DNA of 64,000 bases from Penicillium oxalicum (taxonomy: Eukaryota > Ascomycota > Eurotiomycetes > Eurotiales > Aspergillaceae), in assembly GCF_001723175.1 (NCBI RefSeq), contig NC_064654.1, forward strand, positions 248,001 to 312,000, written 5' to 3'. The notes under the pieces are model-generated. The model saw only the letters and a list, made by a program, of their open reading frames with translations. It was not told the origin of the DNA and searched no databases. Positions 1 through 64,000 of this stretch are shown here, piece after piece; position 1 is the stretch's first letter; each line of letters starts with the position of its first letter. Position numbers and translations under genes: made by a program.

Positions 1-1029
1 GTGACGGTCACTATTCAAGTCTCCCTCCATCAGCGCATCCTTCCGTTTGCCTTCGGCGGAAGAGGCGGCTTCGTTGAAGCGGCTGGCCATCAGGTGAAGG
101 ATCTCTTGCCGCTTTTCCTCCGAGATGATCGCTGGTAGGGACGATGAATCGAGAATGCTGGTAACGCTCATTGGGTGCTGTGGAATGACCGTACAAAAGT
201 TGTTGTACGAGGGGTCATTCATGTAAAATTGGTTCTGTCCAAAGGGCATCATTCCGTACCCCAGGGGAGCCAGCGGTTCGCTGAACAACCAAGCCGCAAA
301 ATCATCGGCCATGGCAAAAGGGGAGCGGTTGTAGGTCTCGCCGCCGAAGATGGGATATGCATTTTGCATCGAATCAAACTCCAGCAGGGGATCTGTTTGG
401 CTGATGGCACCTGAGAAGTCGGTGTAACCGGACACTGGGACCCCAGTTGTATCAATGGTGGTGGGCGTAGCGGTTGGCAAGGAGTAGGTATTTGTGGAAT
501 TGGTCGGGGACTTGGAAACAGGTGCAGGATGGTTGGCTAGGAATGGGTAGTCCGTCGGTGTCATCGAGGGGGATGTGGGTGAGACCACCGACATGAGAGA
601 TTTCGGAGGGGAGCCATGCAGGTTGTCGTGCGTGAAGCTGTCGCGTTTCTGCAGTTGCGAACCGCGCGTAGTATGGCGTTCGCGATGACGAATACATAGA
701 TCCTGCCGTACAAACGAGCGATGGCAGTTTGGAAAGTCGCAGCGAAAGATTTGCTTGGGGGTATCTATCATGTCAAAGACAAGGACGCGGGCGGGCGATT
801 AGCGACCTCGTGAGCGCGAGATTTTGTGGACAGATCAATAGCAGTTTGGAGGACGCATACGGTTCAACTGGTGCCGATACAGATGTTCGGCGCGCGAATA
901 GCTCTTCCCACAGCCCTCATGGGAGCATTCAAACTTGCGATCTGACGGAGCTCGTCGACTCCGTCGCCGACGCTTAGTGGTGAGTTGGTCATGATCATGA
1001 TCATGGTCATGGTCATCTAGTTCGCCCAT
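1..1029 (-). CDS. C2H2 zinc-finger transcription factor, 5' part (C-terminus cut by window edge)
   Basis: Seen: exon 1 is 1029-861 and exon 2 is 764 to base 1, which stays open to the edge. The intron (765-860, donor GTATGC, acceptor ATAG) splits a His codon and joins two classical fingers: CSHEGCGKSYSRAEHLYRH and then CDFPNCHRSFVRQDLCIRH. The start MGELDD is followed by four Asp-His repeats and a basic stretch (KRRRRSRR), a likely nuclear signal. After the fingers comes a Ser/Thr/Pro-rich linker, then ISEEKRQEILHLM near the edge, which resembles the entry to a fungal-specific transcription-factor domain. Family knowledge: C2H2 proteins with this second domain are DNA-binding regulators. Target genes cannot be inferred. 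The nearest neighbour, a phosphate symporter, is on the same strand about 1.5 kb upstream of this start; no shared regulation is visible. Confidence 0.85.
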
Positions 1030-2485
1030 AATGCCTGCTTTACTTGAGGAGGGCACCAACGGGTGCCATGCGCGCACGAGGCGGGTACACGACGATCGCA
1101 GCGAGGGCAATCAATGCGACAAGTCCACCACGCGTGGGGTTGATGGAGTCAGACCACTCCAACCTCTCAGTCTGAGGCGGGTGTCAGTCAGAGCCGCGCG
1201 ATCTTCAGAAAAGTGAGGTCGCCTGAAGATGTACAAGCAGAAAGAACAAGATCTATGCTCGGAGGAGCAGAGCGGTTGGGGTTTAGGAGATCGAAGAAGG
1301 TGAATGGAGCTGCAGAATTCAATTCCCAAGTCAGGCAGAAGCACGTAAGGCTGGATCTGAGCGCGGGCGTTCCTTTGACTGCGGCACCCGAAAGTGCGGA
1401 GATGCCGCGCCAACCGTACGGTCCCCGGACTCGTGACTGGCCAGCTCGTGACCAGCAGACTCGTGATTTGGTGGCTGGTGACTCATTGGATACAAGCCTT
1501 CAGGTGGGGTGGAGAGAAGACGAAAGCGGATTGGCGGAGTGCTTGAACTGCATCAGCGAATGGGCCACTGGTACAACTGACATAACTCAAGCAGGGCATA
1601 TTATACCACCGCATACATCAAATGGTACAAAGCAGTGGTGATGTTATTTCAACTACCAGAGTCTAATATACTGCCAGTGCTCTGAGATGAGTGCCTTGAA
1701 TCGGGTCTTGCTCTACTCCCATTCAAAAGACATGCTTCCAGCTTGAACAATCAATTGAGTAAGTACTGTAGGTGAGATAATGGGGATTGGAAGCTCATGC
1801 ATATTGTCAGATATCAACACTATGCAACTGTCAATCCTTCAAAGTCGGGAATCAATAAGAATCAGCCCCCTGAGAGCAATAATAGACACCTTCACTGAGT
1901 CAAGACCTATCTTTATTCAGCAAGCTCGAATTGAATGGCTGCAATTTTGAGAGAGTTGTCCCATGTCTCTAAGATTTGTGACCCTGGAAAGGCTTTCTAG
2001 ATGTCTACATAAAGGGCGGCTTGCAAAAGCTGAATGGAAGGATTCCCTGCGTCATAGGCACTACGCCCACCGGACTGGTCTTCCAGATACCTCGGTTTGA
2101 TCTATGAGTTTTCAGATTGCAACAATGTAGGGAGCTGGAGATGACATGAGTAAAATGTTACCAGGAGTATTATGAGCCATGTACGATGTTCATGAAAGGG
2201 ATGAGGCTCCAAGGATGGTCTCGTACTGGAAAGTGTGAATCTACAGTACTAATCCGAGAAAATACCTATCTCCACTGCTCCCTACTACCTACCCAGACAG
2301 TCTCAGGGAATCACAGTCGATGATCTCATCGAGATGATGTTTTTCTTACGTTAATCACAATCTTGTGGGCACCAACTCAGTCAATCGTATTAATCTAATT
2401 TTGAATCGAAGACCTCGGGGAAATATATACATTGTCACGGCTTTACTGGCCATGGACGGATGTCAAGATAGTGAGCCCGTCCTGC
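1030..2485. other. Intergenic region upstream of the C2H2 factor
   Basis: It lies between the start of the C2H2 gene and the stop of the phosphate symporter, so it should hold the promoter of the former and the 3' end of the latter. The open frames here are short, have no recognisable domain and no convincing splice chain. A small degenerate repeat of CTCGTGA-like units lies near 1430-1490. Confidence 0.5.
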
Positions 2486-4228
2486 TCACAAATGAGGCGT
2501 GTTCAATGCCATCAGACAAAGCAACCCCGAGACCAGTCCTGCGCACGGGAGAGTCAGGACCCATCCAGCACCAATCCACCCCAGTTGCCTCCAGTTGACG
2601 GCACCAAGGTCATAGTTCATCAGCGCAGTGCCCATCGATGCGCCAGTCAGGCACTGTGTGGTGGAGACAGGCAGTCCCAGTCGAGAAGCCAGCAGGACGG
2701 TAATAGCTGCGCCGAGCTCAACGCTGAATCCGCGGGTGGGGGACATCTGGGTAATCTTGTTTCCCAGAGCCCGCACAATGTGGTAGCCAAAGAACCAGAA
2801 GCCAATGCCAAGGAGCAGACCGGCGACGACCAGGAACCAGACCGGCGTCGGCGCCTTGGTCTCAACGACACCAGCGTGGTAGGTGCTGTAGACAGCCGCC
2901 CAGGGTCCCACCGCGTTGGCAACGTCGTTCGAACCGTGAGCAATAGACATCATCATGGCCGAGGCCACTTGGCAGTATGTCCACAGATGCTCGACCCGAT
3001 CATCGTACCGGCTGGCGCGAGCATGAATTTCCCGAAGCGCAGGCGAATCGTGTGATACCACGTCTCGGGTCACGCCTTGAAGCAGCATCCATTTTATGTA
3101 GCCCCAATATTTCTTGGGATTTGTCCAAGAAAGATCACGCACCGGGTCAATGAATCTCTCTGTCGGGCCCAGATGCTTCTTTCGGGGCTTGATTTGGGGT
3201 GTCGAGTTCAAAGAATTCAAATTCTTCTCTTCGTCGCCATTGAGGCGCTCCGCCGGGGCAGTCTTGGCGAGTATCTCAGGCGAGGTCGTTGTCGAATCAT
3301 CGTTTTCGGTTGCTCTCTGCTGACCACCAGTCTTTTGGCCTGCGAGGACCTCACCGTAGGCATCTTCGTAGTAGTTGATGACGACTGTGTCGCTCTTACT
3401 GGGGTAGTAGAGCGGGACATCGTCTTTCAGAAGAAGGGGACCCATGGGAATATGGTAGAACTTGACACGAGTATCGTTCTTCACAAGGCGGCGATGGAAG
3501 TATGGCATGAAGAAGACGTAGGCAATCACGAGACAACCAGCAAAGACGCCGAGGATGATTCCAGCAGCCTTGCCGGCCCCGAACTCCTCAAGCGAAGGTG
3601 CAGTGGGAGCCTCGACGACAATAAAGAGGGCCAGGATCGCACCGGTGATTGCCAAGTAGAAAGGAATCAGACGCATAGCCCACTTGAGTGGGTCGCGACG
3701 CTCAAGTACACTGTACTTCAATGTTGCAAAGATGAGGGCAGAGAAAGCGGCAGCGATGAGAGGTGCAATGCCCCAGGAAGCAGCTACCTGTGATACACTA
3801 CCTTTCTCCCAGGCCCAAGTGACTGGTGCACCGCTGGCAAAACCCACGCCGATGAGAGCGCCGACGACGGTTTGGGTTGTGGAGACTGGAAATCCCATTC
3901 TGGTTGCCACCATCAACCAAGTGGCGCTGCCCACTTCGGCGCAGCCCATGGCCAGCATCAGAGCACCTGGTTTTCCCTTGAATCTACCGATGCCGATAAT
4001 GCCGTTCTTGATCGTAGAGGTGACTCGGGCGCCTAGAGCGACGGCACCGATAAACTCCGTGATGACTGCGAGCACACCAGCCGTGGCCATGTTCAGAGTT
4101 CGCGCAGCGACGGAGGTGGCATATGAGTTGGCGACATCGTTGGCACCGTTACCGAAAGCACTGAAAACAAACGCGATGGTAGTGATCGCGAGAATCCAGT
4201 CATATTTGGCGGTCACTGCGGGCACCAT
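2486..4228 (-). CDS. pho89: Na+/phosphate symporter, PiT family (Pho89-like)
   Basis: Single-exon gene of 580 residues in the plasma-membrane PiT family, which imports inorganic phosphate with sodium. Seen: the family signature occurs twice in the inverted-repeat arrangement, as FGNGANDVANSYATSV near residue 25 and AHGSNDVANAVGPWA in the C-terminal half. Each copy begins a block of hydrophobic helices, separated by a long hydrophilic cytoplasmic loop (about residues 240-400) rich in Lys, Glu and Thr. A second conserved block, GFPVSTTQ, recurs as GLPVSTTQ. The length is normal for the fungal family and no intron is needed. Family knowledge: in yeast and Neurospora this high-affinity system is induced by phosphate starvation through the Pho4/NUC-1 bHLH factor. 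A CACGTG hexamer lies about 0.86 kb upstream, but one copy at that distance is weak support. Confidence 0.95.
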   Translation of the reverse strand: MVPAVTAKYDWILAITTIAFVFSAFGNGANDVANSYATSVAARTLNMATAGVLAVITEFIGAVALGARVTSTIKNGIIGIGRFKGKPGALMLAMGCAEVGSATWLMVATRMGFPVSTTQTVVGALIGVGFASGAPVTWAWEKGSVSQVAASWGIAPLIAAAFSALIFATLKYSVLERRDPLKWAMRLIPFYLAITGAILALFIVVEAPTAPSLEEFGAGKAAGIILGVFAGCLVIAYVFFMPYFHRRLVKNDTRVKFYHIPMGPLLLKDDVPLYYPSKSDTVVINYYEDAYGEVLAGQKTGGQQRATENDDSTTTSPEILAKTAPAERLNGDEEKNLNSLNSTPQIKPRKKHLGPTERFIDPVRDLSWTNPKKYWGYIKWMLLQGVTRDVVSHDSPALREIHARASRYDDRVEHLWTYCQVASAMMMSIAHGSNDVANAVGPWAAVYSTYHAGVVETKAPTPVWFLVVAGLLLGIGFWFFGYHIVRALGNKITQMSPTRGFSVELGAAITVLLASRLGLPVSTTQCLTGASMGTALMNYDLGAVNWRQLGWIGAGWVLTLPCAGLVSGLLCLMALNTPHL

Positions 4229-6897
4229 GATGTGAACGTTGATCTTCAGAGATCAAGTCTGGTGATCCCAGTTGAGTTGCGCGAGGGAAAGCCGTCTAGG
4301 GACTTTGAAAGGGCCAGACACGCTCTTTAAATGAACAAAACCCATAGTTCTGGGCAGGGCTGATGGATTTCGTTATGTCAAGGCTAGGAAATGAACCTCA
4401 TTCAATCAGAGCTGCACGATACGGGACGTGTTCCTGCCTCGTGACATTCAGTGGCTGTCATTCGCATCATGGAAGAATGTCACTGCTGTGACAGGATGAA
4501 TCGGAAACACTGCCAAGGCATCAATGCTTGGGTGCCAAGGGCGGACTGAGCTCGTTTCTAGCAACGACAAAGTGTTCTCGGTGGACCATGGAGGCAAATA
4601 CAATGGCACGAAGGAGCACGTTTTCGAACCCTGAGTTCCGATTGTGAGTCTACTCATGACTGCACTGCCCGGGGGCGCCAAGATCTTTCCTTTTTGTTAG
4701 CGGAGAGATGCTGGTGCCAAGAGAAGATTCAACGGGTTCTCGAGTGATGACGATGCTGGCGAATGGTTGACGGATTCGCCATATCAAAGCAAATTGGCAC
4801 GTTCCCGAAGCTTGAATTGTGATTGCACCAACGGTCAAGGACGCGCCACTTTTGCCAAGGCAGTGAAGTCTGGGTTCCGCTCGGCGGGCTCATTGACGCT
4901 CTTGGCATCGTTCTCTGAACCATTGATTGTGAGCTGTGACTTCGGAGGTCACTACTTCAAGTCATATTCCACAGTCTACAGTCTCCTGAGAAAAGATGAA
5001 AGAGCTTTCTGCAGCGAATCTGAAGGAAGATCTGGAACGCCGGGAGGGGGTCTGGGTCTCTGGCACTGACCTCCCTCTCTTGACCACGTGCCCGTCGAGC
5101 TGAAGGAGACCGAGGGAAATCAAATAACCAAGGAACCGGAATATTTTGTGGATTCAACTTATTTCTCAGGTTCAAAACTCAATTCTGCATCTTCACATGC
5201 AATTATCTCGTTTCCAAGCAGCGGGTAACTCTTGATATCAGCTGTAAGTTGTTGCTCTGGAGCTACCCTATGCAGCTCCTTCGACCGAAAGTTGAAAGCA
5301 TCAATAGACACCTGCCGGAACAGGGTCAGCGAAAATACTTATATCTAAAAAAAAGATAGAAAGAAAGGAAGAAGGAAAGAAAAAAAAGAAGAAAAAGCGC
5401 ACAGTGGTACATGGAGACAGCTTGTGCTGATGCCCATTTAAAGCGCGATTCACGCTTGTTAATGTGCCATCGAGAGTTTGCATCTCAATCGCCTGACGTC
5501 AACGGGTGGCTCAATTTTGTCATCCAATGTCGCCCATACGCTGTTCAGTCTTCGTACCCAATTCGTGTAGCAGATACGACATTTCTCAAGTTCTAAATGG
5601 ATGTACTCCTCGGGGTCGTGAATGTGAAGCACCGCATTTCAGCCCAAGCTATCCAAGACAGTGCCCAAGCGGTGGTTGGCCCTACCGCTCAAAATCGATA
5701 TCAGTCCTGACAAAAAGCTTGAGCTTAGGATTACTCTCGGCGATGCGTAACCCATGCTGCCAGACCCAGATAATATCGCACGTTGGGTTTATGGCACACA
5801 GAATGTATTTCTCAAGAACATCCATATGGACCGCTCTGGACCAAGCTAGAAGAAATATGAGATGATTGGCGAAACGAGTCCTTACCCGGAATCTCGTCCC
5901 AGCACAGACATAGTCTATCACATCAATGACGCCCACACCAAAGCAAAACCAGACGGTGAGCCCATTTTCCATTGTATAGGAATGGATTGAATGGATGAAA
6001 GAACCCCCCAGATCCATGGGGGCGGTTTTGGACGCCAGGTTGGATCATAGTTAGCTCACAGAGGTATAGATACCCGGCAACATATATCCCTCATCAGGTG
6101 GATGATCACATACCTCCCTGTTGTCCATGGAACACCTCCTCTGTAGGTTCCATCTGTCGTCCACCGGGCTATCCTCGCCTTTGTAACCTTGAAGACACTA
6201 TGTGATAACGGGCATGCAGGCTGAGTTCCAAATTTAGGGTGATCCAGACGCTAGGGTATGGGGAGACGAGGTTCAGTGGCTTGGTCTCGATGGTGGCCGT
6301 TAGATTTACTGGATCCTCATTTATTGGCCCGTGTGGTGCCGTTCAATGGTGCCACCAGCCGGATACTCTCGCTTGAAGGGCGCAATATGAGCGCTACGTT
6401 TAAATCTTGATAGTGCACTTCTTCATTTCCTCTCAGTCTGTAATCTCGCCCGATTCTGCGACTAAACTACGACAGAGCGAGACGAGCAAAACCGATAGAA
6501 CACAAACGGCAACACCTGCGTGATTGCCACTGGAATGTAGCCCATCGGCTCACATAGATCAGGTTCCCATCAGTCTGAGCAGGTCAAATCATTGGATGTA
6601 TCAAGCTCAATCCGCTGGCCAGCCCAGCAATGGCTAAGCCTGATCAAGCCGTCACTGCCACACATGCCTGCTTGTTCCAGACCGTCACATTGCAGACCAA
6701 AAACCGTGCAAAGGGGCGATCTCAATAGCGTAGCCGCGTTTGATGAGAATCATTACACCTCAAGAAAGGGGATGGATGTATCTCGAAGCGGGAGAGACGG
6801 ATGATTCCGAGGAGGAGAAAGATATGGAAAGGTAGGTGGTATTCATACACGGGAAAAGAGCAGGGTATAAATTGTTGTTTTGGGCTTATGCTTCTTC
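4229..6897. other. Gene-free region upstream of the phosphate symporter
   Basis: About 2.7 kb between the symporter start and the 3' end of the karyopherin gene. All open frames are short and unlike proteins. It contains an A/G-rich tract near 5346-5398. It probably combines the symporter promoter with the karyopherin 3' flank. I recognise no tRNA or mobile element. Confidence 0.5.
5085..5090. promoter_or_regulatory. CACGTG hexamer, possible phosphate-response element
   Basis: A palindromic CACGTG lies about 857 bp upstream of the phosphate symporter ATG. bHLH phosphate regulators (Pho4, NUC-1) bind this core. A single hexamer that far away is only suggestive, because chance occurrences are common. 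Confidence 0.2.
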
Positions 6898-9800
6898 TCA
6901 TCCGCTGAAACGGAAGCGCGTGGCTTCCAAGCGACCAAGTCCGTCGCGAGGTGCGACATTACGACGGCGGTATGAGTTGGTGAAATCTACACAGGGGAGG
7001 TGTTAGAGAGACGCAGAGAAATTAAAAAGTGCACACGTGTGACAGAAGCGACGTACCTTGCAGCAGAACACGAATCTTTCGAATTTCACCGGTTTGCACT
7101 TTTTCGGCAATGTTCTTCATCAAACGTTCGGCCTCCGCGGGCTTCATCGATCCAGGCGGAAGCATTTGCAGCGTGTTTTGAAGCCAGGCCCCTGTCTCGT
7201 GAGGAAGCAGTTCGAACATGGTCATCATGATGGCAGAGGCATCTGGGAAACAATCACCGGGGAATGTAAAGATCATGCCGGCCAGGACACGTTGAGAGAG
7301 CAGTTGGCCCTGCGAGGCAATGAGATTCTTAACCGCTTCCCGTACCTCCGGAGGATTGACATATGGTTCCTCATCCGGACTGGTGAATTCCGAGACCAGG
7401 GGCTTCTCAAAGGCAAAGCTGAAGAGATCCCGGTAATAGTGGAGGGTGGCGATGAGAGGATCGACCTGTTGAAGGGTGAGGGCGCTGAGAGCCGCTGAAA
7501 AGATGGGCACAGCCAGCTCTGAGGAGATGCACTTCTTAGGGTAATATCGAACAGCATCAGAAGAGAGCCGGAAGAAGTCTTCGATGACTATTGAAAAAAA
7601 GTTAGATCCCGAGACTTTACCAAAGACAAAAAATACACTTACCATCGGGCAAATTTTCTGGCGGCAAGTCGTTCATAATACGGAGGAAGGCAGTTGCTTG
7701 TTGCTCGTAAAAGTGGAACACGGCGTTGCTGGTAGCCTCATCAACATATTCGGCACCATGAGAGAACTCTCGTACGACAGCGTCGGTAGCCCACAGGAAA
7801 CCGCCCTCGCGAGAGGCCTGGAATCCATTTGCAATGCTCTCGGCAAGGGTAGGCAAGAGAGGGATCATTGCCGTGCGGTAGGAAATGATCATATTTCGCC
7901 AGCAGCGGCAGACTCGCTCGAGAATCGGGGTCGAGGAGGTGAAATTCATGACTATAGTGGTCATGATAGGCAAAATCTCACCACAATACTTCACGGCTGG
8001 ATTCTCTTCGCCAGGAGCGACGATAGGTGTGACTACCTGGACGAAAATTGATATCAATCCAAGATGATCGGCCACTGCACGTTGTCCTTCCTCGTCTTGG
8101 GCATTGTTAGCCAAATTCATGATTCGTTGCATGATGGGATCGCAGAACATCTTCATCGAGTCGTAAATCTTCTCCAGGGGCTGCACAGATACTACGGCCG
8201 CCACGCCCTCGGTCACTTCCTCTTGGCTGCTGGGCTTCAACTTGTCCAGCACCGACTCGAAGAATGTATGAAGCTGGTTGATGTGACCACCGAGTAGCTT
8301 TTGGCAATCAGTTCCTAAGAACTTGAACGCCAAAGCAGCCGCCTGCACCACCTCCGCAGATGGATGCTGGAAGCCCGAGATGACGTAGTTTAGCTGGGCT
8401 TCCAATGTCTCCGGGTGCATAGATGTCCACTCGGTGTAGCGTGCGAGAGCCATGATGGCTTGGAAGCGAATTTTCTCTTGCTCAGGGATTTGGACGATCA
8501 AGGGAATCAGTTGACCCAGAACAGTAGTCTCAACAGGATCAACCATCCGTCCCATCGCACGGAGACCGAAAAGGGGCGCCTCGAGCTCCTGCCAGTGAGG
8601 AACGTGCTCATTGGTCGCCTGCGAGGCATATTTGCCTACCCACTGCTGGATCAAATGATAGATTTTGCCGAGACAGTCGGTCACGCCGATGACAGAGCAG
8701 CAATCTTTGAGCACATCCCCCATCGCATGGCGGAACTGACGGAACTTTTCCTCCTGCTCTCGATCACCACCAAAGAGGTCAGTCTCGCCTTCCTCCGGCG
8801 TCGGGAATTCGAGATGCTTGACCATAATGTCCATCAACTGCGACCAGATGTCTTCATAGTTCACACGAGCATCGTTGTACCGCTCAATAGTCAGCGACTG
8901 CTTGAGTTCATACCAAAAGATGAACGTGATAGAGATGGCCTCGCGTTCCCAGTCCCTGGCGCAACATTCGAGGATCGCTTCCACCAGACCTCTAAATTCG
9001 GCAGGCATGCGAGCAATGAGAACAACCCAAGCCTCGCCGGCCTCGGCAAACATCCGTGTGATGCCCTTGAACGCTTCCAAGTCCTCTGTCTCTGCGGTTT
9101 CGGCAATCTTGGGCCGGAGTGCCATCAGTCGCGGATAAAGGGCTTGAATGATCGGCAGCGACTCGTGAACATCTTTGGTGTCCCTGTACAACGTGCACAT
9201 ACAATCCACACCGGCGTCGAATGAGCTATCATTGTCCAGAGCCTTGATAATCACGTCCATCAAGGGGGAATCGATGACTTGGGCGGCCGGGATTTCACGA
9301 AGCCAAGAAGTGATACAATCGAGAAGGCGGGGATTTGTGGCGGCGGCAGCTAGGACACTCAGGTCAGTGATCGCGTCAAACAAACAGTTGATATCTCGCA
9401 CATACGTGATGATTGAGCATACTGAATCAACAACTGCATCACCTGCTCGGCATTATCTTCCAGAAGTTCTTTCGTGCGCTCGATCAGTTCGTCCTCCTGT
9501 AGTCACTTGTCAGAAACCGTCCGAGGACCTTCTAAGGGCATAGAACCTGCAAACTTACGCCAAGGTTGATTTTCCGTCCCTCTGTGACTTCCTCTGGTAA
9601 GATTTTTAAAAATTCCAAGACACAATCCCCCGCACTGCTGCCCAGGGCCGACCCCACCGTGGCCAGAACATCCTTCCAGCCGAGCATCTGAATCGCTAAG
9701 CTCGCAAGACACACGCATAGCTGGGTTTGAATTGGTCGCGGGCCCGAGGCAAAAGCAACAAGAAGATTCAGGACAGAGTCTCGTAGAGCGACCACAGAAT

Positions 9801-10191
9801 CTGGCGGCAATTGGTCTAAATCGAAAACGATCTGTAACAAAAAGAAGTCAGCCTTATCTCACAGTTCGCACCTTGGAGCATTTGCATACGCACCTTTCCT
9901 TTCAATGTAGTCGCAGCGAATAACTTGGCTTCCACCGGAACGTCAGGGGATTGTAATAGAGCGTGCGTAGTTGTCCATGCCTCGACCTAATGCCAGCAGA
10001 AGTGAGAACGTTAGCAACGCCGCGTAAAATTTGATACCTCTACTAGATCATGTGTCCTGCCATACCGATTTTTGGAACTTCTCTAAGAATTCGTGCGCCT
10101 GGGCCTTTTCGGACCTAGGCACATTCCCTTGCATGGTTGCGACGGCCGCCAGGACCGGGGCGAATGCCTGCCCACCATCCTTGCTGGCCAT
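6898..10191 (-). CDS. mtr10: Karyopherin-beta, mRNA transport regulator Mtr10 / transportin-SR type
   Basis: Nuclear import receptor of the importin-beta family. Yeast Mtr10 imports the mRNA-binding protein Npl3 and affects tRNA traffic. The CDS joins seven exons on the minus strand: 10191-10066, 9986-9894, 9831-9559, 9496-9406, 9349-7643, 7587-7057 and 6986-6898. The introns are 55-79 nt with GT-AG ends. The sum is 2910 nt, or 969 residues, a normal family length. Seen: an N-terminal importin-like start (MASKDGGQAFAPVLAAV), a segment that runs from a helical pair into VEAKLFAATTLKGK, typical of the importin N-terminal domain, then HEAT-like helical repeats. The C-terminus is supplied by a small last exon ending RLEATRFRFSG. 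It is divergent from the SmE gene, sharing a 347-bp promoter. No lesion was seen. Confidence 0.93.
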
Positions 10192-10538
10192 TTTTGAGGA
10201 GGGTGAGCACGTGGGGTGTAGGTTCAGTAGGTCAGTAATATATGAAAAGCTCAAGTGGGCCAAATTGAGAAAGAATGAAGTCGAGAAAAGGCGCCGTGAA
10301 AGGAAGAAGTGGGCTCGTAAAAGATAGCGGAGAGAAGGTGTGGAAGGTGGGATGTCGGAGGCCCGTGACTGCGGCCCTTCAGCCCAGCGATGTATTCGTA
10401 TTACCATACACAAAATCACGGGACGCAAAGCTTGCGGCATCTCTTTCAGTTACCTCCACCGCCGCCAACCCGCAATCCCGACTCCTCTACTTCTCTCACT
10501 TTCGGTAGCTTTTCGATTCAAAGCTCCAATTCATCACC
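10192..10538. promoter_or_regulatory. Divergent promoter between mtr10 and the SmE gene
   Basis: 347 bp separate the two start codons, so transcription must diverge from here. The SmE-proximal part is rich in C and T (around 10455-10510), as is common before fungal start sites. No clear TATA box was seen. Confidence 0.6.
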
Positions 10539-10980
10539 ATGGCGCCCCGAAAGACCTTGCTGGCTCCCATCCACTTCATTTTCAGCTTGTTGCAAAAGCG
10601 CAGCACGGTCTCCATCTGGCTCTACGAGCAGCTTGCGTTCCGCATCGAGGGAAAGATCAGGGTAAGCTTGTTGCCATTTGTGTCGCTGCCAGTGACTCGA
10701 CCGCGCGTGTAGCGGAGGAAATTCAATTTCGCTAATAATTTTGTTCTGTAAACAGGGATTTGATGAGTTCATGAACCTGGTGGTGGATGACGCTGTTGAG
10801 GTCCGCCTAGCTACGAAAACCGAGGAAGAGAAGCGGAGACCTCTGGGTATGTGCATTTGGGATTTGGCGCCTTTTACGTGATCATCATGAAGAGGATTCG
10901 ATGCTGATATTAGATTCTTGAATTTGCTAGGCCAAATCCTGCTCAAGGGTGACAATGTTTCCCTCATCCAGGCCGTTTGA
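10539..10980 (+). CDS. sme1: Small nuclear ribonucleoprotein SmE
   Basis: One of the seven Sm proteins that form the ring on spliceosomal U snRNAs. Three exons: 10539-10661, 10756-10846 and 10931-10980, giving 87 residues, close to the usual 88-94. Seen: the Sm1 motif region (RSTVSIWLYEQLAFRIEGKI, then GFDEFMNLVVDDAVEV) and the Sm2 signature GQILLKGDNVSLIQAV at the C-terminus. Both introns have GT-AG ends and the reading frame is continuous across them. The start ATG follows TCATCACC, a good fungal context. It shares a divergent promoter with mtr10 and converges on the folate gene, with only 49 bp between the two stop codons, so the 3' UTRs very probably overlap. Confidence 0.96.
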
Positions 10981-11029
10981 GATATGAGCGGATAGACGCC
11001 ACGATACCTTTGCATGAATCTTGGGTTTT

Positions 11030-11901
11030 CTATACCTTCTTTGTCGATTGTTCGACCTGCGACCTGCGATTCAGGTACTGCCCATCACCGACCACGATGG
11101 CATCGACGAGCCAGTCATGTTCCAGAACGGGAATACTCTCCGCGAGCAACTGCTCTTGGAGAGACAGGGCCACTAGAGTAACGGAGTTTTAGCATCTTTT
11201 TTCGGGACAATGGGATCACAAATCAGGGCAATCATCGCTGTTACTTCCGCTTTTGCTGGGCTCACGGTCTCCATGCGCACTTACCGAGAAAAGGTATCTT
11301 GTTGCTCCATTGAGAATATCGCTTCAGGAAGTGGTCGTAATAACCCTTCCCATGGCCCAGTCTCCGAAAGCCAGAGTCGAATGCCATCCCCGGCATGACA
11401 ATCAGATCAAGACCTTTTCCGGAAAAGCAATTTCGCCGACCGGGAAGCTGTGTAGCTTGTAAAGAGGGGATTCCCCATTTATCTGGAGTCAAAGCCTCAA
11501 ACTCCTTGAAGGATTCAAGCGCTAACATGTCCATCACGGAAACTTTATCGACTGTATGAATATATGGGATATAGACGTCTTTGCCACGCTGAAATGCATC
11601 CTGGACAATGATACGGGTCGATATCTCCCCCACGGGCATGGATAGATAAACAGCAATACTCTTGGCATCGTGATACTCGGACAGTGAAAGCAACTTGTTC
11701 GTCGCGATGGTGGCTGTAAACGGCCCAACTAAATATCAGCAACGGTCGGAGAAGTTGTCAAGTGCTGGTTCGCTCGTGGGTCGAATTGACAATTCATGAA
11801 AAGCTCGACTCACATTGCTGTGTGATTGCAGCATTCGGAAGTGCCTGCAGAGTCTCTTTCATGCGCTTGCGCAGGTCGCGCTTCGCAAGCTGCAGTGCCA
11901 T
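11030..11901 (-). CDS. fau1: 5-formyltetrahydrofolate cyclo-ligase (MTHFS)
   Basis: Converts 5-formyl-THF plus ATP to 5,10-methenyl-THF, returning folate to one-carbon metabolism. Three exons on the minus strand: 11901-11814, 11713-11285 and 11172-11030, giving 219 residues, normal for the family. Seen: N-terminal MALQLAKRDLRKRMKETLQA, where the basic helix contacts nucleotide in family structures; the core block GLDLIVMPGMAFD; and the ATP/substrate loop RLGHGKGYYDHFL. The C-terminal exon gives the conserved block IPVLEHDWLVDAIVV. The introns are 100 and 112 nt. The gene shares a 243-bp divergent promoter with rot1 and is convergent with the SmE gene. Confidence 0.93.
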
Positions 11902-12144
11902 CTGGATTGTCAACCCCGCGGGAAAGTTGAGTGGAGGTGGGAAAGAAGACGATCATTCCAGCGCGATAACCCAAACGATAAGAAGTGGACCGACATTGCT
12001 GCCATCCTTGTTTATCGTAGTCCCCACCTGAATGAAGGGATTGAATCGAGGTCAAGCTAGGTGCTCCTGTTCCTCCGGGGATTCCTTTTACCTTCATCAT
12101 GAACACGTTCTTAATCTCTTCATCAGTTTTGTCAATCTCACGAC
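11902..12144. promoter_or_regulatory. Divergent promoter between the folate gene and rot1
   Basis: Only 243 bp separate the two ATG codons, so both genes must use this segment. No specific factor site could be assigned by eye. Confidence 0.55.
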
Positions 12145-13068
12145 ATGCTCGCGATCTGGACTCTGCTGGTTGGGTTGGTGGCAGCGACCACTGTGGATGA
12201 GCTGGTCGGGACATGGTCGACGAAGTCTCGCAATGTGCTAACAGGATCAGTGAGTGTACAGCGACGCGTAAAAATGCGAGAACTCAGACTAATCTTTGAG
12301 CACAGGGCTTCTACGATCCTCTTCGTGATCGATTCATTGAGCCCAACTTGACTGGCATCTCCTACTCATTTTCTTCTGACGGCTACTATGAACAAGCCCT
12401 CTACCGCGCTCTAGCCAATCGTGAGTCGCGCCTATCTCTATACTTCGCGCCCCCTTCCACCTTGTCGATGACCAGATCCCGCAACTATACCTAATGTCGG
12501 ATGCGCTGATACTTGATTTGTTCATCCAACCCAGCCGCTGATCCATCATGTCCCACCGGAATGATGCAATGGCAGCATGGCTCTTATATCTTGCTCTCCA
12601 ACGGTTCTTTGGTCTTGACTCCTATCGCGGTTGATGGGCGACAGTTACTCTCGGAACCGTGCAAGAAAGACAGCAGTACCTATATCCGTTACAACAACAC
12701 CGAGCTTGTTAAAGTGAGTACCAACCGCAATGGTATCTTATGCGAATACAGCCCGTGCTGACTTGATGCTGCGTTTGCGTACTCAGGCGTTCTCTGTGCG
12801 AATTGACCCATACCACGGCATTCGAAGATTGGACCTGACACAGGGTGATGGCAAAATTATGCAGCCAATGTATCTTGCGTATCAAACACCAAAGATGCTT
12901 CCAACCTCAACCTTAAATCCTACGCCAACCAGCTCCCGGAAGAAGCGCGATTTGTCTGCATCAAACCTTCATTTGGTTATTAAGGAAGAGCTTGTCAATT
13001 CGGATCGGTGGTGGTGGACGGGACTCTTGATGACCTCTCTCGGTGGAGTAGCTTTTTTGTGTTCCTAG
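12145..13068 (+). CDS. rot1: Rot1, ER chaperone for glycoprotein and cell-wall biogenesis
   Basis: Fungal-specific ER membrane protein; in yeast it is essential, assists folding of secretory proteins and supports beta-1,6-glucan synthesis. Four exons: 12145-12249, 12306-12420, 12535-12713 and 12787-13068, giving 226 residues. Seen: a signal peptide ([16 protein letters not shown]), then the family opening [11 protein letters not shown] and [13 protein letters not shown], and the core [23 protein letters not shown] and NGSL are potential N-glycosylation sites. The C-terminal hydrophobic helix [19 protein letters not shown] fits an ER membrane anchor with a lumenal domain. The length is slightly below yeast Rot1 (256). 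It is divergent from the folate gene and convergent with aim41, 266 bp between stops. Confidence 0.93.
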
Positions 13069-13334
13069 CAACATGTCATTACTCGGTGTTCAGCTTTCGC
13101 AATTTAGGAGCGTCACTTGTCAAGCGAAAGACTCGGGTGGATTGGTCATGCTGGTGCAGCTCATATCATTGCCATATTTCGTTTTTTGATCTTCGAGCGC
13201 GATTATCCTTCTCAGAACAAGAATCCACAGTTGAGATACATTTAAATTACATCATATATCATACACATTGAAGCACATGGCTCTCCTTGCCTTTTGCTTC
13301 TTCTGAGGAGGATAGCGCCAGGCTCAGCTGCCCT

Positions 13335-13966
13335 TCAAGAAGAGAGGGCTTGTTTGACAAGCCCAGCGACTTCTTTCCTGTCGGCGGGCTTACCATCGAG
13401 AGCACCGCCCGTGGCAAACAACGACTTAAGAACCTGACCGATTTCCAATTTCTTTCCGGCTTCCTTGATAGCATCAATTTCTCTCGCGATGACAGCCTCC
13501 ACCTCCTCCGTGCTGAGGGTCTTGACATGGCCAGCATATTCTTGTAGGATAGCAATCTGGGCGTCTTCTTTTTCCTTCAAGTCGGCTCGGTCGGCTTTGG
13601 CGAATTCCTCAGCGGCTTCTTTAGCAGCCGACGCTCGTTTGCGAATAAGCGAGAGAAGCTGAATGTCGGTCTGAATAGGTGAAGCAGTTTTGGCGGCGTT
13701 ATTTGTTTCTGAGATCAAGGCGCGAAGGACATTGAGTCTATGACAGTTAGTTCAGATTTACTAGCAAGCCCTTCCAGCGGGGCCCCGAGGCGGATACTTC
13801 TTATAAAATCAATTCCAACTTACCGATGAGTATCCTTTGCTCTCATCGCGGTCTTCAGATCATTGCGCAACGTCGTCATCAACGGAGGCAGTGTCGGGCC
13901 AGCCGTTGAGTTCCAGCGAACGGAGCGAAGAGGCACGCGAAGGGAAAGACGCATCGACTGAAGCAT
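13335..13966 (-). CDS. aim41: Aim41, mitochondrial GatB/YqeY-domain protein
   Basis: Two exons on the minus strand: 13966-13824 and 13737-13335, with an 86-nt intron that splits an Arg codon. The product has 181 residues. Seen: an N-terminal leader rich in Arg and Ser without acids (MLQSMRLSLRVPLRSVRWNS), a mitochondrial presequence type, followed by the YqeY domain: TLRNDLKTAMRAKDTHRLNV, ISETNNAAKT, LLSLIRKRASAAKEAAEEF and a Lys/Glu-rich helical C-terminus ending VAGLVKQALSS. Family knowledge: YqeY resembles the tail domain of the amidotransferase subunit GatB. The yeast protein is mitochondrial and affects mitochondrial inheritance, with no settled biochemical role. A downstream in-frame Met (residue 5) could also serve as start. 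Confidence 0.9.
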
Positions 13967-14361
13967 TGTGACAGTAGCTGTTTATATAATCCTTATTTAA
14001 TTCAGAGCGAGTTTGCTTGAATTCAAATGGCAGGCCGTAATGTTGCAACGAGGACAGACACTACAACAATAATTCAGATGGAAGCTCTTCCCTGCAAAAG
14101 GCGGAAGATCATCCCAAGGTGGCCCGTGCGCGTTCCAGTTGTTGACTCTCGCTTTTCGCAAAAGAACTTGGAGGCCATCCTTCACAACTAATCAATCGGT
14201 GTCGTCCATCTTTCCTTTCTCTCCCTACCTTTGTGACGAGCGCCTGAGGTTTCTCCCCATAGCTTGCATCTGAAAGCTCCTATCCCTTCCTGGTCGGTCG
14301 GGGAGTCGCGCACTTTTCTCTCTCACCTGCTCCCCAGCTGTGCGTGCACCCATCCGTCGTG
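13967..14361. promoter_or_regulatory. Divergent promoter between aim41 and nup170
   Basis: 395 bp between the two start codons. The nup170-proximal 150 bp is rich in C/T (TCTTTCCTTTCTCTCC around 14207), typical of fungal core promoters. Nothing else was recognised. Confidence 0.55.
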
Positions 14362-17300
14362 ATGTCGTATCCGACCCTGCCCGCCAGTTTCGCGCCCCCG
14401 ACGCCTCAGCGTCCTCTTCCTGGAGCATGGATGCAAACCCCTGCTGTCGCTCGTCATGGGTCATTCCAGTCGCCCCCTCAACAGCAACCCCAGCAGTCCC
14501 ATCAACAACCACAAAAGCCTCAGCAACAGCAGCAGCCGCCGCAGCCGCAGCCCCCAGCCATTGCGTCCCAATCTTCGTTCATGTCTCGAATCCCTCAAGT
14601 CGCGTCGCAACCTCAATCTCAGCCATTAAGCACGGAGGAACGTGGTGCGCGCACTATCAATGAGACTCTTCTGAAAGAGTCACGGTATCCTGACCTCGAC
14701 AGCTATCTGTCTCGTGAGTCTTTCCACTCATCTCTCCCTTGACGCCACCGAGTACACGCAGGCTAACATATGCTCATACAGAGGGCTTCTCTTCCGAATA
14801 CGACATCCCGGTATCGCAATCATGGGCGCCCTTTCAAAAAGTGAAGATGTACAACATTCCCGATCAAATTTTCGACCAGTACAATCGCGCACAAGTATCC
14901 ACGAGCATGGGTCTGTTCGCGGAGCTGAATCACGCGTGGGTTTCGATCGATAATGCACTCTACCTGTGGGACTTTACCCACCCAAGTCCTCAATTGGTCG
15001 GATTCGAGGATCAGCCAAACAGTATCAACGCTGTCAAGCTATTACGTCCTCGTGCTGGGGTATTCTTACCCGCGATTTCTCATCTGTTAGTTGTGGCTAC
15101 GACCGCAGAAGTTATCTTGCTTGGCATGGGCGTGGAACCAACAGCGAATGGATCAAAGCAAGTCACTCTCTATCAGACAGGCATGTCGGCGTCCATTCGA
15201 GGGTTGGATATCAATGTTTTCGCCTCGTCGGATGCCACAGGTCGCATTTTCTTCGGAGGACTGTCTGACAACGATGTCTACGAGCTTACATATCAGCAAG
15301 AGGAGGGCTGGTTCCAAAATCGATGCCGAAAGATCAATCATACCAGCTCGAGGCTTTCTGCTTTCGCGCCATCATTAAGCTTCTCAAACCTGGCTGCTCT
15401 GGCTCAGAAGACCACCGAGTATGTCGAACAGATGGTGATCGACGACAGCCGGCGACTTCTCTACACTCTGTCATCAACTTCTACAATTCGAGTGTTTCAC
15501 ATGAAAGAAGACGGGGCGATTACCCTTGCGATCACCAAGGCGGCGCTGGACATCTATTCAAATATCGGACATATTATCGCATCAAATGAGACGCTGAATC
15601 CCAAGGTCAAGATTGTTTCGATCAGTCCTGTCCCAGCAGCAGAAGCATCTCGATACCATCTCGTGGCGACGACAGCCACTGGTTATCGAATTTATCTGAG
15701 CGCAACCAACGCGTACAGCTGGTCGCCTTCATCTAACGGTAGCAGCGCACCCACAAGTATGCAAGCGCAACATGTGAAGACGCCACCAGTGGACAATAAT
15801 GCAGCTTTTGCCGCCGTGTCGGCGCCTACTGAGTATGGAATGTCCCGCCTCAATGCAGCTGTGACGAAGTTCCCGATCCAGTCCTTATCGCCAACCCGAA
15901 TGGCCACCCGGTTTCCACCGGGATTCTTCTTTTGCTTTACCTGCAAAGATGCCACTCAAAAGATGGATACCTTGTTCATCTCTTCCCCCGACCCCGGTCG
16001 CCTCAATCATCAGCCAGAGAGCGTAAATATTGCCAAGACAGCCGAGTCGGCCGTCTGGCTCAGCCTCGGTGGAAGAGCAGAGGATATTGGCTTGTGCTCC
16101 AGTGGACCGGCCGGGATTTCGGGAGGTGGATTTGGCAATGAACTCGCTGTCCAATTTGACCAGGGAGCCGCTGAGATTGCAATCTTGACCAACAGTGGGA
16201 TTCACGTGATCCGTCGCAGACGCCTAGTGGACGTTTTCGCGGCGTTGGCGCGTAGCCGCGGCAGTGCGGACGGCGAAGTAGGTCTTGAACAGGAGGTCGT
16301 CAACTTCATCAAGGCGTACGGTCGCAACAACGAAACTGTGGCTACTGCCCTCGCGGTTGCGTGTGGCCAAGGCGTGGAGGTGTCTCCTGACCAGAGACTT
16401 ACACCGATAAATGACCCGGAAGTACTGGAATTTGCTCGCCGGGTCTTCATTGAACAAGGCGGTCGGCCAGTGCCTGATGAGAACACTGTCCAGGACAATG
16501 TGACTCCTGCCATTGACACCATTCATCTTTCTCCCCGTCATGACGGCATTGCATTATACATCTCCCGCCTGCTACGATCCATCTGGAAAATGAACATTAC
16601 CCGGGTGGTTAAGGGGCCTAATGGTGCAACTTCTGTGTCTGCCTCGGTAGGTGCCGCTAAGCTGCGTTCTATTCAGCATGATCTGTCCTCGCTTCAGGAG
16701 TTCTTCAAGGTCAACAAGAGCTTCATCGAGGGCTTGACTGGGCCTGAAGAGCTGGCCCGTGTGTCCAATAAGCAGCAAGAGACCGCATTGCAAGCGGAGC
16801 ACCGTGCTTTGCATTCCCTCGTGCAACTTGTGTCGCACACAATCGAGGGCATCTCATTCGTGCTGGTATTATTCGATGAACGCGTGGATGAGATCGTGGC
16901 TTCTCTTCCCGACGAGTCCAAGGAACGATTCCTGAAGTTGACATTTGAGGAGCTGTTCAGTACTGGCAAAGGTCGCGAGATTGCCAAAGAACTTGTCAAG
17001 GGAATTGTGAACCGCAACATCGCCAAGGGATCCAACGTGGAGACCGTGGCTGATGCCCTTCGCCGCCGGTGTGGTAGTTTCTGTAGTGCAGAGGATGTTG
17101 TCATCTTCAAGGCCCAGGAGCAGCTCAAGCGGGCGACAGAGGCTGGCGCCAACTCTGAACTAGGTCGAAACCTGCTGAATGAGAGTTTGCTCTTGTTCCA
17201 GCAGGTTGCCGAGAATCTTCCCATGGATTACTTGGTATCTGCTGTCGACAACTACATCATCAATCAATTTTTCGCCGGTATGTGCTCAAAGGATACAGGG

Positions 17301-18837
17301 AGATCCGAACCTCCTTTGAGTGCGTTAATACTAATCCACGGACGACGACAGGTGCGATTTCCCTCGCTCTCCATGTGGCACAGCGCTCAGACAAGGCAAG
17401 CATGGCTCTCTCCTGGATTATGGATGGACGCCCTGATCAGGTAAAAAATACTTTGTTCTTGCCTCTGCGGCTACCCCTTCAAAAGAGCGAATCACTAATG
17501 TGTGAGCAGGACCCTCGCAAGCAATACTTTTCGTTCCGCCAACAATGCTATGATTTGGTTTTCAAGGTCATTCTGGCTGTTGATACCCAAGCTGCCTCTG
17601 ATCCCCATGTCATTGATGGCCAACTCACCGTGATCGCTAAGCGACAGAATGAGGCATACGGCGTCATCTCTGATTCGTCTGACGAAGTCTTCCTGACTAG
17701 CCTGTACGACTGGTACTTGGAACAGGGCTGGAGCGAACGGCTTCTTCAGACCCAGTCGTCCTTTGTTGTGAGCTACCTCCAGCGCAAGTCAAATGATGAT
17801 ATCGCCCATGCCGATCTGCTTTGGCAATACTACGCCCAGTCCCAGCGATTCTTCGAGGCGGCGGAGGTGCAATTTCAACTTGCACAAAGCGCGTTTTCTC
17901 TGCCTCTCAGTCGGCGCATGAATACTTGGGCCGAGCTCGCGCGAATTGCTCGACGTTGACCCGTGATGTTGGGCGTCAGGAGCGTCAGCGCTTGCTGCAG
18001 GAGATCTCCAACCTGATCGATGTTGCAAACATTCAAGACGATCTCCTTCAACGCTTGAAAGATGATGAGCGTATTGCTGCGGAGCGCAAACCGGAAGTAC
18101 TGGCGGAAGTGGATGGTCCGGTCTCGGATATCAGTACAGTATGTATCACCTTTCGATTGGGATCTGTCTTTTCTTTGTGTTCCATCTCAAGATAACACTA
18201 ACCATTGCTTCTCATCTATTTGCAGCTCTTCAATCACTATGCAGACCCCGCAGGTTACCATGATATCTGCCTTCAGATCTTCTTCATTGGTGACTATCGC
18301 AACGCGGCGGACATCAAGACCATGTGGCAGAAACTGATTCAAGAGGTGCACGAACGTACCGTGGAACGCGGTACACCCCAACCTTTCGAGGCGGTTGTTG
18401 AGAAAGTCCGAAGCCTGGGCAGCCGCCTTCGAATGTCCGAGACCGTCTTCCCCATCCGCGAACTTCTGCCCATGCTCGAGCGGTACTCGCTTGAATTCCA
18501 GCGTAGCGTGAGTGCAAGCTACTGGGTGGTCGACCTGTTCCTGGATCTAGGAGTCGCCCACGACTCGCTCTTCACCGTTCTCGAGGCCATGTTCTACACG
18601 GACGAAGCCCCGTTCCATGGGTCCAACCGCCGGTATATTGCCAAGGATTTGCTTTACCTGGTGGAAGGGTGGTTCCGGGAAAGTGCGCGCTTGGGCGGCT
18701 TAGTGTTTGGAGGCGAATCGCAAGCTGAGCGTGTCTCTGAGATTCTGGTGATGATCATGCAGGCCGGAACTGCAACACCGGAGATCAGTGAGAGGTGTCA
18801 AGAGTTGCGGCAACGGATCCAGGATCTGCTACGCTAA
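14362..18837 (+). CDS. nup170: Nucleoporin Nup170/Nup155, carrying an apparent one-base frameshift
   Basis: Scaffold nucleoporin of the inner ring of the nuclear pore. Exons: 14362-14713, 14782-17277, 17352-17440, 17510-18138 and 18226-18837. Start is MSYPTLPASF; the first 80 residues are Pro/Gln-rich and low-complexity. The Nup155 N-terminal beta-propeller follows (EYDIPVSQSWAPFQKVKMYN, WVSIDNALYLWDF), then an alpha-helical C-terminal half, including LSRR...EYLGRARAN and VANIQDDLLQRLKDDERI. Odd: in exon 4 the frame ends LPLSRR-MNTWAELARIARR and stops at 17959, while the conserved continuation EYLGRARANCSTLTRD is one frame over from 17920. One base appears missing at 17918-17920, between CGGCGC and GAATAC. 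With it the protein would have 1392 residues, the usual length. Everything else is intact, so a sequencing or assembly error is as likely as a true mutation; nup170 is generally conserved in fungi. Confidence 0.9.
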
Positions 18838-20116
18838 AGCAGTGGCTGATCACAGCCCTTGGCCACGAATTGTACTGACTATTAGGATACGATCGGCTCT
18901 CGCTAGTGGGGCAGGAAAAGGTCATCGATGTGAGGCTGTCACGTGCTCACCCTCGAGTGATGAATTGAACTCTTTGTTTTCTATTTCTGGCCGTTTCTGC
19001 ATTTTCACTCGAGCCTAGTGGGCGTGTGTGAGCGAGCGAGTGAATGAGTGTAACTTTAGATACGACCCCGCGGGCGTCTTTATGAATTCCGGGGGACAAC
19101 TTTTTTTTCAATTCGGTAATGAAGGGAGCGCCTCCAACTTTGGGGGGCACATGCATTCGGTTGCAATGCAAGATCCATTTATCCATACATGGGTATACAC
19201 TGCCATTGCCAGGCTTCTCTCTAGGTAGATGATTTTGTCGGGTGTAGCCTGATTCTTCCAACTACCGTCAGTAGGACGGGTGGCGTCTTCTAGGTATGGA
19301 GTGATGTGAAAGGGCTGATCCTAACTTTCTATTGAACCTAGAGAAGGTGCAATGGTACGAGCATGTGTTGAAACATGTAGTAGAATCCTGGACAGCGGGC
19401 TCCATGGGGCCTGGGGTCTGTAGATGGAGCCCGTGAGACAGAGAATGCGCCCCATTGAAAGTACAGAAGTAGAACCCTTGCTTTTAGGTCGTAATTAACC
19501 TAACCTTGGTGGTGGATTATGGTGGATCCTTAGTGGAACTTCCACCCCAGCTAGCGAATATATATCAAACTCCATCAGATATAGCTAAAGGGTTGGTACA
19601 TAGGTAGTATCAGTGGCCAGCCTGGTATATGGAGAGGTACAATTCAATAGATTCAAAAGAAACCCAAGCATAGGTAGACCTTATCTCATCGATTAATCTA
19701 TTCAGGCTATCGTGCTCTTTATTTTATTTTTCTTTTCTCGATAATAAAAAGAAAGCATCATATAACAAGGGAAAATGACAAAAGAAAATCCATACGGCGT
19801 GAAGATATAACATGATAATCATAAACATCAACCTATAACTCAGAGTGAAAGTGAAAATGATAAATATAGATAGAAAAGAAAAGTCTATCAAACCAGTACA
19901 CCCAGCCCAATCACGTTTTGGAAAAGAAATTTCAAAAAAGAAAAAAAAAATAAAGAAAATACCAGAGCCCTTTCCCTCCCTCTTCCCTTCCATTTCTATC
20001 ATATTACGTTCCCAAATCAATTGCACTCCACAGGAAGAGAACACTTGGGGGGAAATAGACGACTTCAAAGCAAATAGACGGATTTTGTCAAGTCAGGCCA
20101 CAGTCTCCCTTTTTAT
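18838..20116. other. Intergenic region, 3' flanks of nup170 and the dioxygenase gene
   Basis: The two flanking genes converge here. The right half (19700-20000) is very A/T-rich with poly-A and poly-T tracts, consistent with 3' UTR and terminator sequence. No gene or RNA was recognised. Confidence 0.5.
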
Positions 20117-21408
20117 TCAGAACTCGTTGTGGACGGGGATGGGCTTTTCGCCCAATGCACACAGTCGGAAGATGTGTCGGGGTTGTGCGCCGTATTCGTC
20201 GTCGAGGTAGTCGACGATGGCGGAGTCTGAATAATATAAAGAGAAAATTGTCAGAACAAATATAATCAAGCAGGGAGAAACAAGAGAGGAAAGGAAGGGG
20301 ATAACGAGATGGAAAAAGGCCAGGAAATACGAAAGAGGAAGCACTCACGAGTCGTGGACCGATTATCAAACATGACAATTGTCCGTGGTTGCCAGCGCAC
20401 TCGGGCCTGGAAATCATGACCCGAAACTACATGATTCATCAAAAAGTCCAGCAACCACTTGACCTCGGGATCCTTCATGCCCTGAATCTTGGTGATAAAT
20501 TCGGCATTCACAAACAAACACTTCTCCCCCGTCACGGGGTGCACCCTCACCAACGGATGCAGCGTGTCCACGGGGTCCTTGCGCACCAATCCACCCGTCA
20601 GGCGCGTGTGCGCAATCATCTTGGCTGAGGAATGCACACATCGCAGGGTATCCAGGAAGGCGCGCAGAGTCGGCGATAGGCGCTTGTATGCCATGTCGGT
20701 GGCCGCGAAGACGGTGTCGCCGCCCACCTCGGGCCCTTGCAGCAGACCTAGCATGACGTACCCCGGTGGCTGGATCTCGTAGCTCACGTCCTGATGCCAG
20801 AGGGTCGTCGTGGTGCGCTGTTCGAGAAAGCGGGCGATTTCTTCGTGATTGCCATTGCGGTGGATGACGTGAAAGCCTGGGTGATTGCGCACGGTACCCG
20901 AGACGGGCTGGTAGTTGGGTTTTCCAAAATAGCGCATGAAGGACTCCTGGGCGGCCGGGCCGTCGTCAATGAGATCTTGATCGGGAAAGGCAAGGACCTT
21001 GCGCTGGGAGATGAGCAGGGCCAGTTCATCCTTGGCGGCATCCGAGAGGCGATTGAGTTGAACGCCTCGGACCACGGAGCCGATGTTCGGTTGGATGTGG
21101 TCGACGGTGACGTTGGGTGTGAGCAGATTGCGCATGGAGGGGTCTTTGACACGCAGAGCTGGATCGGAGTATTCAAAGGGGGGAAGAGGATCGAACCAGA
21201 CGGGATCCCAGCTAGGCAGATATTGAGGATAGGGTGTGCTGATTTGCGAGAGTTTGTCAACGTCGACGTAGGGGATGTTGATGTCGTAGCTGATGGGAAT
21301 TTCCGGCTGGTGAACATTGTGTGCAGTGTGTCCATTATGCCCGCTATGCCCATTGTGGTCATTATGACCGTTCAATTTGGACCGAATGAGGGGGGCTGAT
21401 GAAGGCAT
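20117..21408 (-). CDS. TauD-family Fe(II)/2-oxoglutarate dioxygenase (taurine/sulfonate type)
   Basis: Likely oxidises a sulfonate such as taurine, using O2 and 2-oxoglutarate and releasing sulfite for sulfur assimilation, as yeast Jlp1 and bacterial TauD do; the exact substrate is inferred. Two exons on the minus strand: 21408-20349 and 20226-20117, giving 389 residues. Seen: the iron ligands His205-x-Asp207 in LWHQDVSYE. The distal ligand His354 has its codon split by the 122-nt intron (C|AC). The 2-oxoglutarate-binding Arg is probably Arg370 (AQPRHIF). QPNIGSVVRGVQL and RKVLAFPDQDL are family blocks. Odd: residues 15-33 carry seven His at exact three-residue spacing, absent from the catalytic core. 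No signal peptide, so probably cytosolic. It is isolated, with 8.5 kb of apparently empty DNA upstream. Confidence 0.9.
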
Positions 21409-24165
21409 TGTAGAGGGTGAGAGGTTATGCAAGTGTGAGTGTGGGAGATTGTGGAAAAGATGACTCTTTGCAGCAGAAGAGAAAAGGCCGCAATGGCAGG
21501 AAGATTCAAGATGCGTAATGGAAAGGATCCGGACACCGTGGGAGCGATGCACGAATGAACTGGGTATTCAAATCCGACGGGAGATAGCAATCCGTCTGGT
21601 GCTGTGTAAAAGAGATTGGAAATCAAATCCCAGGAGTGAAAGGTGGCGATGGGGGAGAAGAGGTCTAAAGAGACACAGATATATAGACACACACGGGCTG
21701 GACCAACGTGTGATGTGTATAGAGTCGGCAATTGAGAGTATCAGTTGTGGGTTTAATTTAGTGGCCGGGAAGGAAAAAGAAATTATAATCAGATCGACTT
21801 CCGAGAAAACCTTCATCACCCCCTTTTATACAACTTCGCATAGACCGATTCGCCGGGCAAGGACAGGGCAGTTGACCGTGCAGGCTATCGGTGGTTTCAT
21901 CAACCCATGTCCGTCAGTGATATCGACCTCGACACCGTCGAACCAGTCCGCGATCCAATGGTCCACGAGCTGTCGAGACCCGAATTCCCTCCGGAACCAC
22001 ACCAAAAGCGCGTCAAGAATCACAAATCGAGGAAGAGACGAAAGAAGAAAGGGAAAAAAAATCAAAAGAAAAATCAAAGTGGGCTCACACATGCGGAGTG
22101 TGGGCATCGTCATGTCTTGTATGGGAGGGGGAAATACGGAAAAAAAAAGATCAAATAGGAAAGACTCCAGAAAAGCAGCAAAGTAAGAAGAACAGAGAAA
22201 AATATTAAAAAAAAATCGTCTACACATTAGATAATAGATAATGAGAAAATACAACAACGAAGGACAAGCGACTTGACTTCCCATGCGGGCCAAATCATGC
22301 ATCGTGGGCCCTCCGCGACCTGCATGATAGCGTCAAACACTAGTTCCCCTTCATCTTGACCGTTGCCAATCGGACTGGAGACCTGGATGATGTATACACG
22401 ATCCGGATAAGGTCTAGGAAAATGGGGAATTCCCGGAAAGTCGACACTAACCCCGGCAGTTGCAGCGAGCTCCCTAGCCTCTGCATCCCTGGAGACGCTG
22501 GGAGGACGGAGAGGTAGATCGACAGATCACCATCAGCGCTGGGAGATTGCACCACACATCGGACATCTCACAAATCATCGAAGGAACAATGGACGTTTCT
22601 TGAATGCGGGAACAGGGGACGGCGTTGTTGCAAGGTTCGGGGTACCCGACCAGAACAGGTACATTGTCGACCCAACCTCCCAGACACCCTGTCAGCGCGG
22701 CACTTACGAATCTCCCGGTCTTCGCTTCGTCAGTTGGAACCGCGCGCCAGGTCACCTTTGAAGCTCATGATTGCTGGAGACCAGGGAGGAGGGTGGACAC
22801 CTTGGGAGGTGCGTTCGGGAAGTTAGGAGCGGGGGGGAGGGGGGAAATCAACGTGGTCTGTGTGCCCAGTGTCCATCCAGTGTGCTGGTCTTCAGACAAG
22901 CGGTCAGCATTGGTGGGTGCAATGAAATCAGGAAAAAGAATCATTGGCAGCAGGCCATGATGGACAAGCCCAGCAGAAAAGGATGATCAGGGGACAATCG
23001 TGGCGATTCCGAGAGGTTCCGACCGTTTGAGATCAGTGGTGAACAAGCCTAAAGGAGGGCGTAAAGGGAGGAAGAGAAGAGCCAAGAGGCATAATCTAAT
23101 AGCCTTTAAGGGTGGAAATTGAGGCGCATGGGAATAACCACTGCTCCATCAAACGAATGAGGCGGCGCGCCCAGGATGAGTGTGAGCTGCTGTAAGAGTC
23201 CAGCGTTCGCTGTCTACTTTGCGGATGGCTCAACGCCAGTCACCAGCCGACCGGATCTACGACTGACCAGCGGACAAGGTAAGTTTACGGGAGAACCTCC
23301 CATCTTCACGACGGTACAAGTCAGGGAAGTGGTGTCGCGATAAAAGGTTCCGATGCGAATGAAGTGGGAACTGAGGAAGTCCAGAAAAAGATAGATCAAC
23401 AGGTGTCCAGTCATCAGCATGCGGCGAATGGGCGAATGGGTGGTTTGGCGAGGGATCATGTCCGGCTTGGGTCATCAACTCCGCCCAAGTGGCCATCGTG
23501 CCCATCCGGGGGGAGGTGGAGAGAGAGTGAGAGTGAGAGACAGAGGAGAGGAAGAGAAAGACAGTCCAAAGCCTGTTATCTTCTCTGTGCTTCTCCCGTC
23601 AGACTTCCGTGCTTAAAAAAGATTAGAAGCTTCTCTGGCTCAAAGATGGACTGGGACCAAAAGAGTAGGTAGGCGAGCCTCGGCCCAAAGGGAGCCCAGC
23701 GTTTACTTCCGGCTTTTGGTGGCTGAGGTATCGTTCCATGCGCACTCTCAATACGACGTCCACTGTAGCGACTCAAGACAGGGACTCGGTGGTGTCGATA
23801 AGAAGGGGCCATCCCAGTGATGGTCACCACCAATCTATCTCCTCGTCAGTCAGATCACCCGTTCAATTGAACACGCCATCTTGGTGGCGTGATACATCTT
23901 CCTTGGGCTGTGATCGCGACAGACTCGATGATTGCACGACGCCGCTCTCCTGCCTTTCTAACATAGCATGATGCATCGATAAGGCAGCTGCAGGTAGAAT
24001 AGTAATTGCATGATTTGCCGTGGATCTATGCAGCAGTGCAGATGCACCGATCATTGGAGACTCGAGAGCCGTTGACACCACTGATCGTTGTGGGAAGGAA
24101 GCCAGGGCTGGAAAGTCAGAAGCCAAAAAAGCAAGTCATTGCGTTGATTTGTCTTTCGGAGGGAA

Positions 24166-24196
<31 letters not shown>
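24166..24196 (+). repeat. Poly-G run, 31 nt
   Basis: Uninterrupted guanine run of 31 nt, preceded by GGGAA. It can form G-quadruplexes and is prone to slippage, so its exact length should not be trusted. Confidence 0.95.
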
Positions 24197-24197
<1 letters not shown>

Positions 24198-24531
24198 CGT
24201 GGGGTACTGTCAGACGGCGTGGAATCTGACTGAGCTCAATGAACATAAGAGTCTGCATTTCTTCATTTCTAATGATAGGGAGACGACCGTGGCCGATCGA
24301 AGCTGGTCGAGGCGGATGGTGGAAGACGGAAGTTGTTACCAGCCAGCAGGTGGAAGGACGAAACCCGCGCACACTCGAAGAAACAGTATCGTCACATCGT
24401 CACGTTTTGAACGACTACACTGGTAATTTCTTTCCTTTCTCTTTCTCTTTATTCTCCCCTTTTTTCGACCTCACACTCAAGTTTTGAGGCAACAATACCG
24501 ACTTTCGCGCCCGTTCCACGAAGAGGGTTTT

Positions 24532-24563
24532 AAAAAAGAAAAGAAAAGAAAAGAAAAAAAAAA
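24532..24563 (+). repeat. AAAAG microsatellite
   Basis: Degenerate tandem AAAAG units ending in a run of adenines. It is simple sequence in the gene-free region. Confidence 0.85.
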
Positions 24564-25646
24564 GCACTCTCTCCGACGTGGGCATGAAATGCAATGAAAA
24601 AAAAAGTCTGGATAAATTCAAAGAAATCAATTCAAATCAAGTAAGCCACACAACTGGTTGTAATCAAGCCCCCAAACGGGTCCAGTGGAGACCGAAACAA
24701 ACACTCGGAATGAACTCCGTTTCATGGATCAGCGATTGGAGGTCTGGTCGGGAAGTCTGTACATGTGTAGCTTGACTAGCTCCTGAGCTTCACTAAGCTT
24801 GTCATTGCAATGGACTGCCAGATGTACCGAGGAGTGGCCTCTGCTCAGGTTGTCCAGCGGCAGAGATGTACCACCCATGCGCCTACAGGTGCCTACCATC
24901 TAGGTGCTTATCGTGCTGATGGGTTTGGAATGGTGAATCTGGCACTCGACAATCCGGCACTGTCCTTTCCTGCAGTATCAAGCTGGTGAATGTGAAGAAA
25001 GCCACCACATCAGATCCTCACGTCAACATCCAACCTTCGCATCGGTACAACAACAAGGTTGCTGACTGCAGGGCCCCTGATCCTTTTGCTCTCACATCGC
25101 TTTGCCGCCCAATCGGACCTTCGTACACTCCAGTATGGAAGCTCAGCCAAACACCTCGCGTAAATGAGCCAGGTCTTGACCCAGCTGGAATCACAGAAAG
25201 AAATGATCATACGTATGGCGGTAGACTCGTCTTCATCTCCGGGACTGGTCTGTTCTCCCTCCTCTCGAGTGATGTGCCACCTACATACATACAGTAGTAT
25301 AGCGATCTGTGTTCATACATGCATACAGTCTCCATCCATCCTCTGCAGTAGGTATTGATGTAGACTGTGCACTTGCAGGAGTAAGTGACAGTAAACTCTC
25401 CAAGTCTCTGTAGAATGTCCAATGTACTTGACTGTGCGCGTTCATGTCGACTCCACTCGGCTCTCATCTCCCAATCTCCCCTCGCCAGTGTCATGAGCGC
25501 TAGCGCCCGCAAGTCATTGGCTTTCGGTCCAACATGCGGTCTGCTGGAATTTCCCGCCCGTTGACCTCATTCCTCGATTTGGCCACCTTCTTCCTCAAAC
25601 GGCCCACGTTGTCTGGAGTGAGAGGAATTGTGGAAAAAAATTCAAA

Positions 25647-25672
25647 GGGAGGGGAGGGGGGCTCGGGGAGGG
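25647..25672 (+). other. G-quadruplex-forming motif
   Basis: Five guanine blocks of 3, 4, 6, 4 and 3 nt separated by loops of 1, 1, 3 and 1 nt. This satisfies the standard four-block quadruplex rule with very short loops. Confidence 0.75.
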
Positions 25673-26540
25673 TTACAGGTCAATCACCCGTCTAATCTCC
25701 GTACATGTACATAGGAAGGATCCTGGACAAGCCAGGACCCTCCATGCTGGCATGCACTGGATCTGTCCACAATGAAAGCTCCCCCCTTCCCCGCTAAGCG
25801 AGTCCAAGACAGCATAGCTAGTGCCTACCTCAGAATGCACAGAAGATTGATAGGTGTCGAAGAGGAATTGGGAAAGTAGAACGAACGCTGTCGCTTTCTA
25901 CCGGCCCGCCCTGTATGTACCAAATACTTATACAAGGCTGCAGGTATCTTGAAGGCCGTAACCTGACTACTCGATACTGAGTACACACTCGAGTTAGCCA
26001 CACGAGTCGCTCAATCTAATCTATAACACCAGGGTCCGTCAACCAGGTCCTTGAAACACATGCAGCGTGGCCTGTCAATCAATAAGATTCATCAAGTTCC
26101 ACTCACCGTGGCTTCTCCAGTACCACTAGTGAATCGCCCGGGAGAGGGGGAATAAAAAAAAGGTGTGTACTACTCTATAAAAGCTTTAAATGTAGACTCC
26201 ACCACGGCCGGGGCGCCACCCCAATTGATCTCGGCAAGGACAAGAACCTCAGGTAGGAAATGGCCGATGCGCGTCAAATGAGTCCCGGTTTCAAAAACTA
26301 TTCGTACCTTCATGTTGTTCCCTTCCGGGAAGGGACCAGCCCTCATTGATCGATTGGATAAACGGACAGCGAGACCGGTCGTCTGTCAAGCCACAGAATT
26401 CATTCTACAGCAGAGTGCTTGACACATGTATAATCCTGTATACACTTAGTGGTGAGTGGAGTCGGTGGACACTTACAGTAGCATACACAACACAGTAGTA
26501 GCCCACGTTGCTCATGTAGTCTCTCGAAAGCCCTTCTCGC

Positions 26541-26560
26541 TCCTCCTCCTCCTCCTCCTC
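26541..26560 (+). repeat. TCC trinucleotide microsatellite
   Basis: Nearly seven perfect TCC units followed by a CTT-rich stretch. It is non-coding simple sequence. Confidence 0.9.
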
Positions 26561-26758
26561 TTTCTTCTTTCTTCTCTCCTTCCTGCTGGCCGCTACTCCA
26601 TATCGAGGATCAAGAACGGAGTACGGAGCAATAGAGATGATCTTCCTGTGGGCCACTGAGGGGACAGTATTTTGTGACGTGATAGTCCTCGTGCTTTTTG
26701 TTTGTTTTAGCAGGTTTTCTAACCCAACTCTCGGGGCAAACCCTTGCTAGACAAGTCC

Positions 26759-26762
<4 letters not shown>

Positions 26763-26792
<30 letters not shown>
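26763..26792 (+). repeat. Poly-G run, 30 nt
   Basis: Uninterrupted guanine run of 30 nt, the second such tract within 2.6 kb on the same strand. The stated length is subject to slippage errors. Confidence 0.95.
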
Positions 26793-26793
<1 letters not shown>

Positions 26794-29700
26794 GTCTCCA
26801 GATCCTGGGATTGTAATGGAGGACCTGTGGATTGCTAGGATACGGTTACCCATGTTGATCACATTAAGCGTTGGGCTTTCTTTTCGCGTTTCCTTATTCT
26901 TGATTAATATTTTTCCTTTCTCTGTCTTTCCCCATTTTATTTCTTTGTTTTCGTTTGGTCGGATCTTTCCTCGATCCTGCACTGGTATGCACCCTTCCGA
27001 GATGATCTTAATCTAGGGAAAAATGGGAGACGAGACCAAGTTGGACCATTGCCACTGCAGGCTTCCACCTTGACCATGACTTTGTTTTAATTTATTTCTC
27101 TTTGGGACAAGAAGGGAAAGATCTGCCTTGGCTTAACCATTTTTTTGTGTTCCTGTTTTTGGGGGGGGGGGTTTGGATTTGTCTTGATGGTCATTGAGGA
27201 CGCGAGCGGGTTGGCGGTTGAGCAGATCTTTGGCTTTTCGGTTCGTTAGTCTTAACTCATTCTGATCTCAATTTTGATCTCAATTTTTGGTCAACGGCCT
27301 CGGTGATTCATAATACGCCGAGGTTGATGTTGATGTCAGTGTGAGTGTGGATCGGTCAGATGGCAATTTGCCGGAAGAGAGACCCATGAGTAAGTAGGAG
27401 TGTATGACTGGATACTCATACTCATTGCGAGTAGCCAGCTTATAGTCACTGTATTGAACCTTGGTCGACAATGTTTTTCGGTTCTGGACAAGGGACCGGG
27501 CCGGCCACATTTAATCCACTGGAACCGCAATCCCCGTTCTTGTCCCGTGTCCATTCCCGTTGGACTGGAGCAAAAAGAGTGTGCTGTATCCATTTTCACC
27601 ATTTCTTGAATCTTTCGTTGGCCATGGTACTCAAGGGTTACCTGAAACCCAATCACTTCAACCTGGGCGGGGGGCGTCGTATACACTGACTGCCAGCTTG
27701 TCACCGACCTTTGAAACTCGCAGACACGCCGGATCTAATGTCGTCCACTCCAATAGATTTCCTCCTTTTGCACCCATTTCTGTCCCAGATCATCCTGGTC
27801 GGCACGACCATATACCTCCCACCCTTCCGCTGTCAAAGTTTCCCCCCGACTTTTTATTTCTATCGTTGTTCATTTGTCATTGTGATCCCTGCGTCCAAAG
27901 TACGTAGAGACCAGAGACTGTCAACAACATCACAGTAACTTGGTTGTCTGATTTGCTTCCCCACTAAGCTTAACTCTGCAAGAAAAAGCAAACATGGTCC
28001 CGGATCACCGGTCGAGACTTGGATCTCTCCCCCCACCAGAATCATGGGTCGGCACTTGGCCTGTGGCCCCCAAGACCGGAGGCAAACCTAATGTTGCAAG
28101 CTTGGATATGACCTGGTTATACCGCCCAGACTCAGAGAAGGCCTCGGCCAGGAGGATCATCCCTCTAACGTCTGTAGTCGTATCATGTCTTCGGCGTCAA
28201 AGCAGATTCAAGTTCAACGTTCCTAGCCTACGTTTATACACGGCGGCTACCTGACCTGTCAAGACTGCTGAATCTGTGACTCTGACGGTTCACTTCTCCT
28301 TGCACTCGCTCGTCAACATCTGCATCAAATTTATTGGTAAATAATCACGGTAAACATCCTATGAAATCCTCTCTCCCGAATCACTTGTCATCTCAGGTCA
28401 GAAGTAGGCTTCTAGGCTACTCGATGATCAAGTTGCTGCCGAACTCGTTGATAAAATCGACGATAAATCCGATACAGCCATTGATGAGAGATGTAATCTC
28501 TTCATGGACCTCGGGCTTATCCATCGGGGAACTACGATGGCTGGTCTTTTTATTGACTTTTTTTCTGCCAGATCAGACGCAGTGCGCGTCGAGAATCAGG
28601 GTTGAAAGACGGAGATGAAACCGCCAGGTGTCTACTTGGGCTTATATCGGTTGCCTGATCGTGGGCGGTAGATTAGGCGGAATGGTGGGTGTTTAACCGG
28701 AGTTCCATGATTAGGTTACGGTTATGGTCTTTCGAAAAACATTTCCGAATGAGGACTCCAGTCGGGTACATGGAGACATGTCCAAAACAATAGTACAGGG
28801 TTCATGCATGAAGGCAATGAATGAATTCTGATAGACGGAGTTACCAGCTCACATCTACGAATACCACTACTACTCCAAGATACTCCGTCCTACTTGGCAG
28901 CTTGTCCAATCAAAGTCCGGACTAATGCCTCGTTACATCATCACCATCAGATAAATGGATGTCTACTCTGCTGAGTGGAGTCCTCTCAAATCCATCCCAA
29001 AACAAAAAGTCCCTTGGTTGAGTCGGAATCCCCCAAGGTAGTCAGGGACTTGCGTCTTCCCGCATCACTATTGACATACATGCCCATGGACAATCTTCAT
29101 TTTGCCCGGTCGCATAGATCCGAATCCATCTGGTAGTTGGCACTCCGTACTCTGCAATCATGTATATAGCCAATGGCACCCTGCAACTTTCAACAGATTC
29201 CACGATGCTGGGGATCCAACCTCGAGCACCTTCTTTTACCCAATCCTCACCGAGGGAAGAACCTAACTATTATATCGTTTTCATGCCGAATTTACTCCCA
29301 TCTCGTATCCTATCCAATTACAGGCAGGCAGGTGACATATGATCGTCCTCGAGGAGTACATAGACCAATTGATAGGGAATATACAATCATATCGTTCCAA
29401 CAACGATACAGAATGGATGAATCCCGCTATTCAGACGCCCCCACCTCCACCCGATCCCCTCTAAACCTTTTCCAGAAACCCCTAAACGCGATCGCGACGC
29501 GGTTCCGGCATCAAGACCAGGTCACCTTTGATCGCAAATCCATCGCTCGTGGAGATAGGATCTTCTGCACCGGTACTGTAAGTCCGTCTTGCTAAAGCTC
29601 CTTTGTGCCTACCAAGGGTAGTAAAGTAGTCAAGACAGAGAGAAAAAAAATACCACAAAAGATCGACAAACAATGAATCTCAATGTACAAAGCTCACGAG

Positions 29701-29925
29701 TCACGACTGACAATTCCATCTAGCGCCGAATTCCCTCCTTCCCAACTACCATCAACTACCACCACCATCGCTATCGCAATTTGCCCGCCCAAACACATAT
29801 CCAGCACCATCCGAACATCCGAACATAAAATCCAAAGAAGAGAAGAACCTCAGACAGCGGACGAAAAGAGAAGGGTCGAAAATCTTTCCAAACACCCATC
29901 AACCCTGCACTCTTCATTCAAGACA

Positions 29926-30878
29926 ATGGCCCAAGTCCCTCTATCCAGTCGCAAACGCGACCTGGCCTACCTCGTCTTCTTCGCCACACACCTTCCCATC
30001 ATCTTTCTCGTCGACACTGTCCCCTTGCAACCAGCCTGGTTCCGCAGCGACTTGTCCGCCACAATACGAGAGTACTACGTCGCGACGTACCGGGACAAAT
30101 TCTTCGAGAATCCGGTGCCGGTGTGGTTCAATGCGTTCATTTGGATGGAGCTGTTGTATCATGTTCCGGCGAGTTTGTGGGCTGTTTGGGGGCTGATCAG
30201 AGGTATGTTTTTATTCCAGAGGGGGCGTGACTTTCGGTCTTGGGTATGGGGGGGGGAATAGAGGAAGAGAGAGAAAGAAAAAAGAACAAAAGGGGAACAA
30301 ATTTCCAAGCGAGAAGGGTCGACCTTTTTCGTATTGTCTTTCGATCTCTTCTGGTGTTATTTTTTTATGGCGGAAGAGAGGGTGGGGGAAATATGTCCAC
30401 GATGGTTCTAATCATGTCTCTTCAGATCACCCACTCGTCCCTGTACATCTCCTTGTTTTCGGCGTCCAGGCCTTTGTGACATCTCTCACTTGTCTTGTCG
30501 ACGTCTGGAGTTGGACCGATCGCTCAGTCGCGGAAAAGCAGCAGATTACGTATCTGTATGGGCCTTATGTTGCACTAGGTATGTTGCATGACTTTTTGGG
30601 CACTCGTTATCACAACTATAATTGCGGGCATGGCCGTGTTGTTGAGAGTCGACTTTGTGTGCCATGAGGGGTAGGGACACAGAGTCGAGATTGGCACCTT
30701 TTTCCCCCCTACCTCTTTGATGCGTATACGGAGTTGTCTTGTACTGGTCTACGGGACAACCAAAAAGATGAACGTGCAAGGTGTGGGAGTGGACTGACGA
30801 TGGACAGGTGCCCTGATGGCTTTTGATATGGTGCTGCGATTGCGTTCCCAGCTGATGCCCAAGGCCAAGCGCGACTGA
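29926..30878 (+). CDS. EXPERA-domain membrane protein (TMEM97/sigma-2 receptor-like)
   Basis: Three exons: 29926-30202, 30426-30578 and 30808-30878, giving 166 residues in four hydrophobic segments. Seen: the first helix LAYLVFFATHLPIIFLVD; WFNAFIWMELLYHVPASLWA with the conserved Glu and aromatic residues of the EXPERA fold; a third helix LVPVHLLVFGVQAFVTSLTC; and a fourth built by the last splice (YLYGPYVALGALMAFDMVLR). The tail KAKRD fits the KxKxx retrieval signal, implying ER residence. Family knowledge: EXPERA proteins (TMEM97, EBP, TM6SF) bind or isomerise sterols, and TMEM97 is linked to cholesterol and NPC1 handling; the fungal role is not established. The start ATG at 29926 is the first with a compatible exon. 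The flanking upstream desert gives no functional context. Confidence 0.85.
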
Positions 30879-31388
30879 TCGCCTCATCAGGTGTACTCCA
30901 GACGGGATTGACTGGCGCGAGTCGAGTTGTGACCAACTCCCTCCCTCCGCGCCAGTGGGTGAACTTATCCTGAACAGTCCTTGATGGAAATGGGAGTCAG
31001 AATCTCAAAAGTGACCAGGATCGAGAGATAGGAGTCTATTGAAGCCAAATGCCATGGATGAGATGGTCCTGCATGGCGCAATGAACGAATAATACAAGAG
31101 GGCCCCCCGTAGTTGGGGAAAATCATCATTTATAAGATGCACTAGATGGCAAGAACAACCCCAAAATGACCGGATGAGATATATAGAACGCCAGATGTAC
31201 AAAAAAAAAATCAAAATGAAAAGATACAAAATGCAAATCCGCATCACACATAGAAGGGGGAAATTGACCTCCCAGCCGTAAACGCCGGAATATGTTCAAG
31301 GCCAAGAGCGAGAGTGATGCTGGACGGCAGCACGTGCCAAATCAGTCACTCACACTGTGCTCTTGCTCGAGATGGAAGGCTCGCGCTT
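30879..31388. other. Short intergenic region with convergent 3' ends
   Basis: 510 bp between the stops of the EXPERA gene and ddi1, which converge. It is A/T-rich around 31190-31220 and contains no gene. Its content is best explained as two 3' UTRs. Confidence 0.6.
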
Positions 31389-32957
31389 TCAGAGCAAGAA
31401 TCCGATTGCGCCGTCTAAATCTCCATTCGCGGCGTCCAGCGCTCGTGCCGCCTCCTCGCGTGTGAAGCCCAGCTCCACAATTTTGGCGATAGAGTCTTGT
31501 GGCCACCGGGCGGTGGGCGCAGGGCGAATATTGATCTTGGGTGCTGTCGTGCCTTGCTGCTGCTGCTGCTGCAATGGTGGCTGCTGTGACGGAGCTGACC
31601 CACTGGAAGACGACCCTCCAGCTTGATGCGTGACTGCGCCAGTGCGCGCGCCAATTTCCGCCCCATCTGCCCCCTTTACCTTGGGCTCGTCCTCGAACGG
31701 CTCCAGGAATCGCTTGGGGATGTCGGCCTCGGCGAGGAACGGCACGGATTGATCCTGAATGATCAACGCACCTTTCTTCAAGTCGATGCAGGCCTGGTGC
31801 CGACGCAACATGTCCAGACCCAGGAGCAGATCGATCTGCTTGCCTTCCATCACGGTAAAGGAGCAAGGCAGGAACATTTCGCCAATCTTGATCTGTGCAG
31901 AATGCACGCGACCCATAATGGGGGCAGTACCAACGCCCTGGGCAATGCCACCGTACCGTCGATCCACCAGACGCATGACATTACAGGCCGTGGCACAGTC
32001 GGGAGACATGATCGTAACCTGAGCACCGGAGTCGACAAAGGCATTCAATCGATGTCCGTTCACTTCGACGGGGATATAGAGCATCGTGACACGACCGAAA
32101 GCTGGAGGAAGGTGGAACAAACAACGAGTCAAGTTAGACTTACGTCATGGAAATCGGTGGTTCATAATTCATCGAGCCCGACGGAGAAGGGAGGGGGGGG
32201 GGGGGGCAAATGAGACGGCTTACATTCAGGATGATGCTCCATGGCATTATGCAGATTTTCCGTAACCGCATTCTGGCGAATGATCTCTTCAATTTCCCGT
32301 TGGTTATCAGGGTTGAATGGATCGGCATTCAACATCGCAATCCGTGCTTCTTTCTCTGCCTCGGCACGCGCTTCGCGCTGCTGCTGCTCCATCAAGACGG
32401 TTCGGAATTGTTGCGCATTGTCTGCGGCCGCCGCCAGCTCCGGATTTTGTCGGCGCACCGCCTCACGAACACGTGGGTCGCCAAGGATATGGAGTCGGAT
32501 GGTTTCAGAGTCGGGCATGCCTGGCCGGGGGGCCGCTTGTCGACGTGGCGCAACACTGGTGCCGGGAGTGGAAGAGTTGTCAGCGGCGGCAGCAGCAGCA
32601 GCGGGGGAGGAGCTCTGGGAGGATTGGGAGCCTTGAGGGTTGCGTAGATTGAGGTGGACACCGAGCATGTCCCCCTCGCCGATACCTGCTTGGTCGAGAG
32701 TCTGTGCCGGGTTGACTAGAAGCTGATTATTGAAAACCAGTTGTTGAGCTTCCGGGGGGATCGAAGTTTCACTTTCAACAATCGCTTTGAGGAGTTCGAC
32801 CGTCATATCGCCGCCCACCTCCAGGTTGATGATATCCGAGTCCGCTTGTTCCAGGCGGATCACACTGACGGTAATACGCCTGAAAGGACCGAAGGGCGAT
32901 TAGCATCTGGAGAGGATATTCAATGCGGCGAATACATCCTTCTCGCATGACTCACAT
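31389..32957 (-). CDS. ddi1: Ddi1, ubiquitin-like/retroviral-type aspartyl protease/UBA protein
   Basis: Proteasome shuttle and ubiquitin-dependent aspartyl protease, cytosolic and nuclear. Exons on the minus strand: 32957-32956 (only the AT of the start codon), 32879-32224 and 32101-31389; 456 residues. Seen in order: a ubiquitin-like domain ([20 protein letters not shown], residues 2-78), a Ser/Ala-rich linker, a helical domain, and the protease domain with active-site DSGA at 243-246 in [14 protein letters not shown] plus the flap region. A Ser/Gln-rich linker precedes a C-terminal UBA ([19 protein letters not shown]). Odd: the 76-nt first intron separates AT from G. Upstream in this frame there is an in-frame stop and no other ATG, and the first downstream Met would delete the first beta strand. 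Intron 2 (122 nt) carries a 14-nt G run. The domain set is complete. Confidence 0.93.
32193..32206 (+). repeat. Poly-G run, 14 nt, inside ddi1 intron 2
   Basis: On the transcribed strand this is a 14-nt run of cytosines within the 122-nt intron. It does not touch the splice sites. Confidence 0.9.
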
Positions 32958-35278
32958 CCTGACTGGTGCGGAGAGGAATGAACAAGCTCTGGAAGATGGT
33001 ATGAGGGGGAGGGGCAAGGGTCGAGCTGGCGGGTTGTTTCGGGAGTCGTCAACCTTGAGAATGAAACTTGTTCACCAGGGAAGATGCTGGAGATAGGAAT
33101 GCAAATGCGCGACAGATCTAGATCAATGATATATATGATTTCAAAGCAAATACAGCCAACGGGTGAGGAGGAAGAGGGAATGGACCTGAAGTGAAGGAGA
33201 TGGAAGGTCACGGGTGGCACACAGTCCCGTGTACCTGCGGGTAGACAGACCGGAGGCTGCTGACTGAGCGGAGCTGCGGAGAGCTGCGGGCTGAGGACCG
33301 GCAGGGATGTGCCCGCCAGTTAAGGTCGCCCGTCCTTAAAACCTTCTGCTGCTCCACCTCTCCATCGCTTTGTCCTTGCAGTCAGAACACCGCGAGAGAA
33401 CCCCTGTCCCCTCTGAGAGTCGGCTTCCCAAAAAGAATAGAAAAGAAAAGAAAAAAAGATAATGAAGAAGCTGCCTGTCCACAGAAGCCCCTCGGAATGC
33501 GATCGGCTGATATTCGGGCACTTTTCCCGGCCTAGCTGCAGGTCCAACGATCCGGCCTTGCACTACCAGCATCGCTTTCCGCGGTGGAGAGCATAACGAT
33601 GACGGATCCATGTCCATGACGAGCAACAAGCGTCCATCGTCGGTGGATCCGGCCTCCCCACAATTGGCTTTGGCCGGGTCTCATCAGTTCCACCTGATCT
33701 CTTGCGCAACGCAACGGCCAAACTTCGCCAAAGCAGCTCGGGAACATGCCCGCGCGCCGTCTGCGGCTCATCCGCTTGGCGTCGGGAAGTTTTTAACGTT
33801 GGGTGGTCGCTTGAGATCGCAATGCTTCGAGCCGGCATGAGCATGACCTGTTTGCTGTCAGATCCAAGTGGGAGGTGGCGCATTAAAGGCCTGAGTCTTT
33901 TGCCTGCTCGGCGGGTCAGATCCGTGTGGACGACTCGAATGAGAGAGGATGCCTCTCTGAGTACGATTGATGAGCCATGATTTGACGGAGGTTCAGCCGT
34001 CGCAGGCGACTCGGAAGTGAAAGTCCAATTCACTGATCCGGCAAGCGAGTGGCCAGACTCCGGTACCTTTGCGGTGGCCTTCGTCACTACAGACTCTGAG
34101 TCCGGAAATGCAGCAACCTTTCTGTGCCGAATCTAGAACCCCTGCCCACCCCCTCAATTTGGTTGACAGCTGGTGCTCTTAGAGCCAGCGACCCCGCCAC
34201 CTGATCTCCAGGCATCTTCCGCGGTCATGGGGTATTTGTTACAATGCCTCGTGGACAGTTTACCCTGCTGCGCCGCGGCCGACTGCCCAGTGCTCTTGAG
34301 AATCAAGGCCCCTTCTCTAGTCATGTTGGCGAAATCGGCTGTTGGACGAACAGAGAACTCCAGCACTGTATCAGCTGTTTGAACTACCACGATTCTGGCG
34401 TTTCTGATCAGATCAACTTCTATGGACAAGATGACAAGATTTGACGAGATAATTTTGCCTTTGCCTGGTGAAGGGGGGCCCTCACACACTCAGCAACCGG
34501 TCTCGGCACGAGCCCGCAGCGGGCGTTCCCGCACGGATCGACAGCTGCTGTTGACGGCAGCCTCAATCTGCAGCGTAGGCGACCATCCGCCAAAGGACTT
34601 TCTCTGGTGGTAGTGGCGGCGGGGCTGCAGCCCCCCCCCCCCCCCCCCCTCTCTCTCTCTCTTCCTGAGAGAGAGGGAGAGAGTTCAAAGCCTCAACGCT
34701 CCTACAGTAGAATGACATTTTCCTCACTCTCTGGCGATCCGCAATCTGAGTCCTGCTGGTTCATCGGATAGACTTCGTTCCTTCCCGCATCATGCTTTTC
34801 TAGTCCTTGGACGTACGCAAAAACCCGCTTCCACCCGAGGAGAAGACGCACGAAAAGCTCTCTCATCGTCAGCGTGAGCTTCCGCTATTGCGGGTCAGTT
34901 TCACCCATGCAAGCAGGATGTTCCGTTCAACATTGATTCCCAAAGAGATGCCTTGCGGCAACTCTAACATGGGGGGCTCCCTGCACTCGGCCCGATGCAG
35001 CAACCACGCGAGGCTTCCAACAGATGGTCATCACCGTTCGCATCGAACCATTTCTGCTTGAGTGAGAAGACCATGCGGGGCTCTTTTCATGTTTTGGACA
35101 GCCCCGTTTAAATCTCAAGGGGGAAAAACGGCGCCCAAAGCCCTTTTCACGTCCAATAGTCGTAGATCTGCCCCTCTTCTGGCGTACCAATCAGCCTCCC
35201 TCTGACTTGCAAGTTACGGTCGTGAATCTTCGTCAGTGGCATTCATCTACGTCATTAGGTTACAAGGTCGAGCGTTGC
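32958..35278. other. Gene-free region between ddi1 and the RING gene
   Basis: It holds the ddi1 promoter at the left and the 3' flank of the RING gene at the right. The longest open frame (minus, 33563-34087) has no ATG start and no recognisable domain. Simple sequence at 34631-34684 is listed separately. Confidence 0.5.
34631..34684 (+). repeat. C19 run followed by TC and GA repeats forming an inverted repeat
   Basis: Nineteen cytosines, then alternating TC, then a short TTCCT spacer, then GA-rich repeats. The TC and GA arms are complementary and could fold into a hairpin next to the cytosine run. Confidence 0.85.
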
Positions 35279-39943
<4,665 letters not shown>

Positions 39944-41413
39944 ATGGATGAACTGTTGCATACACCGATTGTTGCCGTCCTCGGTCCACCACCGGCATCT
40001 GTGGACCCGAGGGACAATCGCACTTGGAAAGATAATGCGATTGTCATTTCCATCTCGATTGTCGCGGTGATCTGTGTAGCGGTCAGATTCGTCATGCGGT
40101 TTACTAGCCAAAATGCAAGGCCGTTCGCAGACGAGTGGCTGGCTGCCGTGAGCTTGGTAGGTCATTTCCCATCAGGACGATGGATCGCTACATCGACCCA
40201 TTCACCGGCTAATGTGTCTCTGGTCAGATTCCCATGCTGGCTCTACTTGCCGCATCCTTGGTGGCCGGAAATTACGGGCTGGGTAAGCATGTCTGGCTTG
40301 TCGAAATCGGTGCGATGGTCAAGATGAAAAAGGTACATCCGAAATCCGCCGCGTGGGCATTCTTCAATCGAATGGAGACGAGGAAAAGACTAGGAGGAAA
40401 AAAATCCTAAACTGGCAGTAACTGACAAGACATGTCCGATTAGATTCTCTTCTCCTATCTTCTCATCTACATCTTTGAACTTTTTCTTATCAAGCTGTGC
40501 ATTCTGAGCTTCTATCGCCGTATATTCGGGCGAAGAACCACCATTTGGATCTGCCTATTCTTGACAATCGGGTGGACCTTGGGAAGCATGATCGCACTCT
40601 TGACCAGCTGTGATCCAATTTCGTATTTCTGGACTTCCACTTACGATCTTGACGCCGGACACTTCCGATACAGCTTCTATGACTATTACATTGGAAACGC
40701 CGCTGCCAACGTTGTCATCGATCTCTTGATTCTTCTCATCCCGATTCCGGTATTCTGGAATCTCCACATGAGAATCACGCAGAAATTGATGATTACCAGT
40801 CTCTTCTTCATTGGAGTATTGTATGTCTTTGTCTCCTTTCTACTCCCCCCCTTTTTATTGTTTTCTCTTTTTTTTGCCTCGCAGACTGGCTAACATGCAA
40901 TCCCTCCCTTCTAGTGTGTGTGTTGCCAGTATCGTACGACTTCATTACCTGACGTTCCTCAAGAACACCGTCGACATCACTTGGTACATGAGCGACGTCT
41001 ACGTCTGGTCCACAGTAGAACCCTGCCTAGGCATCATCTGCGCCTGCCTACCGGCCCTTCAACCCCTGGTCCAGTCATTCATGAAAGCCGAACATCTCCT
41101 CTACTGGCGCAACCGAGTACGACACAGTAAACAGATGAACCACATCAACCAATTCCGATCGCGCATCAGTAACAACAGCGGCGGCACCAGTAGCGGAAGC
41201 TTGACTCGCAGTCGCAGTCAAATGAGCGACACCCTTGACGACAAACCCGAATTGGGATTTCGCTCCCACGACGATGAACTACGCCTCACATCGTGCGTGG
41301 CTCAAGCCGAGTCGGATCGCTGTCGGAAGGAAAGGGAGAATCTAGAGGAGTTTTTGGGACCGATGTTTATTCGGGTGGAGCATGAAGTCGAATGGACTGT
41401 TGATCGGTCATGA
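39944..41413 (+). CDS. Fungal rhodopsin-domain (SAT4/Pth11-related) integral membrane protein
   Basis: Four exons: 39944-40156, 40228-40332, 40444-40820 and 40915-41413, giving 397 residues. Seen: about seven hydrophobic helices in the first 290 residues, beginning NAIVISISIVAVICVAVRFV, and the family hallmarks FADEWLAA, YGLGKHVW, a helix with CILSFYRRIF, the Trp/Cys block ALLTSCDPISYFWT, NVVIDLLILLIPIPVFW and VCVASIVRLHYL. The C-terminal 110 residues are hydrophilic, Ser/Arg-rich and probably cytosolic. There is no CFEM domain, unlike Pth11 receptors. Family knowledge: this large, expanded fungal family is membrane-located; few members have known ligands, and receptor function is only inferred. 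An ATG four bases on is out of frame, so the first ATG is kept. The introns are 71-111 nt. Confidence 0.88.
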
Positions 41414-42284
41414 ATAATTTCTTTTTCTTTCTTCCTTCACTTCTTTTTTTCTTTCTTTTCCGGGCTTTACTTGGAACCGATGGTGGAAAATTTACGATAT
41501 CTCTCTTCCACTGTCGTGTAATCTCTGGGCGTTTAATATCCTTTTGGAATTGTCATGTCCGGGGGGGGACCAGATAGTTTTCGTACGAATTTATGATCGA
41601 GATATGTGAGGTGCTCGAATAGCACCGAAATAGATCCTCGACCGACAACTTCATATTCTCACTAGGGTAAGCAGTACTCGTGTCAATGAGCTAGATCCTG
41701 AACGCGGATGGCACATTGAGATTGCCTTGTAATAGTGAATTGTGCTTCCCCTGCCTCGGAACGAGCTTTGCAGCCATCTGTTTTCCCCCTCCAAAATTTT
41801 TACACAAAATGATGTCTACACATAATTTCCTACAACTATGTTTGAACACCAATTGTCAGAAAATTCATACCGAGTCATTATGCTGCAATATTTTGCCCTG
41901 GTAAAGTTCTGATTCCTAGAAATGACCTATAATCCGAGTACTGTCCAGTGTCCACCCTACCCTGACACGCACAATTTCTTGAGGATAAGCCTTACCCGTA
42001 CACGGGGGGGATTTACCTAGCGAATTCATCCAGAACACGTCCTCTTCGACAAACTTGCAAGATTGGACTTGCACCACAGTGACAGCGCTGCGCGATGGAA
42101 ATCGAACTGTCATGGCACGGACGAGACTATCAAAAACCATCATTCGCAACTGCATTTTAGATTCTGGAATACAACAGCTTTGCACACGCAAATCAAGCAT
42201 ATGGGGCTTGCACGCTGTGGAAGGAATTCTAGAGAATCACCGGCAAAAGAGATGGAGTCCGAAGAGCATAAAAAGAATTTCAAG
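41414..42284. other. Intergenic region left of the first tRNA gene
   Basis: The first 80 bp are T/C-rich, the likely 3' UTR of the rhodopsin-like gene. The remainder is A/T-rich and holds no recognised gene. Confidence 0.5.
42270..42274 (-). terminator. Pol III terminator of tRNA-Ser
   Basis: Five T residues on the minus strand, 10 nt downstream of the tRNA 3' end. Confidence 0.75.
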
Positions 42285-42377
42285 CGACGGCTGTCGGATT
42301 CGAACCGACGCCCCCGAAGGGAATTGATATCGAGGGAAATTCGAGTCAATCGCCTTAGACCACTCGGCCAAACCGCC
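42285..42377 (-). tRNA. tRNA-Ser(CGA) with 11-nt intron
   Basis: Seen: a full cloverleaf read on the minus strand. The acceptor stem is GGCGGTT with AGCCGTC (two G-U pairs) and discriminator G. The D arm is GCC/GGC, the anticodon stem ATTGA/TCAAT with anticodon CGA, and there is a long variable arm CCC-TTCG-GGG typical of serine tRNAs. The T arm is GTCGG-TTCGAAT-CCGAC. The intron is 42329-42339, just 3' of the anticodon-adjacent base, so the mature tRNA is 82 nt before CCA addition. It differs from the other copy in the window at one intron base only. Confidence 0.95.
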
Positions 42378-43677
42378 TTTTGCTTATGTAACATTATTTT
42401 CGATTCAAAACTAGAATCATACACAATATCGCTGACCGGCGCGCGGTATTTTCAACCGCAAAAGCTTCCATCATCGCTGTCCGCGGAGTGAAAGAACGCA
42501 GTGTTGTAAATTAGTGTCAAACGCTCACTAAATTGCGTTCTGTGGCTCACTTGGATCTCAAATTTTGGGTATTGGACTTTAAGTACAGCTTAATGCAGTT
42601 TCGATTGCATCTCATACGAGTATCACGAAAAGGTCCTCACCATCCACGTAGCTGGTTGAATTGTTTTCCTAGCATGTCCTAGGCAACTATTCATCGGAGT
42701 TTTGACTCTCCTTGTATACTCTCTCTTGACTGGACATCACCAATCATGATATCGCAAGACAAGGCTACAAATATTGCTTGATACCCAACCTGCCTGTACA
42801 CTATGTGCGTCCTACGTGACTGCGTAGATACTTCAATACCAAGCTAGGGAGCGTGATATATATGCCCGCCTTGATGGATATAGTCATAGCCCTACCAAAA
42901 CCTAAAAGGATTCTTGTCTCGTCCACGTATGTGTCGATTGGAGATCCATTCCGTAGCCAGGCGTAGCGCTCATATTCTTTCTACTTTTCAGATACCCCAC
43001 CTAAGCACATCGTATTCAATTCACTATGATCTACCGTCCTAGCCTATGGCTTACCTATACTCTCAGACAAGCAAGTCTCCAGCCTTGAGAAAATTCCCTT
43101 TTCAAAAAAAAAAAAAAACTCGTCACAATCGTGGTGCCAGGCTCATACCCACTGGTGGTCCGATCCCAGGCCGTACCATGACGCCGCGGCTGCTCCTGTA
43201 TACCGTGTACATGTACAACTGTGCGTAAATTGCCGCCCGCGCTACATCATAGACATGGTATGAAATCTAAAGAAGGGCAACACATATTACCCGAGGAAAA
43301 ATATGTTCATCTTCTGGAAGTTCAAGTACGGCTATTGAGTCCTTGAGCGGTAGATGTTGGCTTGCAGGAGTGGAAGCGGGTAGCAGGTTCCAAGACGAGC
43401 TCCAAGATACATGATCTATTTGTGAGAACCAAAGAGATTGACAGAACGATAAAGGTTACTGGCCACTCTTGCAGAGAAGCTTGGTGCAGGTGCAGTATTT
43501 TAAATGAGTAATGTGTATAGTCTACAGAGTGCTTATTCGCGGATCCTGACTGTCCAGTGTTAGTATTCTCGACTACATACGGTTGACAGGGTAGTGCCAT
43601 GTTGTGTGCATGAGGACACGAGTCTCACATTTTTACTTTGCTATATATATGCAAAGATTGTGGCAATACTCAGTAAT
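42378..43677. other. Spacer between the two tRNA-Ser genes
   Basis: 1.3 kb, A/T-rich, no supportable gene. It has a poly-A tract near 43105. Both tRNA genes have their 5' ends facing this spacer, so both internal-promoter units point outward. Confidence 0.55.
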
Positions 43678-43770
43678 GGCGGTTTGGCCGAGTGGTCTAA
43701 GGCGATTGACTCGAATTTTCCTCGATATCAATTCCCTTCGGGGGCGTCGGTTCGAATCCGACAGCCGTCG
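43678..43770 (+). tRNA. tRNA-Ser(CGA) with 11-nt intron, second copy
   Basis: Same cloverleaf as the copy at 42285-42377, here on the plus strand. The anticodon CGA is at 43712-43714, the intron at 43716-43726 and the variable arm at about 43733-43745. The sequences match at all 82 mature positions. The identity continues about 16 nt past the 3' end (CTTGAAATTC and the T run). Confidence 0.95.
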
Positions 43771-44136
43771 CTTGAAATTCTTTTTAGTCTCTCTAGACTC
43801 TGATCCCACAACATATCCCATCCCAAGCCTTCAGCGTAAAAGGTAAACAAACACGAGTAAATTGCTTACAGATTTAGACCTCCCTGAGAAGCGGAGACAG
43901 GGCCTGCGCCTGAAAAAGTAGTACTACGTTAAAAGGTCAACACTCCACATATTCTTTATTGTTTAATTCTTTCATTCTTCGTCCATTCAAGCTGAAGAGA
44001 AACTTATTTACTCGACCAAGATTCGAGGCGGTCTACTTCGCGACCGCATGTATCCATCAAACGCTCAGATAGACGCACAGTCAACCGGTGACTAGGTAGT
44101 ACGCATTACGCAATACGTACCATGAGTAAATTGCAC
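43771..44136. other. Short intergenic region downstream of the second tRNA
   Basis: 366 bp between the tRNA and the stop of the metallopeptidase gene. It contains the Pol III terminator and presumably the peptidase 3' UTR; nothing else was seen. Confidence 0.55.
43781..43785 (+). terminator. Pol III terminator of tRNA-Ser, second copy
   Basis: TTTTT ten nucleotides after the tRNA 3' end, at the same distance as in the other copy. Confidence 0.75.
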
Positions 44137-46408
44137 CTAAGCAAGTCCCAACTCCTGGTAGAAAGCATCGGTCCGTGGCTCCCGACCCAAAAACTCCGTC
44201 AAAGTAGTCATCTCATCCTGACTACCACCCTTCTCAAGAACAGTGTGACGATACCGACGACCATGCTCCTTGTTCATGGGATCATCCTTGAACACGGTGT
44301 AGAACATATCAGTCGAGTAGACCTGCGAGCTGAGGTAACCATAGTATCCCGCATCGTATCCGCCGATCAGGTGGCCGAAGGTGGCCTCGCCATGGCCCCA
44401 GTCATCGCTGGCGCCGAGGGCTTCGGGGCCGTCCATCTGCGTGATCTCTCGGCGGAGGCGGTTGTAGGTGGCGGATACGGGCAGAGCCTTGACATCCTCG
44501 TGGCTGGCAGGTTCGTGGACGGCCATGTCAAAGATACCAAAGTGCAGCTGGCGCAGGTTGAAGAGGGCATCATTGACATGCTTGGTGGAGATCAGACTCT
44601 TGATGACGTCGTCTGGGATGCGCTCAGACGGAGGGGCCGTCGCGGTCTTACCGCCGCTCTTGGCCTGTTGGGATTCTTGCCAGCCGGCAAGGTACTCGGG
44701 GGACAGGGTAGAATAATGGCGACTGAGGGCGCGCAGCTGGGAAGGCGTCCAGCACCAGTTCTCAAGCATCTGGCTGGGAGCCTCCACAAAGTCCCGTACT
44801 GTGTTGGTGCCGTGGAAGCGGGAGTAGATGGTCTTGGACACGAGATCGTGGATACCGTGACCCAGCTCGTGGAACAGAGTAACCACTTCATCATGTTTGA
44901 GGAGGGAGGGCTTCTTGGGGGTAGGTTTGGTGAAGTTGCAGACCAGTGCAGTCGCGGGGTATCGGCGCTTGCCTTCGGCGTCAATGAAGCCCTAGACAAG
45001 GACAATGTCAATCAGCCAAGCTCCACTGGACGGAGCATTCGCCAAGAAAAAAAATTGAAACATAAAAGAAGAAAGGAAAAGAAAAGAGCGAGTGTCAACT
45101 TACCGGCTGGAGGTTAAAGTTGGCAGCGTGGCCATACTTGCCCTCACGAGGGAACAGATCGAGGTACAGATAGCCAACAAAGCCGCTACCTTCGCCTTCA
45201 TCGTCCCACACGCTAAAGACTTGCACGTCCTCATGCCAAACAATATCATCACCTTTGCCCGTGGGAGCAATGGCAGCACGATCCTCGCCGACTACTTCAA
45301 CAAACGCCAATCCAAACAGCTCCTCGAAGATCTCCAGCATACCTTGAATGGTGGTCTGCAAGGGGAAATACTCTGCGATGAGCTGCTGATCCAGTGAATA
45401 GTCCTTCTCCAGCATCAAGCGATCATAGAAGCGGTGGTCCCACAGGAAGTACCGGCCATCCGCCTTGGGGTCGGTGGACTTCTTCAAGTCCATCAAGGTC
45501 TGGATTTCTCGCTTACCGCCAGCGGTAAGGCGCGAACGCAAGTCGCCCAGGAACTTGTTCACAGTCTCCGGGGTCTTGGCCATCTTGTCTTCGATACGGA
45601 ATGCGGCGTGATTGGGGTAGCCCAGCAAACGGGCAGCCTCGTCACGCAGGATGATAGCCTCACGGAAGAGGGGCACATTCTGGTTGCACTTGTTCTCGTT
45701 TTCGATCATCAATTTCTGACGAGTCTCGGAGTTGGTGGCATACTTCATGGTGGGGAAAAGATCCGGGTACTTGAAGGTCAACCAGAGCTTCCCGGCATTC
45801 TCACCCTCGCCCTTCTTCAGGCCCGACAGAACATCATCAGGCACACCATCCAATTGCTCAGGAGTGAACCAAATGCCACCATTCTCCTCGTTTAGATTCT
45901 TCTGGAACTCAATGCTCAGCGTGCTCAGGCGCTTCTTGATCTCCTTGAAACGATCACGCTTCTCCCCGGCAGGCAGAGACAGTCCGTTGCGGATAAAGTC
46001 CTTGTGCTCCTTTTCGAGGAGTCGACGAGACTCGGGATCCAAAGTCTCATTCTTGTTCAAAACGGCATCCACTAGCTTGTAGACATCCTCCCGCATGACA
46101 GACTCGATGAAGAACTCATCCATCAACTCCTCGGCCTTGGATGAAGCATCACGGAGCTTCTGGTCCGTCGAGACTGCCTGGTAAAAGCCGATGATGTGTG
46201 ACTCCAAGGCCATTTCGTTTTCATTCCGGGATAGGGGGCCCAGGACACTGGCAAAGGTGGCCGCTTCGGGCTTCACCTCGGCCACCACCTTGTCCTGGAC
46301 GGCACGTGAGGTCTTGATGAGACGCTCCGCATCGGCCACGACGGACTGCGGGGTCGCTGTGAAGACGGGGGGAGCTTGAGGCGGCTTCCGTAGAGAAGCG
46401 GGCGCCAT
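44137..46408 (-). CDS. prd1: M3 family metallopeptidase (saccharolysin/thimet oligopeptidase type)
   Basis: Zinc oligopeptidase that cleaves short peptides; the yeast counterpart Prd1 is cytosolic and mitochondrial. Two exons on the minus strand: 46408-45104 and 44991-44137, 719 residues, close to Prd1 (712). Seen: the zinc site HELGH at 476-480 within EVVTLFHELGHGIHDL, and the downstream block FVEAPSQMLENW that supplies the third ligand Glu; RFHGTNTVRDFVEAPSQ is characteristic of the family. The N-terminal half is helical (FKEIKKRLSTLSIEFQKNL). The 112-nt intron has GT-AG ends. Start: the first in-frame ATG gives MAPASLRKPP. Odd: the frame stays open about 110 codons upstream without an ATG and encodes a basic, hydrophobic segment resembling a mitochondrial leader (RYLTTST just before the ATG). 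Confidence 0.93.
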
Positions 46409-48736
46409 GGTGGAAGTCGTCAAGTATCGGTAGTAGACAGGTGTCGGAGTGCGGAAGTGGCCCAGCACAGAAGACAGGCGGGCGGGAAGACGGAGAAGGG
46501 GCGCCACGGTGAGGATGGCGAAGAAGAGGATGAAGAAACGAAGGCGAGCGGTGAACGCTATGCTGGGCGGAGAGAAGGTCCGTGGAGGAGCAGCAGCAGC
46601 AGCAGGAAGAGGGGTTGGAGGTACTGGAGGTACTGCGGTGGAGAAGGATGGTTGGGTCTCACATGGAACGAGTCCCGCGTCCAGTATATCGGACAAAGGC
46701 GTGGGGTATTTCAAGCCTGAGGCAGGAGTGGATCCACACAGTCACTGATCAGTGTTCTTCTCCAACTTCTTCATGCTTTCCCCACCATCACTCAATCACG
46801 TTGACCTCGGTAGGGGAACGTTCTACAGGACAAGGGTGCAGTCAAATTCACGACCCAAAGTCAATACAGTATTACTGAAAGATACATGCTTATTGGTGGC
46901 TTCGCATCCGTGGAAGATTAAGGTAATACATATAGCACCAACAGCGACTGAAGACGTGGACGTAACCAACAGTAATTACTAATGCCCTACGGGAGTTCCT
47001 AAGAGGGGAATATAACCCAAGGGTCGTAAACTAACTTGGTCAAGATGTCATCTTTCCGTTTGCAGGATAGCAACCGAAGAGCCGAATGTAAAAAGATGGC
47101 TCCGTCAGCATCGTATATCCAGCTGTGCGCTAGCAAGCACTTTGCTCCTAAGGTTATTAGTTAGATCAACCTCCTTCCACTCAGCCTGCGCACTTTGGCG
47201 TTCAAATCCATCCAACCGTGACTACCTCATGCGCATCAGGTACCCAAGAGAGCTAGCTTATCGGGGGTTTGCCCTTCTAGCTGATGGACTCAACATGAAT
47301 ATGAGAAGGTCGAGAGAAATCGATGCCGACATTTCTATAAGTGCATCTCGGCACCCCCTCGGGTTGGGCACAGCGCCGTGCGCTACATCTCATGCGTTCG
47401 GTCAATAACACGAAATTTGGAAAATGTAAGCTCGGCATGTGAGGCTCAGTTTTCTTACCAGCAGTGCTGGACGCTTACCACAGTTGCAGGGACATTTGGA
47501 GGAAATAGCCATAAGATACTCCACGAGTATAGCAAATGCACCATTGCCATCGATATCGACGACTGATGATCTGGGTCTCCACCCGTGAATACAGAAAGCC
47601 TAGAGACTATAATAGTAAGGCTTCCCGATGTGATTCATGCTCTTGATATCCGCAGACTAAAAATCGTGCAGCTAAAAAGGTCGGATAGAACCTTACTTGC
47701 CATGGCACCCTGGGGGGAAAATTGGTGTTGCAAAACCAAAAAGAATTACCATGAACCGAGAGAAGAATCTCACTAAAAGAGGATGTCATGCACACATTGA
47801 AAAATCAAAAAAAAGCCCATGGGTAACAGACCTGCAGCCTCACTAGTTACAAGCGAGACATCGAGGAGGATTGACCTATTTAGATTAGGTCTTGGTTCTT
47901 TCGCCCCGGACGTCAGATCGCACTGCGCAAAATATTCGTCTGAAACTGAACCAAGTACAATGTTGCTCATTCCGTTAGAAACTTTGAGGCCTCGGAGATT
48001 ACGCCCTGTTTTCGACTAACAATTTCCCGCTAATATGCATAGATGATCGAGGGCGCCTTCGTTGGCAGTGCCATCAATGATGACTCGAAAAACTTGATTG
48101 CTACAATGTGAACTATTTATGGCGATTTCCTGGTTTCTTTCGCCCGAATCTCGACTTGATAACACCAGTAGATACTAGACCAGGATCCATACATCGGGAA
48201 TGACCTTAGCAGTCGATACATGGCCATGCGGAAATTGAACCGTGACTAGCCGTTTCTCTCCATTTCATGCACGTGGCCAATCATGCAGTACATACCAAAG
48301 CGTGCAGTGTTACATTGCCTGACATCATGCTTGCAAATCCAGAGCGAGTAAGCTTCCGTCGATAATGGAGACGGCCTTGCAAAATAAAAGACTGTGTACT
48401 TCCATTGATATCCTCCTGCAGACCAAAAAGACCATGTCCCGACATGAATGGATACTTGTGTCTTTTAATCAATGTGTTTCGAGTAACGTGTACCGCGCGT
48501 GGTGATTCTCTATCGAGGGGTTTAGGCTGCGCAAAATCTCATAAACAGCATGAGAGGCATCAGCCTCGATAAATCGCACTCATACCTTTATATTGCCGAG
48601 GAAAAATTGACTACATTGCGAGTATTGACATGTTTTTAAAAGTACTGAAATAAATGATTGGCCTGGTAATTGCGGAAAAATAGAACTTCTTCGATAAGAT
48701 TGAGATCGCATCGACGACAGGTATCTCTAGTTAATA
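46409..48736. other. Intergenic region between the metallopeptidase and the NRPS-like gene
   Basis: The left end is the peptidase promoter and 5' leader, including the open frame without ATG discussed in the findings. The rest (47-48.7 kb) is A/T-rich with only short open frames. No gene was recognised. Confidence 0.5.
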
Positions 48737-51700
48737 TCAGACATCATAAAATCCCTTCCGAGTCCAGAACGAAATGATCAGCTTCAAAAGTTCGGGGTCC
48801 AGAGGCTTATACTGAATATCTGGGCGATCTTTGAGAGCCTCCAAGGCGTTGGTTGAGTCATAGATGGGCGTGTTCTGACTCGCCTCCCAGCGGGTCAACT
48901 CTCCCAGAACGCGCTCCTCAAACATGGGCATCAAGGGAGCCAAAGGCCCATCCGGAAGTTGCCCAGCAGTGACCTTGGAGAGCCACTGGGAATACCTGAT
49001 CAATTTGACGGGATAACCAGCATCATTGATCACCTGACAGGTATCGCGGACAGTAATAGACGCCGAAGGATCCGGTGATAAGAGACTATAGGACCGGCCA
49101 AGGTTACGATTCGACGAGGCAATGTGAACCATGGCCGAGATGACATAGTCGATAGTGCAATATTCCAGGTTCTGCTGAAGATCCGGAAAAGCGCCTATCT
49201 GGATACACCCCATGATCAGCCGCGAGAAGAAATCATTTGGATTCAAGGCGCCGGTTTTGCTGTCCCCGATGATGTACCCAGGACGGTGAATGGCGACGGG
49301 AAGGTCCCGGTCTCGCATGCGCCGGACCATTTGCTCGGCTGTCCATTGGCTTGCCGAATATCCCAAATCATATCGAAGGGCTTGCAGATGCGGCAATAAT
49401 GGATCATCTTCAAGGACCCGGAGTGTGCCTAGGATGAACCCCGTGGGCCCCCAAACATCGATGCTGGACATGTAGTGGAAAGATTTTCTCTTGCCCAAAG
49501 CTGCGACTCGTAGCACATTTTTGGTTCCCACAACATTTGAAGGGTAGTGAGAGGCGTAAGTTTCACAGAAGTTCACTTTCGCACCCAGGTGAAAGACGAC
49601 CGAGGCCCAATTCGTGAGCCAGGTGAAACGTTCAGTGCCCAACCCAAGATCGGGTTCTATTATGTCACCTTCCAACACCATGATCTTTTGTATCAGCGTC
49701 AATGAGGTTGGCCAAAGATCATATCGCTCCAGTGTCTGCTGGATGCGATCGGCCCCATTGACCGAACCTTGTCTTCGCGCCAGGCAGGCGACCTGCTTTA
49801 CTTCTGGCATGTCCAGCAGGTAGCGTAGAAGATTCGCGCCAACGAATCCGGTTGCGCCAGTCAAGAACACATGACCTTCGTTGTGAGCTGTCCAGTCTAC
49901 AACTGTCTCAATGTTGTCGACAAGCCCAACGTCTCGAATTCATGTTCGAGTCTCATCAGTTGCATGGGCAGGCGAGACTGTCGAGGTCATGTTATCGACC
50001 AGAGAAACAAGATCTCGTAGTCGGGTGTTTTGCAGGAACTGCTCCATAGAGATATGACAATCCAGATCTCTCCGAATCAGAGAGATCAAGGCCGCGTTTT
50101 GTAAAGAGTTGGCGCCTTGCTCAATAAAGTCGTCATGGTCGGAAACGTGCGACTGCGGAAGGATTTGCTTCCATAACTTTTTAATGACATCCTTCGTGGT
50201 CAGACCTCCGGCTGTGTGGAGGCACTGAGCTGAATGGGTTTGGTGATCTTGGTTGTTCTTCCATTCCGTATAGCGGTCTTGAAGCGCTTGTCGATCTACC
50301 TTGCCGTTGACGGTCAACGGGAGCTCCTTGACTAGCTCAACATAATCCGGGGCCATGTACGATGGCGATCGCTCACGGACAAATGCCAAAATGGACTCCA
50401 CCTTGATGTTTTGCTGACCATTTGTTTTGACAAATGCCACAAGCAAGGATACGCCATTGTTGACGGTCGAAGGAACATGGACCACTGCCGCCGATTCGAC
50501 GCCATCGTGGCAAAGCAAGTGAGCCTCTACCTCGGAAAGCTCAACTCTGAAGCCACCGTGCTTGACCTGTCTATCCCGGCGGCCACAAAAGTCCAAGCAT
50601 TTCAAGTCTGATCTCCACTTTGCATAGTCCCCCGTTCGGTATAAGCGGACAGATCCTTGGATGTTGCCCGGAGACTCTTGAACGTTCAGGACACTGCGAT
50701 CCAGATGTATAAAGCACTCTTCAGTTTTGGCGGGCATATTCAAGTACCCTGCTGAGAGTTGGGGTCCTGCAATGCATATTTCTCCTTCAATGCCACTTTC
50801 CCGAATTGGCTGCAAATTTTGGTCAAAGAGGTAGACATTCAGATCACCCACTGCCCGACCGATGCTGATCCGGTCTTGTTTCAGTTCTTCTTCGCTCACC
50901 AGCATCGCCGTGGCAAGTGTGGTACATTCAGTCGGGCCGTATGTGTTCCACAGATATTTCGGCGGTTTACACATTGCGCGCATTGCCTTGACACTGGCAA
51001 CGTCCCCTGCGCTCATGACATGTCGTAAACTTTGAAAGATAGAAGGCTCTCCGAAAACCAGGATCTCCATCAGAGCTACAGGGAGCATTATCACCGTTAC
51101 CCCTTGATGCTCCAAGAAGCTTTTGAGACGGGGAGGGTCAGTGACGGTGGTCTTTTGAATGGCAACGGCAGTGGCTCCAGAGAGCAGGGTCACCCAGATC
51201 TCAAAGAGACTAAGGTCAAACCCCGGGTTATTGAAATGTGTCACTCTATCATCTGGACTCAATGGGGTGAATGGGGTCTTGTTGGCCAGGTGCATGATGT
51301 TTTGAGCCCTAATCTGGACCGGCTTAGGCCTTCCCGTAGAGCCCGACGTGAAGAGAATGTGAGTGCGATGCTCCGGGCTCAGAATAGCAGGAGATGCTAA
51401 CTCATCGTCAAAGTTACAATGAGCATCAGATGCTGGGGTGCTTTGGAGAGTAATGTAGTCCATGCCCTCCACCCGCTGATCACTTCGTTCGACGCCCTGC
51501 GCGGCGACAATCACGCGTTTGACTCCAATGTCGTGAAACATGCGCGAAATCCTAGTCCTAGGCATTGCAGGATCCACAGGAACGCAGGTTCCTCGAGCAA
51601 ATATCACGGCGAGCTGTGCAACCACCAGATTGACTCCAGGGGGAAGAAGAATGCCAATTGGCTCCTCCCGCCCAATCTTGTTCTGATCGAGTGTTTGAGC

Positions 51701-51811
51701 CAAGCCCTGAGATTGAAGAATCATATCTTTATAAGATAAAACATGGTCATCCTCAATCACAGCAATTGATTCGGGAGCAGACCGCGCTCTTTCAATGACT
51801 TTTTGATCCAT
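48737..51811 (-). pseudogene. NRPS-like adenylation-thiolation-reductase gene split by an in-frame TGA
   Basis: An assembly-line enzyme that would activate a carboxylic acid as adenylate, load it on a carrier and release it reductively. ATG at 51811 (MDQKVIERAR). Seen: A3 FTSGSTGRPKPV (154-165), A5 NTYGPTECT, A7 YRTGDYAKW, A8 GRRDRQVKHGGFRVE, A10 LPLTVNGKVDR with its Lys; carrier Ser569 in EQGANSLQNAAL. Codon 624 is TGA (49942-49940). The same frame then continues, without another ATG, through IETVVDWTAHNEG into the Rossmann motif FLTGATGFVGANLL and a full thioester-reductase-like domain to a stop at 48737 (1024 residues if read through). The reductase has Tyr-Ser-Ala-Ser-Gln where Tyr-x3-Lys is expected. 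I found no frame-keeping GT-AG intron around the TGA. If translation stops there, a 623-residue A-T protein remains, which could still be active. Gene, pseudogene and sequencing error all remain possible. Confidence 0.75.
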
Positions 51812-53116
51812 TTGAAGAGAAGAGACTCTAAGCACTGATGAAAATGATGATCGTGTCAATTGGTGTAAAGATCTCAAGATCAAGTGAAGTCTGCAAGATG
51901 TTGTTTGGTAGAAGGCTGTCTAATGATTTGATTCAACTTGCTCGGTACTACCACCTCAACCTTAGGGACCTTTGGATTTATATCTTCTCCTGAGCCCCGA
52001 AGTATGAGCTCTATTCACTGCTACATACTTGAGAACGTCAGAATCGGAACTAGGTGGCCACAAAGCTCGGAAATGCTTCGCTGTATATTGACCTATGGCG
52101 AAACTATAAACTGGATAAATTGTCCACAAATGCTACATCGAATTGTGGATCGCCACGTAAAACAGCCAAGCCTGCAGGTGACAGCCCTGTGCCCACCCCT
52201 TCCCCCCAAACTTGCTTTGAAGATGTTGAGGATATCAGGCCCAGTTTGCACGATATGCTTCTTGCTGGTTATGTGCCTCTATTTCCTCATTTTGCGTGCT
52301 CGATGAACCTTGATTGATTCTCCAAGACGTCGGCTCACTTTCCGTTCACTCAAATGATTTCCTCTAACTTTTGGCGGAGCCCTGACCCGTTGAAAATCTT
52401 GATGAAGATATTTGACACTTATTATTCGACAGAACCAATCTCACGTACTTCTCCAATCTTACTGTCTATCTACACTGCTTTACTGTGTGATATGATGAAA
52501 TTGATGTTCAACTTGTATCGCCGTGTGTTGGTGATCTCTCAGCCGGAATCTTCTTAAGACGGATGTGGAATCTACACCAAACCTTTGCAATACCACTTGG
52601 ATTCACTCCCTTCGGCTCCTACCATGTCAGATGATCTTCGCCCTGCTATGGCGTAGAGGTAAAAGTCTATGTTGTCTAACCCATGGCCCATCCGCCGATT
52701 CTGCTATCAGGTAGTCATGCATAAAAGGCTGCCCACGGTGGATAGCGGTCATGGCACTCAGTATGGCACACGTATATTGGACTGGAGGGTATTTCCGAGG
52801 CCACACATCCCCAAATTGACGTCGTGTTACTTGTGAAGAACCTGTTTTAGCCCAGTGATACGATCAAGGCCGATCGCACGAGCCTCTTTGAAAAACGTCA
52901 GTATCCACGACTGTATCGGCCAAAACCATATGATACTTCTCTGAAAGACCTAATGATATCATGCTGTGCGGATCAAAGCGCTAGCGGAGACAGATCTTCA
53001 CAAGATCATCGTCCAGAACTACATCATATATAAGGTTCTTTCCCATGGCTATATCTCAAAGATTGTTTGAGTAAAATATAGGTGATATCATTCTGATAGT
53101 TTTATTTGTCACTGCC
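51812..53116. promoter_or_regulatory. Shared divergent promoter of the NRPS-like and oxoamine-synthase genes
   Basis: 1.3 kb between the two start codons with no supportable gene. TATAAAT on the minus strand (51976-51982) lies about 165 nt upstream of the NRPS-like ATG; TATATAAGG (53027-53035) lies about 80 nt upstream of the other ATG. The head-to-head arrangement suggests co-regulation. Confidence 0.55.
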
Positions 53117-54703
53117 ATGCTTTTCACACGCTCTCAAACCATTCGATCCAGGACTCAGTTGTTTCTGGGTCGACACAACCAAATTTTTTTCCCGCGACAA
53201 ATCTTCCAAAGACCAGCTACGCTCCGTTACTTCGCTGAGTGTAGATCGGTATACTCTGGAGATCCATTGACCAGAAAACTTGACAAAATTCTGGAAATCC
53301 GCCGCCAGAAAGGAAGATTTATTGAGCCAGTCAATCCACGAGAAAGTGCAAAAATGGTGGATTTTGGCTCAAATGATACTCTTTCTCTCAACTCTTCAGG
53401 CCTTTTGCGCAAAGCTTTTCTCGATGAAGTTGTCAAGAATCCTGACTTTGAAGTGGGCAGTCGATCCACGCGGATCTTCGAAGGCACAACTCAGTACTTA
53501 CTAGACCTGGAAGAATACTTGGCCGGACTTCATCGAGCAGAATCTGCATTATTTTTCCCGTCTGGGTACGAGGCCAATGTTGCTATCTGGTCGACTATTC
53601 CTCAACCGGGTGACTTTGTGGTGTATGACGAATACGTTCACGCGAGCATCCATGATGGAATGCGTCAGGGTAGAGCGTCGAAGCGAATGTTCTCTCATAA
53701 TGACTGTGAATGTCTGCGAGAGTGCCTCCTGGATATATGCAAGTCCAATCCGGCGGTGGCAGAAGGACAACATACAGTTTTCATAGCCCTCGAATCCATC
53801 TACAGCATGGATGCTGACATCGTTCCAATCCACGAGATGCTCAATCTGACAAAGGAAATTCTCCCTCGTGGTAATGTGATATTCTCAATCGATGAGGCAC
53901 ATTCCAATGGGTTGATCGGAGAGAATGGATCAGGATTGGTTTGTCACTATGGACTCGAGAGCGAGATTTCTATCCGACTACACACGTGTGGTAAAGGCCT
54001 CGGGTCAACTGGAGGTACGTCTCATCTACAGAGCTCTCGGGACAATTTGAAACGATATAGGCTATAACTCATGAACAGCTGCCGTGTTGACCAATGAAAC
54101 CATGCGGTCATATCTGATCAATTATGCGAGAGGCCTGATCTTCTCTACCGCTCCGGCTTTCCCGTGTCTAGCAGCTGTCAAAGGGGGGTATAACATCGTG
54201 GCAAGCAAGGAGGGCGACGAGGTTGGTTCTCAAATGAGCATGGTCCCTTGAGACAAAAAGTTTCTCACTGAAACAATTAACAGCGTCGCCTGCGCCTGCA
54301 AAACAACCTCAGCAATTTCTATGAAAAGCTCACTCGGCATCCTACCTGGGCAAAATGTGCTTTCAGCGGCATACTCAGTCTCCCAACTGAAAAAGTGTGG
54401 CGCACAGGAGACTTTCTGACTCCAATTATTCCACTCGTCACGGAGCCTGGCCAGGCATCGAGCCTTGCGCGAAAAATGCAGAGTGCAGGGTATCAGGTGA
54501 ACCCAGTGTTTTACCCCATCGTGCCCCGAGACAAGGAACGGGTTCGACTAGTAATGCATGCAGATAATACATCTGCTCAGATTGACGAGGTAGTCCACCT
54601 GATTATGACCTGGGCGACCTCACGGCTTGCGAACCAGTTGCAAAGGTCAGACCGCCTTGTGCCTGAAGGAGACATGTACCAGAACGTGGCATTTTCGGAT
54701 TGA
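53117..54703 (+). CDS. PLP-dependent alpha-oxoamine synthase (BioF/ALAS/KBL family)
   Basis: Enzymes of this family condense an amino acid with an acyl thioester, losing CO2 to give an alpha-aminoketone. Three exons: 53117-54014, 54079-54221 and 54284-54703, giving 486 residues. Seen: PLP-binding LHTCGKGLGSTG with the Schiff-base Lys293; FSIDEAHSNGLIGENGSG with Asp259 and His262; VGSRSTRIFEGTTQYLLDLE, SALFFPSGYEANVA and FGSNDTLSLNSSG. The catalytic residues are all present. The N-terminus (MLFTRSQTIRSRTQLFLGRH, rich in Arg, no acids) resembles a mitochondrial presequence. Housekeeping ALAS and BioF differ in length and context; this one sits head to head with an A-T-reductase gene, so secondary metabolism is the better inference. 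The exact substrates are unknown. The second intron has donor GTTGGT, weaker than usual. Confidence 0.88.
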
Positions 54704-55895
54704 GCTCTACGGGGTACTTGTTCCCATGTCCGGAGTGTGGGCATGATTTGATCGCAATGAGGTTATTCATCGATTGTCCCGCACAAAATTTTTTTGGTCA
54801 GAATTTCATAGATCTATGTAAAAGCAAAACAACTAGTGACCTAGCTGCTAGATTTCATCGCGAGCCCTAGCACTGCAAGACTTGCATATGGGACTAGTCC
54901 ATACCTAAGGGGCTCATAACTCAAAGACTCGAGACCTGGTCTCTCAAGATTTCCTTGGGTGTGGTCTGCCCACAACTCAGACTTCAGCCGGAGTTGATAT
55001 GTGCAAGCGAGTCTTCAATGTCGCTTGAAGGACACACCCCTCGGAGGCCGACTGGTTACAATAGCAAGGTTGTAAGGCGTCATTCTGTCGTCTATAATCT
55101 GAGGATAGATCCGCTATAATTACCAGACGATCTGATCAAACAAGAGCATCTAACATCTGCAAATAACAGATGTTGGGATTTAAAAAAAATACAAGATATT
55201 TGAAACACTTCAATTTTTTGAAGTTGGGCGGGAGTGAAAGAGTCCGCAAGTGGACAAACCGCTATCAATGGCCTACCGAAGAGTCCTTCGTAAGTGCCAA
55301 GGAAATACGGGCCGAGCAGTCTTGGCGGAAATTGAGGCTCCAAGGACCATTTGCAAGTCCCAAAGGGGTGCCGCTACATAAGTCGAGGGTTGGCCCGAAG
55401 CCGCTTTAACTATAACCTGTTTGAAACTTTTCAGTTCTATCTAGCCAACAGGTCTTGTGTCCTGCGATGCAGGCCCCTTGACAAAAGCCCGGAGAAGCTA
55501 GGCCGGTGCGGGTAGCGGCCATGACTGTCGCAAAACGGGTCGTTGGAATACTTAGTCAAGTCCCTTCTATGCCGGCAGTCCAGCTACGTCATGCGTAATT
55601 ACACGCGCTTGCCGAATAATCTACGAGTACGTTGAGCACTTCCAAAAAAAAAGATCAGGTGGAAAGCCAATGGTTGCAAGTTCATTTCTAGTTCGTGAAG
55701 TATTATTTCAAAGACCCATCGCTTTTCAAAAAAAAAAAAAAAAAAAAAAAGGGAATTGTAAAACAAAAGAATTAGGTCCGTCTGAACGACGGGACCGGGA
55801 AAGACGCCCCCCCGAAAAACGCCGCAGCCGCCATGACCCACAAGAATGCAGAAAGTGTTTAAAGCGAAAAAACAAGACAGTCGATCTCAACAACT
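54704..55895. other. Intergenic region between oxoamine synthase and desaturase genes
   Basis: 1.2 kb with convergent gene ends and no supportable gene. It contains a 23-nt poly-A run and, at its right end, the desaturase 3' flank. Confidence 0.5.
55728..55750 (+). repeat. Poly-A run, 23 nt
   Basis: Uninterrupted adenines about 170 bp downstream of the desaturase stop, which is transcribed toward it. It could be simple sequence or an old retroposed tail; no element is attached. Confidence 0.9.
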
Positions 55896-57344
55896 CTAAG
55901 CAGCATCCGCGGTGGGAATAGGCTCAGGGATCTTGGTGACTTGCTGACCAGCGCGAATGACACGCTGACCCATCTCGTCGCGAACGTATTCCGAGTTCTC
56001 CTTGTGGCTGCGCTTCCAGATCTCGACCTCGCATCCGCCGCGAATGACACCGACACGCATGGTGGAGAGCAAGTTGTGAGCGGCGTTGGAGTGGTAGTAG
56101 ATGCCGCCATTGAACATGGCAGTGGCATCCTTGCCGATACCCGAGTTGATCATGGCCTTACCACCGGGGTGGTCCTTGATGAAGTCGGTCACGTCGTGAA
56201 CAACACCGGCAATGGCGATGAGACCACGGCCATTCTTGGCCTGCTCCACGTACTCGTCCCACTCCATGACGGGCAGCTGATCAAGAGGGGTACCCCAGTC
56301 AAGGCGGGCACGCTTCTGGTCAATCTTCTTCTGGAGCTGCTGGACGCGACCCTTCTCGATCTCGTTGGAGCGGAACTGCTTGAGATCGTAGGCGAGGCCA
56401 AGCTGCTTCCACATCCAGATGGTCCATTTGGTGGGGTCGTACTGGTGCCACTCGATGGCGTTGCGGTAGTCCGAGGGGAACTCGTGGTGGAAGTTGTGGT
56501 ATCCCTCACCGAGAGTGACAAGGGCGGTAATGACGTGGTCACGAGGGGAGTTGCGGTCATCGAAAGGCTGGTCACCAAGCCAGTGGGCCAGGGAGTTAAC
56601 GCAGAAGGTAGCCTGCTGGACGAAGAAGATGCGCAGAATACCAGCGTAGACGAATCCACCGAACCAGTCACCCCAGCCGAGTCCGGCCACGAGCATGGGG
56701 ACAATCAGACCCATACCGAAGACGACCTTCAAGTAGTTGCGGTGCTGCCAGATGACAACGGGGTCCTCGTTCAGATCAGAGATGTCGGTACGGCCGATAC
56801 GCTTGGGGTTCTGCTTCATGACCATCCAGCCGAGGTGAGAGTACCAGAAGCCCTTGCGGACGGAGTAAGGGTCCTTCTCGGTATCGGTGTAGCGGTGGTG
56901 AGCACGGTGGCCGCGAGCCCACCAGCGGATGGAACCCTCAACGGCACCACCACCAACAAGGGCAAGCCAGATGCGGAGAGGCAGAGTAGCGGAGTAGGAG
57001 CAGTGAGCCCAGAGACGGTGATAACCTAGAGCCCATCCAGAATTAGTCCCACCAACTCGTTTTCACAGGGGCGGCACGGCAGTGTTAAGAGGGATGGCAT
57101 GCTTACCTGCGGTGATACCGAGACCAGTGAAGAAGTAGTAGACGACGGCCCAAACGGCAGTCTTCAGTTGGAGAGGCACCCAGAGAGACTGGATGCATCC
57201 GTAGGCCGGAATGCCAATGATGAGGAACACGTTCAACCAGTTGACGTGCTTGTACCAGTTCTGACGGGTCATGGCGGTATCGGCAATGTGAACCTTCTTC
57301 GTATCCGTCGCCCGAGGGCGAGCAGACTCAGTCTTGGCCGACAT
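55896..57344 (-). CDS. ole1/sdeA: Stearoyl-CoA (delta-9) desaturase with C-terminal cytochrome b5 domain
   Basis: Introduces the delta-9 double bond into palmitoyl- and stearoyl-CoA at the ER, making the main unsaturated fatty acids. Two exons on the minus strand: 57344-57107 and 57025-55896, 455 residues, normal for the fungal fusion form. Seen: all three histidine boxes, HRLWAH at about 82-87, HRAHH at 119-123 and EGYHNFHH ending at 260; several hydrophobic helices; and a cytochrome b5 domain with HPGG at 365-368 ([15 protein letters not shown]), which supplies electrons without a separate b5. The intron (81 nt) lies just before the first His box. It is the standard essential enzyme and shows no lesion. 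Its promoter should lie in the long empty stretch to its right. Confidence 0.96.
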
Positions 57345-60300
57345 GGTGTGTGTCGTGAATGAGTGCGAAGAGGATGTGGAAGGGAAGGGTGATCGATTCC
57401 AAAAGAAAAGTTCACCAGGTAGGGATGGGGAAGCGTTGGTTATTTTATACAAAGGGCCCACCGAAGACCAACGTTGGGGATGGTAGGGTCCTGATCGCCA
57501 ACAGATGTATGGGGAAGCCCGGCGCAAGGCGAATCAGACGGGCTCTTTACCTAGGAGAAGGATAAAAAAAAATCACAAGATCCCGAGGTCTGCCAGTCGT
57601 GTCGAATTGGGACTCAGCAAGACAGAAGAAATGAGCCTCTCGGACAGGACGATCAGCATACGCCTTTGCTTTCCACGGCCTGTCCTGTTCGATCTGCCCT
57701 TATTTTTCTTGTCTGTCAGTGGCAAGGTCCCTTCAGTCTGGCCATCGATGACTGATATGGATGTTGGGTCCGCCCCAACGCTTTGTGGCCTGAGGCGAAA
57801 TGGAGTCTAATCCGTGGAGCCGGCGGAGTTGATTGGCTGCCGTCGGAGTAAGACGGGGCCGCGCCGGATAGCCCAAGCCTAAAGGGGAAGGCTTCCTTGG
57901 AATGAACCGGTTGTGGCAAAATATCGAGAAGACGCAACATGCCAACTCTCCTTGCAACCCGATTGAGTCCCGGACCCGCTCGGAACCGATGTGGTTGTGA
58001 CTGGGATTGTTCGGTAGCTGATTCACTGTGTGGCCATGGAAGAAGGCCTCCAGGTTGTGTGGAATTCGGGAAAGACTGCTGGTGAGACATGAAAGATCCT
58101 GTGGTGTCAATTGTCTGACCTGCACGATCATCCCTCGGCGTCCTCTTACTCTGCACTGTACCTTTTTCCGACCGTGCCTGAAACGGAACAGGCCTTCCGT
58201 CGAGGAAAACCAATGCCAGCCGGTCCGCCTTTCGTTGGGAGCACGTGATCTGAAGATTGTTCTCAGGCCTAGACCGTTCAACCTTGCCATCAACTGTGCA
58301 TTCAGAGAGTGGTCCGGTACATGGCGGTACCTCCATTATATGGAGCGACTTAAGAGACTGCCAGTACCCCCATGTACCATGTGGCATGTTCACAGCTTCC
58401 CCCAATAATAAGATGGTGTATTGTACAATACTGGCAGGACGCCTTCCCTTGCGAAGCTGGACAAGCAGATCCGCAGAGGCCTGTTCAGAATCCTCCATCC
58501 GCCCGATTGATACTTTGCGCAAATTTCGACGCTCTGACGCTTGAAGTGACGACATTTGCTTGACTACCATGCATGCTCCTGTGATTGATCGGACCCCCCG
58601 CCAGATTTCAGGTGTCACATGAATAAGAAACAGCCGAAGTTCAACAACCTCCGCGGTCGGGGCCCGTTGCTTGACGCGCCATCGCACGGTCCCCACCGTG
58701 CGTCACAGTGACCCTACAGGACATCCATATACACATACTCCATGATATCGAGACCAGCGTAGTGGCGGAGTCTATGAAACCTCAGTAACTCACAGTCCAC
58801 TCTCCCACCCGACGAGCCACCGCGTGCGGCGTCATTCCGACGCAAAAGAGAGGGGGGGAGCGGAGGATTGATTCATCCTTCTGAGTGAGTTGATCAAATG
58901 AGGGCAGAAAACACCTCTACGATTGATGCCCTACGCAGGGAGCTCTTGGGACTCCAGACAGTGGGCTGAAAGCGAGCTCCATCCCATGTCCAGACCTGAG
59001 TCGAGGGGAACACCTTGAAGGCTGACCCAACCGAGGCTCGAGTTCCATGGTCTCAACGGTTGATCAGCCGTTGAACGAGAACTAGAGCATCAGTTCGCCA
59101 TTTCGCAATACTCAACAAATTCGTCCCTGCGCCCATGGGCCCTTGACTCAGTCTATTATGTGGACGATATCCATCAGTTATGATGTTGACCGCGATGCAC
59201 CATCGGCCCGAGGCAGTCCAGGTAGTCTTTCATGAGCCTTGCCAGCAAAGAAAAGCGCTACCCACAGTCGGATCACCTTGACCTGAGAGGGGGTGTGTGT
59301 GTTAATGCGCTGGAGTGTGTTGGTACTCTCCTCCTGGTCGTGACGGCAAATGTTACGAGACTCAAATCTCACTCTGTACGTATCCTCCGGGAAGGCTTGT
59401 TTCTCATGTAGGGGCTTCGGTACCAGCCCTGGATTTAACTTCTTGCTCACTGGGAATTGGGCCAAGCCGTAAGATCTTGGCTCCCATGAAAACACGGTCG
59501 GCTTGTAGTCACTGATGACCTGAGCTATAGCTAGACCTATGCTTAACAACGATTTCACTGCCCTGCGTGGAGGGTTGTCTGCGGTAGGATCCGCAGGACA
59601 TTCCTGATAAGCACACCCGGCGCCCTCCCCCTTTGACGGGCAGCTCCGTCAGATTGACTTTTGCTTTATCAGATTGACGATCGACTTCAGATAAAGAATC
59701 CCCTCGAGATCAAGCGCAGGGATCAATACGCCAGAGACGCGGAGCGGGTGATTGTTTTTGTCACATAGACTGGTCCGACTTCAGCGTGTGCACAGTCTCC
59801 GACAGTCTGTCCAGCCCCTCCTTCGCAAGACACAGAGAAATCTCGAGTCTTGAACAAGCTAGGTGAGCAGATGTCATGGTCAAGCTTTCTCTGCACAAGA
59901 CTACGAACGAGCTGCCCCATCATACTCATCTATTACAAAGGTAGGCGATGGATGGATCATTGTTGGGGCTCTTGTCAAGTCTAGACTGGCTTACTTCTTA
60001 TCCACCTCTAGCTGTTACCCGTCAAATAGCTATTCAAAATTTTTCCAAACATGATCGCTCATATATTGGCTTATTCTCTTGCCCGCCGGGAACCCCATTC
60101 CTCCACACCCATCGTGATGATGCACCATTGCACCTAGTAATCCGCTTTCCCGCACCATGGCGGCTGAACTGTGTGTGTGCTTATCTCCTCCACTTGAGTG
60201 GAGGGCGGACGGTCATCCGTCGACCGCCATTCGATCCCAAAACCGCTCCAAGTGCTCCACGCCCCCGCACCGGCAGATAAGCCCAACCCACCTCTCACGT

Positions 60301-60992
60301 TGCACTCTCTGCTCCCCCAAACCCTCGTGTCTTGTTCCGTGGCACGGCAACACTGACACCCAAGTCCGATCTCAGGCTTTCTCCGAGGCGAAAAACGATC
60401 TTTCTAGCGCAACTCGGAGTTGACGACTCCTCCGTAGGGCGTGGGGGAATCCACCCTCTGGTGGCTTGTGACTGGTCCTGGACTCTCCATCGGACTGTGG
60501 CTATCTTTGATGAGTCCACTAGAATCCAGTTATGCAATGCTCTTGGCTAAGATCGACTTTCACATCCCGCAACAGATAGGAGGGGGGTCCTGGAGAGCGT
60601 TGACAAGAAATGGGCTCTTATCGTCCTGTCCGTGTTACGCTTCCCCACACAAATTGTCGGAGTCACAGATGGCGACGGTAACTCGTGGACGATGCGACTG
60701 GTCGGGTCGGGTGCAAAGAAGCTTGGCCTCGGGTCTTTTGACTGGAAAGGCAGCTTCTTAGACTTTGATTTTCAAATTTAATTCTTGGCTTCCCTTGACT
60801 CAAAAACTCGGGTGCAACTTGAGTGTAGGGCTTAGTTGAATGATCTTCTGGTGGCAGTTGATTGATAAATGACCCAGCATCCCTCGGTTCTGTGGAAATT
60901 CTGAGACCTGGGATCTAGAGCGCTCGAACTCCATCTGATTCAATAGTCCTATTACCAGAGGGACCATCACGACCAGGACCACCACCCTCACC
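57345..60992. other. 3.6-kb gene-free region between desaturase and purine permease
   Basis: Promoters of both divergent genes lie here. The longest open frame (minus, 57716-58696) begins with GTG, has no domain, and overlaps equally open frames on both strands, so I treat it as chance in G/C-rich DNA. GATA-type motifs occur (for example AGATAA at 60285-60290), as expected upstream of a nitrogen-controlled permease, but such motifs are frequent by chance. Confidence 0.45.
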
Positions 60993-63100
60993 ATGGATGG
61001 TCCAGATCAAATTGGACCCGATCACAGGCCAGGCCGGACCGTTGGCGACAAGTTTCGTCGAGTGGTCAAGACTTTCACCACGAGGTAGGCCGAATCCAAT
61101 ATCGCACGGGTACTATCCATCTTCTGGATGTGTATCTGCCTCTTTCAATGCAGCAGCGGACTAACTGCGCCGTCGCTCTTTGTAGAGATGGCCTCCTTGG
61201 AAGCTACGACTACGCCTACCTTTTCATTCCCCGACTGCCGTTTACGAAACGAGCCCGCAAGTCTGCGCCATTCTTCGGACTAGAGGACCGTGTACCTGTC
61301 GTGTTGGCGTTGATTCTCGGTATGTGCGGCTGGACAACTATCCCCCGATGGTGTGACTTGAAGGTCTAACTGTTTCCAGGACTGCAACATGCTTTGTCGA
61401 TGTTGGCTGGAGGTGCGTTTTTAAACTCCACCGTATCAATAAGAGCTACGACTCTGTGGATCGAGCACTGATGAATCTTTCGCTTAGTGATCTCTCCGCC
61501 GATTATTCTCGGTGGCTCGGGAGGGGTCAATTTTGGCGACGAGCTCCATCAATATCTGGTGTCGACCTCGCTGATCGCCTCGGGTCTGTTGAGTGCGATG
61601 CAAATGGCACGGTTCCGCATCATTGGCACCAAGTACTTTGTGGGGACCGGCTTGCTCTCAGTGGTTGGTACGTTGCTCGTTGCGCTTGCTTGTCAGCGGA
61701 TGGATTGAAGAACTCCCTCCTCCGGACTACCACAATATCGGAATCTTCAAAGTCTCACAATGGCTTCTACTCCAGGAACCTCCTTTGCGACCATCACTGT
61801 GGCTACCGGCACCTTTTCTCAAATGTACAAGTCAGGTTACTGTCCTACCGACGCGGACGGCAATCGACTGCCCTGTCCCCAAGGCTACGGTGCTCTGCTT
61901 GGGACGTCCTGCCTCTGCGCTCTCCTCGAGATCGGTCTTTCTTTCACCAGTAGTCGCATCCTCTCTCGCATTTTTCCGGCTCTGGTCACAGGTCCCACGG
62001 TTCTCCTCATCGGCGCCTCGCTCATTCAATCCGGGATGCAAGACTGGGCGGGTGGCACTGGCTGTGTGCCCGCATCGTCGACAGCACCCAGACCACTGTG
62101 CCCAAGCGCGAGTGCGCCACACGCTCTGCCCTGGGGAAGCCCCGAGTTTATCGGGCTCGGCTTTCTCGTCTTTGTCACAATCATCCTCTGCGAGCGGTTC
62201 GGTCCTCCCATTCTGAAGAGCTGCGCCGTCGTCGTAGGATTGGTCGTTGGATCGATCGTCGCCGCAGCCTGCAACTACTTTGAAAGTTCCGGAATCACCG
62301 CCGCACCGGTCGCCTCGTTCCCCTGGGTTCGCACCTTCCCTCTCTCCATCTACCCACCTCTGATCCTTCCCTTACTCGCGCTATACATTGTCCTCCTGAT
62401 GGAATCCATCGGCGACATCGCCGCCACCTGCGACGTCTCCCGCCTGGCCGTTGAAGGCGCCACCTTTGACTCTCGAATCCAAGGCGGCGTTCTGGGCAAC
62501 GGACTTACCTCGATCATTGCCGGACTCATGACCATCAGTCCCATGTCTGTCTTTGCCCAGAACAACGGTGTTATTGCCCTGACCAAATGTGCCAACCGCA
62601 CTGCCGGATTCTGCTGCTGCTTCTTCCTCGTGATCATGGGAATCTTTTCTAAATTTGCCGCCGCATTGGTGAGTATCCCCAGTGCGGTCCTGGGCGGCAT
62701 GACCACGTTCCTCTTCAGCAGCGTGGCGGTCTCCGGCATTCGAATCATTTCAACCATTGATTTCACCCGTCGGAATCGATTTATTCTGACTGCGTCATTC
62801 TCGTTGGGAATGGGAATCACCTTGGTGCCAAATTGGTGGGGGTATGTGTTTACGTATGAGGGGGACAATCACGCATTGGCGGGATTGCTGAACGCAGTGG
62901 ATCTGGTCATGGAGAACGGGTTTGCCGTGTGTGCGATAATGGGGGTGATTTTGAACTTGATCATTCCCGAGGAGGCGGATGAAGCGCCGGCGGTGTTTCA
63001 TTCCGCAGACCCGGACGAAGTCGCACAGACTCCGACGGTCACCGATCTGGGAGAAGATGCTTCTGGAAAGATGGAGCATCCGATGCCGATGATCAAGTAG
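60993..63100 (+). CDS. Uric acid-xanthine permease, NAT/NCS2 family (UapA/UapC-like)
   Basis: Proton symporter taking up uric acid and xanthine at the plasma membrane. Five exons: 60993-61084, 61186-61319, 61380-61412, 61488-61667 and 61776-63100; the sum gives 587 residues (UapA has 574, UapC 580). Seen: LQHALSM near residue 78, the NAT signature QNNGVIALTKCANR beginning at about 408, and ESIGDIAATC with Glu at about 356. In UapA the substrate-binding residues are also Glu356 and Gln408. The protein is strongly hydrophobic with 12-14 helices. The tail is Glu/Asp-rich and Pro-containing (EEADEAPAVFHSADPDE), in the position where UapA carries its endocytosis signal. Exon 3 is only 33 nt. Family knowledge: expression is induced by uric acid through UaY and needs the nitrogen activator AreA; I found no clear UaY site. 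Confidence 0.93.
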
Positions 63101-63448
63101 GCACCTTCGATTTCAGGCAGATGTTTTGTCAAAGTTATGATATTAATACAGAACGTTCCATTCCATCCATCATATCGTTGAGATTCAGTGCAGATGGACA
63201 AGGTACCTAATTTTTGTAAGCTTTTGGACGAGCTCTCTGATAGAATAGGTTACCGGGTCTCTGGCCGACTGAATCTCTGTTCATGTGTGGAAAGGGTTAC
63301 CAGGTATTTGTAATACCATCACTAGTCGAGTGCATCGTGACTTTTGTCTCCCGCAGCGAGCACAGAGGAATCACCAAGAACCCGAGCTTTGACCAAATCG
63401 CCACTCCGCCCGTCCGTATCTCCGTGACAGCAACAACCTCCAGCTCGC
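63101..63448. other. Convergent 3' region
   Basis: 348 bp between the stop of the permease and the stop of the MOSC gene on the other strand. It is A/T-rich, likely the two 3' UTRs. Confidence 0.6.
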
Positions 63449-64000
63449 CTACACTCCCTCAACCTTTTCCCCCGGAGCCAACATCTTAATATATCGATGC
63501 GACCCCGTCTCCAAAACCTTGACCTCATCACCGACCTCGAGACAAAACTCCTGCACGGCCGGAACCAGCTGCAGCCCCAGACACGCATTTGTCAAATCCC
63601 CCTCATCAATGCGTCGATACGCCTTCAACGTCCGATCCGGCTCCGCCCTATGTCTCTCCCCGGTATCCGGATCCACATTCGGCAAGAGACATCGAACAGT
63701 CCGACACGCGGCATACACTTCCGTCTTCCCGATCAAAACTTTCTTCCAATGATCCTCGGCAAACGGCCCTGGACCCTGGATGATGATGTTGGCGCGGAAC
63801 CGCCGCATGCTCAGATGGGGGATAGATTCCGCACATCGGCCCGCCACGTCGTGGTGGCTGGTGATGTTGAGCAGGTGGATTGGATAGGCGTCAGCAAAGG
63901 CTGTGTGGGGTTGAAACCCGAGGTGTTCTTTCCGGGGCGCATTGCGGAAGATTTCCCGACGGTGAGATGGATGAAGGCGAAATAAGCTTAGAGGGGAATT
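63449..64000 (-). CDS. MOSC-domain protein, C-terminal part (N-terminus beyond window)
   Basis: The frame is open from the right edge to a stop at 63449, about 183 codons. Seen: HTAFADAYPIHLLNITS, MRRFRANIIIQGPGPFAEDH, VLIGKTEVYAACRTVRC and LLPNVDPDTGERH, all typical of the MOSC domain in YcbX/mARC-type molybdenum-cofactor proteins. The Cys in AACRTVRC is a candidate molybdenum ligand. Family knowledge: such proteins reduce N-hydroxylated substrates such as amidoximes, using cytochrome b5 and its reductase; the fungal role is not settled. The missing N-terminal half should contain the MOSC N-terminal beta-barrel domain. Splice sites upstream could not be tested. It is not the molybdenum-cofactor sulfurase HxB on the available part, because the CxxVRCLLPNVDP pattern differs from what I expect there. 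Confidence 0.8.
   Translation of the reverse strand, partial: NSPLSLFRLHPSHRREIFRNAPRKEHLGFQPHTAFADAYPIHLLNITSHHDVAGRCAESIPHLSMRRFRANIIIQGPGPFAEDHWKKVLIGKTEVYAACRTVRCLLPNVDPDTGERHRAEPDRTLKAYRRIDEGDLTNACLGLQLVPAVQEFCLEVGDEVKVLETGSHRYIKMLAPGEKVEGV

What the first reader, a model, noticed from the sequence alone, without database searches (positions are those of the whole stretch)
48737..54703. Candidate undescribed two-gene module: A-T-(R) enzyme head to head with an alpha-oxoamine synthase
An oxoamine synthase can condense an amino acid with an acyl thioester. A carrier-bound acyl group from the neighbouring A-T domains would be a natural partner, giving an alpha-aminoketone and releasing the carrier without a reductase. 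This would explain why the reductase could lose its Lys and then be cut off by a stop. The two genes share a 1.3-kb divergent promoter with plausible TATA boxes, and both neighbours (oligopeptidase and desaturase) are housekeeping genes, as for a small inserted cluster. I do not recall a described fungal cluster with exactly this pair, but I cannot search.
Basis: inference. Interest (0 to 1): 0.75.

Follow-up and report, generated by a model that had tools for sequence, protein, structure and literature searches.

The report
Conserved fungal amino-acid coupling gene pair
A Penicillium genome carries two neighbouring genes, one for an enzyme predicted to load an amino acid and one for an enzyme predicted to make an aminoketone, whose relatives share a contig in about three dozen other fungal records and which would likely build a still unknown small ring compound together.

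Summary
The pair is real and its linkage is conserved. The AOS (53117-54703, two introns, 486 aa) is intact and not a housekeeping copy: BioF, ALAS, LCB1 and LCB2 lie elsewhere in this genome. Of the 120 best A-T-R relatives, 38 (window included) share a contig with one of the 120 best AOS relatives; six have locus tags 1-2 apart. Their trees mirror each other beyond genus (r=0.895, 0 of 5000 shuffles). The same genome holds a second head-to-head pair: an intact A-T-R and an ALAS-type AOS. Lys-to-Gln in the reductase is family-wide (107 Gln, 8 Lys of 115 readable), whether or not an AOS is shown nearby. The reductase is better conserved than A-T and not accelerated past the stop; the stop looks late and local. 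Likely mechanism (inferred): the AOS makes an alpha-aminoketone, and the A-T enzyme acylates it with a tethered amino acid to a pyrazinone-type ring, without reduction. Direct Claisen off-loading and a reductive pyrazine route remain open. No listing or passage seen in the searched library describes this pair.

The parts
49943..51811 (-). A-T part of the A-T-R enzyme (623 aa): adenylation domain, its C-terminal part, carrier domain with its Ser
   Evidence: Pfam AMP-binding, AMP-binding_C, PP-binding; code DLFMMATTLK with D235, K517 and carrier Ser present (positions set by motif, numbering recalled from GrsA)
49940..49942 (-). single in-frame TGA between the carrier and reductase domains
   Evidence: the relatives aligned are open here
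48740..49939 (-). thioester-reductase (R) domain, open frame of 400 codons after the TGA; NADPH motif TGATGFVG, Ser and Tyr kept, Lys replaced by Gln
   Evidence: NAD_binding_4 1.2e-57, TIGR01746 256.7 bits, above its cut-off 213.35, model pLDDT 93.1 matching the 4w4t/4u7w R domain at TM 0.82, motif
51812..53116 (.). divergent spacer, 1305 bp, between the two start codons
   Evidence: the paralogous pair has 1334 bp, and the two spacers share no more 10- to 14-mers than shuffled sequence
53117..54703 (+). alpha-oxoamine synthase gene, exons 53117-54014, 54079-54221, 54284-54703, 486 aa, first 45 aa Arg-rich
   Evidence: (splicing by eye, open frame), Pfam PF00155 on exon 1, 100% to P0001, nearest solved 9dos and 9pep SphA, PLP Lys/His/Asp/Arg present
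45095..46714 (-). neighbouring M3 peptidase (oligopeptidase), not part of the module
   Evidence: Pfam PF01432
55896..56825 (-). neighbouring desaturase with cytochrome b5 domain, not part of the module
   Evidence: Pfam PF00173, PF00487

Best explanation
The two genes are a conserved neighbouring pair of a PLP-dependent alpha-oxoamine synthase and an A-T-R enzyme, predicted to work together: the synthase would make an alpha-aminoketone from an amino acid and an acyl-CoA, and the A-T enzyme would likely tether a second amino acid and pass it to that amine, so that the product would close to a pyrazinone-type ring without reduction. Shown here: the domains, the intact synthase, the linkage and tree congruence, the Gln in the reductase, and the second pair with a different synthase class. 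Inferred: amino-acid activation (from the A-domain code), the acyl-CoA donor, the acyl transfer, the ring closure, and that the R domain now serves as a non-reducing partner (gate or condensation site) rather than a reductase. In this particular genome the A-T-R gene of the pair carries a stop before the R domain; the paralogous A-T-R on C6 is intact, and so are relatives in other species.
For: 38 of 120 A-T-R hits share a contig with an AOS hit, falling from 9, 9, 12 and 6 per 20 in ranks 1-80 to 2 and 0 in ranks 81-120; consecutive locus tags in P. desertorum, F. verticillioides, F. gaditjirri, F. torreyae and F. sarcochroum. Mirror-tree r=0.895 for 35 pairs; within-genus shuffles mean 0.658, max 0.786, 0 of 5000. 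Second head-to-head pair in the same genome, with A code DLFILATTLK (8 of 10 positions as in the window) but an ALAS-type partner (TIGR01821 593.9 bits, cut-off 338.55; 60% to own ALAS): the loaded amino acid looks constant while the synthase class varies, as expected if the synthase brings its own acyl-CoA. D235 in 37 of 37 readable, K517 and carrier Ser in 38 of 38 linked. R Lys is Gln in 37 of 37 readable linked members, yet R is the better conserved part (81.7-87.2% against 57.8-68.7% for A-T, eight close relatives). AsaC is proposed to acylate an amino-aldehyde amine with tethered leucine, with no C domain (PMC10512218, passages).
Against: No product, expression or enzyme data. Gln is about as common in relatives with no AOS shown on their contig (70 Gln, 8 Lys, 4 unreadable of 82), so it is not tied to the AOS, and those relatives presumably still release something. 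The three glycines of the NADPH motif stand in 116 of the 117 relatives that reach it and the Tyr in 115 of 115, which a dead reductase would not need. The acyl donor of the window's AOS is unknown; its nearest solved relative with a known pathway, SphA, takes a polyketide-derived acyl group (PMC10936153, passages), which fits carrier off-loading better than a free acyl-CoA. Outside this genome only shared contigs and a few locus tags were seen, not orientation or spacing; 27 of the 38 contigs are longer than 100 kb, where a shared contig alone says little. The ALAS-type pairing was seen in one genome only.
Confidence: 0.38

Rival explanations
1. Direct off-loading: the AOS condenses a second amino acid with the carrier-bound aminoacyl thioester by decarboxylative Claisen reaction and releases a diaminoketone; the R domain is silent.
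For: The nearest solved relatives include SphA, which picks up a polyketide from a PKS without a recognised thioesterase (PMC10936153 passages). Gln for Lys in 37 of 37 readable linked members. Tight tree congruence.
Against: Gln is not specific to linked members. None of the other 37 linked relatives has lost R (945-1048 aa, motif readable). The pair-2 synthase is ALAS-type by score beside a hydrophobic-looking A code.
Confidence: 0.27
2. Two-product coupling: the R domain still reduces the tethered amino acid to an amino aldehyde, which condenses with the AOS-made aminoketone to an unsymmetrical pyrazine.
For: R domain highly conserved, NADPH motif, Ser and Tyr kept, predicted thioester-reductase fold. 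Known fungal A-T-R enzymes of the amino-acid clade are proposed to make aldehydes on the way to piperazine-type cores (PMC9605436 passages). Gln-type relatives with no AOS shown are common, so Gln may be tolerated.
Against: The catalytic Lys of the SDR triad is Gln in 37 of 37 readable linked members; of the 13 R domains readable in this genome, the 10 outside this family all keep Lys.
Confidence: 0.2
3. Linkage without joint chemistry: the two genes are co-inherited parts of larger, variable clusters and act in separate steps or on a third partner's product.
For: The gene surroundings in other species could not be viewed; beside pair 2 there is at least one gene of unknown function (DUF7582).
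Against: Here the pair sits between an M3 peptidase and a desaturase with no other biosynthetic gene recognised between them; a second such pair in the same genome uses another synthase class.
Confidence: 0.12
4. In this genome the A-T-R gene is a pseudogene and the locus is decaying (does not exclude the mechanisms above for intact pairs).
For: One in-frame stop cuts off R.
Against: No further stop in the 400 codons of R; the R branch is not longer relative to A-T than in relatives (0.093/0.265 = 0.35, against 0.27-0.54 in eight relatives); AOS intact. The 623-aa protein stands for 5 member sequences on 2 contigs, though these could be records of one assembly.
Confidence: 0.3

Closest known systems
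Fungal A-T-R carboxylate reductases of the amino-acid clade (LnaA, LnbA, HqlA, BrsA, AsaC)
   Same: A-T-R layout, amino-acid substrates, no C domain (PMC9605436 passages; PMC10512218 passages and section 17)
   Different: No AOS partner is mentioned in the passages read; whether their R domains carry Lys or Gln could not be checked here
SphA (sphingofungin) and Fum8 (fumonisin) oxoamine synthases
   Same: SphA is among the closest solved relatives of the window's AOS; it joins aminomalonate to a polyketide (PMC10936153 passages). Fum8 is named an oxoamine synthase in PMC5561558 (passage); its sequence was not compared
   Different: Their partner is a polyketide synthase; here it is an A-T-R enzyme
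FsqF of the fumisoquin cluster
   Same: NRPS-like enzyme without C domain in a pathway that makes a carbon-carbon bond between two amino-acid units (PMC6943532 and PMC11051388 passages)
   Different: Proposed chemistry is dehydroalanine attack on a presumed tyrosine phosphate ester; I recall a PLP-type domain inside FsqF but could not confirm it (Baccile 2016 not held)
Housekeeping BioF and 5-aminolevulinate synthase
   Same: Same PLP family
   Different: Own BioF (beside a BioDA-type gene) and own ALAS are other loci; the window AOS is below both curated cut-offs

Membership tests
Alpha-oxoamine synthase family | Fold-type I PLP enzyme with PLP Lys, stacking His, Asp and carboxylate Arg (roles recalled) | tested here: met
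   Residues present in the window protein; among the 33 linked AOS of 380-560 aa (of 39 linked, window included) Lys in 32, His, Asp and Arg in 33; solved AOS enzymes are the best PDB hits
BioF (KAPA synthase) housekeeping orthologue | Curated BioF score | tested here: not met
   TIGR00858 232.8 bits against cut-off 426.45; caution: exon 1 of the own BioF alone scores only 202.7, so this bacterial cut-off does not decide by itself
BioF (KAPA synthase) housekeeping orthologue | Location in the biotin cluster | tested here: not met
   The BioF copy beside a BioDA-type gene is at G000:C6:960488 and branches apart from the linked AOS in the tree
5-aminolevulinate synthase orthologue | Curated ALAS score | tested here: not met
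   TIGR01821 148.8 against 338.55 for the window AOS; the pair-2 AOS meets it with 593.9
Fungal A-T-R reductase (CAR) | A, T and R domains in one protein | tested here: not met
   All three domains are encoded in one frame but a TGA separates R; met in the pair-2 paralogue P0188, 1045 aa
Fungal A-T-R reductase (CAR) | SDR catalytic Ser/Thr-Tyr-Lys | tested here: not met
   Ser and Tyr present, Lys is Gln
Fungal A-T-R reductase (CAR) | NADPH-dependent aldehyde release | not testable with these tools
   needs an assay
PKS off-loading AOS (SphA type) | Closest sequence relatives are such synthases | tested here: inconclusive
   9pep SphA 3.4e-93, second only to 9dos 1.1e-95, whose molecule name is 8-amino-7-oxononanoate synthase
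PKS off-loading AOS (SphA type) | Adjacent polyketide synthase | tested here: not met
   Neighbours are A-T-R, M3 peptidase and desaturase

The most novel reading that the evidence does not exclude
A widespread, undescribed fungal assembly logic without condensation or reductive release: an A-T enzyme whose reductase domain has become a non-reducing coupling or gating domain hands a tethered amino acid to an alpha-aminoketone made by a dedicated oxoamine synthase, with BioF-type and ALAS-type synthases recruited independently, giving a new class of pyrazinone- or diaminoketone-derived metabolites.
Probability: 0.3. Interest if true: 0.82.

Novelty: new variant of a known kind. Interest (0 to 1): 0.6.

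Why it matters
Two well-known enzyme families are shown to be linked and to share their tree in Penicillium, Aspergillus, Xylogone and Fusarium, with a paralogous pair using another synthase class in the same genome. If they work together, this is a compact two-enzyme way to join two amino acids through a ketone, and it would give a role to a large group of A-T-R enzymes whose reductase lacks the catalytic Lys. It makes a direct question testable: are the Gln-type fungal R domains reductases at all?

Tried and rejected
Housekeeping AOS: rejected (own BioF, ALAS, LCB1 and LCB2 found elsewhere). Lys loss as a recent decay step of this gene: rejected (family-wide). R domain decaying since the stop: not supported. 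Intron removing the stop: considered by eye only; relatives encode conserved residues through the linker and I noticed no consensus donor, so not favoured but not excluded without transcripts. Stop-codon read-through: not tested. Shared motifs between the two spacers: none above shuffled sequence. A fused A-T-R-AOS protein as a Rosetta-stone test: could not be made. Whether the ALAS-type pairing is conserved elsewhere: query could not be made. Co-expression, product and orientation in other genomes: no data in these tools. An A-code signature of linkage: only a tendency (TTLK ending in 28 of 38 linked and 31 of 82 others).

Literature: the ten searches (PMC CC-licensed library only) gave no listing, and the papers opened gave no passage, that describes an A-T-R enzyme with an AOS; most subscription papers are not in that library, so this does not show that nothing is in print. 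Papers were seen as found passages only: PMC5999785, PMC6222107, PMC11051388, PMC9605436, PMC5561558, PMC6943532, PMC10936153, PMC10967133, PMC8211754; PMC10512218 passages plus section 17. Baccile 2016 and Kalb 2014 were not held.
Full report
What is there. The window lies in a 30.8-Mb genome that matches Penicillium oxalicum: its AOS is identical over 407 residues to POX_e06235, and its contig C6 has the length of the contig that carries POX_f08525. The A-T-R gene and the AOS gene diverge from a 1305-bp spacer and have an M3 peptidase and a desaturase as neighbours. The AOS is intact after removal of two introns. The A-T-R gene encodes all three domains in one frame, but a single TGA stands in the linker before R. 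The relatives aligned are open there, so intact copies exist.

Is the linkage conserved? Only the 120 best of 7919 A-T hits and the 120 best of 550 AOS hits were listed. Among these, 38 A-T-R proteins have the same longest-contig length as an AOS protein, the window's own pair included. In the 32 cases where both sides carry an organism name the organism agrees; five are unnamed metagenome records. Eleven of the 38 lie on contigs of at most 100 kb. Locus tags are consecutive in Penicillium desertorum, Fusarium verticillioides, F. gaditjirri, F. torreyae and F. sarcochroum, and two apart in Aspergillus arachidicola. Linkage falls with rank: 9, 9, 12, 6, 2 and 0 of 20, which serves as an internal control. 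It is probably a lower bound: P. atrosanguineum, A. udagawae, A. pseudonomiae and A. niger stand in both lists on different contigs. Distances among 35 one-to-one pairs agree with r=0.895; three of the 38 were dropped (two contigs with two AOS, one A-T-R that shares its contig and AOS with another). Shuffles within genus give mean 0.658, maximum 0.786 and 0 of 5000 as high; the 15 pairs classed as Aspergillus give r=0.904, 0 of 5000.

A second pair in the same genome. The A-T-R paralogue P0188 (1045 aa, intact; A-T part at G000:C6:3760254-3762122) stands head to head, 1334 bp away, with another AOS (match from C6:3763616). That AOS is ALAS-type: 593.9 bits to TIGR01821 (cut-off 338.55) and 60% identical to the own ALAS. 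As an uninterrupted frame it starts without the N-terminal stretch seen before the own ALAS, and it has Ala where the own ALAS and the four printed solved ALAS chains have Thr. I recall that this Thr restricts ALAS to glycine; this comes from no call. Among 33 linked AOS of the BioF-like group the same column is Ser in 17, Thr in 11, Ala in 4. The third family member (C1:5003720) has no AOS within the fetched 10 kb. The two A codes agree at 8 of 10 positions (DLFMMATTLK, DLFILATTLK), while the two synthases fall in different parts of the tree.

The reductase. The Lys of YxxxK is Gln in 107 of 120 relatives, Lys in 8 and unreadable in 5. Among linked ones it is 37 Gln, 0 Lys, 1 unreadable (the window's own A-T piece, whose R piece reads Gln); among the others 70 Gln, 8 Lys, 4 unreadable. 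In the own genome 16 R-type hits were found and the motif was read in 13: Gln in exactly the three members of this family, Lys in 10. So Gln marks this A-T-R family and does not track the AOS link. R is the more conserved half: 81.7-87.2% against 57.8-68.7% for A-T to eight close relatives. The window's R branch (0.093 against 0.265 for A-T) is no longer, relative to A-T, than in those relatives. The stop is thus recent, or R is still made. The R model (pLDDT 93.1) matches solved thioester reductases (4w4t, TM 0.82).

How it most likely works. The A domain keeps the residues recalled as marks of alpha-amino-acid activation (D235, K517) and the carrier keeps its Ser. The AOS keeps its PLP and carboxylate residues and is closest to 9dos and SphA among solved proteins. 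A synthase class that varies beside a nearly constant A code suggests that the synthase brings its own acyl-CoA and makes an alpha-aminoketone. An aminoketone amine attacking the tethered amino acid would give an aminoacyl-aminoketone, which can close to a pyrazinone without reduction. That would parallel the amide step proposed for AsaC, where an amino aldehyde attacks tethered leucine without a C domain (PMC10512218 passages), and would account for a conserved R domain that lacks the catalytic Lys. All of this chemistry is inferred.

Known or new. Fungal A-T-R enzymes and PKS-linked AOS enzymes are known. The pairing of the two was not met in the listings and passages seen from the CC-licensed library, which misses most subscription papers. 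I rate it a new variant of a known kind.

LCB1 and LCB2 were named by eye at first and are now supported; the claim that most unlinked A codes end otherwise was wrong and is replaced by the counts; the number of named shared contigs is 32, not 33.

Noticed in passing
window 42284-42377 (-) and 43678-43771 (+): Two tRNA genes of equal score (47.3 bits) in inverted orientation 1.3 kb apart; ARAGORN could not settle the anticodon.
   Followed up: no
L023:6949-8340 (G000:C6:3763448-3764839): An ALAS paralogue, one uninterrupted frame without presequence, beside an A-T-R gene about 5.5 kb from a contig end, with Ala at a Thr seen in the own ALAS and the four printed solved ones.
   Followed up: partly
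window 53117-53251: The AOS model has an Arg-rich, acid-poor N-terminal stretch of about 45 aa like a mitochondrial presequence; the deposited P0001 model starts at an internal Met and lacks it, and a few relatives (P0004, P0007, P0061) have similar stretches.
   Followed up: partly
L025:4176-7307 (G000:C1): Third A-T-R of the same Gln-type family in this genome with no AOS within the fetched 10 kb.
   Followed up: partly
P0121-P0240: A-domain codes end in TTLK in 28 of 38 linked members and 31 of 82 others; codes ending in FK or YK are 3 of 38 and 38 of 82.
   Followed up: partly
window 20266-21552 (-): TauD/TfdA-type dioxygenase between genes for a nucleoporin and the peptidase.
   Followed up: no
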